Assembly (NCBI GenBank): GCA_016200005.1
Contig: JACQFP010000048.1
Coordinates: 1 to 64,000 of the forward strand
Length of the DNA stretch: 64,000 nt
Origin: Verrucomicrobiota bacterium
GTDB taxonomy: Bacteria; Verrucomicrobiota; Verrucomicrobiia; Limisphaerales; PALSA-1396
Direction of reading: 5' to 3'
Position 1 is the stretch's first letter, and every line of letters begins with the position of its first letter. The notes under the pieces are model-generated. The model worked only from the letters and a program-made list of their open reading frames with translations, ran no database searches and was not told the origin of the DNA. Shown piece after piece: positions 1-64,000 of this stretch. The translations under genes were made by a program, and so were the position numbers.

Positions 1-92
1 TGTTAAGTGCCGCAGTGCCGTCATAAGGAGTGCCGTTTTCTTGCCGGATTGCGATCATAAATTTGGGGGAGTTTATGATCTGAGTGCGGCCG
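1..92. repeat. Left transposon end with transposase-binding repeats
   Basis: Three related copies are visible: the tip repeat at 1-26, an inner copy at 41-60 (TTGCCGGATTGCGATCATAA), and an oppositely oriented copy at 73-90 (TTATGATCTGAGTGCGGC). They match the reverse complement of the right-end repeats (TGCCGAACTGGCATCATAAG). Multiple ordered binding sites at each end are typical for TnsB/TniA transposases. Confidence 0.7.
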
Positions 93-212
93 AAGGTGCC
101 GTCCAGCGCCGTCTCCCTTTTGCTTAAACCTTTCTGAACCGAGTTGCGCCGTCGGGAAGTGCCGTTAAAAAATCCTCGACGCCGACTTTTTCTTCAGGCA
201 GCAACACGCTCC

Positions 213-772
213 ATGCCTCATTCTCGATTTCGTTTTGTTCGCGACGACCAGCAACTCAAGGAACGGCTTTTTCACTCAAGCAGCAGCGCTGTCCACGCTG
301 CGGCTGCCAGGAAACATTAAACCGGCACAGTCTTCTCCACGGCAACGATCCTGCCAAAACCAACGGTCAATCGCCCCGTGGCCAGCGCGTTTTTTGTTCC
401 AACCGCGGCCAGCGTGGGGGCTGCGGGCGCACCTTTGGCATTTTCCTGGCCGATGTTTTGCCGCGTCACACGTTCACTGCGGTGTGGTTGTGGAAGCTGC
501 TCTGCCGGTTGCTGGCCGACGCTTCGGTCAAGGCGGCGGCTGAAAAAGCGCGGCTGCCGTTTGCCTTGGAAACGGTTTATCGTCTGCGGCGCGGTTTGAA
601 GCGCGGTCTGGACCTGCTGCGAACGCAGCTTTGTCGCGAACAAAAACCACCCGTCAGCCCGCACGCCGATCCGCTCCTTCAAACGGTGAAACATCTCCAG
701 GCCGTCTTTCCACACGGCCGGTGTCCGCCGGCTGAGTTTCAACTGCATTTTCAGCATCCGTTTTTGGGATAA
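213..772 (+). pseudogene. Zinc-finger transposon ORF, apparently frameshifted
   Basis: A plausible start at 213 (MPHSRFRFVRDDQQLKERLF) runs out of frame and stops at 318. The continuation lies in the frame that ends at 772. It carries a clear cysteine cluster beginning CPRCGC near 290-307 and further cysteines in CSN and GGCGRTF around 390-430. The two parts join if one base is removed or skipped around the T-run at 268-272. This may be a real mutation, a sequencing error in a homopolymer, or programmed slippage at CTTTTTC. The protein resembles the small zinc-ribbon/helical ORFs found beside verrucomicrobial TniA/TniB modules. I do not assign a function beyond DNA binding. Confidence 0.5.
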
Positions 773-965
773 GCCACGGCTGTAGGCGGCTGACTTTTGC
801 CGCCTTACGGCCGTCGTATTTTTTGCGCGGCAAATGGCGCGCCGGCGACAACGCGATAATACCATCCCGCCCTCCGGCGTCCGGCCAGTAGCGTCGCCGC
901 CGTGAATCAAAAACCACTCCGTCGCCGGCCAAAGGCCGGAACGGGCAACCTAAAAACTAAAACTC

Positions 966-2201
966 ATGCGAAATCCCACCGTTTATCTGAAAATGCGCGT
1001 GCTCGGGGCCATTGACATGGCCGAGGGTAAAACCATCCGCGACCGGATCAAGGCCGTCAGTAAGATGACCTTCACCGACGAGGAGGGCCAGCCGCGCCAG
1101 TTTACCTGGAGCACCATCTCCACCTGGTTGTGCCGCTATCAAAAACACGGCGTCACCGTCATGGAAAACAAGCCCCGCTCCGACAAGGGCAAACTCCGCA
1201 AGGTCTCGCCGGAAGACATTTTGGAAGCCCTCCGCACGGTACGACCCAAACTTCACGGCAAAACGCCCACGCGCGCCTTGCTCTACCGGCTGTGCATTGA
1301 AGCGGGACTGTTGACCCGATCGCAAGTCGCGCCCAACACCTTCAGCCGGCTGGTCCAGCAATTTGAAATGCTCAAGCCGGATCAGGACTGTGCCAATAAA
1401 CAGCGGCTGGCCTTTGCCAAGGCGCACGCCAACGAAATGTGGCAGGCCGACACGCTCTACGGGCCTTATGTCCAACTCAACGGCGCGCCGGTTCAAACCC
1501 GATTGATCGCTTTTTTGGATGATGCCTCGCGCGTCTGTTGTCACGGCCAGTTCTTCCCGGCCGAAAATGTGGACACGCTCATGGAATCACTTCGCGCCGC
1601 CTTCTACAAACGCGGGGTGCCGCGCGCGTTGTATGTGGACAATGGCTCCATTTACTCTTCCAAAGAGATCCTCCAAATCTGCGCCCGGGTCGGCTGCCTC
1701 TTGCATCACACCCCGGTGCGCGATGGCGCGGCCAAAGGAAAAATCGAACGGTTTTTCAGAACCGTGCGCGACCAGTTCCTGGCCCGCGATTTGGATTTGA
1801 GTTCCCTCGATTCTCTCAACCGCCAGTTCACCCACTGGGTCGAGGAGCATTACAACGCGCAAATTCATTCGGTCCTGGGCATCTCGCCGCTGGACCGTTT
1901 TGCGCTGGATCGCAAGTGGGTTCGCTTTCTCCCGCCCAACGAAGCCAACGACGAACTGTTCTTCGTCGAGGAAGAACGCCACGTCCGTGCCGACAACACC
2001 TTCGCGTTCAAATCGCTGCGCTTTGAAGCCCCGCGCCATCTGCCCGATCGTACCGTCCACATTCGCTTCCAGCGTTCACGCCCTACCGAACGGGTCATCG
2101 TCTATTACAAAGGCGAACGCATGGGCGAGGCCCGCCTGCTCGACGCCGTGGCCAACGACAGAAAACCGCTTCCACCTCAACTCCCAACTGCCAACTCCTA
2201 A
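966..2201 (+). CDS. TniA/TnsB-like DDE transposase
   Basis: This 411-residue protein has an RNase H-fold integrase core (rve-like) at about residues 150-310. The catalytic triad is visible as D162 (WQADT), D225 (YVDNGS) and E261 (GKIERFF). The last two are 35 residues apart, giving the DDX35E spacing. An N-terminal helical DNA-binding region precedes the core and a Mu-type C-terminal beta region follows it. It would catalyse cleavage and strand transfer at the end repeats of this element. The ATPase gene starts 12 bp downstream, so the two are probably co-transcribed. The length is a little short of classic TniA (about 560 residues), but the core is complete. Confidence 0.9.
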   Translation: MRNPTVYLKMRVLGAIDMAEGKTIRDRIKAVSKMTFTDEEGQPRQFTWSTISTWLCRYQKHGVTVMENKPRSDKGKLRKVSPEDILEALRTVRPKLHGKTPTRALLYRLCIEAGLLTRSQVAPNTFSRLVQQFEMLKPDQDCANKQRLAFAKAHANEMWQADTLYGPYVQLNGAPVQTRLIAFLDDASRVCCHGQFFPAENVDTLMESLRAAFYKRGVPRALYVDNGSIYSSKEILQICARVGCLLHHTPVRDGAAKGKIERFFRTVRDQFLARDLDLSSLDSLNRQFTHWVEEHYNAQIHSVLGISPLDRFALDRKWVRFLPPNEANDELFFVEEERHVRADNTFAFKSLRFEAPRHLPDRTVHIRFQRSRPTERVIVYYKGERMGEARLLDAVANDRKPLPPQLPTANS

Positions 2202-2213
2202 CTTCTTCTTTTT

Positions 2214-3014
2214 ATGATCCGCTCCCACTTCGGCCTCCAACGCAATCCCTTCGACCCGGAAGCCCTCACGCTGCTGGCCCACCAGCAGGAAATCTTCGAC
2301 ATCCTCCGCGTCCATGCGCAGCAGGGCGGCCTGTGTCTGGTGCTCGGCGAACCGGGCACCGGCAAAAGCGTGTTGAAACAATCACTGCTGACGCACGATC
2401 CAAAACGCATGATTACACCCGTCGTCAACCGCACGCTCCACACCTACCACAACACCTTGCGCATCCTCTGCGAAGCCTTCCAGATCGAGTTCCAGGGGCG
2501 TGACCATCACTGCGAACGCCTGCTGGTCCAACAAGCCTTCAGCGTTCACCGCGCTGGCAAGATGTTGGTGCCCATCATTGATGACGCCCATCTCATGCCC
2601 GCCGACTGTCTGCGCAAACTCCGCTTGCTCTGCGAAGACTTTCCCCGTTCCCACAACTTGATCCTGATCGGACAACCCCCGTTGCTTCAATCCCTGTCCC
2701 TGTCCATCAACGAGGAAATCCGCTCCCGCATCACCTACTCGGCGTTGCTGCCCCGGCTGGCTCCTGAAACGGTCGAACAGTTCGTTTTGGACCAACTCGA
2801 CCGCGCCGGTTTGGGCCACAACACCTTTACCCCCGAAGCGCTCGCGCTCATCGTCCGCTCCGGGGAAGGACTGCTGCGCCGCAGCCGCAACCTGTGCCTC
2901 GGCTCGCTCATCGAAGCCGTCCGCGATCAGACCCGCATCGTGGACCTCAAACAAGTCAACCGCGTCCTCATCCAACCCCACTGGAGAAATGACTGTGACC
3001 AGCCACTCACTTAA
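2214..3014 (+). CDS. TniB/ExeA-like AAA+ ATPase of the transposon
   Basis: This 266-residue AAA+ protein has Walker A GEPGTGKS at residues 45-52 and Walker B (MLVPIIDD) at about 117-124. It opens with the FGLQRNPFDP motif typical of the ExeA/TniB/TnsC group. In related transposons the ATPase stimulates the transposase and takes part in target choice. It follows the transposase by 12 bp, and its last 26 bases overlap the next ORF, so expression is probably coupled. Confidence 0.88.
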   Translation: MIRSHFGLQRNPFDPEALTLLAHQQEIFDILRVHAQQGGLCLVLGEPGTGKSVLKQSLLTHDPKRMITPVVNRTLHTYHNTLRILCEAFQIEFQGRDHHCERLLVQQAFSVHRAGKMLVPIIDDAHLMPADCLRKLRLLCEDFPRSHNLILIGQPPLLQSLSLSINEEIRSRITYSALLPRLAPETVEQFVLDQLDRAGLGHNTFTPEALALIVRSGEGLLRRSRNLCLGSLIEAVRDQTRIVDLKQVNRVLIQPHWRNDCDQPLT

Positions 3015-3270
3015 AAACGCCCGGTGGTCGCACGAACAAATCCGCGCCGCAAGAATCGCCCCCTTGCCTCCGCTGCTACAAAAACGCGGACTCCAACTCC
3101 TCGCCCGCCAGGCCGACAACTTTATTTTGCCCGCCTTTCCCGGTCTGATCATCAAAGACTCCTACTGGCGCTGGCCCGAGCGCAATCTCGCCGGCAACGC
3201 CATTGACTTCCATGTCCAAGTCCTCGGCCTGTCCTTCCACGACGCCATGCGCCAGATCACCGGCTCATAA
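2989..3270 (+). CDS. Small CHC2-like protein, no zinc cysteines
   Basis: This 93-residue ORF overlaps the ATPase gene by 26 bp. Its C-terminal half (YWRWPERNLAGNAIDFHVQ, then LGLSFHDAMRQI) has the shape of the CHC2 zinc-finger domain of DNA primases, in which GGDAIDFV is followed by a conserved LSF-x-EA helix. No zinc-binding cysteine is present in the protein, so it would be a degenerate, zinc-free version. Its place directly behind the ATPase inside the transposon suggests an accessory role in transposition or target binding. That role is inference. Confidence 0.6.
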   Translation: MTVTSHSLKNARWSHEQIRAARIAPLPPLLQKRGLQLLARQADNFILPAFPGLIIKDSYWRWPERNLAGNAIDFHVQVLGLSFHDAMRQITGS

Positions 3271-3292
3271 AACCACCGCGGGCGTCATCGGC

Positions 3293-3528
3293 TTATGACG
3301 CCAGTTCGGTCCAAACCGGGCCAAAGTGAAAAATCCACCCCTTATGATGCCAGTTCGGCAAAGCCCCGGCGCGCAGTTGAACAATGAAAAAAACCACCAG
3401 CCACGTCACAACGCTATGATCGTAACGCGGTAATTAGGCCACAAATGTGGATGCCAGTCCGGCAAACCTCCTCAAATCGCTATGACCCCAGTTCGGCAAA
3501 AAATATGACGCCAATTAAATCGGTAACA
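3293..3528. repeat. Right transposon end with repeated binding sites
   Basis: Imperfect copies of TTATGACGCCAGTTCGGCA lie at 3293-3310, 3342-3360, 3447-3464 and 3481-3498. The terminal copy at 3503-3528 ends in GGTAACA. The array covers about 235 bp without any ORF. The left end has fewer copies, and asymmetric ends are common in this transposon class. Confidence 0.75.
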
Positions 3529-3687
3529 CCTTGGCTTCGCTTTTGCGTTGCAGACTACACTGATTGTTCAATCCGCCATGCTTTCGAGAATCATCAAAGC
3601 GTTCGGAACTGAATGCGGCTTGGAAGCAAAAAATGGAGGCCAGCCGGACGCCAGCCCCCATTAACCCATGAACCCTCGTAACCCGTT

Positions 3688-5460
3688 TTACTGTCTTAAC
3701 CGATAGAACGCACTACCACTGCCAGCCGTGAACGTCACCGAGTTGTTAACGACCCCTCCGACCGGCGTCCAGAGACCACTCGCCACATCGCCCCTGGTTT
3801 CCAATGTAAAACCAGTGACTGACAACGGCCACGAGATCGTGACCTGGTTTCCAGAATGGGTGATGCTCAAGACAGGAGGTGCCACTGCCCCGACCCGGTC
3901 GTTGTCATTGATATGGGTGACATAGCCTGAGGTCCCGTTGGGAAGTCCATAGGCTGTTTGACTATCGAAGGTGGTAAGGTCCACCAAGTATCCGCTCACG
4001 GCGATGTTGCCGTTAGCGTTGACCGCGACGCCGTAACCCGTGTCGCCAGGACTCCCCAAAGCCTCCTTGGCCCACACCACGTTGCCGTCCTTGTCGGTCT
4101 TGAGCACAAACACATCCCGGCCCGTGGTCGCATGACTGGTGGTGGTCCCAAACAAATCCGTCGGGTTGCCGCTAACGTACCCGGCCGCATAGCCGTTGCC
4201 CGCCGCATCCGTCGTGGACCAGAACGGTGCCTCATCTGCCGCGCCACCATAGGCCTTATACCAAACTGCGTTGCCCGCCGAATCCAATTTGAGCCGGAAC
4301 ACATCGCCCGCGCCCGCGCTGGAGATCGTGAAGGCGCCCACCGTGGAACTGCCGGTCAATCGCCCCGACACGTACACATTGCCCGCCGCATCGTGACTCA
4401 CGACACATTCTCGCGGAGATTGGGTCGGAATGATCACCACCCACAGGCAGTTGCCCACACTGTCATACTTGGCCACAAAGTCATCCGTCAGGTCCGGCGT
4501 GGTCACATGGTTGGTGCCAAAGTCCGCGCCGGCGCCAGAGTCCATGACAGTGCCGCTGATGTAAACATTGCCCGCATTGTCTGCCGTGACACCCATGCCT
4601 CGTTCACCAGGAAACCCGCTGCCGTCAACTCCCCCAGCCTGCTTCACCCAAATCACATTGCCCGCGCTGTCATACTTGGCCACAAAAATGTCCTGACCAC
4701 CGTAACTGGTCAGCACGTTCGTCCCAAATGTCGCGGTACTCCTGAAGCCGCCCGTGATATACACGTTGCCCGAAGCATCCACGTCCACCGCCGAGCCCGA
4801 ATCCAGCAGCGCTCCTCCGCCCTGTCTCACCCATTGCAAATTGCCCAAAGTGTCGTACTTGATTAAGAAGATGTCCGCCCCGTCCGAAGTACCGCCAAAG
4901 GCATCATTCACCGTTGGATTCTGACTGCTATACACCGTGGCAGTGCCGTCAAAAGTCACATTGGTGCCGTTGAAAGAACCGATCACGTAACAGTTGCCCG
5001 AAGCATCCACCGCGACACTGTTGCCCGAATCGTTGTTCTCCCCGCCGCCCCGGTGGAACCAAAGCAGGTTGCCCACGTTGTCATACTTGGCCACATACAT
5101 CTCGTTGTCCCACGTGTTCCCTACGCTGGAGCCCTGACTGTAAAGCGTGTTGGGGAAACCAGGCGTATTGGTACCAGGCGCATTGGTGCCGAAGGTCACG
5201 CTGGGACCAAAGAAATTGCCCGCCACATAACTGTTGCCCGCCGCGTCAATCGCAACGGCATTGCCATGCTGCTGCACTTGCACAGGCGCATTCGTCGCAG
5301 GCAGCGCCGTTGTAGCCCACACAAAGGGAGGAGCGGCGGCCAGGGCGCCAGCCGAGATGAGCACATTCAGTCCACCCAGCACTACCGCCATTGCTAACAT
5401 TCGGATCGAGGAGCGGCCGGGTTTGTTTTGGGTTGAGTTGTAGGATGGGGAGTTATTCAT
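3688..5460 (-). CDS. Secreted SBBP-repeat beta-propeller protein
   Basis: This 590-residue protein begins with MNNSPSYNSTQ and has a signal peptide (MLAMAVVLGGLNVLISAGALAA). It is then built of about nine repeats of 45-60 residues with the pattern G-N-V/A-x-V-D-A-x-G-N-x-Y-V-x-G, followed by D-x-F-V-A-K-Y-D-x-x-G-N-x-x-W. These are SBBP (seven-bladed beta-propeller) repeats. The C-terminus (about 70 residues, ending FYRLRQ) is the small beta domain common at the ends of secreted verrucomicrobial proteins. An upstream in-frame ATG at 5532 exists, but the signal peptide favours 5460. It probably acts outside the cell in binding. No enzyme motif is seen. A copy of the shared 21-bp-spaced element lies upstream. 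Confidence 0.85.
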   Translation of the reverse strand: MNNSPSYNSTQNKPGRSSIRMLAMAVVLGGLNVLISAGALAAAPPFVWATTALPATNAPVQVQQHGNAVAIDAAGNSYVAGNFFGPSVTFGTNAPGTNTPGFPNTLYSQGSSVGNTWDNEMYVAKYDNVGNLLWFHRGGGENNDSGNSVAVDASGNCYVIGSFNGTNVTFDGTATVYSSQNPTVNDAFGGTSDGADIFLIKYDTLGNLQWVRQGGGALLDSGSAVDVDASGNVYITGGFRSTATFGTNVLTSYGGQDIFVAKYDSAGNVIWVKQAGGVDGSGFPGERGMGVTADNAGNVYISGTVMDSGAGADFGTNHVTTPDLTDDFVAKYDSVGNCLWVVIIPTQSPRECVVSHDAAGNVYVSGRLTGSSTVGAFTISSAGAGDVFRLKLDSAGNAVWYKAYGGAADEAPFWSTTDAAGNGYAAGYVSGNPTDLFGTTTSHATTGRDVFVLKTDKDGNVVWAKEALGSPGDTGYGVAVNANGNIAVSGYLVDLTTFDSQTAYGLPNGTSGYVTHINDNDRVGAVAPPVLSITHSGNQVTISWPLSVTGFTLETRGDVASGLWTPVGGVVNNSVTFTAGSGSAFYRLRQ

Positions 5461-5545
5461 AACTTTGATCGGTTGTTGTTCAATAAACAGTACGTTCGCT
5501 TTCGCATTTGCCTTGCCTGTATTTAAGCACAACCCTACAGAAGTT

Positions 5546-5592
5546 GAAAATCTGCACTACCTTTTTTCGGTGAAATTCATACGGTTTTTTGT
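5546..5592 (-). promoter_or_regulatory. Shared bipartite element, copy A
   Basis: On the minus strand the core GAAAAAAGGTAGT is preceded, exactly 21 bases upstream, by a second A-rich half-site (AAAAACCGT). The core lies about 96 bp before the SBBP gene start. The rest of the leader up to the DUF1080 gene end (5593-5869) shows no gene or other clear signal. Confidence 0.6.
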
Positions 5593-5869
5593 CCTGTTCA
5601 AGACGGGCTAAACCAAAACTGCCAGATCGACTTTTCACACGCATCGATTTGAAACTCAAATCCTGAAAGGACATCTAGCGGGAACGCAACCGAGCGCTTT
5701 GCGGAATCAGTCAATAAGTTTTTGAGCATTTACTTGTCGATCATTTCTGTGGCTGCAAGGATGTTGGGGTGGGCAGGAAAAAGGCAGCGGACAAAGTCGC
5801 CACTGATCGGCACTGAGCGTTTCCTGCGCGGTCAATGATTCACGTAATTTTTTTCTAGCCAGTTTCTTT

Positions 5870-6568
5870 TCAATTCAACGGTGTGACTTTGAGCTGTCGA
5901 AACGCCACGGGGCCGTGGTCGCCTTGCAGATAAATCGGACCGGTGCGATGCTCGGGTGCGTTTCGGCTTACGTTGGTGCCGTGCGCAATTTCAACGTTTT
6001 CCTGCACGACCCGTCCATTGAGAGTCACCTTCACAAACCTGGCGTTGGCGGTTTTCTTTCCAGACTTGTCGAAACGCGGCGCGCGGAAATCAATGACGAG
6101 CTTCTGCCACTCACCGGGCTTCTTGCAAGCGTTCACCATGGGAGCGTTCTCGCTATACACGGCCCCGCAATCCTCCTTGTCCATGTTTGTTTTGCCGTAG
6201 CTGTCGAAGATTTGGATTTCGTAAATGTTCATCATCTTCACGCCGGAATTGGAATGCTTTGCCACCATGAACTCAACTTCCAACAGGCAATCGCCAAAAG
6301 TGGCTTCCGACGACAGGTTCACTCCTTTCTCGAGCGCGACGAGTTCGTCGCCGGGGCCGTCCACTTTCAATCTCGTCTCGTCGCCCGAATTCAGCGCTGC
6401 TTTGCCGTATTCCCATTGGACGGCTCCGCCGCCGACTGTCTTCCAACCGGACAGGTCCTTTCCATTGAAGAGAGAAATCGCTTGGGAGTTTTCGGCCACC
6501 ACGTTTTTCGAGGCAACTATTAAAAATACCAGAGCTGCGACGACACTGACCTGAGTGTGAAATTTCAT
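5870..6568 (-). CDS. Secreted DUF1080 (3-keto-disaccharide hydrolase) protein
   Basis: This 232-residue protein starts at MKFHTQVSVVAALVFLIVAS, a signal peptide cleaved near VVAE. The body is a single DUF1080 concanavalin-like domain, shown by SLFNGKDLSGWK, then GDCLLEVEFMV, the SGVKMM segment (DUF1080 proteins usually have NSGI) and GPIYLQGDHGPVAFRQLKV at the end. Members of this family bind or hydrolyse sugars, and some cleave 3-keto-disaccharides. The exact substrate here is unknown. The upstream in-frame ATG at 6646 would put 26 extra residues in front of the signal peptide, so 6568 is preferred. The gene follows the TIM-barrel gene at 6695-8563 on the same strand and may be co-transcribed. 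Confidence 0.85.
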   Translation of the reverse strand: MKFHTQVSVVAALVFLIVASKNVVAENSQAISLFNGKDLSGWKTVGGGAVQWEYGKAALNSGDETRLKVDGPGDELVALEKGVNLSSEATFGDCLLEVEFMVAKHSNSGVKMMNIYEIQIFDSYGKTNMDKEDCGAVYSENAPMVNACKKPGEWQKLVIDFRAPRFDKSGKKTANARFVKVTLNGRVVQENVEIAHGTNVSRNAPEHRTGPIYLQGDHGPVAFRQLKVTPLN

Positions 6569-6694
6569 TTTAATGAAAATGGCGGGACATGCCTCACGCG
6601 TCAACGCTGAAAACGCGAGCAGGCGCAACGCCTGGAACCCAGGCAAATGATGAGAATTAAAGGCTGAACTAGTTCTTTCAAGGTTTTGCCGAGT

Positions 6695-8563
6695 TCACCG
6701 TTCGATTACCACGACGGTAGCAATGTCCAAACGTGGGATGGTTGTTTCCACGACGGCTCCCGTTCCGTCGTGGCGCATCGTGAATGGCAACGCGCCAGTG
6801 GTTGCGCCCGCATCGGCTGTCAGGGCGCGCATAGATTTAACGCGAGCAAACGGGACGCGACAGGTCAAATGGGCATGCAGGGCCGGGGTGACTTTGTCTT
6901 CAAACGAAGAGAGCCGCTGCACGTTGAGGTTGAGCAGGTGAACGATGGTGCGCTTTCCCTGATCGCGGACGATCACGCGGAGGGTCGCGGGGCCGTGCAG
7001 CACGACGGAGGGTTGGCCGATAGCCTGTTGAAGCTCTTTGAGCCAATCCGCTTGATCAGCAGGGATGGCGCGCCCGCCCTGTCGCTGAAATTTTTGAATC
7101 ACCGCCTGTTCTTTGGAATTAAACACCGAAAGTTTTTCCACTGCGACAACCCGCACGCCTTTGAGTTCTGCGCTCGTGAAATTGGCTTCACTCAACACCT
7201 CATACTGCACGTTTGCGCGCGTGAGCGTGGCGGCCAGTTGAGATACCGCGCAGTTGTTGGTTTCCGTCCAACGCCGGAAAGGCAGGAATAACACCGCATC
7301 GCGACGGCCATGCGTGTCGTTCAAAAGTCGTTCTTGAGCGCGAAGTAAATCTGCCTGGGGATGGATGGCGGCGATCATGCGCGAGCGTTGGGTTTCCGGC
7401 CAAGTCGGCCAGGACAGGTAAAAAGCATTGTTCGCCGCCGCTTCAGCCATCGCCAACCGCACGAGATTAGGCGCCGTGGTGTAGTCCCCGGAGGCAAGCG
7501 TAGTCGCCACCACCGGCTTGCCATGGCTAACCGCATGAAGTTGTTTGTAGGTCGGGGTATATTCGATGGTCTGGCCGTTGGTGAGGATGCGCGGTTGCCC
7601 CGATTCCACGAACCCGACTTGGGCCGTCTGGCCGGTGGCGAGAACGCGCGGCTGACTGGTCATGTCTTCAATTACAACAAAATCCTCTACCTGGCTGAGG
7701 TCATAAATGTTGATGCCGGAACTGCGGCATTGTGAATAAAACGCGTCGGCAGAATTGAGGCTATTGTTGCAGGTGACAAGGGCGTGACGATTAATCGTGC
7801 GGGCGTAGGTCCGCATTTCCGACAGAAAATCACCGGCGATGGTGGCACGGAATCGCAGGAAGTCATTGGTTCGCTGCAACGCCAATTGCCGAAACGCTGC
7901 GGGCGAGTTCGTCGAAAGTTCCAGGTTGAGGTTCGAGAGTAAACCTTCACCCTGGAGAAAGCGGGCGAACTTTTCCATGCAGTGTGAACAATAGCAACCC
8001 TGCAAATGCACAATCGGATTGTCGAAAAATATTCCATCGAGGCCGATTCCCAATGACTGGCGCACCATGAACTTTTCATAGCTACGCCAGTCGGGATTGT
8101 TCATGCAGGCCGGCTGATAATCGCCGCCGTACCACGAAGGGAGGGGTTGGCCGTTGCGATCCTGCTGTCGCCATTGAGCCGCGGGGGTGTGGAATTGGGA
8201 ACGTAATTCGGGCGGCCAATTTTGATCGAACGTTTCCAGTTTAACGATCGACGTAGCGCACAGATAACCGAGCGCCAGGCGGATGCCGAGAGACTTGGCG
8301 TGACGCACATATGCCGCGCGGTTCTGGCGCCGCCGCGCGAACAGTTCAGGAGTTGGTAATCCGGAATAACCGTCACTGCCGAAACCGCCAACATAGAGGA
8401 TCGTGGCGCCAATGGCGGCAGCCGCCTCGGCCTGATCGCCCACGCCGGAACTATCGAACGCATGACCGGCCATGCCCACGCGCACTTCCGACGGCATTTC
8501 AGCCCAGGCCGGGAACGTCAACAGCAAAGCGCTGCCGACAGATAAGGAAAAGATTTTTCGCAT
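6695..8563 (-). CDS. Secreted TIM-barrel glycoside hydrolase-like protein
   Basis: This 622-residue protein has a signal peptide (MRKIFSLSVGSALLLTFPAWA). The N-terminal half looks like a TIM barrel related to GH42/GH-A-type hydrolases, with a conserved GLDGIFFDNP strand followed by a CYCSHC cysteine pair. The middle (about 400-530) resembles the glutamine-amidotransferase-like trimerisation domain of beta-galactosidases (GVRVVAVEKLSVF, FQRQGGRAI). The C-terminus is a small beta domain (IVHLLNLNVQ). The same fold order and CSHC motif occur in the gene at 18021-20048. It follows a pseudopilin gene on the same strand. The exact glycosidase family and substrate are not recognised. Confidence 0.7.
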   Translation of the reverse strand: MRKIFSLSVGSALLLTFPAWAEMPSEVRVGMAGHAFDSSGVGDQAEAAAAIGATILYVGGFGSDGYSGLPTPELFARRRQNRAAYVRHAKSLGIRLALGYLCATSIVKLETFDQNWPPELRSQFHTPAAQWRQQDRNGQPLPSWYGGDYQPACMNNPDWRSYEKFMVRQSLGIGLDGIFFDNPIVHLQGCYCSHCMEKFARFLQGEGLLSNLNLELSTNSPAAFRQLALQRTNDFLRFRATIAGDFLSEMRTYARTINRHALVTCNNSLNSADAFYSQCRSSGINIYDLSQVEDFVVIEDMTSQPRVLATGQTAQVGFVESGQPRILTNGQTIEYTPTYKQLHAVSHGKPVVATTLASGDYTTAPNLVRLAMAEAAANNAFYLSWPTWPETQRSRMIAAIHPQADLLRAQERLLNDTHGRRDAVLFLPFRRWTETNNCAVSQLAATLTRANVQYEVLSEANFTSAELKGVRVVAVEKLSVFNSKEQAVIQKFQRQGGRAIPADQADWLKELQQAIGQPSVVLHGPATLRVIVRDQGKRTIVHLLNLNVQRLSSFEDKVTPALHAHLTCRVPFARVKSMRALTADAGATTGALPFTMRHDGTGAVVETTIPRLDIATVVVIER

Positions 8564-8741
8564 GTTTTATCAGTTTTCAGGAGGCTTCACAACCGGAAGA
8601 CAGAAGGCGAAGTCTTCTCAGTTTTGAAACAACGACGCACCTTTTGTTACGAGTTTATAGGACACTCGCTGAAAACGAAGCTTTGGGCACAAGGCAGGCC
8701 GTGATCGCCTCCGCGACGGGTTACGGGAAGGCGTTGGTGGC

Positions 8742-9539
8742 TCAATCTTCAAGATACCAAAACGAGTGCACGACGTTCCACGACTTATCAACCTGCCAAA
8801 GCTTCTTGAAGGGCACGCGCTCGACATGCCCATCCAGCAGCGTGACATTGGCGCCGTTGTTGTGGACCGTGGGCCGGGCGTTATTGAAAGCGATATTGTC
8901 TTCACCACCGCCACCGCTGTCCGGCACCTTGTCGTGATCGGCATCGCGCGTAAAATGAAAGCCGGGATCCACGGGATCGTAAATGTAATGATCGAAGGCA
9001 TCCATGAACATCATGGCATCGTCGGGTTTCTTGATGCGGGAAGCTTTCAGCGGCTGAATGTCCGCGCCGCCGTAGTAGAAGGGCCCACTCAGCGGATTTC
9101 CAGGATTGCCCATGTTGGCGCCGATCCAACTATTCCAATTTCCCCACGCTGTGGAGAACGGCGGCGTTCCCCTGCTGCCACCGGGGCACTTGCGTAGTTC
9201 GTTGGTGTAGGCATCGGTCGTGTTGAACAGTTGTCCCGCCTGCACCTGTTTGGCCACGTAAGGCGCAAGTTTCTGAAACCAAAACGGCGTCTTAAAATCG
9301 TAAACGTCAGCCATGAACGGAATGTTGTCGTCGTAGTCGCCCAGATACATGACCGTCGCGACGCCCCATTGTTTCATGTTGGAAGCGCACTTGATCGCCT
9401 GGGCCTTGGCCTTGGCTTTCGCCAAGGCGGGCAACAATAATCCCGCCAGGATCGCGATGATCGCGATGACCACCAACAGCTCGATCAAGGTGAAGCCACT
9501 CGTTTTCGCGTAGGATGTTGACGCCGCAAGTTTGCTCAT
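8742..9539 (-). CDS. Pseudopilin-like H-X9-DG protein
   Basis: This 265-residue protein starts at [15 protein letters not shown] and has the type IV pilin/type II pseudopilin N-terminus [25 protein letters not shown]. It is processed at G|F by prepilin peptidase, with E5 of the mature chain present. The C-terminus carries the prepilin-associated H-X9-DG signature ([12 protein letters not shown]) and ends SFWYLED. These proteins form the soluble or tip part of a pseudopilus-like assembly in PVC bacteria, and individual roles are unknown. It is closely related to the pseudopilins at 12815, 51426 and 52344. It heads the cassette with the TIM-barrel gene downstream. Confidence 0.9.
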
Positions 9540-9592
9540 AAGAAGACCGGGTTTGTAACAATTCAAACGTACCAACTGCTTCCCGGATCCGT

Positions 9593-9650
9593 CTTGCTAA
9601 AAACGCCACAAAGCTGCCGTTTTTTCGCAAGCCTCACAGCATTGACGTTA
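9593..9650 (-). promoter_or_regulatory. Duplicated leader motif, copy I
   Basis: The sequence is nearly identical to 13689-13740, upstream of the other pseudopilin of this pair. On the minus strand it reads GCTGTGAGGC, then a core GAAAAAACGGCAG, then GGCGTTTTTAGCAAGACG. The core resembles GAAAAATGGTAGT of the nine shared elements, but the 21-bp upstream half-site is not recognisable. It may be a diverged version of the shared element. It lies about 75 bp before the start codon. Confidence 0.45.
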
Positions 9651-9745
9651 AACTGATAGTCGAAACGCGGAGTGTATTTGTTCATAGCTTCTCTGCCTTG
9701 CTTCACCAGCGCCTTCGGGAAAAGAGTCAAACATTCAGTATGTTC

Positions 9746-9799
9746 TCAGACTGATTTTTTCTGGAAACGCCGTTTTCTGTACTCGCTGGGAGAAACACT
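9746..9799 (-). pseudogene. 3'-end remnant of an AraC-family gene
   Basis: On the minus strand this stretch encodes VSPSEYRKRRFQKKSV and a stop. That is almost the exact C-terminus of the intact AraC gene at 13842-14774 (VSPSEYRKERLQKKSV). The following non-coding DNA down to the pseudopilin start is also about 85% identical to that behind the intact gene. Upstream the similarity stops, next to the 3' end of the lyase gene at 9824. This is a breakpoint scar from duplication of an AraC-end/leader/pseudopilin segment. Confidence 0.85.
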
Positions 9800-9823
9800 T
9801 AAGTAGTTGAATGATCGTCACGA

Positions 9824-12763
9824 TCAATTCTTCGACCGTTGCTCCTTGTACAGCCCATAATAGTACAGAATGTCCTGCATCTCCCAATAACGGATCAGGC
9901 TGAAGGCGCGGCCTTTGTGCCGTTCGTCCAGGATGCTCTCCTGCATCATCTGCCCACCCTTCTCCAGGAACGCCTTATCGCCCGTCAACTCATACCCCCA
10001 AAACAGGGGCATGATGTCCTGCATGGCGTAGCCGACCAGATAGACTTGCTGGAGTGGGTCGCCGTTCAGGATGAGCCCCGGTTCAGTGGGGGACATCCAG
10101 CTATACGCCATATTGTAGGCAATGTTCGCGCACGCGCGGCCGACGCGCTCATCGCCCGTGGCTCTCCAATAGTGCATGAGTCCCGCCGAAAGGATGGCGT
10201 TCATGCCGGGGATTCCACCGCGATACTGCCATGTGGCGGGCGTCTCGCTGAAAAAACTGCGGCGCGGCTTCAGGGTCTCAAGTGCAAACTCCGCCAGTCG
10301 CTTGCTGGCCTGCAAATACTTTTCATCGTATGTGTTCTCGTAGGCGATGGTCGAACTTCGCAAGGGCCAGCCGACACCCCTGCCCGAGCCCCCTCCCACA
10401 CCCATTTTCGTCGCGTGAAGCCAATCCGCGATGCCGATCGCCGCCTCCCGTGCATCCGGGTCGCCCGTCAGGTAGTGCAGGATGTACAGCCCCGCAAGTG
10501 GCGCATTGAGCGCGTAAGGTTCATAGCCCGTGTGATACGCCGCAATGCCATAGCTGGCTCCGATATACGCTGGATCCGAGTGGTAGTGGCAGATGTCGAT
10601 GTCCATGAAGTGCCGTTGATAGGCTTCGGCGTAGTCGAAGCAGGCGCGTCGCCCCGCCAGCAGGGCGAGGATGTAGGCGCCGTAGTCCCTCTCCTGGTAC
10701 ATATTCATCCAGGTGCCGCGGTACGCGTCGTAGATGGAGTCGGAGTAGCTATCTGGCCAATTGCGCAGCCCGTTGGGGACGGTACAGACGAGGGGTGGGG
10801 TATATCGCTCGACCATCCACTTGTGGAGTTCGGGAAATGTCTCGGGCGTCAACGCGGCTCCCCGACCAAAGGCCTGATGCTCGGCATACCATTGGGGGGA
10901 GATGAGAATAGGCGGCGACTCGAACGTTTGGAAGGTTGCCTGAATTTGCGGTTGATTGGCGGTGCCCTTGTGGAAGTAGAGGAGAAGTTCATGCCGTTTG
11001 GCTTCGCCTCGGGTCATGACATACTGCTCATACTCAACGGTGCGAGTAAAGAGATCAAAGACCACCTGCCCGCCTTCGCCTGCCGACATCCGCTTGGGAT
11101 ATTGCTGGGCGAAATGCCGGACCTGCCCGGAAATGCCGTGTGCCGGTGTCTGCAAGGTGATCGGGCCTTGCCAGTGCACGCCATTGGTTCTTTGAGCATC
11201 GTTGCCCTCGAAGATTTCGTAAGCGTCATGCCGACGCTGTCGGACGAGCAGTCTCCCCGTTTCCGCCGAGGCCGTTGCCAACTTTTGATCGCCCAGGGCC
11301 GCTTCGCCATCCACGAGTGGCGTTCGCAGACGCAACAGGAACTCCTCAACGAGTTGGGCAGGAACATCGACCTCGTTGAAGATGCGGAAGAATATTCGCA
11401 CGTAGGGCTTGCCTCGGTAGGCATGGATGCGGCAGGTGAAACGACCAAAGACCTTATTCCCATCCTTCAAACGTCCCGCACAGCGGATGGTTACGCGTTC
11501 AGGGCCAGCCGTCTCAACCGCGATTTCTTCGTTGACCGCGAGAAAACGGGTATGCACCCAGCCATCCCGCGCCACAACCTCACCGGTCATTTCTTTTCCC
11601 AGTGGTGCTTCCTCTCCGGCTAACGTGACGTTCTCTACCAACCGACGGGAGCCTTTATTTACCATGAAGCGCAGCCCTCCGGTGTCCACCGTGATGGCCC
11701 CCTCCGTTTGGTGGACTGTCAGTCCGGCTTCTGCCGGCGTGGGGGAGATCTGGGTGCCGTAAGTGATCGTGCAGGTTTGGTTGGCAGATTTTCCCGAGGC
11801 CAAAAAATCCAGGAGGAGCCAGTGGATGCTGCCATCGGGCCACTTGTGTTGCACCGTCGTTTGCAGGGGTACGGGATTGCCGATGAAATCAGTGAGCCTG
11901 ACGTGCTCTTTGTGAAAAAGCTCCCCCTGACCGAACGGGATGCCCCAAGTGACCGGATACCCGTCCTCCGGCAGACCGTTTGGGCAGTCGAGCGTGAGGT
12001 GACCTTCAGCCATCGTGACCGGTTCAGCGGCTTTCAAGCTGATTGGGTAGAGTTGAACGTCTCGCCGGGAAGGATTGCCCTCCCACGGCACAGGCGCCCC
12101 AGCGCTCAACGCGACATCTCCCCAAAAAACCCGCGTATAGAGCTTCTTCTCCGCATTCGGATCGCCGAGCCCTTCCCAACTCAAGACGCCCAGGTGAAAC
12201 TCGTCGCCCGGCAGTTTGGTCGCCGACCCAACCTTATCGAGTACCCGCAAGGTCAGCGTGAACGTCCCCCCGGGCGCAACGCGCTGGCTCACATCCGCGC
12301 TAAAATAACCAAAGTCTTCGGAATCGCCGATGTCTTGTTCCCAAACCACCCGGCCGTCAATCAACACTTGTTTGAAACGATGACCGACGAAGTTGTGGCA
12401 GGTGGCAAAGTTGAATGTCCACTTTGGGCTAACCTCCTTCCACCCCTCGGACACGTACGTGTCGTTGGCGTAGAGGCTTAAGAAGATCGGCCCCTGCCAG
12501 TCCGCCGGGACCGTGACCTTCGCGCTCAGAGACGCAAAATCTCCATCCTGCGAGATGTCCCAGGGATGATAGATCTGCCGGAGCGCCCGCGGGTGCTCGA
12601 CCAGCAGATATTTGCCCTTCGACGAGAAGGTCCATTTGACCTGGTCAAAGCCCAGACTCAAGACATTCTTGGGAGAATCTACTGCTCCTCCTTCATGCGC
12701 GAAGCAGAGTGTCAGCAAAAAAACTACTGATAGGAATTTGCTTTTTGACGCCGCGCAGTTCAT
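9824..12763 (-). CDS. Secreted PL26/YetA-like exo-rhamnogalacturonan lyase
   Basis: This 979-residue protein has a signal peptide ending near CFAHEGGA. Residues about 30-230 form an extra N-terminal beta region. From about 240 comes the PcRGLX/YetA-type RIFT barrel (DGYPVTWGIPFGQGELF, then VPLQTTVQHKWPDGSIHWLLLDF). A central beta-sandwich follows, then from about 640 an alpha/alpha toroid rich in W and Y (YDAYRGTWMNMYQERDYGAYILA). This order is that of PL26 exo-rhamnogalacturonan lyases and Bacillus YetA. It probably degrades rhamnogalacturonan I or a similar uronate polymer outside the cytoplasm. The family assignment is from motif recall. The gene follows a pseudopilin by 51 bp, so they are likely one transcript. 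Confidence 0.75.
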   Translation of the reverse strand: MNCAASKSKFLSVVFLLTLCFAHEGGAVDSPKNVLSLGFDQVKWTFSSKGKYLLVEHPRALRQIYHPWDISQDGDFASLSAKVTVPADWQGPIFLSLYANDTYVSEGWKEVSPKWTFNFATCHNFVGHRFKQVLIDGRVVWEQDIGDSEDFGYFSADVSQRVAPGGTFTLTLRVLDKVGSATKLPGDEFHLGVLSWEGLGDPNAEKKLYTRVFWGDVALSAGAPVPWEGNPSRRDVQLYPISLKAAEPVTMAEGHLTLDCPNGLPEDGYPVTWGIPFGQGELFHKEHVRLTDFIGNPVPLQTTVQHKWPDGSIHWLLLDFLASGKSANQTCTITYGTQISPTPAEAGLTVHQTEGAITVDTGGLRFMVNKGSRRLVENVTLAGEEAPLGKEMTGEVVARDGWVHTRFLAVNEEIAVETAGPERVTIRCAGRLKDGNKVFGRFTCRIHAYRGKPYVRIFFRIFNEVDVPAQLVEEFLLRLRTPLVDGEAALGDQKLATASAETGRLLVRQRRHDAYEIFEGNDAQRTNGVHWQGPITLQTPAHGISGQVRHFAQQYPKRMSAGEGGQVVFDLFTRTVEYEQYVMTRGEAKRHELLLYFHKGTANQPQIQATFQTFESPPILISPQWYAEHQAFGRGAALTPETFPELHKWMVERYTPPLVCTVPNGLRNWPDSYSDSIYDAYRGTWMNMYQERDYGAYILALLAGRRACFDYAEAYQRHFMDIDICHYHSDPAYIGASYGIAAYHTGYEPYALNAPLAGLYILHYLTGDPDAREAAIGIADWLHATKMGVGGGSGRGVGWPLRSSTIAYENTYDEKYLQASKRLAEFALETLKPRRSFFSETPATWQYRGGIPGMNAILSAGLMHYWRATGDERVGRACANIAYNMAYSWMSPTEPGLILNGDPLQQVYLVGYAMQDIMPLFWGYELTGDKAFLEKGGQMMQESILDERHKGRAFSLIRYWEMQDILYYYGLYKEQRSKN

Positions 12764-12814
12764 TTACAAGAGGGTTTCGTACGGCCTTGCGATGAAAAGA
12801 CAGGCACTGGTGGC

Positions 12815-13630
<816 letters not shown>

Positions 13631-13688
13631 AAGGTGTGCCCGAGATTCAAATAAAAACTTTAATCTACCCACCTCTTCCAAGTTCCGT

Positions 13689-13740
13689 CTTGCTAAAAAC
13701 GCCGCAAACCTGCCGTTTTTTCACGAGCCTCACAGCATTG
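13689..13740 (-). promoter_or_regulatory. Duplicated leader motif, copy J
   Basis: This is the counterpart of 9593-9650, with the core GAAAAAACGGCAG on the minus strand about 79 bp before the pseudopilin start. The two leaders stay about 85% identical up to the AraC 3' end. Since it lies just behind the AraC gene, it is a candidate target for that regulator. This is inference. Confidence 0.45.
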
Positions 13741-13841
13741 ACTTTAAACTGACAGTTGAAACGTGGAGTGCATTTGCTCATAGCTTCTGTTCCTTGCCTC
13801 ACCAGTTCCTTCCGGAAAAGAGTCAAACCTTCGGCATGTTA

Positions 13842-14774
13842 TCAGACTGATTTTTTCTGGAGGCGCTCTTTTCTGTACTCGCTGGGAGAAACACCCATGA
13901 AAGAGCGAAAGATCGCGTTGAAGTGGCTGACGCTTTCGAAGCCCGTGGCAAAGGCCGCTTCGGTGATATTGGTGCGGGATTCGCTCAGTAGCGCGATGGC
14001 CCGGTGGATGCGATAGCCCTGCAAGTATTTCACCCAGGAAACACCCAGTGCGTTCTGGAACAAGATTTTCATCCGTGACTCACTCATTCCCGCCGCGCGC
14101 GCCATGTCTTGCGCATAGATCGGTTTAGTGTAGTTTTCGCCCACATACTGGAGGCTTTTACTGATGCGACGCCAGTCCACCTCCAATGACGCGTCGTTGA
14201 CCTTTCGTCCAATGCGCTCCTCCCAGCGCAACAATTCCACCAATTGTTCCACCAAGATGGTGCGCAATCTCATTTCCCGACCAAACCAATTGTTTTCAAA
14301 CTCCGCGACAGCTTCCTTGAAAAGCTGAGTCAGCTTGCGTCGAAGCACGGGCGGAGTCCGCACCAGGCGGTCTTTGAGGGATTGCTGCGCTGCAAATCGA
14401 TGAAGGATTGCCGGACCAGCGCTTTGTGGCCCCAAATCGATCATTACGCTCGGCAGGAAGTAAATCGCGACGAACGTGGCCGGATATTTTGTTATTCGGA
14501 CCCAGTGTGGAACGCCTGGTCCAACGATGAACAAGTCACCGGCGATGCGCTCCGTTTGTTCGCGTTCAACGAAGGCAATGGTTCTCCCTTCTAAAAGAAT
14601 GCTAAACTCAAAATAGGGATGCCACTCCGGATATGGTAAGGCCGGCCCTGAAAGATTCCTTCCGTGGCGCACCCAAACAGGAAACAACTCGCTCAATGGC
14701 TGGCGCGACTCTTTCACTTCGGACAACCAGGAAAGCTCAGGTAAATTGGTGGATTGGGATTTAACCTTCCTCAT
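13842..14774 (-). CDS. AraC-family transcriptional regulator with cupin domain
   Basis: This 310-residue protein has an N-terminal cupin-like sensor domain (about 40-130, with GRTIAFVEREQ and GDLFIVGPGVPHWV). The C-terminal AraC-type double helix-turn-helix lies at about 210-305 (YAQDMARAAGMSESRMKILF, then ITEAAFATGFESVSHFNAIF and the hallmark MGVSPSEYRKER). Such regulators usually sense a sugar and bind direct repeats near promoters. It lies immediately upstream of a pseudopilin/PL26 lyase unit on the same strand. It is a paralogue of the regulator at 50426-51358. Confidence 0.92.
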   Translation of the reverse strand: MRKVKSQSTNLPELSWLSEVKESRQPLSELFPVWVRHGRNLSGPALPYPEWHPYFEFSILLEGRTIAFVEREQTERIAGDLFIVGPGVPHWVRITKYPATFVAIYFLPSVMIDLGPQSAGPAILHRFAAQQSLKDRLVRTPPVLRRKLTQLFKEAVAEFENNWFGREMRLRTILVEQLVELLRWEERIGRKVNDASLEVDWRRISKSLQYVGENYTKPIYAQDMARAAGMSESRMKILFQNALGVSWVKYLQGYRIHRAIALLSESRTNITEAAFATGFESVSHFNAIFRSFMGVSPSEYRKERLQKKSV

Positions 14775-15266
14775 ACGTTTTATGACTGGGAGAATTCAAT
14801 TCGAAACAAACAGCAGTCGTCGCCCCGACACCTCTTGGTCCGTTCAAGGCCAACAGGACGACCGCTGTGGTGCGCCAAGCGGGGACGGTCAAGGTTTTTC
14901 TTTTCGTTTTCGATGCGGTACTTATTTAACAGTTTACATCGGGCTTTTAAGGAGGGAAAGATTAAAATTGCCTAAGCGCAGGAGGTTAAAGCGTCTCCCC
15001 TGCGTATCCAGGATCTGGGAAGAATTTGTTTTTTGACTGTTTGCATTTAAAGCGCAAATGAAGCGCACGCGGTAGCCGCACTGCGTGCCGACTGGCACTC
15101 CGCGACCGCAGCGGGTTTGCTGGTGAGGCAGGCACTCGTTGTTGTTCGGGCGGGCGAAAATGCCGAGCTCACAAAAACCCTGTCCAAGCAAGTCCAGGCG
15201 GGACCTGGTGACGGACTGCGCGATCGGATGCAATCCGGCGCCGATTGGTTCACCATCAAGTTTCGA
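14775..15266. other. Intergenic region, no gene recognised
   Basis: This stretch of about 490 bp separates the AraC start from the esterase end. Short open frames occur but show no family features. It holds one copy (15021-15037) of a short repeated motif, AGAATTTGTTTTTTGAC, found six times in the window. No terminator or RNA gene was recognised. Confidence 0.5.
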
Positions 15267-16394
15267 TCACGGCAGCGTCGCCTCGAACAGCTTGTACGCG
15301 GCTTGTCGCATCTCCAACGGGAAGTCATGAGTGCAATCCGGGTGTTCCACGCGCAGCCGTTCGGGATGACCGTATAGTTTATAGATCTGGCTGGCGGCGG
15401 CGGCGATACGGTCAACACTGGCCGCTTGAAAATTGTGGTCCTTCAGCGGAGCGATGATCAGCACATGCCGCGGAGCCAAAGCGCCGATCAGTTCGTAAAA
15501 ATCGTACGGAATTGTTTCCAGTTTGCCGCGATAGCCGGCCAAGCGGGGCATGTACAATGTCTGCGTCCAGCCTTTGCCTGGCATCCACACCTTCTCGTCG
15601 CCGCTCATGTAATCGAGGTACGAATCGAGACCGCAACTGGAGACCACTGCCTGAATCCGATCATCGAACACGCTGGTATAGACCGCGTTGTGTCCCCCCA
15701 GCGAATGGCCGATGGCTCCGAAGCTTCCTTTCTTGACGTACGGCAGCGATTCCAACAGGTCGAGACCGCGGATGTTGTCCCAGACCGCCTTCAACGTGCC
15801 GCTCTCCCAGCCCAAGGCTTTGAGGTCCGGCTGATATTTCGCCAAAAGCGGATAGCTGGGTGCGAGCGTGACAAATCCCCGCTCGGCCAGTTCGGCGGCG
15901 TACGGTCGGTGCGGAGGATTTCCCAGCCCGACGACTCTGCCGTTACCGACGATGTTGTCTGATCCCTGCAGGCAGACGATGGCAGCGACTGGCTTGGCGT
16001 CCGCCTTGAGCAATGGTTTGGGAACCAACAGGTACGCCGGCACACGGGAACCGGGTTCCGAGGCGTAAGTGATCAGGCGACGCACGTACGTTCCGCAATC
16101 GACATCTTCCTGCACCTTCATCTCGATCGAACAGCGCTTTTCTGGGCCTGGCAGCTGACCCATGACTGTCTGCATCCCGGCCTTGATCTCGGCCCGGCGC
16201 TTCTGCCAATCGGCTGAAGTCCTCACCGGGAGCGACTCGTTCTTGTCACCGCGATAGACCAGGAGATCGTCCCGCGGCAACCGCGGCGTCGGTATCTTGT
16301 TGCCCGTGATCGAGGGCTCGCCGGCGAACAGCGGCACCCACATTGCGCCGCTCGGAATTGCCAGAGTGCCGAGCGTCAGAAGAAATCGAAGCAT
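15267..16394 (-). CDS. Secreted alpha/beta hydrolase (acetyl-esterase/DLH type)
   Basis: This 375-residue protein starts at MLRFLLTLGTLAIPSG, a signal peptide. The frame stays open upstream to 16559, but that part is poor in domain features. The alpha/beta-hydrolase core shows the nucleophile elbow GHSLGG with S231, the acid in APLKDHNF and the histidine in DCTHDFP. The closest types are the plant-cell-wall esterase and dienelactone hydrolase groups that remove acyl groups from polysaccharides. It stands alone on the minus strand and diverges from the gene at 16798. Confidence 0.82.
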   Translation of the reverse strand: MLRFLLTLGTLAIPSGAMWVPLFAGEPSITGNKIPTPRLPRDDLLVYRGDKNESLPVRTSADWQKRRAEIKAGMQTVMGQLPGPEKRCSIEMKVQEDVDCGTYVRRLITYASEPGSRVPAYLLVPKPLLKADAKPVAAIVCLQGSDNIVGNGRVVGLGNPPHRPYAAELAERGFVTLAPSYPLLAKYQPDLKALGWESGTLKAVWDNIRGLDLLESLPYVKKGSFGAIGHSLGGHNAVYTSVFDDRIQAVVSSCGLDSYLDYMSGDEKVWMPGKGWTQTLYMPRLAGYRGKLETIPYDFYELIGALAPRHVLIIAPLKDHNFQAASVDRIAAAASQIYKLYGHPERLRVEHPDCTHDFPLEMRQAAYKLFEATLP

Positions 16395-16797
16395 GGAAAA
16401 TCCGCAATTGGAGAGTGATTGAAAGGAATTTGTTTTTTTAACGCTGAGCGGTTTCGCGAAGAATTGCTTTTCGTCCGCGGGCATGCGATCAGCCTTAACC
16501 TGGCCTTTTCCGATGTCAATCGTCAACTCCTGGCAGGGATTTGTTTTTTGGTCCGACATTTTGTCCGCTGCGCAGGAATAATTTCACAACTACTTAGAAA
16601 ACCGCAAGGGTTTGGTCGGAAAAAGGTAGTCGCGATTACGCCCGGGATTACCCTCTGTACCACACGTGCAAGATCCGGTTGCCGGCTTTATGCTTTTGCG
16701 AGGTGCTTGTGCCATCAATACGCGGGCTTGACTCTCGCTTGGTTCGCCGGCAGACATCCGCTTTCTGTGATGTGATCGAGCAACGCTAAGCAGTATC
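16395..16797. other. Divergent intergenic region with repeated short motif
   Basis: This is the promoter region between the esterase (minus) and the transglutaminase-like gene (plus). It contains two copies of the six-fold motif, at 16425-16443 (GGAATTTGTTTTTTTAACG) and 16536-16553 (GGGATTTGTTTTTTGGTC), and a weaker one near 16457. The esterase frame stays open through it. A translated N-terminal extension cannot be excluded but looks unlikely because the signal peptide lies at 16394. Confidence 0.45.
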
Positions 16798-17991
16798 ATG
16801 CATTACAACCGACGTGAGTTCATCCAAACCGGCCTGCTCGCGGCCGCGGCCTCCTCGCTTCCCTCCCCGCCGCACAAGGAAAAGCCCATGCCCCGCTACA
16901 ACTTCTCCTGGGACCGGCGTGCCCATGTCCGGCTGTCGAGCCGCCAACTGCCGCGCGCGCAGTCCTGCTTCTTTGACATGCCCCCATGGACGCCGCCCAG
17001 CTCCAACCACGAGGGGCCGGTCTCGTACTACGATCCGGAGCGTTTACGCCGTGCACGAATACGCCTCGCTGGGCTGGATCGGAAAGCTTACTTTCGCAAC
17101 CTCCTCGACCATGTCCTGAAGGACACGCGCACTGACAAGGAGCGCGTCATGGCAATTTGCAGATTTGTGGGCAGCGCGATCTACTTCAACCCCGTCCAGC
17201 AGCCGGTCGAGCCGCCATCAAACAACGGCGGTCCTGGCGGGGATCACGCGGTCAACGGCTGCATGGATCCGGTTGAATTGCTGGAACTGCACGACGGGCG
17301 TTGCGGTCAGCTCGTTGCCGTGACACTGGCGCTTTTTGGAGCGGCCGGAATTGAGGGACGCAATGTCCAACTCGACCACCATGTTTCGTGCGAGGCGAAG
17401 TACGACGGCGGTTGGCATTTGGCCGACGCACTGATGTTCGGCGCGAACCAACCGCACCGCAACGGGGTCGTCCTCTCCGGGAAAGAGATTCGCGCCGAAC
17501 CTTACTTCCTCGACTCCTTTCCTGTTTCTAATCTCGTCGGCACATTGGAGGAGTACTTCACCGCCGACGGGTTCCGTTGCCTGGGCTACGCCGTGGGCGA
17601 GTGGGGTTCAAGCCTCATGCCCTACAGCTCCTGGTATTGGGGCGCGCCGCTAGATAACCCGCCGACCCTGCCCTACCCGCTCGTGACGCAGCGAATGGGC
17701 GGTCAGCGCGTGCGTTTGAACTGGGCGCCTTCCTTCAAGGCCGGATCAGGGGAGATCGATTATCGTATCACTATTTTTGCCGACCGTGACTGCAAGCGGA
17801 TGCTTCACCAAGCCGTCACGAAGATCAACCATCTCGAATGGGAGGTCCCGCAGCAGAACACGATGTACTACTTCGAGGCTCAAGCGATGGATGACCACCG
17901 CCGATTCAATCCAGATACATGGTATCCGGCCGTACGCAACAATTTCCTGCTCGTGCCTCGGGAGCAGTACGGCTGGTACGGAGTGGTTTAG
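16798..17991 (+). CDS. Tat-exported transglutaminase-like protein
   Basis: This 397-residue protein begins with a twin-arginine type signal (NRREFIQTGLLAAAASSLP). The core has the transglutaminase/papain-like triad: C169 in DGRCGQ, H194 or H195 in DHHVSC, and D210 in WHLADALMF. A C-terminal fibronectin-like beta domain follows at about 300-390. Bacterial members may cleave or cross-link peptides, and some act on glycans. The next gene starts 29 bp downstream and shares the IQTGLLAA-type leader, so the two form an operon. Confidence 0.75.
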   Translation: MHYNRREFIQTGLLAAAASSLPSPPHKEKPMPRYNFSWDRRAHVRLSSRQLPRAQSCFFDMPPWTPPSSNHEGPVSYYDPERLRRARIRLAGLDRKAYFRNLLDHVLKDTRTDKERVMAICRFVGSAIYFNPVQQPVEPPSNNGGPGGDHAVNGCMDPVELLELHDGRCGQLVAVTLALFGAAGIEGRNVQLDHHVSCEAKYDGGWHLADALMFGANQPHRNGVVLSGKEIRAEPYFLDSFPVSNLVGTLEEYFTADGFRCLGYAVGEWGSSLMPYSSWYWGAPLDNPPTLPYPLVTQRMGGQRVRLNWAPSFKAGSGEIDYRITIFADRDCKRMLHQAVTKINHLEWEVPQQNTMYYFEAQAMDDHRRFNPDTWYPAVRNNFLLVPREQYGWYGVV

Positions 17992-18020
17992 CAATCACAG
18001 GTAATAGTCTAATAGTCTTT

Positions 18021-20048
18021 ATGTCTTGCACCATGCGTCAGATCATCCAAACGGGCGTGCTCGCCGCGACATTGCCTTTCCTTCCCGGCGCCTTTGCCGA
18101 GCCTCGCGAGCAATGGATGCGTGAAGGCATCGTGACGGCGTCCGACATGCGAGGCCTGACCTTCATTCTGCGACGCGGCGGCGACTTCGCGGATATTCCT
18201 GACAAATGGCATGCTCAGCGCAACGAAGAAACTGTGCGGAGGCTCAAGGAACTGGGTGTCAACCTGATCATCGTCAACCTTCAAAATGGTTTCGGCCTCA
18301 AAGCCGAGGGGAAAGATATCGAAGCTACGCGGGCCTTTACCGTGCTAGCTCACCGCCACGGTCTAAAGGTGGCCGGTTATGTCGGTGCCAGCCTGATGTA
18401 CGAGACGTTCTTCAAGGAGGAGCCCGCGGCCCGTGAGTGGCGGCAAGTGGACGAGTTTGGGCGGCCTATCTACTACACTGCCGAGCAGACCTATCGCTAC
18501 ATGGCCTGCCGCAACAATCCCAGCTATATGGCTTTCGTCAAGAAAGTGATCCGTCTGGGTATCAAGGAACTGGGCATGGATGTGCTGCATTTCGATCAGG
18601 TAATGTGGTGGCCCGAGCCTCAGTCGTGCCGCTGCTCCCATTGCCGGCAACAGTTCCGCGAATTCCTTGCCCGACGTTATAGTGACCCGGCTCGCGCGCG
18701 GCTGCGGTTCGGCTTCGCGGGGTTCGAAGAAGTGATCCCGCCGCCGTATAACCTGCCGGCGGGACCCCCGGTGATGATCGCCGAACTGAAAAATCCGCTG
18801 ATGCAGGAGTGGAGCCTGTTCCGCTCGGCCAGTCTGGCCCAGCGCTGGGGCGAGCTCGACCGCTATATCCACCAGCTCAATCCACACGCGGCGATAATCG
18901 GCAATCCCATGATGTATCAGGAAGGCAACGTCGGCTTTCTCTTTGGTGTGGATCTGGGGCAGTTGGCGGAACACGGTGATGGGTTGTGGACCGAAGAGCC
19001 GAACTTGCCCCAGTGGACGGCCGACAACCGTCTGATTTCACGGATTCGAAGCTATAAAGCCGCTCGCGCCATGGGCCAACCCTTGTTTGTATGGCAGAAC
19101 CTGACTGGCAACGAAGATTATCAAAAGTCGCCGCAGGTGCTCCGCCTGGCCGAGGCACTGGCTTTTAACGACGCCAACCTCGGCGTAGTGGCTGGGGAGG
19201 ACGCGGGCGGCAACGAGCCATCCGAGGAACTGCGGCGATATATCCACTTTTTCTGGTCGCACCTCGCCGATCTGCGCCACACCACCCCCGTGACCGACGT
19301 CGGTGTGCTTCGCACCTTCGCGTCAACTCAATTCAATCCTTCGCACAGCCTCTTCAGTACCGTGCTGTTTGAGCAAACCCTGATTCAGTCCCGGGTTCCT
19401 TTCGGCCTCGTCTTCGAGCAGCGACTGCGCGACGTGAGCCATTACAAGGCGCTGGTGTTGGCCGATCAGGACGCGCTGAGTGACGAGCAAGTTGCGCAAA
19501 TTCGCCGGTTCGTCGCCCAGGGCGGTGGGCTGGTGGCGACCGAAGACACCTCGCGGTTGACGGACTGGCGGACCCGCCGTAACGGTTCAGCCCTCGCGGA
19601 CCTCTACGGCAGCAATCGGGTGGTTTATCTGCCACGCATTGAGGCGGCCGCGCCTGCGCCTGCCGCGCAAATGAGCTATTACATTCCCAATGCGCTCTGG
19701 AAACTGCCGCACAATGCCGATGCACTGCTGGCCGCGGTGAAGCAGGCGGCGGGGGGGAAACTTTCCGTAGAGATGGAGGCGCCAGCTTGGGTAGTCGCGG
19801 AATTGGCCGACCAGCCAGCCACCGGCACGAGGCTGCTGCACCTCATTAATTTCAAGTACCAGGAGCCCCTGCGGGATCTCCCTGTCAAGGTGCGCCTGCC
19901 GCAGGGGGCGCGCTTTCGAGAAGCCGTGGTGGAGACACCCGATGGCCCAACTCAAAAACTGCGCGTTTCCGTCGAGGGAGACACGGTGTCGTTTCGGGTG
20001 CCGGAGCTCAAGGTTTACGACCTCGTATTGCTGAGAACGGAGCGATAA
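18021..20048 (+). CDS. Secreted TIM-barrel glycoside hydrolase-like protein
   Basis: This 675-residue protein has a leader (MRQIIQTGVLAATLPFLPG) similar to the Tat leader of the preceding gene but without the arginine pair. The N-terminal TIM barrel contains GMDVLHFDQ followed by CRCSHC, the same arrangement as in the gene at 6695-8563. An amidotransferase-like domain (about 440-540: HYKALVLADQDALSDEQV, FVAQGGGLVATED) and a C-terminal beta domain follow. This order fits the beta-galactosidase trimerisation superfamily. Substrate unknown. The start could also be 18033. Confidence 0.72.
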   Translation: MSCTMRQIIQTGVLAATLPFLPGAFAEPREQWMREGIVTASDMRGLTFILRRGGDFADIPDKWHAQRNEETVRRLKELGVNLIIVNLQNGFGLKAEGKDIEATRAFTVLAHRHGLKVAGYVGASLMYETFFKEEPAAREWRQVDEFGRPIYYTAEQTYRYMACRNNPSYMAFVKKVIRLGIKELGMDVLHFDQVMWWPEPQSCRCSHCRQQFREFLARRYSDPARARLRFGFAGFEEVIPPPYNLPAGPPVMIAELKNPLMQEWSLFRSASLAQRWGELDRYIHQLNPHAAIIGNPMMYQEGNVGFLFGVDLGQLAEHGDGLWTEEPNLPQWTADNRLISRIRSYKAARAMGQPLFVWQNLTGNEDYQKSPQVLRLAEALAFNDANLGVVAGEDAGGNEPSEELRRYIHFFWSHLADLRHTTPVTDVGVLRTFASTQFNPSHSLFSTVLFEQTLIQSRVPFGLVFEQRLRDVSHYKALVLADQDALSDEQVAQIRRFVAQGGGLVATEDTSRLTDWRTRRNGSALADLYGSNRVVYLPRIEAAAPAPAAQMSYYIPNALWKLPHNADALLAAVKQAAGGKLSVEMEAPAWVVAELADQPATGTRLLHLINFKYQEPLRDLPVKVRLPQGARFREAVVETPDGPTQKLRVSVEGDTVSFRVPELKVYDLVLLRTER

Positions 20049-20080
20049 AAGGGGAAGCCATTTGGGAACGAGCGGAAAAG

Positions 20081-20120
20081 AAGCACAATCCCACCGAAAA
20101 ATGGTAGTCAGCATTTTCAT
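20081..20120 (+). promoter_or_regulatory. Shared bipartite element, copy N
   Basis: The half-site GAAAAGAAGC lies exactly 21 bases before GAAAAATGGTAGT, here on the plus strand and about 140 bp upstream of the plus-strand gene at 20248. This is the only copy on the plus strand, and it precedes a plus-strand gene, so orientation follows gene direction. Confidence 0.65.
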
Positions 20121-20247
20121 ACTCGCTAAGCTATCGACTTTCGATGCTTATGAAGCACTTAGTGAGTGCACTTCGATCACGCAGTGCGAGTTGAATCGTT
20201 GCTCAGCCTCAACTAAAACTTTCCGTTTCCCGGTCTTTTAATGAAGA

Positions 20248-23200
20248 ATGCAAAATCACCAGCCAAATTTTTTTAAGAGACCCCCCCAAGATATACTCCG
20301 CGAATTTTGTCGTGCGTACGGGAACGCATGGCTTTGGGTGTGGCTCGTTGTCCTCAACCAAACGGCGGGAGTATCCGGGGCAGAGGGCAGACCCAGCATC
20401 CGGGACAAGGTGTTGAGCCAGCTTGAAAAATCCCCCGTCCAATACTCGACCCTCAACACTTGGTCTGCGCGCCGGAAGGAATTGCGCGAAGAATTTCTAA
20501 GAGGCGCCGGCCTGTGGCCGTTGCCGGAGAAAAAAACCCTGCACGTCGTCGTCCACAGCCGGCGTCAATACGACGGCTATTCGGTCGAGAACGTGGCGCT
20601 GGAAACGATGCCGGGATTTTTCTGCACCGGAAATCTTTATCGCCCACTCAAGCAAGACAGGCCGAGGCCGGGAATACTTTGTCCGCACGGACATTTCCAG
20701 CCGCTAGGCCGGATGCGGCCCGAACAGCAGATTCGCTGCGCCCAATTTGCCCGCATGGGCGCCACCGTCTTCTCCTACAGCATGGTCGGATGGCAAGACT
20801 CTAGGCAGACCACGCACGACGATCCGCTCGTGCTCGCCTTGCAAACGTGGAACAGCATCCGCGCGCTGGACTACCTGTGCAGCCTGTCGGAGGTGGATAC
20901 GAATCGACTAGGCATCACGGGGGCGTCGGGAGGCGGCACGCAGACTTTTTTTCTGGCAGCGCTCGATGACCGGGTGCGGGTTTCAGCGCCGGTCGTGATC
21001 GTTTATCCATGGACCGAACCTGATGGTTGCAGATGTGAAGGCGGCATGCCGGTGATGCAGACGGCCCAGACCGACGCGATTGAACTGGCCGCGTCGGTCG
21101 CGCCGCGACCGCAGTTGCTCATCTCGTGCGGTAATGATCCGACCAGCGACTTTCCGCAGGTTGGTTTCCCATTCATCCAGCGCGTTTATGCTCTGCACGG
21201 AAAGAGCAATTTGGTCGAGAACGTGCACCTCGCCGATGAAGGGCATGACTATGGGCCATCGAAACGCAGAGCGGTGTATGCCTTCTTCGCGAAACATCTC
21301 GGCCTTCCTTCCATCGAGGAGGAGCTGTCAAAGATCACAATTGAGCAGCCGGAACAAATGGCGGTCTTTGACGATCAGCATCCGCTCCCAGCCCACGCGA
21401 TCAAAGGCAGCGAGCAAGTGGCGAAGGTCTTCCACGCCCTGGCCCGTGCGCCGGGGACACTGGAGGGCGAATCATTCTTCTTCACGCCGCCGGGCTTCGC
21501 CCACGAAGGACAGGTTGCCCGCGCGGAGGGGAAGTGGAGCGGCTTGGTGAAAATCGTTACTCGCGACGCGGCCACTGGCCGGCCCACGCCCAGTCGCATC
21601 AGCGTCGTCGGCCCGGATGGAAATTATTATCAGCCTTCGACCAATCACCTCACGCCCTATGCACTCACGAGCCAATGGCCGAAACGAGGGACTTGGGGCA
21701 ATCGCCGCGACACGTCTCCTTATCGCTATCTCGGCCGGTTCTTTTACACGACGGGCGAAGTCGAGGTGGCCTTACCAGCGGGCAAGTCACGAATCGAAGT
21801 GTGGAAGGGATTTGAGTTCACGCCGCAAACACAGACGGTCGAAGTCTCTGCTGGCGGAACGAACAACGTTGAACTGGCGATCTCCAAAGCCGCTGACGTC
21901 TCGCACCTCGGTTACTTCGGCGGCGATTTGCATCTGCACATTCCCCGCAGAAATCCACAAGACGAAAATACGATCTTCGACCTGATGTCAGCCGAGGACA
22001 TCCAGTTCGGCGCGCTGCTGGCCTACAATGAACCGGCGGGACCTTACGCGGGGTTCATGGACAAGATGGACTCGCCGCAATCGGCCGGCCTGGGCGTCAA
22101 ATCGGTGCGCGAACGCGATGGCTATTCGATCATCGCTGGCCAGGAATATCGCAGCTCGACTTACGGCCATCTACTTCTCTACCTGCGCGACGGATTGGTT
22201 TTCCCGGGCAAAAGTTTCAACGCCGACAACTGGCCGGTCTATGGCGAAGTGGAGCGAGAGACGCGCGAACTGGGCGGCCTGGCGATCATGGCGCACGGCG
22301 GCTACGCGCAAGAGATCTACGCGGACGTCGCGCTTGGCAACCTGCACGCCGTTGAGCTACTCCAGTTCGACCTCTATCGCGGCATCGGCCTCACCAACTG
22401 GTATGATATCCTCAACACCGGTTATCGTTTTCCAATCACCGGCGCGAGTGATTGGCCGGCGTGTCGGTTTCTCGGCGACTCGCGCACGTTCGTCCACGTA
22501 GAGGGTAAGCCATCGCATGAAAACTGGCTCCGACGCGCGGCGGAGGGACGCAGCTTCGTGACCAGCGGTCCGATGCTGCTTCTGGAGATTGAAGGTCAAC
22601 GGCCCGGCACCCAGTTGAAGAAATCAGGTTCTGGTCCGCAGACCATAAGCGTCCGTGTGCGGACGCGATCCGAAGTAACACCGGTCCAGTACGTCGAACT
22701 CATCGTCAACGGTGAAGTCGTGTATAGGCAAACCATCCCCGCTGATAAGCAGCGAGGTGCATGGTGGGAACTCGAGCACAAAGTAGAGCTTCGCGAGTCA
22801 TCATGGATTGCCGCGCGGGCGTATTCAACAACACCGGGTGGCCGGCCCGATGCCGAGGCGCACACCAATCCGGTTTATGTCTATCTCGATGGCCACGCAC
22901 CGTATCGCCAGGCCTCACTGGATGCGTGGCTCGCCAAGATCGACGGGCAAATCGCCGCGCATGCCAAACGTAACTTCGCCGAGAAAGCCCGCGTGCTCGA
23001 TTATTTCCAACAAGCCCGCGACACACTTTTGCGGATTCGCGAGCGGGGAGGGCTGCGCGCCGATGAGAACCCAGCGCAGTGGCTCCAAAAAGCGGATGCG
23101 CTCAAGATTCCCCTCGCCGCCGCCGCCAGTTTTCGCGCGCCAACCGATGAAGAGTTGGAGGCGTTTCTCCAGCCGGTCCCGCCGAAGACGCCGCAAGCGG

Positions 23201-26127
23201 CGTTGAAGACCTTCGAGACCACAGGCGGTTTTCACATGGAACTGGTGGCCGCCGAGCCGATGGTCTATGATCCGGTGGCGGCGGCCTTTGACGCGGACGG
23301 CAATCTCTACGTCTGCGAAATGCGCGACTATCCCTTCAAGCCGGTGGCGGGTCGTGAGCCGATCGGTTCCGTCCGGCTGCTGCGTGACACGAATGGGGAC
23401 GGCGTGTTCGACCAGAGTACGGTATTCGCCGACAAGCTGCTGTGGGCGGCGGGCGTGGCGCCGTGGAAAGGCGGCGTGTTCGTCGCCGCGCCGCCCGACA
23501 TCTGGTACTTCAAGGACACGAATGGCGACGACGTGGCCGACATTCGTCTCAAGGTTTTCACCGGGTTCGGCATGGAGAATCAACAGGCCATGCTCAACAA
23601 TCTCGTGTGGTGGCTCGACCACAAAATCTACGGTTCCACTGCGGGAAATGGCGGAACGGTGCGACCGGCAAACAATCCCCAAGAGAAAACGATCGACGTC
23701 AATGGCAACGATTTTCGATTCGATCCCGTAGGCGGCGAGTTTGAAGCGATCACCGGCACCGTCCAATTCGGCAACACATTCGACGATTGGGGCAACCGGT
23801 TTCTGTGCAGCCAATCACAACCGCTCGTGCACGTCGTGCTGCCGAGGCACTACCTGGCTCGCAATCCCTACCTGCCCGTGCCGTCGGGGATCAAGGATCT
23901 GGCCGCCAACCCGGTGCCCATCTTCCGCATCAGCCCGGTCGAGCACTGGCGCCAAATTCGCAGCCACCGCCGAGTCGAGAAGAATGAACTCTCCGCCGCG
24001 GGGGCTGGCGTGAGTCATCACGTCGTGGACGCGGCGGCCGGTGTCACGATTTATCGCGGCGGCGCGTATCCACCGCAGTACTACGGCACGGTGTTCACCC
24101 CGGATCCGCAGAACAACCTGATCCACCACCGCCGGCTGATACCCGACGGCGTGTCGTTCAAGTCGCAGCGCGTCGAGGAACAGGCCGAGTTCGTGCGCTC
24201 GTCCGACATTTGGTTCCGACCCGTGAACCTGATCAATGCCCCCGATGGAACGCTGTACTGTCTGGACATGAGCCGCGAGGTATTGGAGTCCATTCACATT
24301 CCGCTGGACGTGGCGAAGCACCTGGATCTGACCAGCGGTCGCAATTACGGGCGCATCTATCGGATTGCGCCGAATGGTTTTCATTCACCGGCTCCGCCGC
24401 GACTGAGCCAGGCGAAGGGTGAGCAGTTGGTGGTGGCCCTCGAAAGTCCGCATGGCTGGTGGCGGGATACCGCGCATCGGCTGATCTACGAGCGGCAAGA
24501 CAAATCAATCGTGCCGGCACTCAAACGCATGGCCGCAAAAAGCCAGCGCCCCGAATCCCGACTTGCGGCCCTCTGGTCCCTGGAGGGATTGAACTCGCTT
24601 CAAGGCACGGTCGTGTTGGACGCGTTGAACGACCGGCATCCCGGCGTGCGCGAGAACGCGGTGCGCTTGGCTGAGCCGCGCTTGAACTCGTCTCCACAAA
24701 TGCTGGCTAAAGTGCTCGACCTCGCCAGCGACACGAATGCCCGGGTGCGTTTTCAAGTTGCTTTCACGCTCGGAGAGGTGCGTGACCGGCGTGCAGTCAA
24801 GACGCTGGTGGAACTCGCTGGCCTTTCTCCGGATGACCCTTGGATGCGTGCCGCCGTGCTCAGTTCCATGTCCACCGCACCTGCCGAAACCCTCTCTCTG
24901 CTCCTGTCCGACGCGGCGCCGACAAACAACGCTGCCCGCGCTGTTCTCTGCGATCCGCTTGCGGAGATGGTCGGCCAGCGAAACCGCCTCGACGAACTCA
25001 GGATCGCCCTGCAAACAATTACCACAGCAGACAAGCTCAACGATGGGGCAGGGTGGGGCGAGCGCCTGTTGCCGGCCATTGGACGCGGATTGAAACGCGC
25101 CGGAGCGCGGCTCACCGCCAACAACGGGTACGGTCCTGAGGTCACGCAACTTCTCGAAAAATCCAGGCTATCGTCCCGTCAAGCCGCACTTGATGGTCAC
25201 TTGGCTGAGGCCTGCCGATTGATTGCGATTCAACTGCTCGGTTGCTTTCCGTTGGATAAAGTCCGCGACGCGTTGGTACCGTTGTTGGACGCCAGCCAAC
25301 CGACGCCGGTGCAGATCGCCGCCGTGAAGGCGTTGGCTGATTACTCCGATTCCGGAGTCGCGGATTTGTTGTTGCAGCACTGGCGACAGTTCACGCCCGA
25401 CGTGCGCGCCGAAGCGCTTCAAGCGTTGCTCAGCCGCGAAGGTCGCACGCTGGCCTTGTTGCACGCGGCCGAGCAAGGTCAAGTGTCGCTGGCGGAGACG
25501 GACGCCGCCCGGCGCGAACCGCTGTTGCGTCATCGTAACGAAGAAGTGCGCAGGCTGGCCCGGAAGGTGTTCGGCGATGCGACGCGTAGTGACCGCGTCG
25601 CAGTGGTGGCGGAGTATCGCGCAGCCTTGCAGTTGGACGCAGATCCAAAACGCGGCGGTCTGGTGTTCGAGAAAAACTGTTCCGTATGCCACGCGTTGAA
25701 CGGCAAAGGAAATGCCGTTGGGCCAGATCTTGCCTCAGCCTCTTCGCAGGGCCCTGAAGCGCTGCTTGTGAACATCCTTGACCCCAGCCGGTACGTCCTG
25801 CCGAACTTTGTTCAATACACGGTGGAGGACAAGCAAGGACGTGTCTTCAGCGGTTTGATCGCATCGCAAACGGCAACGAGCATCACGCTCAAGGGAGCCA
25901 AGGGCGCGACGGACACGATCCTGCGAACGGACATCAAAGAACTGTTGGGCAGCGGTTTGTCTCTCATGCCGGACGGTCTGGAAGCCGCCATCAACCATCA
26001 GGAGATGGCCGACCTGATCGCGTTTCTTCAAGCGGCCCTTCCAACCACAGGTACTGCGGCAGTCGCCGATCGCGAACGCGATTTCGGCACGCTTCCCGGC
26101 CTGATCGAACCGACGGACAAGCAGTAA
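20248..26127 (+). CDS. Esterase/PHP/PVC dehydrogenase/HEAT/cytochrome c fusion
   Basis: This is one open frame of 1959 residues. Residues 1-45 are a signal region (WLWVWLVVLNQTAGVSGA). About 50-390 is an alpha/beta-hydrolase with S227 in GASGGGT and H333 in DEGHDYG. About 430-930 is a CehA/McbA-type PHP metallohydrolase with the metal motif DLHLH at 560-564. From about 985 a PVC-type membrane-bound dehydrogenase-like beta-propeller starts (ETTGGFHMELVAAEP, ADGNLYVCEMRDYP). HEAT repeats follow at about 1430-1790. The C-terminus is cytochrome c with CSVCH at 1811-1815 and a likely methionine ligand in SLMPDG. The last three parts normally form a separate PVC protein. The fusion suggests deacylation coupled to periplasmic oxidation of a sugar. 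No stop or frameshift was seen at the joints. Confidence 0.85.
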   Translation: MQNHQPNFFKRPPQDILREFCRAYGNAWLWVWLVVLNQTAGVSGAEGRPSIRDKVLSQLEKSPVQYSTLNTWSARRKELREEFLRGAGLWPLPEKKTLHVVVHSRRQYDGYSVENVALETMPGFFCTGNLYRPLKQDRPRPGILCPHGHFQPLGRMRPEQQIRCAQFARMGATVFSYSMVGWQDSRQTTHDDPLVLALQTWNSIRALDYLCSLSEVDTNRLGITGASGGGTQTFFLAALDDRVRVSAPVVIVYPWTEPDGCRCEGGMPVMQTAQTDAIELAASVAPRPQLLISCGNDPTSDFPQVGFPFIQRVYALHGKSNLVENVHLADEGHDYGPSKRRAVYAFFAKHLGLPSIEEELSKITIEQPEQMAVFDDQHPLPAHAIKGSEQVAKVFHALARAPGTLEGESFFFTPPGFAHEGQVARAEGKWSGLVKIVTRDAATGRPTPSRISVVGPDGNYYQPSTNHLTPYALTSQWPKRGTWGNRRDTSPYRYLGRFFYTTGEVEVALPAGKSRIEVWKGFEFTPQTQTVEVSAGGTNNVELAISKAADVSHLGYFGGDLHLHIPRRNPQDENTIFDLMSAEDIQFGALLAYNEPAGPYAGFMDKMDSPQSAGLGVKSVRERDGYSIIAGQEYRSSTYGHLLLYLRDGLVFPGKSFNADNWPVYGEVERETRELGGLAIMAHGGYAQEIYADVALGNLHAVELLQFDLYRGIGLTNWYDILNTGYRFPITGASDWPACRFLGDSRTFVHVEGKPSHENWLRRAAEGRSFVTSGPMLLLEIEGQRPGTQLKKSGSGPQTISVRVRTRSEVTPVQYVELIVNGEVVYRQTIPADKQRGAWWELEHKVELRESSWIAARAYSTTPGGRPDAEAHTNPVYVYLDGHAPYRQASLDAWLAKIDGQIAAHAKRNFAEKARVLDYFQQARDTLLRIRERGGLRADENPAQWLQKADALKIPLAAAASFRAPTDEELEAFLQPVPPKTPQAALKTFETTGGFHMELVAAEPMVYDPVAAAFDADGNLYVCEMRDYPFKPVAGREPIGSVRLLRDTNGDGVFDQSTVFADKLLWAAGVAPWKGGVFVAAPPDIWYFKDTNGDDVADIRLKVFTGFGMENQQAMLNNLVWWLDHKIYGSTAGNGGTVRPANNPQEKTIDVNGNDFRFDPVGGEFEAITGTVQFGNTFDDWGNRFLCSQSQPLVHVVLPRHYLARNPYLPVPSGIKDLAANPVPIFRISPVEHWRQIRSHRRVEKNELSAAGAGVSHHVVDAAAGVTIYRGGAYPPQYYGTVFTPDPQNNLIHHRRLIPDGVSFKSQRVEEQAEFVRSSDIWFRPVNLINAPDGTLYCLDMSREVLESIHIPLDVAKHLDLTSGRNYGRIYRIAPNGFHSPAPPRLSQAKGEQLVVALESPHGWWRDTAHRLIYERQDKSIVPALKRMAAKSQRPESRLAALWSLEGLNSLQGTVVLDALNDRHPGVRENAVRLAEPRLNSSPQMLAKVLDLASDTNARVRFQVAFTLGEVRDRRAVKTLVELAGLSPDDPWMRAAVLSSMSTAPAETLSLLLSDAAPTNNAARAVLCDPLAEMVGQRNRLDELRIALQTITTADKLNDGAGWGERLLPAIGRGLKRAGARLTANNGYGPEVTQLLEKSRLSSRQAALDGHLAEACRLIAIQLLGCFPLDKVRDALVPLLDASQPTPVQIAAVKALADYSDSGVADLLLQHWRQFTPDVRAEALQALLSREGRTLALLHAAEQGQVSLAETDAARREPLLRHRNEEVRRLARKVFGDATRSDRVAVVAEYRAALQLDADPKRGGLVFEKNCSVCHALNGKGNAVGPDLASASSQGPEALLVNILDPSRYVLPNFVQYTVEDKQGRVFSGLIASQTATSITLKGAKGATDTILRTDIKELLGSGLSLMPDGLEAAINHQEMADLIAFLQAALPTTGTAAVADRERDFGTLPGLIEPTDKQ

Positions 26128-26173
26128 GCTGAGGTTCGCTCATCATCCCGAACAGCGCGGTGCCAATCTGATT

Positions 26174-28087
26174 TCAGTTGGCGAAGTCCCTTTCGTGCAG
26201 CATCGCGCGCAAATTGCCCTGCATGGTCGTTACCCACAGTTCGCCCGGCGACGCTTCAAACAAATAGGGGTATGAAACCAACCACGTGCCTGGGCGACGG
26301 GCAATGACGACTGGTTTGCTCCACGTTCGACATTCGTCATCGGAGAAGGCCATCGACAATTCACCACGATGGTTGCTTACCGGCGTCTCGGACCAGATGC
26401 GGTCGCCGCCGCTCAAAGGGAAAGTATCCTTGCCCTCGGGAAAGAGGCGATTCCATACCAACACGATGCGGCCACTTTGCAGGCGCCGGAGCATCCCCGG
26501 TGCACTGCTCGCGGGAATGTCGCTTGGTCCCAACGGATGCCACGTCAGCCCGCCGTCCGTCGATTCGGCGCGCCAGAAGCGCATCCAATTCGTGCGCAGC
26601 AGCATCAAAAGCCGCCCATCCTTCAACTCGATGATCGTCGCCTCGCACACGCCGCCATGATGGCCGACGCCGCCCAAATCGATGATGTTGCTGGGCTTCC
26701 AGGTTTGTCCCTGATCATCGGAGGAATAGGTGAGCACGGTGTGCCGGCCGGGGTTGTGCCGCATCTTCATCGACGTAAAGACAACCCGGCCATGCTTGGT
26801 TTCCAGGATGTCGCGGATGGCGCCGGTCCAGTCGTCGTGCAATTTTTGCGGCGCTTCCCACGTTGCCCCGTCGTCCGTGCTGCGCATGACGCAGGTGGGC
26901 AGCACGGCTCCCGGCGCGTCGTGGAGTTTGTTGTCCCATGTCCAGTGCTCCTCCGCGTTGTTCATGAACGCGGCAATCACCACGCCCTTGCTCGTCCGGA
27001 TGATCGCTCGTTCATCGCTGATCTTGAATTTCAACGGGTCCTCGAACATGCGATGAGTCTGCCAGGTCTTGGCGCCGTCGGCGCTAGTCAGGCAGTTTGT
27101 ATCCTCGATGGTAAGCAATCGGCCGTCACCCAACCGCACAAACGGGCCCATCTTCAAGGCCGGCATGTCGGTCAGCCGAACGTCGAGTTCCATCCCGGAA
27201 GAGGCGGGTTTGAGTCGGATTGCGGGAATTGACGATGGCGTGTCCAGTTGCATCGATCCGAGTTGCTGAAGCAACATGTCGGCGATGAGGCGATGGCCGT
27301 TCTCGTTGGGATGCATGCCGTCCAGTAGCAGGTCGTCGATCGAATGGTCCTTTTCGGCCCCATACGACTGGAACAGGGCGTACACGTCCATCAGTGGGAT
27401 TTCAGTTTGCTTCGCCACCTCACGCACCGCCTGGGCGTACGTCTTCAGCAGCACGTTGAACCCGTCTGGATCGTCTGGAGCGTAAGGCGGCTTGCCGTAC
27501 AGCGATCGCAATTCTTTTGTCCAACGCATCAGATTGGGCGTCATGAGAATCACCCGCACGCCCCGGCTCCGTAGTTCGGCGACGAAATAGGACAGATTGG
27601 CAGCAAAGTCATCCCGTGACACGCTTGGCTTGGTCGCCGGCGGATTCTTCCAGACATTCACGGTCGAATCATTGATGCCGAACTGGATAATCACGATGTC
27701 GGGCTGCCGACCGAGAACGTCCTGCTCGAATCGTGCCCGCGCATCGCGTGTGGTGTTTCCCGGAATCCCGGCGTTGATGACCTCCACGTCGCGCTCGGTC
27801 AGCTTGTCATTCTTGGCCGGCTTATCCGCGTAAGCCGCGTGAGCCAACCGATCCGCGTAAACCGTGAGCGCCTTGCCATCGACTACTCGCGGTGCCGTGG
27901 TCGAGTCGCCAAATGCAACGATTCGTAGTGCGCGCGATTTCGTTTCGCCGATCGAACGATCTGGCATGGCACACGAAGCACAGACCACGAGCGCGATCAA
28001 ATTGCAGCCAGCCAAGGTGGTGAACATGGCGGAGCGACGTTTTCTAAAGCGAGGTTCGTTGCATGAGTTGGAATCTGGAGACTTCAT
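26174..28087 (-). CDS. SGNH hydrolase fused to exo-sialidase-like propeller
   Basis: This 637-residue protein has an N-terminal SGNH/GDSL esterase (GDST with S62, a GINDS block and the catalytic pair in DGMHPNENGH). It is followed from about 280 by a six-bladed BNR/sialidase domain with Asp boxes SADGAKTW, STDDGATW, SSDDQGQTW and STDGGLTW. The start at 28087 gives an N-region followed by the hydrophobic stretch LIALVVCASC, possibly a lipoprotein signal. The combination could deacetylate and then cleave a glycan. It is the second gene of a unit headed by the pseudopilin at 28161. Confidence 0.85.
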   Translation of the reverse strand: MKSPDSNSCNEPRFRKRRSAMFTTLAGCNLIALVVCASCAMPDRSIGETKSRALRIVAFGDSTTAPRVVDGKALTVYADRLAHAAYADKPAKNDKLTERDVEVINAGIPGNTTRDARARFEQDVLGRQPDIVIIQFGINDSTVNVWKNPPATKPSVSRDDFAANLSYFVAELRSRGVRVILMTPNLMRWTKELRSLYGKPPYAPDDPDGFNVLLKTYAQAVREVAKQTEIPLMDVYALFQSYGAEKDHSIDDLLLDGMHPNENGHRLIADMLLQQLGSMQLDTPSSIPAIRLKPASSGMELDVRLTDMPALKMGPFVRLGDGRLLTIEDTNCLTSADGAKTWQTHRMFEDPLKFKISDERAIIRTSKGVVIAAFMNNAEEHWTWDNKLHDAPGAVLPTCVMRSTDDGATWEAPQKLHDDWTGAIRDILETKHGRVVFTSMKMRHNPGRHTVLTYSSDDQGQTWKPSNIIDLGGVGHHGGVCEATIIELKDGRLLMLLRTNWMRFWRAESTDGGLTWHPLGPSDIPASSAPGMLRRLQSGRIVLVWNRLFPEGKDTFPLSGGDRIWSETPVSNHRGELSMAFSDDECRTWSKPVVIARRPGTWLVSYPYLFEASPGELWVTTMQGNLRAMLHERDFAN

Positions 28088-28160
28088 GATTAAGAACAGC
28101 CAGGGGATTGCCTTCTGACAGCATCGAACAGAGTGGTTGGAGTTTTTTCTAACATACAAG

Positions 28161-28967
28161 TCAGTATCTTCGGTCGAAGGAATACTCGGTTGCTATCGGG
28201 CCGTTTGTCGGATTGTATTTCAGCAAGGCCGCATGGCCGTCACCGAAAAGGGTGTTCCAACGGTAATCCCCGTGCCAGAGCAGCGTGGACTCGCCGTTTC
28301 TCGCCAAGTCAAGCGACCACCAACCGGCATCGAAGGCGCCCCAAGCAGTGAACGTAACGAAATGGGCGGGTTTGCTGATCTCACCAGCCTTGATGCTCTT
28401 GGTGTTGTCGGCATTGAGGCTGAAGATTGTCACGGTCCTACCCATATAGGTGCTGGGTTCGGCGGGGAAAAGATTTGCCCAGTAAGAAGCACCGATCATC
28501 TCAAAAGTGCAATGGCGCGTGTTTCCCGGAAAGATCTTGTCGCTGGGACAACGGGCTACTTCCACCGCCGCCTCGCGGTTTGCTTTGACCAGATACTCCG
28601 ACAACCAACGATCCGCTGCGCTGATCTGGTCGTAGTAAGGGAGCAATCCGGTCTGGCCCACCCAGCTTGTCTGCGTAGCCATGCCGTTTCTGGCAACGGT
28701 TGGTGGGTAACGATCGCTGTAATCCCCCAAGTAAAGAGCTGCCGCCATGCCGACCTGACGAATGTTGCTAAGACACTGGGTGGTCTGCGCCTTCTGCTTG
28801 GCCCTGGCCAGTGCGGGTAAAAGAAGGCCTGCGAGAATTGCGATGATAGCGATGACAACCAACAATTCGATCAACGTGAAGCCGCGCGCCAGCGCGTTTG
28901 TTGGGTCGTTCTCAGTCGGACCTGCCAACGACCAGCAAATGGGTTGGGCCTTGTTGGACACGTGCAT
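28161..28967 (-). CDS. Pseudopilin-like protein
   Basis: This 268-residue protein has [19 protein letters not shown] at about residue 29. The C-terminal signature is slightly altered: histidine and DG are separated by ten residues ([13 protein letters not shown]) rather than nine. It forms a different subgroup from the paralogues at 8742, 12815, 51426 and 52344. It lies 73 bp upstream of the SGNH-sialidase gene, with a shared bipartite element 42 bp before its start. Confidence 0.88.
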
Positions 28968-28997
28968 TCAATTCTTGATCCAAAGTACTACCGGAAA

Positions 28998-29043
28998 TCA
29001 GGATCCGAACTACCTTTTTTCTGTGATACTCATGCTGTTTTTG
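28998..29043 (-). promoter_or_regulatory. Shared bipartite element, copy B
   Basis: On the minus strand AAAAACAGC and GAAAAAAGGTAGT are 21 bases apart. The core ends 42 bp before the pseudopilin start. A further GGTAGT lies between element and gene, near 28987. Confidence 0.65.
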
Positions 29044-29095
29044 GTTCCGCTACCCAGCGGTTTCCTCCGTCACTGAGAAGACTGAGTGCGTGACT

Positions 29096-30625
29096 CTAAT
29101 CTGTCCGCCCCCAGAGGGTCATCGGGTATACGTCCTCGGTTGGGCGTTGGGCCATGAGAAAACTGAAAGCATAGCCGAACAGCAAGGTCGGCGCACAGCC
29201 TGCAACGGGATACCAGATGAAAGATACGTGGTTTCGCAACAACAACACTGACGCAAACCCCGAAATGGCCCCGAGGATGGCACCGAGGGAATTCGCCCGC
29301 ATGGTGAAGATACCCAGGAGGAACATGCCGAGAATTGGTCCGCTGAAGAAGCCGATGATCGTAGCGGCAGCCTGCAATAGCGAACCCATTCTGGCGAAAT
29401 GCACACCGATGGCCGCCAGGGTGACGAGAATGCCCCAGCCCAAGGTGATCCAACGCGCGTTGGTGAGCGTCAACTCCTGCGAGTTGGATCGAAGCTGCCT
29501 CAGACGCTGGACAAAGTCCATACAGGTGGCTGTGCTCAAAGAGTTCAAACCAGAGGAAAACACCGACATGGTCGCGGCAAAGAGGCTCGCAAAGACAAGC
29601 CCTGCCAAGCCAGACGGCAGCACATGCCGCACAAAGTGCGGAAGCACCATATTGGGGTCACCCGTTCTCTCGACAAGGTCATTGAGCGACGTCAGCAATG
29701 CGGAATTCTCAGGAGCATGATAGAAAGCGAAGAACCCCAGGCCCAGCAGATAAAGGATCCCGACCACCGGGATTTCCAGGAGTCCGCAAAAGATCAACGA
29801 GCGGGCCATCATCCGGCCGGAACCGGCGGCAAGGTAACGTTGCACCAAAACCTGATCGCTGCCGTAAGCGCCTACCTGGTAAACCAACGTTCCGATGAAC
29901 AACCCCCAAATGGTCATCTCTTTCCAAAAGTCCGCGGCAACGAAGTTGATCGAGGTGGTGAGCAACGTCGTGTGGCCGGCGGCTGCGGCGACTCGCCAAA
30001 TATGCGACACGTCGCCGTTGAAAGACCAGAGGATGACCGCCCCCATCACCACGAGGCCACCCATCAATACAAAAAACTGCATGACATCGGTCCATAGCAC
30101 CGCCTTCATGCCGCCGAGAACGGTGTAGAGGGTCGTCAGCGCTCCCACCAGAGTAACGCAGGCCCAAACAGGCCACCCGACAATTTGCTGTAGGGCTAGC
30201 GAAATTGCGTAGATGGCAATTGCCATGTGCGAGGCGCGTTGCAGCAAGAACAACGCGGAGGCAAACAGACGGCTCTGCATGCCAAAGCGGTGCTCCAGGT
30301 ACTCGTAGATAGTAAAGACCTTCAGTCGCGCCAGGAAGGGAATGAAAAGATAGGCGACGATGATCGCCATCAACGGGAACATGAGGATCGTCATGGCATA
30401 GCGGAGATCGTGGTGGTACGTCCACGCTGGCACCCCCATGTAGGAAATCGCCGAAAGATCGCATGCCAAGACAGAGATGCCCACCGCCCACCAAGGAGCG
30501 GATCGTTCGGCAAGAAAGTAGCCTGCCAGGTTCTTCTGCTTGCGCGTGAAGGAGAGCCCGAGAAGCACGGTGGCCACCATGTAAACCGCCAAGATAAGAT
30601 AACCGGTTATGCCAAAGTCGCCCAT
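29096..30625 (-). CDS. Sodium:solute symporter (SSS family)
   Basis: This 509-residue membrane protein has about 13-14 hydrophobic segments. The start at 30625 (MGDFGITGYLILAVYMVATVLLG) is preferred over a GTG at 30649. Family features include LAGYFLAERSAPWWAVGISVLACDLSA, the FTIYEYLEHRFG stretch after TM3, and the ASLFAATMSVFSSGLNSLST motif. SSS transporters couple Na+ to uptake of sugars, sialic acid or similar solutes. Its place behind a sialidase gene suggests import of a released monosaccharide. The identity of the solute is inference. Confidence 0.9.
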   Translation of the reverse strand: MGDFGITGYLILAVYMVATVLLGLSFTRKQKNLAGYFLAERSAPWWAVGISVLACDLSAISYMGVPAWTYHHDLRYAMTILMFPLMAIIVAYLFIPFLARLKVFTIYEYLEHRFGMQSRLFASALFLLQRASHMAIAIYAISLALQQIVGWPVWACVTLVGALTTLYTVLGGMKAVLWTDVMQFFVLMGGLVVMGAVILWSFNGDVSHIWRVAAAAGHTTLLTTSINFVAADFWKEMTIWGLFIGTLVYQVGAYGSDQVLVQRYLAAGSGRMMARSLIFCGLLEIPVVGILYLLGLGFFAFYHAPENSALLTSLNDLVERTGDPNMVLPHFVRHVLPSGLAGLVFASLFAATMSVFSSGLNSLSTATCMDFVQRLRQLRSNSQELTLTNARWITLGWGILVTLAAIGVHFARMGSLLQAAATIIGFFSGPILGMFLLGIFTMRANSLGAILGAISGFASVLLLRNHVSFIWYPVAGCAPTLLFGYAFSFLMAQRPTEDVYPMTLWGRTD

Positions 30626-31015
30626 GGTGCTAGCGGCGCTCCGTTCCACTATTTGAAGAGTTCATGCCGCCATGATTTCATAATCACAGTGCCGAAAATC
30701 AGACGTCGACCGGCAGCCGTATGCGAGGATGCTGGCTTTGCACTAAATTGGTGAACAGGGACGGTCAAGCATGGAGCATAGGGATTGACGATTATCTTGT
30801 TGAGGTTGTTTTCGAAGTCCGCAGAGGGTTGCTCCTCAAGCTTTGAGCGCAGGATGATCCTGTCATGGCAATGTTGCCACGTGGTCGATCTAGGTGCATT
30901 GCGCATGTGATATCCAATATGACAGTGGATGAAAACTCAGACTACCATTTTTCTGTGCAGCTTGCGCTGTTTTCCACCTGCTCCAAGACGGCTGCGCCCG
31001 TACGGCCATTAGAGT
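30626..31015. other. Intergenic region before the symporter
   Basis: About 390 bp lie between the sialidase end and the symporter start. Apart from the shared element at 30931-30974 no gene or RNA was recognised. Because the element sits about 316 bp before the start codon, the symporter may have a long leader or the promoter may lie further in. Confidence 0.45.
30931..30974 (-). promoter_or_regulatory. Shared bipartite element, copy C
   Basis: On the minus strand GAAAACAGCG is followed after 21 bases by GAAAAATGGTAGT, one of the best matches to the consensus. It lies between the sialidase and the symporter and points toward the symporter. Confidence 0.65.
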
Positions 31016-32134
31016 TCATTCAGCCACGCGAATCCGCAGCCAGCGGATGTTGTTGACGGAATCCTCGCAGCACCAGAAGACGGCAAACACTTCTCCTCCC
31101 GGAAGGAGAACCATATTGGGGAAACCGAATTTCAAGTTGCTGAGTTCTTCCGCGCCAGACGACTGGCCAGTCATCCCGGATCCCGCCCTCTGCCACAGCG
31201 GCAACTCCGCCAAGTTGATCCAGTTGTCGCCTTCGATGCGTGAAAGATTGGCCCAAAGACCGGGTTTATCGTCCCGGCGGTAGAGGCACAAAATTCTCCC
31301 ATCGCGCAGGCAAATGATCTTGGCCGTCTGCCCGCGCAGGCCGGTGAGGCGCGGCTGAGAAAAGGAACGGCCATCGGGGGAGAGAGCATAAGGCGTGGGT
31401 TGACTGCTTCCGCTGGGTTCGTGGAAGGCCCAGGCAACTGCCAGCAGCCGACCATCCGGCAGCCGCGTGATCGACTGCTCGAAATGGATGACGCAATCGC
31501 GATGCCCGTCCATTACGTCCATGTACTCGGGCCAGTTCTCGCCCCGGTTCCGTGACACAAGGGCAATCGCTTTCATCCCGTTGGGTGCCTCGCCGTTCCA
31601 ACCCTTCCATGTGCCCATCGGCGCCAGCCAGCATCCATCTGGCAATTCGAGGATGGGATGGCAGATTTCGAAACTCGGGCCGATCAGCGGTGGTTCAATC
31701 GTGCGGGGTCCCTCCCAACTTCGTCCCCCGTCGGAGCTTTGCAGCAGGATGAGATCGACAGGAACATAGCCTAAGTTCTCACGATTGGTCAGGCCCTCGT
31801 CGGGATGTTCGTCACGATAGAACCGTGCACCCAAACCTAGAAGAGTGCCATCCCTTGTCCGACTGATCCGCACCGTATGCGTTGTGGGCCGTTCGACCGG
31901 GTCAGTGAAAAGCGGGACCGGAGAACTCCAGGTCATGCCGTCATCGGCTGAACGGCTCACGTACGTCCGATAGTCGAGGCTCTCCACCGCCTCGCCCAGA
32001 TCGAACGCGCATACCATCGTTCCATCATCCAACCGTACCACCGACGGGTGCCAAGCGTGGATCGATCGCAGGTGCGGCTTGGGATTGCGGTATACCAGTC
32101 CAGTTGCGACGCAGGCAATCAAGTTTTCACGCAT
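31016..32134 (-). CDS. Exo-sialidase-like (BNR) protein, apparently cytoplasmic
   Basis: This 372-residue protein has a sialidase/BNR propeller fold with Asp boxes SADDGMTW, SSDGGRSW and SRNRGENW and an arginine-rich RSIHAWHPSVVRLDDG start. The start MRENLIACVATGLVYRN at 32134 has no signal peptide. The alternative at 32200 adds 22 residues but also no clear signal. It may act in the cytoplasm on an imported oligosaccharide, or be exported by another route. The symporter follows on the same strand. True sialic-acid specificity cannot be stated, because many verrucomicrobial BNR proteins act on other sugars. Confidence 0.8.
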   Translation of the reverse strand: MRENLIACVATGLVYRNPKPHLRSIHAWHPSVVRLDDGTMVCAFDLGEAVESLDYRTYVSRSADDGMTWSSPVPLFTDPVERPTTHTVRISRTRDGTLLGLGARFYRDEHPDEGLTNRENLGYVPVDLILLQSSDGGRSWEGPRTIEPPLIGPSFEICHPILELPDGCWLAPMGTWKGWNGEAPNGMKAIALVSRNRGENWPEYMDVMDGHRDCVIHFEQSITRLPDGRLLAVAWAFHEPSGSSQPTPYALSPDGRSFSQPRLTGLRGQTAKIICLRDGRILCLYRRDDKPGLWANLSRIEGDNWINLAELPLWQRAGSGMTGQSSGAEELSNLKFGFPNMVLLPGGEVFAVFWCCEDSVNNIRWLRIRVAE

Positions 32135-32280
32135 TGCAGATGGGAAGTGTGGACGCCGGGTATTCCCACCTGGCGAAGTGTTTGGAAGGATCGCAGCCAA
32201 GACAATTCTTCAAAGCGCGCTGTTTGTATTGAAATGCATTTTCTTGGCGCACTTTGTTTGTCATGGGACTAAACTCTACA

Positions 32281-32330
32281 GAAAATCAAAATCCAAACCA
32301 CCGATTTTACGCAAAAGAAGCGCGGTTTTT
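32281..32330 (-). promoter_or_regulatory. Shared bipartite element, copy D (diverged)
   Basis: On the minus strand the core is TAAAATCGGTGGT, with an AAAAACCGC half-site 21 bases upstream. It is the weakest of the nine copies but keeps the spacing. It lies before the sialidase gene at 32134. Confidence 0.5.
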
Positions 32331-32352
32331 GAAGGGGACAACGAGCGAATGA

Positions 32353-32706
32353 CTACCTCACCCGCGACCAAAGCCAGCGCGGATCTGGGCGGCCCATGCC
32401 CGGGTCAGGGTACTGGAAACCGAGAACGCTGACCTTGACTGCTTCTCCGTGCCCATCCACCCGCCCCGTGACACAACGGGTTCGCGACAAATGACGGTTA
32501 AAGGCACGAACCGGATCGCCGCCCCAAGCGGGATCGCTTGGGGCGCGGAACAGCACACCCGGAATTTGCGGAGTAACATCGGTCCACTGATCGGGGCTCT
32601 TGGCGTTGGGATTGCCGATCGCGGGCACGGTGGCAAGCCAAGGATAACGAAGCCTCTCCAGATTCCAGAAGTGGACGTGCGCGTCAATGATCGAGAGGTT
32701 TGTCAA
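32353..32706 (-). pseudogene. Chimera: lactonase N-terminus joined to pseudopilin C-terminus
   Basis: This ORF has 117 residues. The first 30 (MTNLSIIDAHVHFWNLERLR, then YPWLATVPAI) are the start of an amidohydrolase-2/L-fuconolactonase with the metal-binding HVH. From residue 31 the sequence [11 protein letters not shown], the H-X9-DG block (HLSRTRCVTGRVDG) and the end DPRWLWSRVR match the C-terminal third of the pseudopilins at 47323 and 61625. The joint is in frame near 32616. Most of the lactonase barrel and the whole pilin helix are missing, so neither activity is expected. It lies 3 bp behind the L-fuconate dehydratase gene, the expected place for a lactonase. A deletion is the simplest cause. 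An assembly error must be considered. Confidence 0.85.
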
Positions 32707-32709
32707 CGT

Positions 32710-33936
32710 TCAGCTCGGTTTGAGATCGCAACTGCTGCCCGGCTCCAGCGGTGTCTGGTAAATACCACCAGCGACACACGCAGGATGTACGAAATGTTCC
32801 CGCAAATGAGAGATGTGCTCAAGAAAAACCACTTCATGACCGAGCGCGACGTGGTTGAACAACACGAGGTGCTGATGAAGCTGCCCCATGTCGCCAGCGT
32901 GCGGCACGACGGGCACGCCGAATTTCCGGCACAGCAAACTCACCGCCAGGAACTCGCTCACCCCGGCCACCCGCACCGCGTCCACCTGGATGAAGCCGAC
33001 GCACTTCGCCTGCAAATAATTTTTGAAGACGACGCGATTGGGCACGTGCTCACCGAGTGCGAGCTTGGTTGGCCTGATCGCGTCGGCGAGCGTCTTGTGG
33101 CCAAGCACGTCGTCGGGATGGGTTGGTTCTTCAATCCAGAACGGATTGATCACCCGCAGTCGCTGGCAGATGTCGAGGGCCTGCGGCAGGGTCCATTGTT
33201 GATTGGCATCGAGCATGACGCGCGCGGAATCGCCCGCCGCTTCGCGAACCATATGGGCGCGTCGCAGGTCGCGTTCAGGATCGGGTGAACCGACCTTGAG
33301 CTTCATCGCGGTAAAACCCCCGGCGATGGCTCGCTTGCAATTCTCGCGCACTTGCTCGTCGGAGTAGTTGAACCAACCGACGGACGTATCATAGCCGGGA
33401 TAACCGCTCTGCAACACGCCATCGCGCTGCGGGCGCGTCGGCTGATGTTCGCGCAAGATGGCGAGCGCCGGCGCGGCGGTGAGTTCGTCTTCGAGATACG
33501 AGAGGTCGAGCGTGGCAATGATCTGTTCGGGCGAGAGGTTGAGGAGTAATTTCCACAACGGCACGCCGAGTTTCTTCGCCCATAAATCCCAGCAGGCATT
33601 GGTCACAGAGGAAAGCGCGAGTTGCACGATGCCTTTGTGTGGGCCGAGCCAGCGGAATTGCTGCTCGTCCGCCATCGCCCGCTGCCGCGTACCAAAGTCG
33701 CTCATAATTTGCTCGATGTCACAGCCGACAAGACGGCGGGAATAGAATTCCGCCGCGCGGCAGACAAGCTCGTTGCCTTCACCAAGGGTGAAGGCCAATC
33801 CCGTGCCGGTGTAGCCGGAGTCGTCGTGCAGAAGCGTGACCGCGTAGGAATAAACCGGGGCTTTGTGAATGGCATCGCTGCCGTGACTCGAGCCGATGGG
33901 ATAACGCGCGTCGCGAGTGGAAATGGATTTGATCAT
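32710..33936 (-). CDS. fucD: L-fuconate dehydratase (enolase superfamily)
   Basis: This 408-residue protein would convert L-fuconate to 2-keto-3-deoxy-L-fuconate. It matches the Xanthomonas-type L-fuconate dehydratase over its length. The catalytic and metal residues are in place: K212 and K214 (MKLKVG), D243 (LDANQQ), E269 (IEEP), E296 (LGEH) and H346 (PHAGDMGQLHQH). The N-terminal capping domain contains the family blocks GSDAIH and FRWLGPHKGI. The start ATG at 33936 overlaps the stop of the SDR gene (ATGA), so translation is coupled. It forms an operon with the symporter and SDR, beside a GntR regulator. Confidence 0.9.
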   Translation of the reverse strand: MIKSISTRDARYPIGSSHGSDAIHKAPVYSYAVTLLHDDSGYTGTGLAFTLGEGNELVCRAAEFYSRRLVGCDIEQIMSDFGTRQRAMADEQQFRWLGPHKGIVQLALSSVTNACWDLWAKKLGVPLWKLLLNLSPEQIIATLDLSYLEDELTAAPALAILREHQPTRPQRDGVLQSGYPGYDTSVGWFNYSDEQVRENCKRAIAGGFTAMKLKVGSPDPERDLRRAHMVREAAGDSARVMLDANQQWTLPQALDICQRLRVINPFWIEEPTHPDDVLGHKTLADAIRPTKLALGEHVPNRVVFKNYLQAKCVGFIQVDAVRVAGVSEFLAVSLLCRKFGVPVVPHAGDMGQLHQHLVLFNHVALGHEVVFLEHISHLREHFVHPACVAGGIYQTPLEPGSSCDLKPS

Positions 33937-34718
33937 GAATTCTCGATCGGACGACGGTAGCCGAGTTCCGCGCCACCGCTGACGTGCATGATATGGCCGG
34001 TTACGAAACGCGCTTTTTCGGAAAGTAAAAACACGCACGCGTCGGCGATGGCATCGCCCCCAGGGCAATAGCCGAGCGGATGAATCTCGTCGAGGTAACG
34101 TTCAATGGACGAGGGGTTAGGTTGCTCCTTACACCACTCGCGCAGCATCGGGGTCCAGGTGCCGGCAGGACAGACCGCGTTAACCCGAATACCGGATTTT
34201 GCATAGTCGAGCGCCATGGATTTGGTGAGCGCGTTCATACCACCCTTGGTAGCGGTGTAGGCGGCGTGGATTTCCTGGCCGATGACACCGACGAGACTCG
34301 ACGTATTGAGAATGCACCCCCGGCTCGCTTTCAGAGCCACGAACGCATGGCGCGTGGTGTGGAGTACGCTTTTCAAATTAATGTAAAAGAGTGCATCCCA
34401 TTCGGCGTCGGTGGTTTCGTGCAATGCCTTGGACGGTGCAGCGATGCCGGCGTTGTTATGCACCGCGTCCAACCGACCATAGTGCGCAAGCGTGGCAGCG
34501 ATGGCGGCTTCGACTTCGTTGTCACACGAGACGTCGCACGTCATGCCGAGGTGCTCCGGCCCGAGTTGGCGCGCGGCTTTTTGCACCGTTTCGCGCCCGC
34601 GCGCCACGATCGCCACCCGCGCGCCCTCAGCGGCATAGGCCTGGGCGCAGTCCCAGCCAATGCCCATTGAGCCGCCGGTGAGAAAGATGACTTTGTCCTT
34701 CAGCAGGGGAGTGGTCAT
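33933..34718 (-). CDS. SDR dehydrogenase of L-fucose catabolism
   Basis: This 261-residue classical short-chain dehydrogenase has the NAD(P) motif TGGSMGIG near residue 15, NNAG, the serine in TSSLVG and the YTATK catalytic tyrosine and lysine. In this operon it should be either L-fucose dehydrogenase (first step) or 2-keto-3-deoxy-L-fuconate dehydrogenase (after FucD). The sequence alone does not decide between them. It starts 12 bp after the symporter gene and overlaps fucD by four bases. Confidence 0.85.
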   Translation of the reverse strand: MTTPLLKDKVIFLTGGSMGIGWDCAQAYAAEGARVAIVARGRETVQKAARQLGPEHLGMTCDVSCDNEVEAAIAATLAHYGRLDAVHNNAGIAAPSKALHETTDAEWDALFYINLKSVLHTTRHAFVALKASRGCILNTSSLVGVIGQEIHAAYTATKGGMNALTKSMALDYAKSGIRVNAVCPAGTWTPMLREWCKEQPNPSSIERYLDEIHPLGYCPGGDAIADACVFLLSEKARFVTGHIMHVSGGAELGYRRPIENS

Positions 34719-34730
34719 GCGGAGGACCTT

Positions 34731-36425
34731 TTACCAGAAAATCAGATAAAGCACAACAAAGGTCGCCAGGACCACGCCCGTCAAAACACGATAGTTGCCG
34801 AGGCCGTGACCGTCGGCTTCGCCCCGCAAGGGCTCCCGCCAGGCTTCCCAAATCAATGGCTTGGCTTCCTCCTTGATCGGTTCGGGCAGCAACAGCGAGG
34901 TCGCGAACATCAACAGGATACAGGCGACGAGCAACCAGAACGCGATCAGCATGAAGTCCCCACGATAAATGCCGGTCCAGTCCAGGTAAAACATCACGGC
35001 GCCCAGCAGCATCCCTCCAACGAGCGTGAGGAAGGCGGATTTTCCGGACGCCTTCTTCCAAAATACGCCGAGCAGGAACACTGTGGTGATGGGCGGCGCG
35101 ACGTAAGAGATGAGTTTGTTGATGCCCTCGAAGATCGTCGTGTAGTGACCGAACAATGGAGAGCAAACGATGGCGAGGATTGTGCCGGCAATCGTCGTCA
35201 CCTTGCCGATGGACACCAGTTTGTGATCGCTGATGGCGGCGTTATGGCGTTTGAACAGGTCGTAGGCGACGAGCGTGGCGGTGGAATTGAGCGCGGCGGA
35301 GCAAGTTTGCATCGCGGCCGCCAGCATCGCAGCCGCAACGAGTCCTTTTAACCCGACCGGCAACAAATGTGTGAGGAGAAATGTGTAGGTGTCCGCCGCG
35401 ACGGCGGGGGACTCGCCAGCGAAGGCATTCTGTTGAACCAGCGCCACGCAGATGACGCCCGGCAGCACGAAGAAAAAAACCGGCAGGATTTTCAGGAACG
35501 CGCAAAACAACGGACCGACTCGCGCATGCCGTTCATCCTTGGCGGCCAGCACGCGTTGAACAATCGTCTGGTCGCAACACCAATACCAGATGCCGAGCAC
35601 CGGATAGCCCAACAAAATTGAATACCACGCGAGTCCGGAAGGATCGCCGGCGGAGCGGGCCATGTGGAGGAAGTTTCCTGTATGCCACGTGACTTGGCTG
35701 TCGGGGATCGAAGCGAGCGGATGAGGACTCGCCGACAAGGTCGATGCCAGCGCGTGCCAGCCTCCCACTTTGAGGTAGCCCACCACCGTGATCACCACCG
35801 CGCCGACGAGGAGCAAAACGGTTTGCACGCTTTCAGTCCAAACGACCGCGAGCAGACCGCCGAGCATCGTGTAAATCCCCGTGAGCACTCCAAGGACGAC
35901 TATGAAAAGCATGAGCGCGTCCATCCCGAAAATCATCGTGCCGGGCATCAGACCGAGAATGCCTCGGAGCACCCAGGCGGCAGTGTAAAGTGCCACGCCC
36001 ATGTGAATCACGATGGCTGAAAAAAGCGACACGATCGAAAGCATGTCGCGACACAAGCGGTTGAAACGCCGCTCCAGAAAATCCGGCAACGTTGCCACGC
36101 GGGACCGCAGGTAGAGTGGCGCGAAGAAAAGTGACAGCAGAATCAATGTGAAGCCGGCCATCCACTCGAAGTTGCCGAAGACAAGCCCGAACTTGTAAGC
36201 CGCCTCCGCCAGGCTGACAAGGTGGACGGTCGAGATGTTCGCTGCGAACATCGCCAATCCGATCACTGGCCAAGTCAGCGTGTTGCCGGCAAGGAAGTAA
36301 TGTCCGCCCTCGCCGCCGCGTTCCCCTTTGCGGCGCAGGAATCCCGCCACGACACCCAACCCCACTACCCCCAGTAGATAAATGGCGATGATGCTCCAGT
36401 CCAATAGACCCAATCTTGTCGGCAT
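34731..36425 (-). CDS. Sodium:solute symporter, probable L-fucose importer
   Basis: This 564-residue SSS/SGLT-type transporter has about 13-14 transmembrane segments, a FLAGNTLTWPVIGLAMFAANIST block and a GYPVLGIWYWCCDQTIVQRVLAAK block typical of the SGLT branch. The start at 36425 is favoured because AGGA lies seven bases before it, whereas the ATG at 36431 is too close. It is the first gene of the fucose operon, divergent from the GntR regulator. The L-fucose substrate is inferred from the operon. Confidence 0.88.
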   Translation of the reverse strand: MPTRLGLLDWSIIAIYLLGVVGLGVVAGFLRRKGERGGEGGHYFLAGNTLTWPVIGLAMFAANISTVHLVSLAEAAYKFGLVFGNFEWMAGFTLILLSLFFAPLYLRSRVATLPDFLERRFNRLCRDMLSIVSLFSAIVIHMGVALYTAAWVLRGILGLMPGTMIFGMDALMLFIVVLGVLTGIYTMLGGLLAVVWTESVQTVLLLVGAVVITVVGYLKVGGWHALASTLSASPHPLASIPDSQVTWHTGNFLHMARSAGDPSGLAWYSILLGYPVLGIWYWCCDQTIVQRVLAAKDERHARVGPLFCAFLKILPVFFFVLPGVICVALVQQNAFAGESPAVAADTYTFLLTHLLPVGLKGLVAAAMLAAAMQTCSAALNSTATLVAYDLFKRHNAAISDHKLVSIGKVTTIAGTILAIVCSPLFGHYTTIFEGINKLISYVAPPITTVFLLGVFWKKASGKSAFLTLVGGMLLGAVMFYLDWTGIYRGDFMLIAFWLLVACILLMFATSLLLPEPIKEEAKPLIWEAWREPLRGEADGHGLGNYRVLTGVVLATFVVLYLIFW

Positions 36426-36815
36426 GGTCATTTCCTATGATTTTTTTAAAAATTCGATGTCAGTAACAGACGGAGCGTCGGTGGCTTCAAGGATGTTGAA
36501 GTTGAACTTGCGTACTGTCACAGAGATCAGCGCGAAGACACTCAAGGCTGGCAAAAAGCAAGCCCCTTTCATCACGCTCCGAACTATCATGTGCCTGCTC
36601 GCGTTTGCATGGATCATCCAAGGCAGTTGGCAGGCTGCCGCGTCCGAAGGCTTGCAATATCCTTCGGACGATGAACATTGCACATCATGTGAAGCCGTAT
36701 GGGTAGCCAATTTAGCGGGCGGCCTGCACGCTTTACGGCGTTGACCGCTGCGAAGGCCTACGAACATCGTGTCGCACCTTGACACTCGGAGCGGCAATGC
36801 CAAAATCATCCGGCC
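36426..36815. other. Divergent promoter region, fucose operon and GntR gene
   Basis: About 390 bp separate the symporter and regulator starts. No TTGTnnnACAA operator is visible here. An 11-base palindrome, CACATCATGTG, lies near 36678-36690. An open frame across the region shows no family features and looks like chance. Confidence 0.45.
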
Positions 36816-37541
36816 ATGCAACGAACGAAAAGGAAGCGAGCGCCGGGCAAGCGCCTCAGCCTGCGATTGGTCCGCGACATCCAGAAGGCCATCCTGAAAG
36901 GCCAATTCAAGGTGGGGCAGCGCTTGCCGTCTGAGGAACAGTTGGGTCAGGACTTTTCGGCCAGCCGCACCGCGATCCGCGAGGCCCTTCAGCAACTGAA
37001 GGCGCGCGGCTTGGTGCGAAGCATCAAGGGCAGCGGCAGCTACGTTGCGAACACGGATGTGAGGTACTTGAAAGAATCGCTCACGCGCTACTACTGGCTG
37101 GCGCAGGAGAAAACCGAATTCACGGAGTTGATGGACCTGCGCCTGCTCATCGAATCGGATTGCGCCCAGCGGTTGGCGCAAGCCCGCGACCCGGAGGCCC
37201 TCAAGCACGTCGCTAAGATGCTCGGACGGATGCGTGCCAGTCAACGCGACATCGATGCATTTGCCGACGCCGACATTTCGTTTCACATGGCCATCGTGGG
37301 AGCGGGAGGCAACCGGCTGTTCCAAGCCATTCACAGTGCGTTGGAACCGATGATGCGACGATTCGCACACGAGACGTACGAACAGACCGCGCTGATCGCG
37401 AAGAACCTGAACGACCACGAGGCAATTTACGCCGCGATTGCCAAAGAGGACCCTGCCACTGCCCAGCGGGAGATGCGGCGACACCTCACTGACTCCAAGC
37501 GCAATTGTGAGGTCCTTCTGTCGCGACGGTTGGTTGCGTGA
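36816..37541 (+). CDS. GntR-family regulator, FadR subfamily (FCD domain)
   Basis: This 241-residue protein has an N-terminal winged helix (LPSEEQLGQDFSASRTAIRE, ALQQLKARGLV, GSGSYV) and a C-terminal all-helical FCD ligand domain (DLRLLIESD, DISFHMAIVGAGGN, H-rich end NDHEAIYAAI). FCD members bind metals and organic acids and usually recognise TNGTnnnACNA operators. It lies divergent from the fucose operon, so a pathway acid such as fuconate or a keto-deoxy acid is a reasonable effector. Two matching operators lie near 38567 and 42233. Confidence 0.92.
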   Translation: MQRTKRKRAPGKRLSLRLVRDIQKAILKGQFKVGQRLPSEEQLGQDFSASRTAIREALQQLKARGLVRSIKGSGSYVANTDVRYLKESLTRYYWLAQEKTEFTELMDLRLLIESDCAQRLAQARDPEALKHVAKMLGRMRASQRDIDAFADADISFHMAIVGAGGNRLFQAIHSALEPMMRRFAHETYEQTALIAKNLNDHEAIYAAIAKEDPATAQREMRRHLTDSKRNCEVLLSRRLVA

Positions 37542-37663
37542 GTTGGCAGCCATCAAGAACTCTTCGGTTCACGTATTCCGTTTACTCAGGGCCTTGAGAC
37601 TTTCTCGATATGGGCAGGACAGGTAATCTGCATCGCTTCAGATACGCTTCGCGATCATGGCGA

Positions 37664-38545
37664 TTACGGCAAATATTTGGGCCAGTCCTTGTATTTGAAA
37701 CGCGGCTCGATCCAGGTAAAGTCACGATCATTCGGGGCCTTTGTCCAATAAAAAGGTGTGTCCAGGTTGTTTTGAGCGGCCGCAGCCGCAGCAATCGTGC
37801 TTGGTTCGAGCCACTTGTGGCCTTCGACGTGTCCGTCAGCGAAACTGATCGTACTCGAGCCGTTGTGGAAGACGGCCACAGAATCCACCCACTGGTGACT
37901 CGGGGCGTCGATGACCCAAGTGCCGATGTTGAAATTGCGCGAGTCAGCTTCTTCGATGAAGGTCATGGTGCGCGCTGACTCCGGCACCTGGTCCAATTTT
38001 CTGATGGGTTCGAGGCCCCCAAAATCACCGTTCATCCCGTCGAGTTTCGAGTAGCTGTCGTAGGCCCAATGAGTCCCAGGTTGACGGCGCTTAAAACGCA
38101 GATCACCCGGACAATGATACGAGCCGAAGGCCGGGCAGTATCGCCAGAGCGGACCTTGGCGCATAGCATCCTGCACCTGGTTCACGGCTTCTGTGACGCT
38201 CATTCCCACATAAGGCATGAAACGCCACGCCGGCCAGTACCCACCGCCAACCATGTCCTCCTGCTTTCCGAAATAGCGCCCCGGCATGGTGCCTTGATTG
38301 TCGTCGGCGTACAGGATCATGGCCAACGTGAGCTGCCTCATGTTACCCTGGCAATAGGCACCGGTGGCTTTCATCTTCGCCTTTGAAAGGGCAGGCAAAA
38401 GCAGCGATGCGAGGATCGCAATGATGGTGATAACGACCAACAGTTCAATTAGCGTGAACGCACTATGGCCGGCGAGACATCCGCGGCGACATGGAAAACG
38501 GTTGCAATCTCTCATATCGATGAAATTATGTTCATGCATGTGCAT
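37664..38545 (-). CDS. Pseudopilin-like H-X9-DG protein
   Basis: This protein has about 293 residues. It has [25 protein letters not shown] with an alanine instead of glycine before the phenylalanine at the cleavage site, and the H-X9-DG motif [12 protein letters not shown]. Start codons at 38545, 38539 or 38515 are possible. A longer frame from 38572 would begin inside the GntR-type palindrome. It lies 102 bp downstream of the large glycosidase gene and is convergent with the regulator gene. The C-terminus is longer than in its paralogues. Confidence 0.85.
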
Positions 38546-38558
38546 CGAGTCAACCGAA

Positions 38559-38575
38559 AAGTTGTATGACAACTT
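38559..38575. promoter_or_regulatory. FadR-type operator palindrome, copy 1
   Basis: AAGTTGTATGACAACTT is a perfect inverted repeat with 7-base arms around ATG. It contains TTGTATGACAA, which fits the TNGTnnnACNA pattern of FadR-subfamily regulators. It lies just upstream of the pseudopilin start, and a GntR/FCD gene is 1 kb away. Confidence 0.7.
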
Positions 38576-38647
38576 AGCGGCAAGTCGGGCTCGCCGGCAG
38601 ACGTCTGCTGCGCTCGATGCAATTCGTCAAGCCGTCCCGGCGAGCGT

Positions 38648-41600
38648 TCATTTGAGAACTGTGGCGCCCATGAGGCCGAAGACGCAGTCATTGGCGATGG
38701 CTTCCAGCGACACGCGGCGAAGTTCCACCTCGGGGTTCAAGTCCAGCGCAATCAGGTGGGCTTCCGTATCGAGGGCAATGGGCTTCGTGAGGTCGCCCGC
38801 ATCCGTAGAGCCGGCGGGTCCGGAGCGCCCGCCGATGTTCTCAAATCCGTTTGCCGCCGTGTCGTGAAAACGTCCGCACCAAGTGCTCCAGCAGTCGCCG
38901 ATGCCGAAAGGATTCACCAGGTCCACTGGCTCGGTCTTGCCGTTCGCATGGTGTAACGTCACGCGCAAGTTGACGACGTGGCTTTGCGCCGGGAAGGTCA
39001 TGCCGCTGATCATCAGATAGAGTGTCTTGCCACGTGCGTTGACGGGAAAATCCAGTTGCGTTGGGAAACCGCCCGCCAACGTCACCACCCCGATGTTCGC
39101 GCCGTCCTTTGCCGTCTTGAATGGAATCCCGTCCGTGGTCCAGGCGACTCCGTCCGCTCCGACCTTCTTGCGCCAGGCCGCGTCGCTGATTTGCGAGTTG
39201 CGGCTGCCGTGATATTGGAGCAGGTGGTCTTTCCAGTAACCAAACCCGACCTGACTCACCGATGACGGCGGTGGCTGCGCTTTTTGAGTCACCCGCGGCA
39301 ACACGTTCGTGACCGAGTCGTTGAAAGTGGTTGCGAGATCCACCAAAGTCCACGCTGCCAAATCTCCTTTGGTGACTTGCGGAACTGACCACATTTTTGG
39401 TGGAGGTGGGTTGGTCTTCGGTTCGACCAGCAGCTTGATCGGAATCCAAGTCCGGCATGGCGGGTCGCCGACCAGCACGAGCACAAGGCCGTGCCCCGGC
39501 TCGCCGGAAACGACGCCTTGCAACGCGCCCTTCTCTAACCGTGTTTCCTTGAGAATGCTCTGGGGATCGTTCCAGTCCGTGATCCAAAGGCCAGGCAGCT
39601 TGGCGCTCAACCGCTCGCCCTGTTTCATCGCGAACTCTGCGGGCGGGCGAATTATTCGCGGCTCGAATCGAACTTCAATCGTTCCGCTCTGGCTGCCTAC
39701 CGTCTCAACCTGTAGCCAGCTCAAACCGTCGAAGCCCGGCACGATCTTACTCGCCACCTTCGTTCCGTTCACCCACACGGCTCGCACTTTCTGCGCTTGG
39801 AGCGGTAAATGCAGATGAACGCTGGTGGTCATCGGCGAATTCCATTCGATCGAAATCTTCCCTTCCTTCCGCTGCCAACGATAAGAGAAATGCGGAGTGT
39901 CGATCGCGGCATCGTTCCATTCGTTTGGGAACTGCGGAGTCAATCCTACGAATCCATCCGGCCTTTTCGGCACGATGCCGAACAAGCCTTCCGTGATCGT
40001 GCGACCCCACATACTGATGGCGTCGGCGAATTCGTCATTGGCGCGCTGCCGGCCGTCGGCGTCGGCGTGGCACGACAAGCCGCCGGGGGTCGGGCCGTTG
40101 TAGATGCCGCACAGTGTCGCCCGCACGATGGCATAAGCGTCATCCGCCCGTCCGGCCAGATAATCGGTCAGCGCCAGATTCAGTTCCTCGCCGTAAGCCA
40201 TTTCATAGGTGCTGTGCGTGTAGGAACGCCCGTGGTTTGGGAACCAATTCGAGCTCCACACCAGCTTGCCAGCGTTCGGCGTGGTCTCCGATCGCAAATG
40301 CGTGTCCACCCAATGAAGCATCTGGTAAATCTGCAATGGGTCCGCCGCGCCGAATTCAGCGGCGTGGTAAATCGTCGCCAACTCTGGTTCAGCGTGCAGC
40401 AACCTCGAACCGCGTGTGTCGAGATACTCCGCGAACACTCCGGCGCGCGGCAGCCAGAGTTTCTCTTGCATGGCGGCGCGGATGTGTTGGGCGCGTTGCT
40501 CGAACGAGGTGGCGTCTTTGCCAAGACGGCGGGCGAGGTCAGCGAGAAGGTTGTGTGCGCGCAGCATATAGGCCGAGGCTTGCGTACACTGACCTTGGAT
40601 ATACCAGTGCGAATCGCTGATCCAGGTGTTGAGGCTGTTCTCGTAGAGATACTCCTGCTTCGGCTGCAGCCGCCGGTTCTCCCAATCCACGATGCCGACG
40701 AGAATCGGAAAAATCTCCCGCATCAGGTTCAGATCGTTCGTATAATCGAAGTATTGCCGGACCTGATCGAGGAAAACCTCGTTCATGTTGTAGTAAATGC
40801 CAGGATTGTATTCAAGTAGTGAGCCGAGTCCGCCCGCATCTGGACCATTGCGAACCAGACCCAGGCGAGTGTGGTTGAGAATTGATTTCTTCACGCGATC
40901 CGTCCAGCCGTAAGCCGTCGAGCCATACCAGCCGCGCCAGCCGAGATAGGCAAACCGCCACGACCAGCCGCCGTGAAGAATTGCCGAGTCGCCCCACGTG
41001 CCCTCAGTCGCAAACGCCATCATGCGCACGGCGGCATCGAGATGCGGATCGGGCGTGCGGGTCACGATGCGGTTCGCGATGCTGTGATTGCGCGCCTGCG
41101 CCGCGCGCCAGGCGTTGGTCGGCGCGCGTAGGTCGTCGGCGATCCCGCCCCCCAGGCCGACCACGATGAAGCCTTCGTGCGGTTGTGCCGCTGCAAGCAA
41201 AACCTTTTGAACGGCGACGCACCTTCCCTTCTCGCCCGGCAGGGTTGCGGATTGCCACTCCGTGTTTTGTATCAGCACCGCCGGCGAGTTTGTGACGGCC
41301 TCAGGCGCACCGAATCCGTTATCACCCGTCCACGAACTGCCGCCGCGAATCACGGCCTGCCAGTTCGTCAGGTAGCGCGCGGCTGCGAACACTTCATTCA
41401 TGTAAACATCAGACTTGTCAAACGCGCGCCGCAACGCAAACCCTCGCTCGTCCCAAGCGATCACATTTTTCTCGCAGTGGTGTGGTTCGAATCTGAACTC
41501 CGGTGCGTCCATGGAGTAGCCGGTGGAGAACGCGGACGCGCCGCCGTAAGCCCAAACGAGCGCGGCTGGTCCTTCCAAGCCATCGACCCGTACTTTGACG

Positions 41601-42133
41601 ATCAATCCCGCCGAGTCCGCCAGCGGCAGCGCCAAGAGTGAAACCGTCAGGCCGGGAAAACTCGCGTCGTGGATCGTGTATTCCATCCGTCCGTCCACGT
41701 AGCGCACGTGCAGGTCCGACCATTGATGAAACCATTTGCTCGCGCCCGTAGTGCTCAAGCCGATTTGAAGATGGCCCAGCAATCCGCCAGCGGAATGAAA
41801 ATCGAACAGGAAGCGCGGCTCATTGTAGGCCAGCACCAATGGACGGAAGCCGTAACGCTCAAGTTTCCTGAGCTCGTCCGGCGACCAGATCATCGTCTTG
41901 TCGGCCGGTGGAAAGAGCGGACGTCGATGGAGGCGCGCGTTGCCGTCAACCATGCCAATGCGCGAACCGGGGGTCGGCCCTCGTGAGTAGCCGGTCCCGG
42001 AAAGCGAAATCTCCCACCCGCCCTCGGTGGGGCGATAACAGTTGAGTTCGGAGGCCGCGGGGGTTTGGGCGTAGGCGATCAGCGCCCAAGGCAATAGTAG
42101 CACCACGAACGGCAATTTGAGTTTACGGCTCAT
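38648..42133 (-). CDS. Large secreted alpha/alpha-barrel glycoside hydrolase-like protein
   Basis: This 1161-residue protein starts MSRKLKLPFVVLLLPWALIAYAQ, a signal peptide. An in-frame ATG at 42187 would add 18 residues. The N-terminal 350 residues are a beta-sandwich (GLIVKVRVDGLEGPAALVWAYGG). About 370-800 is a helical (alpha/alpha)6 barrel with HGGWSWRFAYLGWRGWYGSTAYGW, NPGIYYNMNEVFLDQ and YEMAYGEELNLAL. The C-terminal about 300 residues form two beta domains, the last with a FWYWKDH-like carbohydrate-binding look. It resembles DUF4450-type proteins. An FadR-type operator lies upstream, linking it to the fucose circuit, so a deoxyhexosidase role is possible. Confidence 0.7.
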   Translation of the reverse strand: MSRKLKLPFVVLLLPWALIAYAQTPAASELNCYRPTEGGWEISLSGTGYSRGPTPGSRIGMVDGNARLHRRPLFPPADKTMIWSPDELRKLERYGFRPLVLAYNEPRFLFDFHSAGGLLGHLQIGLSTTGASKWFHQWSDLHVRYVDGRMEYTIHDASFPGLTVSLLALPLADSAGLIVKVRVDGLEGPAALVWAYGGASAFSTGYSMDAPEFRFEPHHCEKNVIAWDERGFALRRAFDKSDVYMNEVFAAARYLTNWQAVIRGGSSWTGDNGFGAPEAVTNSPAVLIQNTEWQSATLPGEKGRCVAVQKVLLAAAQPHEGFIVVGLGGGIADDLRAPTNAWRAAQARNHSIANRIVTRTPDPHLDAAVRMMAFATEGTWGDSAILHGGWSWRFAYLGWRGWYGSTAYGWTDRVKKSILNHTRLGLVRNGPDAGGLGSLLEYNPGIYYNMNEVFLDQVRQYFDYTNDLNLMREIFPILVGIVDWENRRLQPKQEYLYENSLNTWISDSHWYIQGQCTQASAYMLRAHNLLADLARRLGKDATSFEQRAQHIRAAMQEKLWLPRAGVFAEYLDTRGSRLLHAEPELATIYHAAEFGAADPLQIYQMLHWVDTHLRSETTPNAGKLVWSSNWFPNHGRSYTHSTYEMAYGEELNLALTDYLAGRADDAYAIVRATLCGIYNGPTPGGLSCHADADGRQRANDEFADAISMWGRTITEGLFGIVPKRPDGFVGLTPQFPNEWNDAAIDTPHFSYRWQRKEGKISIEWNSPMTTSVHLHLPLQAQKVRAVWVNGTKVASKIVPGFDGLSWLQVETVGSQSGTIEVRFEPRIIRPPAEFAMKQGERLSAKLPGLWITDWNDPQSILKETRLEKGALQGVVSGEPGHGLVLVLVGDPPCRTWIPIKLLVEPKTNPPPPKMWSVPQVTKGDLAAWTLVDLATTFNDSVTNVLPRVTQKAQPPPSSVSQVGFGYWKDHLLQYHGSRNSQISDAAWRKKVGADGVAWTTDGIPFKTAKDGANIGVVTLAGGFPTQLDFPVNARGKTLYLMISGMTFPAQSHVVNLRVTLHHANGKTEPVDLVNPFGIGDCWSTWCGRFHDTAANGFENIGGRSGPAGSTDAGDLTKPIALDTEAHLIALDLNPEVELRRVSLEAIANDCVFGLMGATVLK

Positions 42134-42495
42134 TTGCCCGAGGCGTCTCTGTGGATTGCGACAAGCAGTGCGGATTCGTGTGGTCATGATCTTCGTGCGT
42201 TAACAATTATCCTGTCAGATTTTGAAGTTGTATGACAACCATGCTGCTACAGCTTGGAATCCTGTCAACGCCGGAGTTGCAACGACTTCTGGATGCGCCA
42301 AGAGGCTGCGAACGATTCTGTTTGCGGCGGCATCGCGATCGCCCCGGTTGCACAGAAAAGAAAAGCCGGCGGTTTCTGACGATCGCCTTATCGGCCATCG
42401 CGCTTACATCCGCCCAGGAGCCCTCCGCTGGACAGTTCCGTTGCAAACCAGAACCAATTGACAGCGCACCCAGCGAAACCGGGGACCGACAAGAG
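42134..42495. other. Intergenic region before the large glycosidase
   Basis: Apart from the operator at 42227-42239 no gene or RNA was recognised between the glycosidase start and the aminotransferase end. Open frames on both strands here lack family features. Confidence 0.4.
42227..42239. promoter_or_regulatory. FadR-type operator palindrome, copy 2
   Basis: GTTGTATGACAAC is identical to the centre of the palindrome at 38561-38573. It lies 40 bp before the ATG at 42187 and 94 bp before 42133. Repetition of a 13-base palindrome beside two genes, with a matching regulator nearby, supports a real operator. Confidence 0.7.
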
Positions 42496-43422
42496 CTATT
42501 TCGCGCAACCGAGCACCTGTTCCACGATGTCCATGCCCACTTGCTTGCTCCAAGCCTTGGCCAGCTTCTCGAAAAGCACGCCGGGTTTGCCATCAGCGAT
42601 CGCGATACCGTTGATTTTGGTCACGGGCGCGATCCCGTAGGGGGTGGTTGTCAGAAAGGCTTCATCGGCATTGATGACATCATGCACCTGGAAGTCGCGC
42701 TCGACGAAGGGAACCTGCAATTTGGAACAAAGCTCCATGACGTTTTGGCGGCTGATGCCCCGCATCGTGTTTCTGGCGGTGGGAGAGATGATGGTACCGT
42801 TCTTGGCAATCAGAAAGTTTGATCCGCCCGTTTCCGTGACGTTGCCCTCCAGATCAAGCAGGAGCGTCACCGCCTTGGGATCGACCAGATGCGTTTCCTG
42901 ATCGGCCAACCACCAGTGCATCCGGCTTCGGCATTTAATTTTCGGATCGACGCACTGTGGTGGAAGATGCCGAATGGATGGTGTCACGACGTGTGCTCCT
43001 TCGCGGATGAGATGTGCCCAATTGGAAAAGGGCAATGGAAAGGTGTGTATGCAAAAGGTTGGTTCCAAATGCACGGCGGCAGCCGCCGACCCGGCGTAAA
43101 CGGGGTTCTCGCCGGGCGTGATGAAAAAGACGATGGCGAGGTCTTCTTCCCGACGAAGTTGCCGAACATTATTCCGGATTAACTCCAGGGAAACCTCCCG
43201 TGATTGGGCGAGAGACATTTTCGGCGTCAACCGGGCATACTTGCAGGACTCGTAGAAGCGGACCAAGTGGTCTTCCAGGCGGAAAGGCTTATGGCGATAT
43301 GTCCGCGCCAGATCCGTGACCGTCGCACCCAGAACGATTCCCAGATCATAAATAGATATTTTAGCTTGTGAAGCCGGAACAAAGCGATCTCGAAAGTAAA
43401 CCAATGGTTCAGTTTTTTTCAT
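42496..43422 (-). CDS. Class IV aminotransferase (branched-chain or D-amino acid type)
   Basis: This 308-residue PLP enzyme has fold-type IV features: VYFRDRFVPASQAKISIYDLG at the start, the likely catalytic lysine K163 in KIKCRSRM, and the cofactor-binding VTETGGSNFLI and TPYGIAPV blocks. The start at 43422 is a normal N-terminus, while upstream in-frame codons to 43482 add nothing recognisable. It could be a branched-chain or D-amino-acid aminotransferase. It lies 133 bp behind the sialidase-VCBS gene. Confidence 0.88.
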   Translation of the reverse strand: MKKTEPLVYFRDRFVPASQAKISIYDLGIVLGATVTDLARTYRHKPFRLEDHLVRFYESCKYARLTPKMSLAQSREVSLELIRNNVRQLRREEDLAIVFFITPGENPVYAGSAAAAVHLEPTFCIHTFPLPFSNWAHLIREGAHVVTPSIRHLPPQCVDPKIKCRSRMHWWLADQETHLVDPKAVTLLLDLEGNVTETGGSNFLIAKNGTIISPTARNTMRGISRQNVMELCSKLQVPFVERDFQVHDVINADEAFLTTTPYGIAPVTKINGIAIADGKPGVLFEKLAKAWSKQVGMDIVEQVLGCAK

Positions 43423-43555
43423 GGTTTTAACACTTGTTTTAAATTGGCTGCGCTTTGCAGCTCTGAAAATTTTGCCTGTCACTCCAGCGAAACGGCGACC
43501 CTGAAGCCGTTGCAGTCGAATCGGGCGTTAACATACATCAGGGTGAACAAATTCA

Positions 43556-46500
43556 TCATGGCCTTGCCTCCACTTTGAAAATGTGTCCCCGGGCGTACCC
43601 ATGCTGAATGTATGAACCATCCAGCCAACAGAACCAGGGGTACGAAGACATCACCAGGATATCGTCGTCACCATCCCCGTCCCAGTCGCCGATCACCAGG
43701 CGCGGGCTGTACATGACGGTCGGTGGGATCGTCAACTTTTGTGGCGGGCCGAAACGCGGATTCGCAACGGGACCGAGATTTCGATACCACTCCATTTGAC
43801 CCGAGGCCGAGACGCCGATGATGTCTTTGCGCCCGTCGCGGTCCCAGTCGTAGGTAAGAGGAATGGCGCGGGAGCCGATGTTGCCAAGTTTTGCACCTGG
43901 CGTGAAGGTAGGCTTTTCGTTGGTGCCAACGTTCTCGAAATAGAAGATATCTCCGTAGGTATCTCCCACAACCACGTCTGTCTTGCCGTCCCCGTTGAAA
44001 TCGAAGGCCGTGACCCCGGCGCGCGCCCCCTGCATCATAGTGAAATCCTTGATTTGGTTGATTGGAACGACCGGCGGACCAACTTTGATCGGCGAGCCGT
44101 TTGTCAGCATCAACATCTCGCCTTTGGTATCGTAATCGGGAGCTTTATTTTTGCCACGGTTGCGGTGCAGGTAAACGTTGCCGGGACCACCGGCCCAGAG
44201 CAGGTCCAAGTTTCCGTCGCCCTCAAAGTCGTACAGATATACAAAAGCCCACTGATCGCCATAAGGCGCGCGATGCGATATTTCCTGCCCTAGCGGGAGC
44301 AAAGCTTGCGGCGGGCCGAAGACGCCATGCGGACCCTTGCCTTGATTTAGGCGCACCGTAGGTGCGGCTTGGCTGTCGAGCGGCGAGATGATTAGGTCCA
44401 ACAGGCCATCGCCATTTAAATCCATCAGTTGCGTCGCAGAAAGAGGCGAGATGCCCCACGGCGCCTCCAGAAGTTGCAGTTTCCACCTGGGCGTTCTTTT
44501 CGTGCCGACATTCTCGGCGAAATAAACCTTTGAAAATGTGGAGATGACAAGATCGGTGAGGCCCCGGCGGTTCCTGCCGAGGACGCGCGCCTGCGCGAGT
44601 ATCTCATGCGGCTCTTCACTCTCATATCGCACCGGCTTTTCCGTCAGTTTAGGATGGGTTCGCGTGCCGATGTTCTCGTAATAGAGGAGAAACTTGTGGA
44701 AGGTGTCGCCGCCGCCCACGGACTGTCCGAAGGAGCCGGACAGGAGATCGAGCTTCTCATCTCCGTTCAGATCCACCGCGCACGGGTGCGCACCCCAAAT
44801 CGTGTCGAGTGGCTTGCCGTCCGCTTCCAGCGGCCCGCGGAAGGTCAATTTGGGCGTACCATCGGAGTTAGTGCCAATGTTTTCGTAAAACCAGATTAAA
44901 CCGGTGATATAACCTCCGAGCAGCAGATCGGGTTTGCCGTCCCCATTCCAGTCCACCACCTCGACCGATGGGGCGTAATCATGGGTGTATTGCGGGGACT
45001 CTGGGCAAGGTTTTGCCGGAACCACGATCTCTTTGCCATCGGCCTTAACATATCCTCGATAGACCAAATTGTGATGTTTATTGTCACCGACGTTTTCGTA
45101 CCAAACGAGACTTGCGGCCCCTTCAATTCCGACAAGGAGATCTTTCTTGCCGTCAGCATTCCAGTCCGCAACACAAGGAGAGGACATCCCGCCAGCATTC
45201 AAAATATTTCCGTCGGCATCTAGCAAATACTCTCCCTGCGTGAACTTCGGATGAAATTCTTTCCCTTCATTTCTGTAAAGCAGGATATAACCGAAGCCGC
45301 CCCCGATGAGCAAGTCGGGTAAGCCGTCGCCGTCCCAATCCTCAACGGTGACCCGGTTGTAGAGGGTTCCAGTTAGAGAGGAATCGGTTATATCCCGCCT
45401 GGGTGAGCCGTCTCCGATAAATCCTTGGCGCGCAGCTTTCTGGCGCTGACCCTTCTTAAGCGCGTTGAAATAGACGGCATAGTACGAGATTCTGCCGCTG
45501 TCTTGCGTGTGTTCCCACACAAGTAGGCCGGGGTTCCCGTTTCCCCTGATGTTGTTGAGGAATGCTCCCCGAGGAAAGGTGGGAACTTTCTCACCAGACA
45601 CGGTCTGGGCACCTGCGGTCGGGAAATCCCAAGGCAGGGACTTATCCAGGAAGCGCGAAGCCCGCTCACCCGTCGTCCGGCTGAAGGGCCAAGGAAGCCC
45701 TGGCAGCGTTTTGCCGGTCGTGGAATCGTACCGGATGACCTGAATACTGTCGAGGTCGATCGGTTGGCGCAGCTTCAGCGGAGCGAATGACTGGGAATGG
45801 CGGTCGAGGTCGAGGCAGGCAGGCGACTCGTCTGAAGAGCGCCCGTCGAGATCTGCGGGCGCAACTTCCACGAGCACACGGTACCGCAGCGTTGGCACGG
45901 CCCATTCAGGCGTGATATTTCGTCGTTCCTCCGCGCGAAGCTTCACAGCCCTGTCAGATGCCATTATGACCGCTGACTTCTTTTCTTCTTCCACCCACGC
46001 TCGATTGAATCGCGCCATGCGGACGTTCGATCCCGCCCCTGAGGTCTCCCACCAGGAGAGGACGATTGTGCCATCATCCGCCTGCGCCGCCGAGGGATAG
46101 CACGCCGTCTTGAACGAGGGCTGCTCTTTGTCCATCACAGGTTCAGCAATGGTGCGGGGCACCGACCAGGTGCGGGCTTCGTCGGCGCTGATGGAAACTA
46201 CCAGGGGATACCGATTCGTAGCACTATTGTCCCAGACGCGCACAATCGAGCCGTCATTCAGCCGCAAGAGGCACGCGGGTGAGTTGAAGCCATAAAATCT
46301 GCTGGGCATGGGCTCCTCCCAGATAAGACCGCCGTTCCGGCTGCGCGTTTCGTAAGGGCGCGACGTGGAAGTGCGAACGATGGCAAACAGATCGCCGTTT
46401 TTCAGTTTGACGATCGCCGGCTCGTCCGCCCCCGCTGTTGAAACTGATGGAGGAATTGATATGTCACCCCCGCGCGTCCAGATTTTTCCGCCATCTCCCG

Positions 46501-47239
46501 ACAGGAGGACCCCGCAGCGAGCGTGCATGGTTGCTTCCCTGCCGCTCGGCTTGCCCTCCTCTGCCGGAACGTCCCACGAGTAGCCCATCGCAACGGTTTT
46601 TTTATCCAGCCAAATCGGCACGTGCACTTTGCCGGAGACGTACTTGTGAGGCATGGAAACCCGCGCCGGCAAAGACCAGCTTGCGCCGTCATCCGCGCTG
46701 CTTGAAACCAAGGTCTCACTTTTCGCAAAAGGCGGATAGGGAGAAGGTACAAATGTGGCAAACACTGATACCTGGGTCCCTACCGGCAAGATGTTGGGAT
46801 CAGCAATGTAACCTTCACGCGGACATTCCATCACCTTGACCGGCTTCGACCAAGTCTTGCCCGCATCACGGCAACGGCACAACCACACGGCCTTCAGATC
46901 CACAAACGCGCAGAAGACTGTCCCGTCCGTGGCGCGCGCGAGATTGGGAAGAAAAGATTTGTCTGGAAGTGCAGTGTCCAAATCAACCCTCTCAAATACA
47001 GGCACGAATTCTGGGCGCACGGAAGCTCCGTCACTTGTCATTGACCAAGCGAAAACGATTCCCATCAGTAAAAGTGGCGCCGACCCTGCCAGCCGGCGGG
47101 TCCATTCATCTCGTCCAGTTTGGTGGATGGAGTTCTTGGTTTCACAGGGCCATCGCCTCCAGGCCACTTGAAAGGCCTGCCCTCTCTGGCGGGCGAGTTG
47201 CCCAAGAGTCGCCACCTGAGCAATGAGTTTGCTGAGCAT
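43556..47239 (-). CDS. Exo-sialidase-like propeller fused to VCBS/FG-GAP propeller
   Basis: This 1227-residue protein has an N-terminal sialidase/BNR domain (about 80-420) with Asp boxes CRDAGKTW, SADDGASW, SGDGGKIW and SADEARTW. A linker follows, then about nine FG-GAP/VCBS repeats (for example DWDGDGLPDLLIGG, DFNGDGKTDVVVGD, DWDGDGDDDILV) with calcium-binding DxDxDG loops, up to the end. A membrane/signal-like segment (PLLLMGIVFAWSM) begins only near residue 56. The first 18 residues lie in a 72-bp repeat shared with 49681-49752, so the true start may be later. It is secreted and probably degrades and binds a glycan. Confidence 0.8.
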   Translation of the reverse strand: MLSKLIAQVATLGQLARQRGQAFQVAWRRWPCETKNSIHQTGRDEWTRRLAGSAPLLLMGIVFAWSMTSDGASVRPEFVPVFERVDLDTALPDKSFLPNLARATDGTVFCAFVDLKAVWLCRCRDAGKTWSKPVKVMECPREGYIADPNILPVGTQVSVFATFVPSPYPPFAKSETLVSSSADDGASWSLPARVSMPHKYVSGKVHVPIWLDKKTVAMGYSWDVPAEEGKPSGREATMHARCGVLLSGDGGKIWTRGGDISIPPSVSTAGADEPAIVKLKNGDLFAIVRTSTSRPYETRSRNGGLIWEEPMPSRFYGFNSPACLLRLNDGSIVRVWDNSATNRYPLVVSISADEARTWSVPRTIAEPVMDKEQPSFKTACYPSAAQADDGTIVLSWWETSGAGSNVRMARFNRAWVEEEKKSAVIMASDRAVKLRAEERRNITPEWAVPTLRYRVLVEVAPADLDGRSSDESPACLDLDRHSQSFAPLKLRQPIDLDSIQVIRYDSTTGKTLPGLPWPFSRTTGERASRFLDKSLPWDFPTAGAQTVSGEKVPTFPRGAFLNNIRGNGNPGLLVWEHTQDSGRISYYAVYFNALKKGQRQKAARQGFIGDGSPRRDITDSSLTGTLYNRVTVEDWDGDGLPDLLIGGGFGYILLYRNEGKEFHPKFTQGEYLLDADGNILNAGGMSSPCVADWNADGKKDLLVGIEGAASLVWYENVGDNKHHNLVYRGYVKADGKEIVVPAKPCPESPQYTHDYAPSVEVVDWNGDGKPDLLLGGYITGLIWFYENIGTNSDGTPKLTFRGPLEADGKPLDTIWGAHPCAVDLNGDEKLDLLSGSFGQSVGGGDTFHKFLLYYENIGTRTHPKLTEKPVRYESEEPHEILAQARVLGRNRRGLTDLVISTFSKVYFAENVGTKRTPRWKLQLLEAPWGISPLSATQLMDLNGDGLLDLIISPLDSQAAPTVRLNQGKGPHGVFGPPQALLPLGQEISHRAPYGDQWAFVYLYDFEGDGNLDLLWAGGPGNVYLHRNRGKNKAPDYDTKGEMLMLTNGSPIKVGPPVVPINQIKDFTMMQGARAGVTAFDFNGDGKTDVVVGDTYGDIFYFENVGTNEKPTFTPGAKLGNIGSRAIPLTYDWDRDGRKDIIGVSASGQMEWYRNLGPVANPRFGPPQKLTIPPTVMYSPRLVIGDWDGDGDDDILVMSSYPWFCWLDGSYIQHGYARGHIFKVEARP

Positions 47240-47264
47240 CTAAAAATTAAAGATTCAATTCCGC
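47193..47264 (-). repeat. 72-bp repeat, copy 1
   Basis: This block is 64/72 identical to 49681-49752. On the minus strand both encode an MLSKLIAQ-x-x-TL-x-QLA peptide that runs in frame into the next gene: a sialidase here, an oxidoreductase there. It lies between a pseudopilin and an enzyme gene in both places. Confidence 0.85.
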
Positions 47265-47322
47265 GATCAGAGACACAATGAGTCAGGCTTGACGGTTCCC
47301 CAAAGCAAACCTGTCTTGAGGT

Positions 47323-48153
47323 TCAGTGAACTCGCGCCCACTTCCACCGCGGGTCAGGGGCAACCCCTGAAGAATAATACTGAAAACCCAGGGAGCTGAC
47401 TTTCACCGATTCCGCATGCCCATCCACCCACCCCGTGACACACCGCTTGTTGTGACGGTTGTTGGGCCGTTGCGGGTTTACCGTCCACCAGTCATCACTC
47501 GGGCAGCGGAAGAGACAACTCGTTCTCTGCGGATTCTCGTCTTTCCAGTCGTCGGGACTTTTGGCGTTTGGATTCACAATCTCGGAGGTGTCGGCCAGAG
47601 CCATTGTATCAGATGGTTTGGTGACCGAAGAAGCTTTCCAGAAGGTGGCAGGATCGACCCAGCCGGCTAATTCACCCAGACTCAAACCGATGCCAAACCC
47701 AGCACCTCTGTCTGCAGACGCTATGATGCTGGGACAGGTGAAAATGGCAGGGTTCGTCGAGGCCGAAGGCCCCATGTAGGACCGCACTAGATCAGGCCAG
47801 TCTGTCTTATCGGGTTCGTAGATTATGGCGGTCCCCTGCGGCAGGGCTCCGGCTACTGCCGCCGGCACCAGCGTATTATTATTATCTTCCGCATACATCA
47901 CATAACCAATGCCGATCTGCCGCATGTTACTCAGGCACTTGATGGCCTTGGCTTTTTCCTTCGCCTTGGCCAGCGCCGGCAACAGCAACCCGGCCAGGAT
48001 CGCGATGATGGCAATCACGACCAGCAGTTCAATCAAGGTAAAGCCGCGGGAGAAAACAGGACCATGGCGTGGCGGCACGGTGTTTGGCGGTGTGTCCACA
48101 AGAGGACAAATTACATCCAATCGAGATGGTTGCGATTTCCAAAACGTGTTCAT
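47323..48153 (-). CDS. Pseudopilin-like H-X9-DG protein
   Basis: This 276-residue protein has [25 protein letters not shown] at about residue 37, and the C-terminal H-X9-DG block [12 protein letters not shown] followed by [10 protein letters not shown]. It belongs to the same subgroup as the pseudopilin at 61625 and the chimera at 32353. It heads a unit with the sialidase-VCBS and aminotransferase genes. Confidence 0.9.
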
Positions 48154-48169
48154 TCTTACATGTTGGTTC
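48149..48169. repeat. 21-bp exact repeat, copy 1
   Basis: The 21 bases (TTCATTCTTACATG then TTGGTTC) recur exactly at 49659-49679. Here they span the pseudopilin start codon and its leader. At the other site they lie just before the oxidoreductase start. This marks transfer of a leader segment between units. Confidence 0.85.
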
Positions 48170-48190
48170 TAGCAAACCATTGCACCGAAT

Positions 48191-48234
48191 TGAAACCCTA
48201 ACTACCGTTTTATCCTGAATTTGTTCTATTTTTC
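48191..48234 (-). promoter_or_regulatory. Shared bipartite element, copy E
   Basis: On the minus strand GAAAAATAGA and the core ATAAAACGGTAGT are 21 bases apart, 48 bp before the pseudopilin start. The core differs from consensus in its first bases. Confidence 0.55.
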
Positions 48235-48410
48235 CCGCTCCAAGGTGGATTAGGAGGCAGCAAGGCCAATAGCTCTCGTGCGGCTACGATCTCCTCGGTA
48301 GGAAATCCAAACTTTGGAAGCAGACATCTCCCTTGCGATCATTATTGAATCGATAGGAAGTTGCCTTGCAACCGGTCGTCGTCTTAGCGCAGTTGTGCGG
48401 TTGAGCAGAG

Positions 48411-49655
48411 CTAAAATCGATCTGCCCGAAAAGGGGTTGGATCAAATGTTGGTGTCGCTTTGAGAATTAAATCCGCCGCCAATCGCCCTGTTCCGGGAGC
48501 GGATTGAAGACCTAACATCTGATGTCCCGTTGCGAGCAAAAGGTTTTCATATTTTCCTGTGTATCCAATAATCGGGACGCCGTCGGGCGTACAGGGTCTC
48601 AATCCGCGCCAAATTTCGCGGACCTCGGGATTTTCGGGCAAGGAAAGAAACTGGCGTGTTCCGGCGAGAATCGCATCGACTCGCCTCGACGTGATAGAGT
48701 CGTCTTCGTTAACGAGTTCGAGAGTTCCAGCCAGGCGGACCGAATCACCTCGAGGGGTGACTGCGATTTTTCTCTCCACCAACAGCATCGGAATTTTCGG
48801 GCCGGGAGAAAAAGACGGGACGATAACCGCGTAACCTTTGCCGCCTAAAACTGGAATGCGGAGTTTCAGTCTCTTTGCGATCGAGTGTGACCAGGCTCCA
48901 GTAGCCAAGATATATTGGTCGGCTTTCATTTCTCCCCGAGTAGTACGAACGCCGCGAATTTGGCGACCTGCGATGTGAAAATCAAACACTTCGGCACCGG
49001 CAATAATTGTTGCTCCATTTTTGACGGCAGCTTCGGCCATGGCTTTGACAATCTGCAGAGGTTCTGCGTGGGCTTCTTCCGGAAAATAAACTCCGCCTCG
49101 GATCGCTCCGGTGAGCGACGGTTCGAGTGAGTGGACTTGCGATTCATTGAGGACTCTGCCCGGAATGCCGTGTTTGGCCACAAGTTCCATTTCCTGTACC
49201 GCGGCTTGGACACCTGGGAGGCTTTGGCCCACCATGAGGAGCCCGCGTTTCTCGAAGGCGATCTGCGGAAATTCGGCAGCTAATCCCGCATAAGCGTCGA
49301 GACTATACTTCGAAATTGCGGTTAGCGCCTGAACCGACCGTGCCATGAGCGGTCCGTTCATCGAACGTAAAAAACGAATGAGCCATCTTGTCAAAAGGAA
49401 ATCGGGGGACGGCTTGATGTAGAGCGGACTCTCCGGGTCGAGAAGCCAGCCGATCGACTTAAGCAACATTCCGGGCATGGGAAGGGGCAATGCGAAACAA
49501 GGGGTGAGCCAACCCGCATTACCGTAAGAACATCCATAGCCCATCTGGCCTTTGTCGATGACAGTGACTTGAGCTCCGCGTCCACTGAGTTCGCGCGCGG
49601 CAGCCATGCCAATGACGCCGCCTCCGATAATGAGGATGTCGGTTCGTGGTGACAT
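48411..49655 (-). CDS. DadA-like FAD-dependent D-amino acid dehydrogenase
   Basis: This 414-residue DAO-family flavoprotein has the dinucleotide motif ILIIGGGVIGMAAARELSGRG at the N-terminus, YGNAGWLTP, and the C-terminal GLRPCTPDGVPIIG and GHQMLGLQSAPGTGRLAAD blocks. This pattern is that of D-amino acid dehydrogenase and D-hydroxyproline dehydrogenase types. The start at 49655 (MSPRTD) is preferred over 49727, because the extra residues come from the 72-bp repeat. It would oxidise D-amino acids, passing electrons to the respiratory chain. It lies downstream of a truncated pseudopilin. Confidence 0.88.
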   Translation of the reverse strand: MSPRTDILIIGGGVIGMAAARELSGRGAQVTVIDKGQMGYGCSYGNAGWLTPCFALPLPMPGMLLKSIGWLLDPESPLYIKPSPDFLLTRWLIRFLRSMNGPLMARSVQALTAISKYSLDAYAGLAAEFPQIAFEKRGLLMVGQSLPGVQAAVQEMELVAKHGIPGRVLNESQVHSLEPSLTGAIRGGVYFPEEAHAEPLQIVKAMAEAAVKNGATIIAGAEVFDFHIAGRQIRGVRTTRGEMKADQYILATGAWSHSIAKRLKLRIPVLGGKGYAVIVPSFSPGPKIPMLLVERKIAVTPRGDSVRLAGTLELVNEDDSITSRRVDAILAGTRQFLSLPENPEVREIWRGLRPCTPDGVPIIGYTGKYENLLLATGHQMLGLQSAPGTGRLAADLILKATPTFDPTPFRADRF

Positions 49656-49658
49656 GAT

Positions 49659-49679
49659 TTCATTCTTACATGTTGGTTC
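49659..49679. repeat. 21-bp exact repeat, copy 2
   Basis: This is the exact partner of 48149-48169. It sits between the 72-bp repeat and the oxidoreductase start codon. Confidence 0.85.
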
Positions 49680-49680
49680 G

Positions 49681-49752
49681 GCGAGTTGCGCAAGAGTCAC
49701 CCCCTGAGCAATGAGTTTACTGAGCATTTGACAATTAAAGATTCGATTCCGC
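49681..49752 (-). repeat. 72-bp repeat, copy 2
   Basis: This copy is 64/72 identical to 47193-47264. Here it abuts directly the stop of the truncated pseudopilin, whereas in the other unit 58 bp separate it from a full-length pseudopilin gene. Confidence 0.85.
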
Positions 49753-49991
49753 TAACCAATGCCGATCTGCCTCATGTTACTCAGGCACTTGATGGACTTG
49801 GCTTTCTCCTTCGCCTTGGCCAGCGCCGGCAACAGCAACCCGGCCAGGATCGCGATGATTGCAATCACCACCAGCAGTTCGATCAGTGTGAATCCAGGAT
49901 GCTCAGGGCGATGCCGCGCGACGTTTCGCGAAGCACCTGCCGCGCGACGATTTAAGCCGCAGCAAGAAGTATCAGATTTGCTTGATGGCAT
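49752..49991 (-). pseudogene. Truncated pseudopilin (N-terminal part only)
   Basis: The 79 residues contain the leader, [25 protein letters not shown] and [23 protein letters not shown], then a stop. About 190 C-terminal residues, including the H-X9-DG region, are missing. The sequence up to the break is nearly identical to the pseudopilin at 47323. The start at 49991 places the shared element 43 bp upstream, as in intact units. The deletion ends at the 72-bp repeat. The protein might still insert in the membrane. Confidence 0.85.
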
Positions 49992-50425
49992 ACAAATCAC
50001 GGATACCAAACGGTACTAAGAATGAGAATTGCGACTACCAATTTTTGTGAAAATTGCGCTGTTTTCGGTTCCTTTCAGGACACCTTACTTCCATCCACCA
50101 AACCAGCATTCGTCAGGATGAAGATTGGAAATGCCGAGTGGCTTGATGAATTGAAACATTGTCGAGTCTGACGACCGATACGTGTTTGCCTGTTTGTGAA
50201 CGGCAACCTGAGCGAGATTGACACAAGCATAAAACCATTCAGAATCATCCAATGCAGTTCGCCAGCATCAATATGATGGGCATTCACCTTCGCACCCGGC
50301 GTGTTATTGGAAGAGAGCGGTTCTTAACGCCCGGATCAGGATTGGGTTCGACGGGCACATTGAGCAATCTCCAAGCTCGAAATCGACCATCGTGAGTTTC
50401 ATCCGGCACTGCACAGAAAGCGCGT
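49992..50425. other. Divergent intergenic region before the AraC gene
   Basis: The region contains shared element F close to the truncated pseudopilin. The remaining 350 bp up to the AraC start show no gene or RNA. Confidence 0.4.
50023..50068 (-). promoter_or_regulatory. Shared bipartite element, copy F
   Basis: On the minus strand GAAAACAGCG is followed after 21 bases by AAAAATTGGTAGT, 43 bp before the truncated pseudopilin. It is retained although the gene is broken, so it may now serve the oxidoreductase. Confidence 0.65.
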
Positions 50426-51358
50426 ATGTCTGAAGTTGTTGTGCGACCGACCAAGTTGAGTGATCTCTCCTGGTTGCTGGACGTAAAGGAAACTGGGCAG
50501 CCTTTGACCGAACTCTCCCCCATCCGGGTCCAGAAAAATACCGTCCATTCCGGCCAACACTACGCCACGCCGACGTGTCACATGTACTGTGAATTCGGGT
50601 TCATTCTGAAAGGCGCGGGATTGTTCTTCGTGGAGCGAGAAGAGGCGGAAACCCAGCCGGGTGATGTTTTCCTCGGAGAACCCGGGGTGCCGCATTGCGG
50701 AAAGACCTTGAAATATCCCTCCGCGCATATCGTCATTTATTTCCTGCCCAGTGTTTTGATCGAAATGGGGCCGGAAAGCGAAGGTTCAAGGGTGCTCCAT
50801 CGATTTACCGGGAGCCATTCTCTGAAGGAACGCCTGGTCCGGCCTCCTCCTGGGCTGCGCCGGCGTTTGAAATCGGGTTTTGAAGAGATTTTAAACGAGT
50901 TTGAAAAGAAGGATTTTGGCCGGGAGATCCGATTGCGGAATTTGTTGACCGAGCTACTTGTTGAATTGATGCGCTGGGAACAGCGCGAAGGTCGCCGGAC
51001 GGGAACCATCGAAACGGAGGCGGACTGGAAGCATATCAACAAAATTTTACATTATCTCCGGGAACACTCCACCGAGCCGATTTATTCGCAGGCGCTGGCG
51101 CAGGCGGTCGGTTTGGGCGAGTGGCGCGTGAACGCATTGTTCCAAGGTGCGCTGGGGATGTCCTGGGTAAAATATCTGCAAAGCTACCGTATTCATCGGG
51201 CGGCCGCCTTGTTGAGTGAGCCCGGCAGCAACGTCACCGAGACAGCATTTGCGGTCGGTTTTGAAAGTCTGAGCCACTTCAATGCGATCTTTCGCTCCCT
51301 CATGGGTGTTTCCCCGAGCGAGTATGCGAACATCTCGGTGCAGAAGAAAGCCGATTGA
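50426..51358 (+). CDS. AraC-family transcriptional regulator with cupin domain
   Basis: This 310-residue paralogue of the regulator at 13842 has an N-terminal cupin sensor (GAGLFFVEREEAETQPGDVF, PGVPHCG). The C-terminal AraC double helix-turn-helix (YSQALAQAVGLGEWRVNALF, TETAFAVGFESLSHFNAIF) ends in the LMGVSPSEYAN motif. It lies between a unit on its left and a tandem pseudopilin pair on its right. It is a candidate for binding the shared 21-bp-spaced element, one copy of which lies in its own upstream region. Confidence 0.92.
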   Translation: MSEVVVRPTKLSDLSWLLDVKETGQPLTELSPIRVQKNTVHSGQHYATPTCHMYCEFGFILKGAGLFFVEREEAETQPGDVFLGEPGVPHCGKTLKYPSAHIVIYFLPSVLIEMGPESEGSRVLHRFTGSHSLKERLVRPPPGLRRRLKSGFEEILNEFEKKDFGREIRLRNLLTELLVELMRWEQREGRRTGTIETEADWKHINKILHYLREHSTEPIYSQALAQAVGLGEWRVNALFQGALGMSWVKYLQSYRIHRAAALLSEPGSNVTETAFAVGFESLSHFNAIFRSLMGVSPSEYANISVQKKAD

Positions 51359-51425
51359 ATTTTGGTGTCACATTCGAGTTCAAGGATGGAGATAGGTTGA
51401 AAAGAAGCCAGGCAGCGTGGGTCAC

Positions 51426-52244
<819 letters not shown>

Positions 52245-52343
52245 AACGTTCAGCCTTACTTTGGAAATCACGCGACGTATAAAGCGCAACACATCAGGCT
52301 CCCTCGTGTCCACGCGACGAGTTAGAACGCAGGTGCGGACGAC

Positions 52344-53186
52344 TCAATCTTCAAGGTACCAAAACGAGTGGACCGCCTTGCCTGCTTTATCGACCTGCCA
52401 GAGCTTTTTGAACGGTACGCGCTCTACGTGTCCATCTAGCAGCGTGACATTGGCGCCGTTGTTGTGGACCGTGGGTCGAGCATCATTGTACGCGTAACCT
52501 TGGTCATCGCCACTGGAATCCAGCACCTTGTCATGATCCATGTCCATTGTGAACGGCGTGTACAAAGGGGAGTAAACGTAATGCGTGATGGAGTCCATGA
52601 AGATCAAGGCGTCATCCGGTCTTTTGACGCGCGAGGCTCTCAGAGGCGGGGTTTTTGGCCCGTAGTAGAATGGGGCGGTGAGCGGGTCTCCAGTGCCGAA
52701 GTTGGCACCGATCCAGCAATTCCAGCCGTAGCCTGTCACGGTGGCGAACGGCGGCGACCCGACCTTGCCAGCCGGGCATTTGCGAAGGTCCCAGTTGAAG
52801 ACATCCGCCGCCCCGAAGTTGGTGCCTTCCTGCGTGGGCTTTGCCACGTAGGGCGCCAGTTTCTGAAACAGGAACGGCAGCGTGAAAATATAATCGTCTG
52901 CCATATAAGGAATGCGGTCGTTGTAGTCGCCCAAATACATGAGCGTGGCGAGGCCCCAATTTTTCATGTTGGAGGCACACTTGGTGGTGTGGGCTTTGCC
53001 CTTGGCTTTTGCCAGGGCGGGCAACAACAATCCAGCGAGGATGGCGATGATCGCAATGACCACCAACAGCTCGATCAGCGTGAAGCCGCTGCGACCGGAG
53101 CCATGCCGCACGCTGTTTGACGGGTTACGCAACGTGGGTCGGTTCGAATTAAACCGAGGATATTGAGATTCGCTTTCTACATGCAT
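52344..53186 (-). CDS. Pseudopilin-like H-X9-DG protein
   Basis: This 280-residue protein has [19 protein letters not shown] at about 34, H-X9-DG as [12 protein letters not shown], and the end SFWYLED shared with 8742 and 12815. It is the first of a tandem pair and has a shared bipartite element 45 bp before its start. The tandem arrangement probably arose by duplication, with the paralogue at 51426 then diverging. Confidence 0.9.
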
Positions 53187-53213
53187 TTCGCGTGCAATAA
53201 GATGGAATTCTAC

Positions 53214-53274
53214 TGAGAATTAACTTTCAAACTACCATTTTTCGCTCAAACATACGCTGTTTTCTGAGCCTTCG
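53214..53274 (-). promoter_or_regulatory. Shared bipartite element, copy G
   Basis: On the minus strand GAAAACAGCG and GAAAAATGGTAGT are 21 bases apart, and the core ends 45 bp before the pseudopilin start. Together with copy C it fits the consensus best. Confidence 0.65.
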
Positions 53275-53393
53275 ATTATTGGTTCCGTCGTTCGGGGAGG
53301 CGCCTAATTGGTCGCGCCCTTTGAGTCGTAGAGCAAGCCATTGGTAGCCGCTGCGTAGTTCTTTGAAAAGGAATGCCCGCCCGCCCGCGCGAT

Positions 53394-54284
53394 TCATCGA
53401 GGTAATAAATCCGAAGACGGCTTCGACTGGCCTACGAGGAAGCACTTGGCCATGCGTTTTCCAATCTCCAGCTTGGCATCTTTTCCAAAGTGAAGTTTGT
53501 CACTCTTGAGCGGCAAGTCTCGCGTACTCACAAAAACAATTTTGTCGTCAACACTGGCGGCAGCAACCTGTTTCTTTGTCGTAGTCTGCCGGGAGGCATT
53601 GGATTGACTCGCTGCGATTTCGCCAAGCACGGTCCGCATTCCGTCTGCCGCGCCAGGATACTGCGCGTTAATTCGGGCCGTGAGATTGGAAGCAAGCTGG
53701 AGCAAACGAATATCGGCGACCACTGCTTCGGCAGAGCTATTGCTTTCACCCTGGATATAGAGGAAGCCGCGCACGTTGAAGGCCTGTCCCTCTTTCGAGA
53801 GTGCAGCCAAGGCGGTACCCACCGTGTCCCGCAAATGACCCCACATGTGACCACGACCGGAGTTGGTCTCGAAGTTGGATTTATCCCAATAGGCATTACC
53901 ACCGCCTCCCCGACACGCCTTGATGATCACAAAGTTCGTGCGCCCCGCCATGTGAAGTGTTCGGGCAAAGCCAAACTCCGGCCCCCAGAACATCGGATTC
54001 GCTCCACCGTCACCCTGTTGCAACTGGAGGGGTACGAAAGCGCCTCCTGAATCGCCGTACAGGATTGGCGGGTAATGATTGTTGGTGGGATTGACGTTCG
54101 ACCAGAAAATACGAGTACTGGCGTCCCCCGGATACGGACCGGGAATGCAATCTGCGTCTTCAAGCTCGGTCGTGCCAAGGGCATTTGACTGCCCGGTCAG
54201 GATGTAGATATCCACGGGGGCGGCTGCCGTTTGCATGGCGACGAATAGACTGATCGTGACTTGTAGCATCGAACGATATGACAT
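53394..54284 (-). CDS. Secreted sialate O-acetylesterase-like (SASA) protein
   Basis: This 296-residue protein has a signal peptide (MSYRSMLQVTISLFVAMQTAAA). The SASA/DUF303 carbohydrate-esterase fold shows the nucleophile in GQSNALG (S33), a YIQGESN block and the Asp-His pair in SDKLHFG. Members remove O-acetyl groups from sugars such as sialic acid or xylan. It follows the SGNH gene on the same strand and ends the glycan-degradation cluster. Confidence 0.85.
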   Translation of the reverse strand: MSYRSMLQVTISLFVAMQTAAAPVDIYILTGQSNALGTTELEDADCIPGPYPGDASTRIFWSNVNPTNNHYPPILYGDSGGAFVPLQLQQGDGGANPMFWGPEFGFARTLHMAGRTNFVIIKACRGGGGNAYWDKSNFETNSGRGHMWGHLRDTVGTALAALSKEGQAFNVRGFLYIQGESNSSAEAVVADIRLLQLASNLTARINAQYPGAADGMRTVLGEIAASQSNASRQTTTKKQVAAASVDDKIVFVSTRDLPLKSDKLHFGKDAKLEIGKRMAKCFLVGQSKPSSDLLPR

Positions 54285-54325
54285 GATCGGTATTTCTGGC
54301 TTAAACGTGTAAAGAACCAAGCCGT

Positions 54326-55633
54326 TCAAGGGGCCACTTTTCGCGTCGAGATTTGCGCCTGTTCTTGGAGCCAACGGGTTAGCAATTGTTTCGGCGATGA
54401 CTTGTCTCCGGCCTTCCGTTCAATTGGGTCGAGATCGTGCCCCCGGATGATCGTGCGCGCGAGGTCCTGCCGGTGGCGTTCGGCACGCTGCAGGCTCGGC
54501 GTAAACACCGACGGCAGGATGCCGATACAGTCAAACTCCCGCTTCACGTAGCTGATGCTCGAGTTGTACAGTTCACTGTAGTTTCGGATAAACCATTCCT
54601 CGTTTGTATCGGTTGCTGTTGCCGGGACGGCCACGACCACGAGGTCCGGCTTCTGTGCGCGGATGCCAGCCGCCGACTGCACGATCTTCGCCATCGACTG
54701 ATCTGGCACGGCCCACGGGATCACCGTCACCTGAGCGTTCGGATTGATCCCTCGCAGCGCCTGAACGATGAACTTGTCGGCCGGCTCCATTGCAATCACC
54801 TTCACCGGCTCGCCTTTCGCGAGTTTCGCCCGCGTGAACGGAATCCCGGGAACGGGCGCCGGTACGTTTGCGAGCGAGATGCTCCGTCTTGTCATCGCAC
54901 GAATAACCTCCTGCGCAATCACCTTGTGCCCATTCATGTTTGGGTGGATCCACTCGCTCATTAACATCATCCAGGCCGTCGCGTCCTTCGCACGAATGCC
55001 CTCGAATGCACGGTACACGTCGGCCACTGGCACCTTCTCTTCAGTCCCGATCTGGCGGACCATGTCTGCGTAAGGTGACAACTGCTCGAATGGCCACCCT
55101 TCACTGCCGTGGTACACCGAACTCGGAGTGCATAGCACCACTTCGACCCCGGCAGCCTTGCAGAACCTCACAATCTGTGCCTGGTTGTCATGCGACTGCT
55201 GCGCGGGCATTGGGTTGGGGTGGCGAATGTCGTTCATGCCGAACGCGACAACCACCAGCGCAGGTTTCCGATCAAGCACGTCCGCGCGGATGCGAGCCAG
55301 GCCGTTGGCAGAGGTCTGTGAACTGATGCCCGCATTGATCATTTCCAACTTTGCCTTCGGGTAATGCCGCCTCAGTCCGATGCCCACCATGTCGCACCAC
55401 GCACGCGCGGCACCGGAATGGTAGTAAATGCCGGTGATGGAGTCACCGAAGCAGACGATGCGGACGGCCTCTTTACCCTCTTGCAGAAGCTGCACAGTAC
55501 GCGGACAGCCTTTGTCTGCTCCACCAAAGCCTTTTGCTACAAAACCAAAGAGCAAAAATAAACAAACCAAAGGCAAAATCCCTTTTGAATGGATGGGGTG
55601 GTAAACTTCACTTTGAGATGTTGATTCAGACAT
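54326..55633 (-). CDS. Secreted SGNH hydrolase with degenerate second domain
   Basis: The start MSESTSQSEVYHP gives 435 residues and a hydrophobic signal segment (LPLVCLFLLFGFVAKGFGG). The first domain is a complete SGNH esterase: CFGDSITG with S65, AGISSQT, GMNDIR and the Asp/His equivalent in SEWIHPNMNGH. The second half (about 280-435) resembles another SGNH-like alpha/beta layer (KPDLVVVAVPATATD) without the catalytic serine, so it may be a binding or regulatory copy. The frame is open up to 55882 inside the neighbouring gene. 55693 is an alternative start. Confidence 0.82.
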   Translation of the reverse strand: MSESTSQSEVYHPIHSKGILPLVCLFLLFGFVAKGFGGADKGCPRTVQLLQEGKEAVRIVCFGDSITGIYYHSGAARAWCDMVGIGLRRHYPKAKLEMINAGISSQTSANGLARIRADVLDRKPALVVVAFGMNDIRHPNPMPAQQSHDNQAQIVRFCKAAGVEVVLCTPSSVYHGSEGWPFEQLSPYADMVRQIGTEEKVPVADVYRAFEGIRAKDATAWMMLMSEWIHPNMNGHKVIAQEVIRAMTRRSISLANVPAPVPGIPFTRAKLAKGEPVKVIAMEPADKFIVQALRGINPNAQVTVIPWAVPDQSMAKIVQSAAGIRAQKPDLVVVAVPATATDTNEEWFIRNYSELYNSSISYVKREFDCIGILPSVFTPSLQRAERHRQDLARTIIRGHDLDPIERKAGDKSSPKQLLTRWLQEQAQISTRKVAP

Positions 55634-55728
55634 TGGCTCTCTTCGGTATTTGCTTACTATACCAGTTTTCGCTATCCGCTTCTTAACGCTCATTCGTTTC
55701 CACTGGAGACTCGATCGCAGCGAAAGCC

Positions 55729-57528
55729 TTATCCACCCCAGTAAGGCCCAAACCGTCCGTCGCGAATCTGGTTTCCCAACTTTTTGAAAAAGTGGATTGT
55801 TCGGGGCGCCTTTTTCAAATCCAGGTTTTGAAGACGCCATAGAGTTTCTTCCTTGTGCCCGCAGCGGCTGATCCAACACCACTCAAAGACGTCCCCAACT
55901 CCAACATCCCAGAAGGTCACGCCATGAGATCCTGCCTCGTAAAGCTTGGGAAGATTCGGATAGAGAGTTCCGCTATAGAAAAGGCCGGGACTGAAGCGGA
56001 TGCCCTGCGGCTGGCAAACCTCACGAAGGAATTCCAGGTTCAGTTTAGATGAACTAACCCCAAAGCCTTGCTCGGTGAAAACTTCATCCACCAATTTCTC
56101 CGCCACGAGCCGGCGCAGGTCCACTCCGTAGTTGAGATCGTCCTGCGCGGTGCCGTTGATGATGACGCTCGACGCAAGCTGCTGGCTGCTGCCGCGACGT
56201 TGTTGCTCCTGATCGAGCATCGCGCGCAATTCCCGCATGAATTTCGTGACCACATCCGAACGAAAGGAGCCGATCAGTGGATCCGATTCGGGAATTTGTC
56301 GCGGGTCAATGCCGTGTTGGTCCTGGAAAAGCTGTCGGGCAGGCGGTTCGTAAAGAACCAAAGGGTAGCCACGAGTGAAGACAAGGTTGGCACCGTCGGC
56401 GCCAAACTGAACCTGTTCCTGCAACAGGGCGATCAGGTGGGCGCGGACTTCCGGCACGGCCCAACTCATCCTCGTCACGGGCGTGCCGTCGCGGTCCTCA
56501 CATCTCCACTGCGGATTATTTTGGTAAAATGGTGATTCCCAGTAGTCGGAGTACGGCTCAAAAAAACTCCAGCCCGCCGGCCGGATACCCACGTGAACCT
56601 GCATGCCGAGCTGGTGGGCGCGCTCGATCAACGCTTTGACGGGGATGATCTTTTGTTTCGCCAGCGCACGTGTAGCTTCTACAAAATGGCGGTCCCCGAC
56701 ACGCGGAAACATTTCTGACTGCCATCCCTTCAGGAAACCAACTTTGGTCGGGTAGTTGACCTTGTCCGCGCCAGGAGACTGCAAGATGAGTGTTCCAAAG
56801 TCGGTGTCCCGGAATATTTCCACTTGCGACAAGAGCGCAGAGGCGGTTCGCTGGCTTCGATAAAACATGTCGCTGAAACCGTCGCTTGTGGCGGTGAGCA
56901 CTCGATTGGTACTGCTACCCTTCTCGGTTTCGATTCTACGGACTTCCTCCTCCGTCAACGGAATCAATTTCACATGGGTGATGCCACACGCCGCAACCAC
57001 ACCCGTAGTTTGCGGACGGAACAGCAACCTGCTTTCCTTGCGCAAGCGGACGGCGCGGAAGAATACTTCCTCCGAATTCCCATAATAATCGCCGAGACTG
57101 TTGAAGCGTGGAATCGAAGGTGGGTCGGTGTCGAGCCGAAGCCAAGCGGTAGTGGGGAGTTCCGGCGCGCTGAAAAGACCCACAAAGATGGCGTACCAAC
57201 CTTCCAACTCCGGCGCTATTGAAAGTTCGGGCGCATCGGCCTCCGGCGGCGCCCAGACCATCTTGCCTTCATAACCATTTAGCATCCGATACGGGATGAG
57301 CTTCCAGCGTTTCCGCTTGAGAACCATATTGGACAATGCTGAACGGGGCTGGCATCGGGACAGATCAGTAATCACGATCGCATTGGTCGAATTGCTCCAG
57401 TCCGTCAAGGCGGCGCCTGCCCAAGGTTGAGCGGGTTTGACAGGTTCGCTTCGCGCGAGCAGCGGCTTCGTAATACTTGAACAAAACAGAATGGCGAGCA
57501 GCGTGAGCCGCGAGAAAGAGTTTCGCAT
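55729..57528 (-). CDS. Secreted TIM-barrel glycosidase-like protein, copy 1
   Basis: This 599-residue protein starts MRNSFSRLTLLAILFCSS, a signal peptide. An N-terminal beta domain (20-190) precedes a TIM-barrel-like region (240-560) with QVHVGIRPAGWSFF, WRCEDRDGTPVTRMSWAVPEV, GADGANLVFTRGYPLVLYEPP and GVTFWDVGVGDVFEWCW. The layout is that of family-10-like or GH-A barrels, but I do not recognise the exact family. It is very similar along its length to the protein at 59712. The two copies flank a sialidase gene. Confidence 0.75.
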   Translation of the reverse strand: MRNSFSRLTLLAILFCSSITKPLLARSEPVKPAQPWAGAALTDWSNSTNAIVITDLSRCQPRSALSNMVLKRKRWKLIPYRMLNGYEGKMVWAPPEADAPELSIAPELEGWYAIFVGLFSAPELPTTAWLRLDTDPPSIPRFNSLGDYYGNSEEVFFRAVRLRKESRLLFRPQTTGVVAACGITHVKLIPLTEEEVRRIETEKGSSTNRVLTATSDGFSDMFYRSQRTASALLSQVEIFRDTDFGTLILQSPGADKVNYPTKVGFLKGWQSEMFPRVGDRHFVEATRALAKQKIIPVKALIERAHQLGMQVHVGIRPAGWSFFEPYSDYWESPFYQNNPQWRCEDRDGTPVTRMSWAVPEVRAHLIALLQEQVQFGADGANLVFTRGYPLVLYEPPARQLFQDQHGIDPRQIPESDPLIGSFRSDVVTKFMRELRAMLDQEQQRRGSSQQLASSVIINGTAQDDLNYGVDLRRLVAEKLVDEVFTEQGFGVSSSKLNLEFLREVCQPQGIRFSPGLFYSGTLYPNLPKLYEAGSHGVTFWDVGVGDVFEWCWISRCGHKEETLWRLQNLDLKKAPRTIHFFKKLGNQIRDGRFGPYWGG

Positions 57529-57577
57529 ACTAAGGCATTCCAGATTGTTGATTAGGAATATTTTCAGGGTGACGTGT

Positions 57578-59368
57578 TCATTTTTGCCGGATGCGGACCT
57601 CGGCGGATTCGACCAGCATGCCGGCCGGATCGGTGCCTGCAGCCGTCGAGCGGATGCGCAGATAGTTTGCCCCGGTGGTCTCCCGGCGCAGCGGAAGCGA
57701 GGCCACGCGCCTGTTGTTGAGCGACACTTTGGCGGCGCGCGTGCCCACGTTCCACTCGACCTTGAGTTCGTGCCAGCGATTCGGCGCGAGTTTCTGCTTC
57801 CCCAGTAGAAGGCCTTTCTCGTCGATGGGTAAGTTCCAGAGGCTGTACCAGAGATCTTCCTTGTCCCACGGGACCGAATAGTGATCGGTCAGTGCGATAT
57901 TGGCCCCGCGGAAACCCGGCCGCAGTTGGAGGCGCAGGGACAGCGTCCCAGAGCGACCGTTGGGATAATTCCAGACGGCGCCGGCAGGCCAGTCCGCGCT
58001 TGTCTTGGCTACCTGCATCACGTGCCGGCCAGGCTGGCTGGGGTGCGGGATACGTTCCACACCTCGGCAACCGAAATAGGTCCAGTCTTCCATGTCTTCG
58101 GCGAAATCGGAGCGTTGTGCCGTCTCGTAGAGCCACCGCGGATCCACGGCCACGAGAGCGTTTCGTCCTTTGCCCTGTCCCGAACGGATCAGTATCTCGC
58201 CGTCGAACACCGCGGTGGGAAACGGATAGGCCGTTCCGAAATCTCCGCCCACAGGCGGCGGTTCGTTTCGTTTCGGATCCTTCAGCACCTCACGATAGCC
58301 GATCCAGGTCCGGCCCTCATCCTCGGAAATGGCCGCATGCAACACTTGGCGTCCGCCGTAGGCGTACGGATAGCGCAGGCAGTTGTTCCAGACGAGAACC
58401 AGTTTGCCTTCGTCGGTGCGAACCAGGCCGGCCGGCGAATCCGAGTTCAGGATACGGCTCGGCTGCGGTTCCATCCAAACGGCTCCGTCCTTCGAGAACG
58501 ATTCATAGAAGCGTCCGGTCTGTCCGCGGATGAGGTTCCACAACCGGCCATCCTTGAGTTCGATCGCCACGGGTTCCACGGCACCGTAGGCCGAGACGAT
58601 GTCGGGCACCTCGATCGAAAGAGGCGTTGGCGACAGATGGAAAGTCGTGCCATCATCGTCCGAGTAAACAACCGTGCAGTCGAATTGGCCGTAGGAGGTG
58701 AAGGCTGCAAAATTCGTTCCGCGGTTGCTCCAAGGACGCGAGACGAAATAGGAAAACGGCAGCACGATGCGCCCGGTCCGCGTCTGGAGGACGGAGTTCA
58801 ACGCGCCGGTGTAGCCGCCCCAGATTTCTTTGGGCTTTGTCCACGACGAGCGCGCTGGGTTTGACTTCATGTGCCAGATGTCGATGCGCTGGTCGCCATA
58901 GGCGTCGAACTTCGGACGCTCCGCTTCACCTTTGCTGCCCAGCGTGTACTTGGACATTCGTACCAGGAAGAGATGGATGTTACCATTGCGGTCCACCAAC
59001 GGTTCGGGGCCTCCAAAAGTGCCCGGTTTGTCGGGGAACACATAGAGGGACTGGGGCGCGGTCCAGGTACGCCCGTTGTCCGTCGAAAGGATTTCGAAGA
59101 TTTGGTCATGGTCGCCGGCGGCTTTCACCATCCAGGCGCCCAAAGTCCGGTTCGGGAGGCGGACGACGATCGGGCTCTCATCCATGAGCGCGACTACGCG
59201 CGGCGGACTGCCCGCAGTCAGAGACACCGCCGTCAGAAACAGAAAGGCGAGAACGCGGACTAACATCGTCGCCAGGTTTCGTTCTCGTTCCATTAGGGAA
59301 CTTCCGAAAACTACTTTTCGGAATCGGGTTGATGGTGGCAGTTCGGTTTTCGGTGTGGCTGGATTCAT
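57578..59368 (-). CDS. Exo-sialidase-like protein with LamG-like C-terminus
   Basis: The 596-residue protein starts MNPATPKTELPPSTRF. A GGAAGGAG ribosome-binding site lies at the right distance, which decides this start over the open frame to 59632. A hydrophobic signal (MLVRVLAFLFLTAVSLTAG) follows at about 36. The sialidase domain has Asp boxes STDNGRTW, SDDDGTTF and SEDEGRTW. The last about 190 residues form a concanavalin/LamG-like domain (LSLRLQLRPGF, WHELKVEWNVGTRAAKVSLNNRRVASL). The same order occurs in the partial gene at 62731. Confidence 0.85.
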   Translation of the reverse strand: MNPATPKTELPPSTRFRKVVFGSSLMERERNLATMLVRVLAFLFLTAVSLTAGSPPRVVALMDESPIVVRLPNRTLGAWMVKAAGDHDQIFEILSTDNGRTWTAPQSLYVFPDKPGTFGGPEPLVDRNGNIHLFLVRMSKYTLGSKGEAERPKFDAYGDQRIDIWHMKSNPARSSWTKPKEIWGGYTGALNSVLQTRTGRIVLPFSYFVSRPWSNRGTNFAAFTSYGQFDCTVVYSDDDGTTFHLSPTPLSIEVPDIVSAYGAVEPVAIELKDGRLWNLIRGQTGRFYESFSKDGAVWMEPQPSRILNSDSPAGLVRTDEGKLVLVWNNCLRYPYAYGGRQVLHAAISEDEGRTWIGYREVLKDPKRNEPPPVGGDFGTAYPFPTAVFDGEILIRSGQGKGRNALVAVDPRWLYETAQRSDFAEDMEDWTYFGCRGVERIPHPSQPGRHVMQVAKTSADWPAGAVWNYPNGRSGTLSLRLQLRPGFRGANIALTDHYSVPWDKEDLWYSLWNLPIDEKGLLLGKQKLAPNRWHELKVEWNVGTRAAKVSLNNRRVASLPLRRETTGANYLRIRSTAAGTDPAGMLVESAEVRIRQK

Positions 59369-59421
59369 GGCGGCTCCTTCCGTTTGGGTTTTCATGACGT
59401 TTAATCCTGATTGCTTTGTTT

Positions 59422-59619
59422 CTACTCGTCGCTCAAGGGCTGGCATCGGGAGAGATCTGTAATTACTATCGCATTGGTCGAATTGTTCCAGTCCCCTAAA
59501 GCAGCGCCAGACCAAGGCTGGGCCGGTTTGGCAAGTTCGCTTTGCGCCAAAAGTGGCTTTATAAAACCTGAACAAAGCAGAGTGCCGAGCAACGTGAGCC
59601 GCGAGAAAGAGTTTCGCAT
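59422..59619 (-). pseudogene. Truncated third copy of the glycosidase-like gene
   Basis: The 65 residues begin MRNSFSRLTLLGTLLCSGFIK and share about 80% with the N-termini of the genes at 55729 and 59712. After the block VITDLSRCQP the similarity breaks and a stop follows. The sialidase start lies 54 bp downstream. Apparently the sialidase segment replaced the rest of this copy. Confidence 0.85.
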
Positions 59620-59711
59620 TCCAAGATATCAAGATATCCCAAATTGTTGACTCGGCATTCTTCCGTTAGGTCCACATGGCGATTGATCGGGTCCTCGAGA
59701 GCGCCGAGTCA

Positions 59712-61508
59712 TTATCCTCCCCAATACGGTCCGAAGCGCCCGTCGCGAATCTGGTTCCCCAACTTCTGGAATCGGTAAATAGTCACCGGAGCCTTTTTCA
59801 AATCCAGGTTTTGGACGCGCCATCGCGTCTCTTCCTGGTGCCCGCAACGACTCATCCAGCACCACTCAAAGATGTCCCGGACTTCGGCGTCCCAGAAGGT
59901 CACCCCGTGCGCTCCCCGCTCATATAATTTGGGGAGATTTGGGTAGCCCAGCTCCCGATAGACAATGGTGGGACTGAAGGGGATGCCCCGCGGCTGGCAT
60001 ACATCACGGAGGAATTCCAGGTTCAATTTATCTGAAGTGCATCCGAAGCCTTGCTCGGTGAAAACTTCATCCACTAATTTTTCAGCTACCAGACGACGCA
60101 GGTCCACTCCGTAGGTAAGATCGTCCTGCGCCGTTCCGTTGATGTGAACGCTCAACGCCAGCCGCTGGCGGTCGCCCCGACGTTGTTGCTCCTGATCGAG
60201 CATCGCGCGTACCTCTCGCATGAATTTCGTAACGACATCCGAACGAAAGGTGCCGATCCGCGGATCGGACTCGGGAATCTGGCGGGGATCGACGCCGTGT
60301 TGTTCCTGGAAAAGCTGCCGGGCAGGCGGTTCGTAAAGAACCAAAGGGTAGCCACGATTGAAGACGAGGTTCGCACCGTCCGCACCAAACTGGACCTCCT
60401 CGCGCAGGACGGCGATGAGGTGGCGGCGGACTTCCGGCACCGCCCAACTCATTCTCGTCACGGGCGTGCCGTCGCGGTCCTCGCATCTCCACTGAGGGTG
60501 CTCTTTGTAGAACGGCGATTCGACGTAATCCGTGTACGGTTCGAAGAAGCTCCAACCCGCTGGCCGGAGCCCCACGTGAACCTGCAGGCCGATCTCGTGG
60601 GCGCGATCCGTCAATGCCTTGAGAGGGTTGATCTTCTGTTTAGCCAGCGAACGTACGGCTTCCACATAATAGCGGTCGCCAACCCGCGGAAAAACTTCTG
60701 TCTGCAATCCAGCCATCACACCAACTTTGCTCGGGTAGCCGACCTTGTCCGTACTAGACTGCAAGATCAGCGTTCCAAAGTCGGTGTCCCGGAATACCTC
60801 CACTTGTGACAAGAGGGCTGAGAGCGTTCGCTGACTTCGATAAAACATATCGCTGAAACCGTCGCTGGTCGCCGTCAGGACTCGATGGGAACTATTTCTC
60901 CGCTCGGCTTCGATGGTACGGACTTCAGCTTCCGTCAATGGAATCAACTTCACGTGGGTGATGCCACACGCGGAAACCTCCCCCGTAGTTTGCGGTCTGA
61001 AGAATAGCCGGCTCTCCTTTCGCAAATGGACGGCGCGGAAGAATACCTCCACCGAATTCCCATAAAAATCGGTGCGTGCATTGAAGCGCGGAACGGACGC
61101 CGGGTCTGTGTCGAGGCGAAGCCAGGCAGTGGTGGGGATTTCCGAGGTGCTGAAAAGGCCCACAAAGATGGCGTACCAACCTTCCAAATCGGGCGCGAGT
61201 GAAACCTCGGGCGCTTTGGCTTCCGGCGGCGCCCAGATCATCTTGCCTTCGTAGCCATTGGTCATGCGATACGGTATGACCTTCCAGCGTTTCCGTTTAA
61301 GAATCATACCGGACAAGGCTGAGCCGGGCTGGCATCGAGAGAGATCTGTAATTACGATCGCCTTGGTCGAATTGCTCCAGTCATCCAAGGCGGCGCCAGC
61401 CCAAGGCTGGGCCGGTTTGGCGAGTGCGCTTTGCGCCAGAACCGGATTTGTGAAACATAAACTGAGCAGCATGACGAGCGGCGCGAGCCGCCAGAAAGAG
61501 TTTCGCAT
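59712..61508 (-). CDS. Secreted TIM-barrel glycosidase-like protein, copy 2
   Basis: This 598-residue protein starts MRNSFWRLAPLVMLLSLCF. It shares long, nearly identical blocks with copy 1 at 55729 (QVHVGLRPAGWSFFEPYTDY, GADGANLVFNRGYPLVL, GVTFWDAEVRDIFEWCW). The frame is open to 61742, but the paralogue fixes the start. It lies 116 bp behind the pseudopilin at 61625, so it is the first enzyme of this long unit, which continues to the SASA esterase at 53394. Confidence 0.78.
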   Translation of the reverse strand: MRNSFWRLAPLVMLLSLCFTNPVLAQSALAKPAQPWAGAALDDWSNSTKAIVITDLSRCQPGSALSGMILKRKRWKVIPYRMTNGYEGKMIWAPPEAKAPEVSLAPDLEGWYAIFVGLFSTSEIPTTAWLRLDTDPASVPRFNARTDFYGNSVEVFFRAVHLRKESRLFFRPQTTGEVSACGITHVKLIPLTEAEVRTIEAERRNSSHRVLTATSDGFSDMFYRSQRTLSALLSQVEVFRDTDFGTLILQSSTDKVGYPSKVGVMAGLQTEVFPRVGDRYYVEAVRSLAKQKINPLKALTDRAHEIGLQVHVGLRPAGWSFFEPYTDYVESPFYKEHPQWRCEDRDGTPVTRMSWAVPEVRRHLIAVLREEVQFGADGANLVFNRGYPLVLYEPPARQLFQEQHGVDPRQIPESDPRIGTFRSDVVTKFMREVRAMLDQEQQRRGDRQRLALSVHINGTAQDDLTYGVDLRRLVAEKLVDEVFTEQGFGCTSDKLNLEFLRDVCQPRGIPFSPTIVYRELGYPNLPKLYERGAHGVTFWDAEVRDIFEWCWMSRCGHQEETRWRVQNLDLKKAPVTIYRFQKLGNQIRDGRFGPYWGG

Positions 61509-61624
61509 GGTACAATATTGTAAATGGCTGATTGGAAATTGCTTTTTGATGGTGCGCAAGAAAACTCCCGCTGTACGAGTTGTTTGCCTGAAACCAATAA
61601 GTCGCTTCAACTCTGATTCCCTTC

Positions 61625-62446
61625 TCATTTGAGGTCCCATTTCCAGCGCGGATCGGGGATGTCCAAGCTGCTCGAGCCTTGCATCCAGTACTGAAATCCA
61701 ATGGTGCTGACTTTGACGGCCTGCGCGTGACCATCGACCCAACCGGTAACGCAGCGTCCCAAGTGGCGGTTGATCGGGCGAACGGGTTCGGCCGACCAGG
61801 CATCTCCTTCATCGGGGGTGCGGAAGTTATACTGTCTGTCATGATGCGTGGGATCGGCCACCCAATCGTCCGGCGATTTTGCGTTTGGATTGCCAATGAG
61901 GCTGACGTCCGCCAGATCAAGGGTTTCTGAAGAGTGTGCGATGTCCGTACTCTTAATATAGCCCGATGGACTCCCCCAGCCGGCCACCAGCGCGCTCAAA
62001 CCAATGCCAAGACCCTGCTTGACTATTGGACAACTATAAAGGTCTGTCACCAGACCTCGATTTATGGCCGGTGCGTAAGGCCGGATTAAGTCCGGCCACC
62101 AGGTATTAGGATTGGCATCTTGACAAATGGAGTCCGGAGGAGCAGGCACGCCTCTTATTACATACGGCACCAGGATGTTATTGTTATCGTCGGCGTACAG
62201 AACGTAGCCAATACCGATTTGCTTCATGTTGCTCAGGCACTTTAGCGACATCGCTTTTTGTTTCGCCCTGGCCAGCGCCGGCAACAACAATCCCGCCAGG
62301 ATCGCGATGATCGCAATCACCACCAGCAGTTCGATCAGTGTAAATCCACAATGGCAACGGCGATGCCGCCCGACGTTTGGCGATGCACCCGCTGCGGCAT
62401 GAGTCAAACCGCACCGAGTAGCTTCAGGCTTGCTGTCTAATTGCAT
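61625..62446 (-). CDS. Pseudopilin-like H-X9-DG protein
   Basis: This 273-residue protein has [25 protein letters not shown] at about 34, and the C-terminal block [12 protein letters not shown] (H-X9-DG) followed by DPRWKWDLK. It contains [12 protein letters not shown], the stretch at which the chimera at 32353 is joined. It heads the largest enzyme unit of the window and has a shared element 43 bp upstream. Confidence 0.9.
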
Positions 62447-62478
62447 AGGAACTAATACCGCAGAACGGTACAGAGTAT

Positions 62479-62523
62479 GAAAACCGCGACTACCGTTTTT
62501 CGCTGAAAATCAAGTTGTTTTCG
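62479..62523 (-). promoter_or_regulatory. Shared bipartite element, copy H
   Basis: On the minus strand GAAAACAACT and GAAAAACGGTAGT are 21 bases apart, and the core ends 43 bp before the pseudopilin start. The rest of the region to 62730 shows only one copy of the six-fold GAATTTGCTTTTTGAC motif at 62539-62556. Confidence 0.65.
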
Positions 62524-62730
62524 GTCCCTTTCAGAAACTGAATTTGCTTTTTGACGCTCCACCCGACGTTTTTCACGCCGCGCGGGTTTTCAAGACCGCA
62601 AGAGAGCAGCCGTAAATGCACACCGACTGACGCAAGTGGGCTGGCATCTATCACGATTGGCAGATCGGTCTTCCGTCATCATTTCCGTTTGCTCGCGTCC
62701 ATTTGCTGCCCAGCTCGGCAGCCGTGCCAC

Positions 62731-64000
62731 TTACCGGACACGAGTCTCCACCGACTCCAACTGCATCCCGGCCTGGTCGGTTTTGCCCGCCAAGGAGCAG
62801 AGCCGCAGGTAGCACACCCCCGGCGCGCGAGAAAGTTGCCGTGCTTCGCCCACACTTTTTCTGTCCAGGAAGATGCGGCACGCACCGGCCTTGCAGTCCC
62901 AGGCCAGCCGGAGCGTGTGCCACTTCTCCAACGACAGGCGCACTGCGGTCGGCTGAAACTGTCCGGCTGCCGTCGCTGTGGCCAAGGAGCCGTCCGGCTC
63001 GATGCGCACGCCAAACCGGCCGGGTTCGGCGCGGCCGGGAAGGGAGAAGAAGTCGGTCAGGCAGATGCCGCACCCCTCGAAACCCGGTTGCAGGCGCAGC
63101 TTGAGCGCAACGTCGCCCTTCGCGCCGAACGGAAAGTTGAGAGATGCGCCGGCGGGCTTGTCCGCGCTCGGCTTGCGCAGCGATAGAACCTGCGCCCCCG
63201 CGCGCTCGGGATGAGGGATCGTCGTGACGCCCTCCGTGCCGAGAGTGACCCAGTTGCTCAGCTTATCTCTGAACGTCTCGCTCAGTCTGTTCTCTTGCAG
63301 CCAGTCGGGGCGCACCCGCAACCAACGGCCTTTCCACTCGCTGTCGGCATAGCTGACCACGATGGCGCCGTCGGCCGCCTGCGTGAGGTAGGGATAGGTG
63401 ACCTGGCTGCCTCCGGGCGCAATGCGCGCGATCTCGCGATAGCCGCGCCAGGTTTTGCCATCATCACGGCTGATGGCCGCAGTCAGCACCTGGCGGTCGT
63501 AGTTGACGGCCGTCGGACCCATGCAGTTGTTCCAAGCGAGAACGATCCGCCCATCGCGCAGGCGAAGGAAGCCGCCGGGAGCGTTGGAAGATACGAACCG
63601 CGAGGGCACCGGCTCGGTCCAGGTATCGCCGTCATCGCGCGAGAAGGCTTCGTATTGGTGCCCTGCTTGCGTACGGATCAGCATCCATACCCGCCCGTCG
63701 CTCAACTCGATCACCACCGGCTCGCAGGCCCCCGACTCCAGCGCGCCGCCGCCGGTGTCCACCACGCACTCCCCACGCGACGGCCGCCAGGTTCTGCCGC
63801 CATCATCGGACAGCGACAGGTTGCTCACAAAGCGCCCGGTCTTGCGGTGCGAGTAGTAGCTAACCGGAAGTAGGATGCGCCCGCTTCTAAGCTGAATCAC
63901 GGAGTTCACCGCGCCGGTATACTGGTAGCCGAAGTCGCAGTGCTGCGGGGCCGACCAGGTCTTGCCGCCATCGGTGGACATCACGTGAAAGGCATAGGAC
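62731..64000 (-). CDS. Exo-sialidase-like protein with LamG-like C-terminus (partial)
   Basis: This is the C-terminal 422 residues of a gene whose start is beyond the window. Asp boxes STDGGKTW, SDDGGRTW, SRDDGDTW and SRDDGKTW define the BNR propeller. The end is a concanavalin/LamG-like domain (VALKLRLQPGFEGCGICLTDFF, WHTLRLAWDCKAGACRIFLDRKSVGEA). It shares its domain order with the gene at 57578. It lies upstream of the pseudopilin at 61625 on the same strand. Confidence 0.85.
   Translation of the reverse strand, partial: SYAFHVMSTDGGKTWSAPQHCDFGYQYTGAVNSVIQLRSGRILLPVSYYSHRKTGRFVSNLSLSDDGGRTWRPSRGECVVDTGGGALESGACEPVVIELSDGRVWMLIRTQAGHQYEAFSRDDGDTWTEPVPSRFVSSNAPGGFLRLRDGRIVLAWNNCMGPTAVNYDRQVLTAAISRDDGKTWRGYREIARIAPGGSQVTYPYLTQAADGAIVVSYADSEWKGRWLRVRPDWLQENRLSETFRDKLSNWVTLGTEGVTTIPHPERAGAQVLSLRKPSADKPAGASLNFPFGAKGDVALKLRLQPGFEGCGICLTDFFSLPGRAEPGRFGVRIEPDGSLATATAAGQFQPTAVRLSLEKWHTLRLAWDCKAGACRIFLDRKSVGEARQLSRAPGVCYLRLCSLAGKTDQAGMQLESVETRVR

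Follow-up and report, generated by a model that had tools for sequence, protein, structure and literature searches.

BT1017 of Bacteroides thetaiotaomicron (PDB 6GOC), the founder of CAZy family CE19, is a pectin methylesterase with a C-terminal DUF3826. Mutation has demonstrated its catalytic triad, Ser282/Asp352/His388, and it binds Zn through Cys315, Cys317, His201, and His244 (PMC7939467). CcPDH is a fungal quinohaemoprotein pyranose dehydrogenase (AA8-AA12) that carries a propeller like that of soluble glucose dehydrogenase (sGDH) and a haem b domain in one secreted chain; the catalytic histidine is His144 in sGDH and His363 in CcPDH (PMC6881789). PVC-type heme-binding CxxCH proteins (TIGR02604 + HEAT + TIGR02603; DUF7133) are numerous in the genomes studied here, with several copies per genome, and our literature searches found no papers on the function of these DUF7133-HEAT-cytochrome proteins. 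Literature on Piru_Ver_Nterm, on CehA with a PHP domain, or on fusions of the present kind in Planctomycetes was not found either. The fusion described below joins this architecture to a metal hydrolase and to an esterase whose relative has been characterised, which makes it a Rosetta-stone clue to the substrate of the DUF7133-HEAT-cytochrome proteins.

The window, the whole 64,000-nt stretch of verrucomicrobial DNA that was analysed, contains one frame of 1959 codons in its list of open reading frames, open throughout as the preliminary description had reported. Family scans found the five modules in the order given there, namely esterase (EST), PHP, dehydrogenase-type propeller (DH), HEAT, and cytochrome c (cyt c) (Table 1). 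The residues named there (S227, H333, DLHLH 560–564, and CxxCH 1811–1815) were all correctly placed in the translation. DUF7133 was matched at residues 982–1376 (E 1.5e-119), TIGR02604 with 278.5 bits against a cut-off of 122.2 (E 9.9e-83), HEAT_2 in two stretches (best 1456–1540, E 1e-19), and TIGR02603, with its CxxCH motif, with 118.7 bits against 68.15 (E 1.7e-34). The last 1000 residues thus share the architecture of the PVC-type proteins, which also occurs as stand-alone proteins elsewhere, as had been noted; the nearest stand-alone propellers are about 50% identical. The N-terminus reads as a signal peptide, with a hydrophobic stretch ending in VSGA; the protein is probably exported.

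Table 1. Features of the fusion gene, its upstream element, and its complete homologues. Positions are those of the window.
Feature	Position	Strand	Details
EST-PHP-DH-HEAT-cyt c fusion gene	20248..26127	+	1959 aa; family scans; recurs in other genomes
N-terminal hydrophobic segment, probable signal peptide	20248..20385	+	~res. 1–46, ends ...WLWVWLVVLNQTAGVSGA; read from sequence
BT1017-type serine esterase module	20443..21444	+	res. 66–399; S227, D297, H333 (counterparts of BT1017 triad); C261, C263, H190, H149 (counterparts of Zn ligands)
Beta-sandwich linker domain before PHP core	21469..21879	+	~res. 408–544; AlphaFold model; Ig-like matches
CehA/McbA-type PHP metallohydrolase	21910..22881	+	res. 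555–878; H562, H564, E633, H641, H683, D735
DUF7133/TIGR02604 propeller "dehydrogenase"	23125..24447	+	res. 960–1400; family scan and structure model
HEAT repeats	24535..25587	+	res. ~1430–1780; family scan
TIGR02603 c-type haem domain	25639..26031	+	res. 1798–1928; CSVCH 1811–1815; family scan and residues
Regulatory element CGAAAAATGGTAGT	20095..20108	+	upstream of fusion gene, 140 nt before ATG
CGAAAAAnGGTAGT element, other copies	5556–5569 -, 16617–16630 +, 29009–29022 -, 30941–30954 -, 50034–50047 -, 53231–53244 -, 62489–62502 -		
Other complete five-module genes			L072/G052, L090, L093/G143, L094, L100, L103, L108, L109, L111, L132, L135

The whole protein was compared with 320 genomes of the same order as the source. 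Three other genomes had a gene covering all or most of it: G052 (1960 aa), G143 (2009 aa), and G048 (1831 aa). The PHP module was then searched in 84,980 named species, and the modules were counted per frame at the resulting loci. There were 49 loci, nearly all from Planctomycetota and Verrucomicrobiota, with four from other or unnamed phyla. They included 11 complete five-module genes besides the window's, of about 1960–2035 aa and from both phyla, and two that were cut by contig ends (L102 and L107). At L105 (the same as G048:C7; 9080–14575), the esterase is decayed and the remainder is intact. At L114 (5075–10263, Fuerstiella), the fusion is broken into three frames by two breaks, which could reflect either a pseudogene or an assembly error. 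Single genes elsewhere therefore carry the full order, and split forms are common too. The PHP-DH junction, at about 23200 in the window, is read through without a frame change in about 30 other genes, some complete and some contig-cut, which supports the continuity of the frame there; this conserved junction speaks against the break near residues 930–990 that the preliminary description had considered. An assembly or frameshift artefact merging two or more adjacent genes might be suspected, as the source genome offers a single contig for the locus and the Fuerstiella copy is split over three frames, but the 11 complete in-frame copies in other genomes make it extremely improbable, and it was rejected. 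Because the same domain chain recurs in at least 11 other genomes of two phyla, the fusion is, judged by sequence comparison, genuine, kept by evolution, and a recurrent new combination of known families.

The esterase module matched PDB 6goc with an E-value of 3.9e-68, and 136 of 331 aligned residues (41%) were identical to BT1017. The Ser-Asp-His triad, the Zn Cys2His2 site, and the GHF oxyanion/pocket pair are common to both proteins, whereas BT1017 has no PHP, propeller, or haem. H149, in the single GHF motif, was taken as BT1017 His201, the published numbering at that point being off by one from the rest. The triad, C261, C263, and H149 are conserved in 14 fused copies, one of them the window's; H190 is present in the window and in its two closest fused relatives. 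The preliminary description had proposed that the fusion deacylates a sugar. As the nearest solved relative is a pectin methylesterase and its triad and Zn site are kept, deacylation is less likely than methyl-ester removal, and our best guess is that the module hydrolyses methyl esters. A second esterase in the window (15267–16559, minus strand) is glucuronyl-esterase-like (GCE_fung, E 7.6e-9) and 26% identical to the fusion's module.

The PHP module scored 167.4 bits (E 4.9e-49) against the CehA/McbA metallohydrolase family NF038032, well above the cut-off of 80. The module and its relatives keep HxH, E, H, H, and D, which are six putative metal ligands. An ordinary PHP protein has more: where it carries the third-metal ligands TDH and DxH, the aligned relatives have (Y/M/L)N and D-(Y/F/W)-P instead. 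TDH and DxH were also absent from the other NF038032 members inspected in the same genome, and their absence may be normal for this subfamily and no bar to membership. PDB profile searches with the PHP alignment and with the DH alignment gave no match, and Foldseek with the PHP-region model matched nothing but Ig-like and other unrelated domains.

The predicted propeller structure (pLDDT 92.9) was searched with Foldseek. It matched with E-values of about 1e-8, with TM scores of about 0.5 to 1cq1 (sGDH) and 0.42 to 6jt5 (AA12). It also resembled HHIP, a non-enzyme, and DFPase, a hydrolase, with TM scores of about 0.4–0.5, so that non-enzymes scored equally well. CcPDH provides a working analogy, in that a single secreted polypeptide combines a propeller with a haem domain, but the fusion has haem c rather than haem b and a different domain order, and CcPDH His363 has no invariant DUF7133 counterpart: no histidine was invariant in a sequence-level alignment of 45 DUF7133 sequences. 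In seven genomes, searched without a positive control, PqqE above cut-off and PqqC were not found. The preliminary description had the fusion oxidise a sugar; the fold class of sGDH and AA12 agrees with this, the histidine and PQQ-synthesis results lend it no support, and we infer a sugar-oxidising domain only from the modelled fold and the haem. These two results would also suit a propeller that is not a PQQ sugar dehydrogenase, but a binding or scaffold domain or one with another cofactor, with the haem used for electron transfer or sensing, and HHIP and DFPase are among its nearest fold matches. We consider this rather unlikely, given that the chain itself has a conserved haem c motif, that the fold class is shared with sGDH and AA12, and that PQQ can be imported from outside.

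The architectures at the PHP loci form a series: PHP alone (L098, L116, L119, L120, L123–L125, L127–L129, and L134), PHP-DH-HEAT-cyt without esterase (11 proteins: L091, L092, L095, L096, L101, L104, L106, L110, L117, L118, and L121), EST-PHP (one protein, L097), the full five, and the full five with a decayed esterase. Given how common esterase-less and split forms are, the esterase is optional; PHP-DH-HEAT-cyt c appears to be the fixed core and the esterase an accessory that can be lost. In L105/G048, the Zn ligands, the catalytic residues, and most of the esterase core are gone through an in-frame deletion, and the remainder is about 54% identical; it is a natural esterase-dead variant. Variants with a dead or missing esterase are ready controls, and the esterase-less form has a cultured host, Singulisphaera acidiphila DSM 18658 (L095; NC_019892, about 7.137 Mb). 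The extra 240-residue N-termini of L091 and L092 were considered as a domain and rejected as upstream read-through. A PHP gene beside a DUF7133 gene (G000:C49) resembled a split version and turned out to be a short PHP protein among housekeeping-type genes. At L117 (14561–16600) and L118 (14558–16636), the fusion stop and the start of a different alpha/beta-hydrolase, 26–27% identical to EST, are no more than 10 nt apart, and at L126 (1–3261) a different alpha/beta-hydrolase domain is fused behind PHP. By their sequences, these three are independent PHP-esterase pairings.

In the esterase tree, the fused esterases formed one clade against 27 stand-alone relatives (support 100/100), and the window's branched deepest among them. 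The PHP tree placed the window in a clade (98/99) together with five members that lack an esterase, of which three are complete proteins and two are truncated at the 3' end alone. Forcing the esterase-bearing cores into one clade was rejected (AU p 2e-6). The propeller tree agreed, again grouping the window with esterase-less forms, and placed all PHP-fused propellers in one clade against the four nearest stand-alones (100/100). The fused esterases thus have one origin and their carrier cores are not one clade, indicating that the esterase was repeatedly lost or exchanged. The simplest reading would be that PHP and DH were joined once and that the esterase was joined once, then lost several times or swapped by recombination; the trees fit loss and exchange equally. 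Verrucomicrobial and planctomycetal copies interleave in the trees, which suggests transfer between the two phyla.

The three catalytic units could also act on unrelated or loosely linked substrates, the fusion merely ensuring co-export and co-localisation within one degradation programme. Such an arrangement would account for modules that occur separately and in several partial combinations, for an esterase lost or decaying while the remainder is kept, and for the disagreement between the esterase tree and the core trees. It is possible but doubtful, as 12 complete genes share the full order and the PHP-DH fusions form a single clade against stand-alone propellers, which suggests functional dependence, at least of PHP with DH.

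The gene's upstream element had been said to tie it to a cassette regulon. This was strongly supported by a whole-genome search, in which the element was confined to the window. The 6,540,721-base genome has six copies of the exact core, GAAAAAnGGTAGT, all of them in the window and each upstream of a gene; its reversed control pattern had no occurrences. With mismatches allowed, there were eight intergenic sites in the window, each upstream of a gene and oriented in its reading direction. A ninth match at 17375, with two mismatches, is inside a gene and was set aside as probably due to chance. In most of the aligned copies, a second box resembling GAAAAC lies 21 nt upstream of the element, and this spacing is usual for AraC-type half-sites. 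Two AraC regulators are encoded in the window (13842–14774 and 50426–51358). The element and the box together suggest an AraC-type operator. The longer form, GAAAAANGGTAGTC, was absent from 57 relatives.

The fusion's neighbours in the window include a PcRGLX (rhamnogalacturonan exolyase)-like protein, the glucuronyl-esterase-like protein, SASA and GDSL esterases, BNR-type proteins, two SSF symporters, and an enolase-superfamily protein, whose best score was to L-talarate/galactarate dehydratase, below the cut-off. These neighbours are consistent with a locus for acid-sugar or pectic catabolism, without naming the substrate.

We tentatively propose, with a little less than even confidence, that the fusion is an exported multi-enzyme acting on a methyl-esterified, uronic-acid-rich plant polysaccharide or its fragments. 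Within the same confidence, the esterase would, like BT1017, take the methyl ester off a residue of galacturonate or glucuronate, a step that is well grounded by homology. The following steps are progressively less certain. The propeller would oxidise the sugar so released, with the anomeric carbon as the probable site, as in soluble aldose dehydrogenases, and electrons would plausibly pass to the C-terminal haem c and then to respiration. The PHP metal hydrolase would cleave a related ester, most plausibly the lactone from this oxidation; the lactonase role is a guess. The neighbouring SSF symporters would bring in the acid product, which the enolase-superfamily enzyme would dehydrate. Action on such a polysaccharide is supported by the pectin-methylesterase kinship with its kept active and Zn sites, the sGDH/AA12-like propeller model and haem domain, the sugar-acid neighbours and window-confined element, and the recurrence of PHP modules beside or fused to other alpha/beta-hydrolases. 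Against it are the histidine and Pqq results, the neighbouring genes, which a joint comparison showed not to be conserved among fusion-bearing genomes, and BT1017 Arg245, which is not conserved in the fused esterases. The steps are separable, because 11 otherwise complete homologues lack the esterase and L105 has a decayed one. A complete three-step conversion of methyl-esterified uronates by one exported polypeptide (de-methylesterification, haem-coupled oxidation to a lactone, and metal-dependent opening), spread across Verrucomicrobiota and Planctomycetota, seems improbable at present; we know of no description of an extracellular oxidative route of that kind for pectin-type sugars.

Two repeat features were also observed. 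Between the element and the fusion start lies a strong inverted repeat (20121–20167; single-strand fold z -3.4), which may serve to terminate the upstream gene or as a leader structure; an Rfam search of 19900–26300 returned no match. Two long direct repeats (9301–9798 and 13392–13894), about 79% and 85% identical and about 4.09 kb apart, involve the start of an N-methyl/DUF1559 pseudopilin gene (12815–13681) and a second copy near 9300–9800.

Follow-up and report, generated by a model that had tools for sequence, protein, structure and literature searches.

In the 64,000-nucleotide stretch of a Verrucomicrobiota genome analysed here (the window), a short frame on the minus strand begins as a fuconolactonase-type amidohydrolase gene and ends as a pseudopilin gene. 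This chimera is quite probably a deletion scar, left by a loss between two neighbouring minus-strand units. Below we describe its two parents, the gene order in related genomes, and the alternative explanations for its origin and fate.

Two parents in one frame

The chimeric frame comprises 117 residues, and both parts are read in the same frame. The stop codon of the preceding dehydratase gene lies 3 nt upstream of its first start codon, again in the same frame, so this TTG is the sole usual start ahead of the lactonase motif.

32353..32706, minus strand: chimeric reading frame, 117 aa, TTG start (reading frame and homology of both parts)
32617..32706, minus strand: lactonase-derived start, residues 1–30 (DAHVHFW, YPWLATVPA), edge uncertain by 1–2 codons
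32353..32616, minus strand: pseudopilin-derived end, residues 31–117 plus stop (homology to intact pseudopilins)

The sole NCBIfam match of the chimera is to L-fucono-1,5-lactonase, over residues 7–26 (E 0.009; 15.6 bits, with a cut-off of 400), and residues 6–30 are 72% identical to the start of a lactonase on a contig titled uncultured Verrucomicrobia subdivision 3 bacterium (locus L055). Like this amidohydrolase (NCBIfam NF052480, Pfam PF04909), residues 1–30 carry the N-terminal HxH motif (DAHVHFW, residues 8–14) and the stretch YPWLA, for which relatives show, for example, YPWLASVPAL. Unlike the enzyme, the chimera lacks about 255 of some 285 residues, including nearly the whole barrel, and retains about one tenth of it. 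Three full-length lactonases match the Pfam domain Amidohydro_2 over at least 272 aa; in the chimera the full-length domain is absent, and Pfam finds no family at all at E ≤ 1.

From residue 24 on, the chimera aligns at 58–61% identity with four intact pseudopilins encoded on its own contig (E values between 8.6e-28 and 4.8e-20), located at C48:47329 (61%), 61634 (60%), 64749 (58%) and 65659 (60%). Two of these lie within the window.

47323..48153, minus strand: intact pseudopilin, nearest paralogue of the chimera end (61% identity, E 8.6e-28; Pfam N_methyl)
61625..62446, minus strand: intact pseudopilin paralogue (60% identity, E 3.3e-24; Pfam N_methyl)

Pseudopilin-like proteins combine an N-terminal methylation motif (PF07963) with an H-x9-DG end, known as the H-X9-DG motif. 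Residues 31–117 resemble them in the elements CVTG-VDGH, VKVS, GFQY and PDPRW-W. They differ in that the methylation or cleavage motif and the hydrophobic helix are absent, judged by sequence and Pfam. By pattern, the methylation motif is present in 30 of 30 aligned homologues and in 21 of 24 further ones; among the other three, one frame is still open at the edge of the examined stretch and two have stops upstream. The H-x9-DG motif is not found in the chimera either: the spacing from H to DG is 11, compared with 9 in all 54 homologues, owing to two extra residues that are unique among them.

The sequence over the joint reads YPWLATVPAIGNPNAK. Its V-P-A codons resemble the lactonase and G-N-P-N-A-K is pseudopilin, which places the edge at about residues 29–31, directly before GNPNAKSPD. 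The pseudopilin alignment begins earlier, at residue 24, because L-A near residues 24–25 is common to both parents; the nucleotide breakpoint allows no finer placement without the true parents. Together, the open reading frame, the NCBIfam match and pseudopilin alignments far beyond chance confirm what the initial annotation had described as an in-frame chimera of a fuconolactonase start and a pseudopilin end. It had set the joint at GNPNAKSPD; the region holds, and the exact place moves to just upstream.

Gene order in related genomes

The chimera follows a row of genes that appears to serve the breakdown of a deoxy-sugar. That this sugar is fucose we infer from family matches below curated cut-offs.

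32710..33939, minus strand: enolase-superfamily sugar-acid dehydratase, directly upstream of the chimera (MR_MLE_C E 2.9e-52; 82% identical orthologue in genome G023)
33933..34718, minus strand: SDR dehydrogenase, same gene row (Pfam and NCBIfam family matches, row of relatives)
34731..36431, minus strand: sodium:solute symporter, same gene row (family match)

A search for dehydratase orthologues in 320 genomes of the order at E 1e-150 gave 27 matches, our own included. Nine of the 26 others are at least 76% identical, and for eight of these nine we examined the DNA downstream, up to 1.5 kb. In six of the eight (G023, G035, G227, G219, G218 and G131) a lactonase begins on the same strand no more than about 25 nt from where the dehydratase ends, the one in G219 being cut by the contig end; the chimera occupies the same position. 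The remaining two (G247, G220) have no lactonase within 1.5 kb of the dehydratase, which is followed there by a gene of opposite orientation. No lactonase occurs in the downstream DNA examined at the 17 more distant loci (57–61% identity) either. The usual row in relatives consists of symporter, in some cases mutarotase, SDR, dehydratase and lactonase, of which the window retains symporter, SDR and dehydratase. This comparison of sequences supports the view that an ancestral lactonase stood directly behind the dehydratase and was lost.

Several relatives carry the mutarotase gene between those for symporter and SDR, or, in the case of G035, after the lactonase; the corresponding place in the window, 34718–34731, has none. 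A search of the own genome gave no mutarotase match at E 1e-3; having been run without a control, it is of little weight. A scan of 31900–33000 returned two promoter-like and no terminator-like sites, and we do not use it as evidence.

Other lactonases in the genome

When searched with the G023 lactonase, the own genome gives only two loci, C32:5653-6471 (38%) and C47:7032-7865 (35%). Each homologue is a full-length Amidohydro_2 protein; their frames span 284 and 285 aa, respectively. The match on C47 contains one TAA and extends a few codons beyond the start of the open reading frame (C47:6999-7856); we take the TAA to sit just upstream of the start codon, where the sequence does show a stop. 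On C32, the surroundings of the lactonase include an RbsD/FucU family gene (Pfam E 1.6e-26) and oxidoreductases, which makes a second deoxy-sugar gene set likely. A check for another lactonase gene elsewhere in the genome has thus turned out positive, and the initial claim that the operon has no functional lactonase where one is expected stands with an addition: two other full-length homologues exist, one of them near a FucU-like gene, so the cell need not lack the lactonase step.

The same search shows no remnant of the missing lactonase, hence no reciprocal product that an inversion or translocation would have left, and we reject such an event.

A further lactonase fragment exists on contig C47 (C47:2000-18000, here L080). 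At 10187–10246, L080 repeats 60 nt from the start of the intact lactonase (L080:5000-5857) at 95%, and at 10025–10105 it repeats 81 nt from the end of a GH2-type gene (L080:11125-14163) at 96%. Both copies adjoin an HNH gene (8961–9938) and a DNA methylase gene (6266–8959), as if this pair lay within a duplicated, partly deleted stretch. We do not regard this fragment as a sign of a mechanism common to both sites: edges and neighbours differ, and two cases are too few for a pattern.

Pseudopilin gene pairs

Downstream of the chimera, at a distance of 152 nt, lies the likely partner of the broken pseudopilin.

31016..32200, minus strand: BNR (sialidase-like) gene (BNR_2 E 7.9e-12)

Such pairs recur in the window. 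In a list of eight intact pseudopilins, hand-picked from the window's genes, five are followed by a large gene on the same strand, within 200 nt or overlapping; of the other three, one stands ahead of another pseudopilin, and the remaining two have gaps of 1.2 and 1.7 kb behind them. This gene order fits a broken pseudopilin–BNR pair. The pseudopilins directly ahead of large genes are at 8742–9575, 12815–13681, 28161–28967, 47323–48153 and 61625–62446, all on the minus strand, and several of their partners look hydrolase-like by eye. The BNR gene itself has no match at E 1e-40 in 57 other genomes.

Another BNR gene spans 62731–64000 of the window and continues to C48:64488 (L082:732-2489; BNR_2 E 9e-39). 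Its start (STLIARLVVLAIITILAAMLLPALA) resembles a degenerate pilin N-terminus by eye, with no match to Pfam N_methyl at E 0.1; it is perhaps a reverse kind of fusion.

Origin of the fusion

How might two such genes have met? Before the event, the deoxy-sugar operon (symporter, SDR, dehydratase, lactonase) would have stood in a row with a pseudopilin–BNR hydrolase pair on the minus strand. A deletion starting near codon 30 of the lactonase and ending near codon 184 of the pseudopilin would then have cost the lactonase about 765 nt and the pseudopilin about 550 nt, with the spacer lost as well; estimated from relatives and paralogues, the loss comes to at least about 1.3 kb. The two stumps would have met in frame by chance. 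A single deletion and the prior adjacency of both units are what we infer here. Deletion-fusion pseudogenes are a known class in bacteria; as in these, same-strand neighbours appear joined in frame through loss of the intervening DNA, and the chimera differs in nothing special besides its pair of parents. The initial annotation had also suggested a deletion scar, a reading well supported by the parents, their order and strand, and the ancestral lactonase position, all of which fit. It is probably not repeat-driven: the present 32150–32800 region contains no direct or inverted repeat of at least 12 nt, and the joint is not crossed by any long repeat.

The gene order that the deletion would have acted on has never been seen, since none of the 26 relative loci carries a pseudopilin behind the dehydratase operon in DNA examined up to 1.5 kb downstream. 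A comparison for relatives in which an intact lactonase is followed by a pseudopilin at this locus accordingly found 0 of 26, an absence that does not exclude the arrangement. This result would also suit a replacement, in which a pseudopilin–BNR segment entered the lactonase gene by recombination and took the place of the sequence behind it; this contig carries many similar pseudopilins, and the BNR gene is lineage-specific among the genomes searched. Such a replacement needs more steps than a deletion and finds no repeat in 32150–32800, and we consider it unlikely. About as improbable is a wrong join in the assembly, of distant pieces of one genome or of two genomes. The genome consists of 87 contigs with an estimated contamination of 2.07%, and the joint appears in no independent assembly searched; yet it is in frame and on one strand, sits at about 32 kb in a contig of 92.6 kb and contains no N. 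When a 121-nt stretch over the joint is compared with the rest of the genome, no match exceeds 54 nt (76% identity, lactonase part, C47), and the longest exact match among those listed is 17 nt. With no long repeat across the joint, a repeat-caused misjoin is unlikely.

The joint occurs in no other genome among 320 of the order and 58 relatives (each set including our own) or at 18 loci of a contig scan, and we therefore reject a conserved fusion. Among the literature titles listed, none dealt with this fusion, which does not show that it is unpublished.

Fate of the fused frame

Returning to the deletion scar, neither parent function is plausible for it, since it retains little of the amidohydrolase barrel and no pilin N-terminus. 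Decay by substitution is not seen in the pseudopilin part, nor is a stop or frameshift; the chimera breaks one of 20 columns conserved at 95%, in its lactonase-derived part, compared with none in 40, one in 11 and two in three of the 54 homologues. It has three unique insert columns, where 45 of the 54 have none. The lack of decay means that the event is young or the frame has been maintained; we regard it as probably young.

Could the fusion have given birth to a functional small protein, as the initial annotation offered as a second option? Its starting point would be an uninterrupted run of 117 codons immediately after the dehydratase stop, in which the conserved columns of the pseudopilin end are retained. 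We nevertheless hold this to be highly improbable, and nothing positive speaks for it: the frame begins with TTG, has no pilin N-terminus and no orthologue in the 320 genomes of the order, the 58 relatives or the 18 contig-scan loci, and departs from all 54 homologues in its H-to-DG spacing. It also has no confident fold, with a mean AlphaFold2 pLDDT of 37.3; as an intact pseudopilin reaches 49.9 and its end is likewise below 50, these models are too poor for use and say little either way. It is very unlikely, too, that the translated frame gives the freed pseudopilin end, cytoplasmic and led by a lactonase start, a new role of its own, as a gene just coming into being. The operon can have this frame translated as its final cistron, but the product is probably without function, neither lactonase nor pseudopilin.

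Implications

Taken together, the chimera is real but ordinary: an evolutionary accident, probably recent, with no evidence of function. Its wider importance is small. It presents a clean case of gene loss via in-frame fusion in a bacterium rich in pseudopilin–hydrolase gene pairs, and it is a warning for annotation, as such a frame may get called either parent. For the organism, it implies that the lactonase step of the operon would be spontaneous, supplied by a paralogue, or lost.
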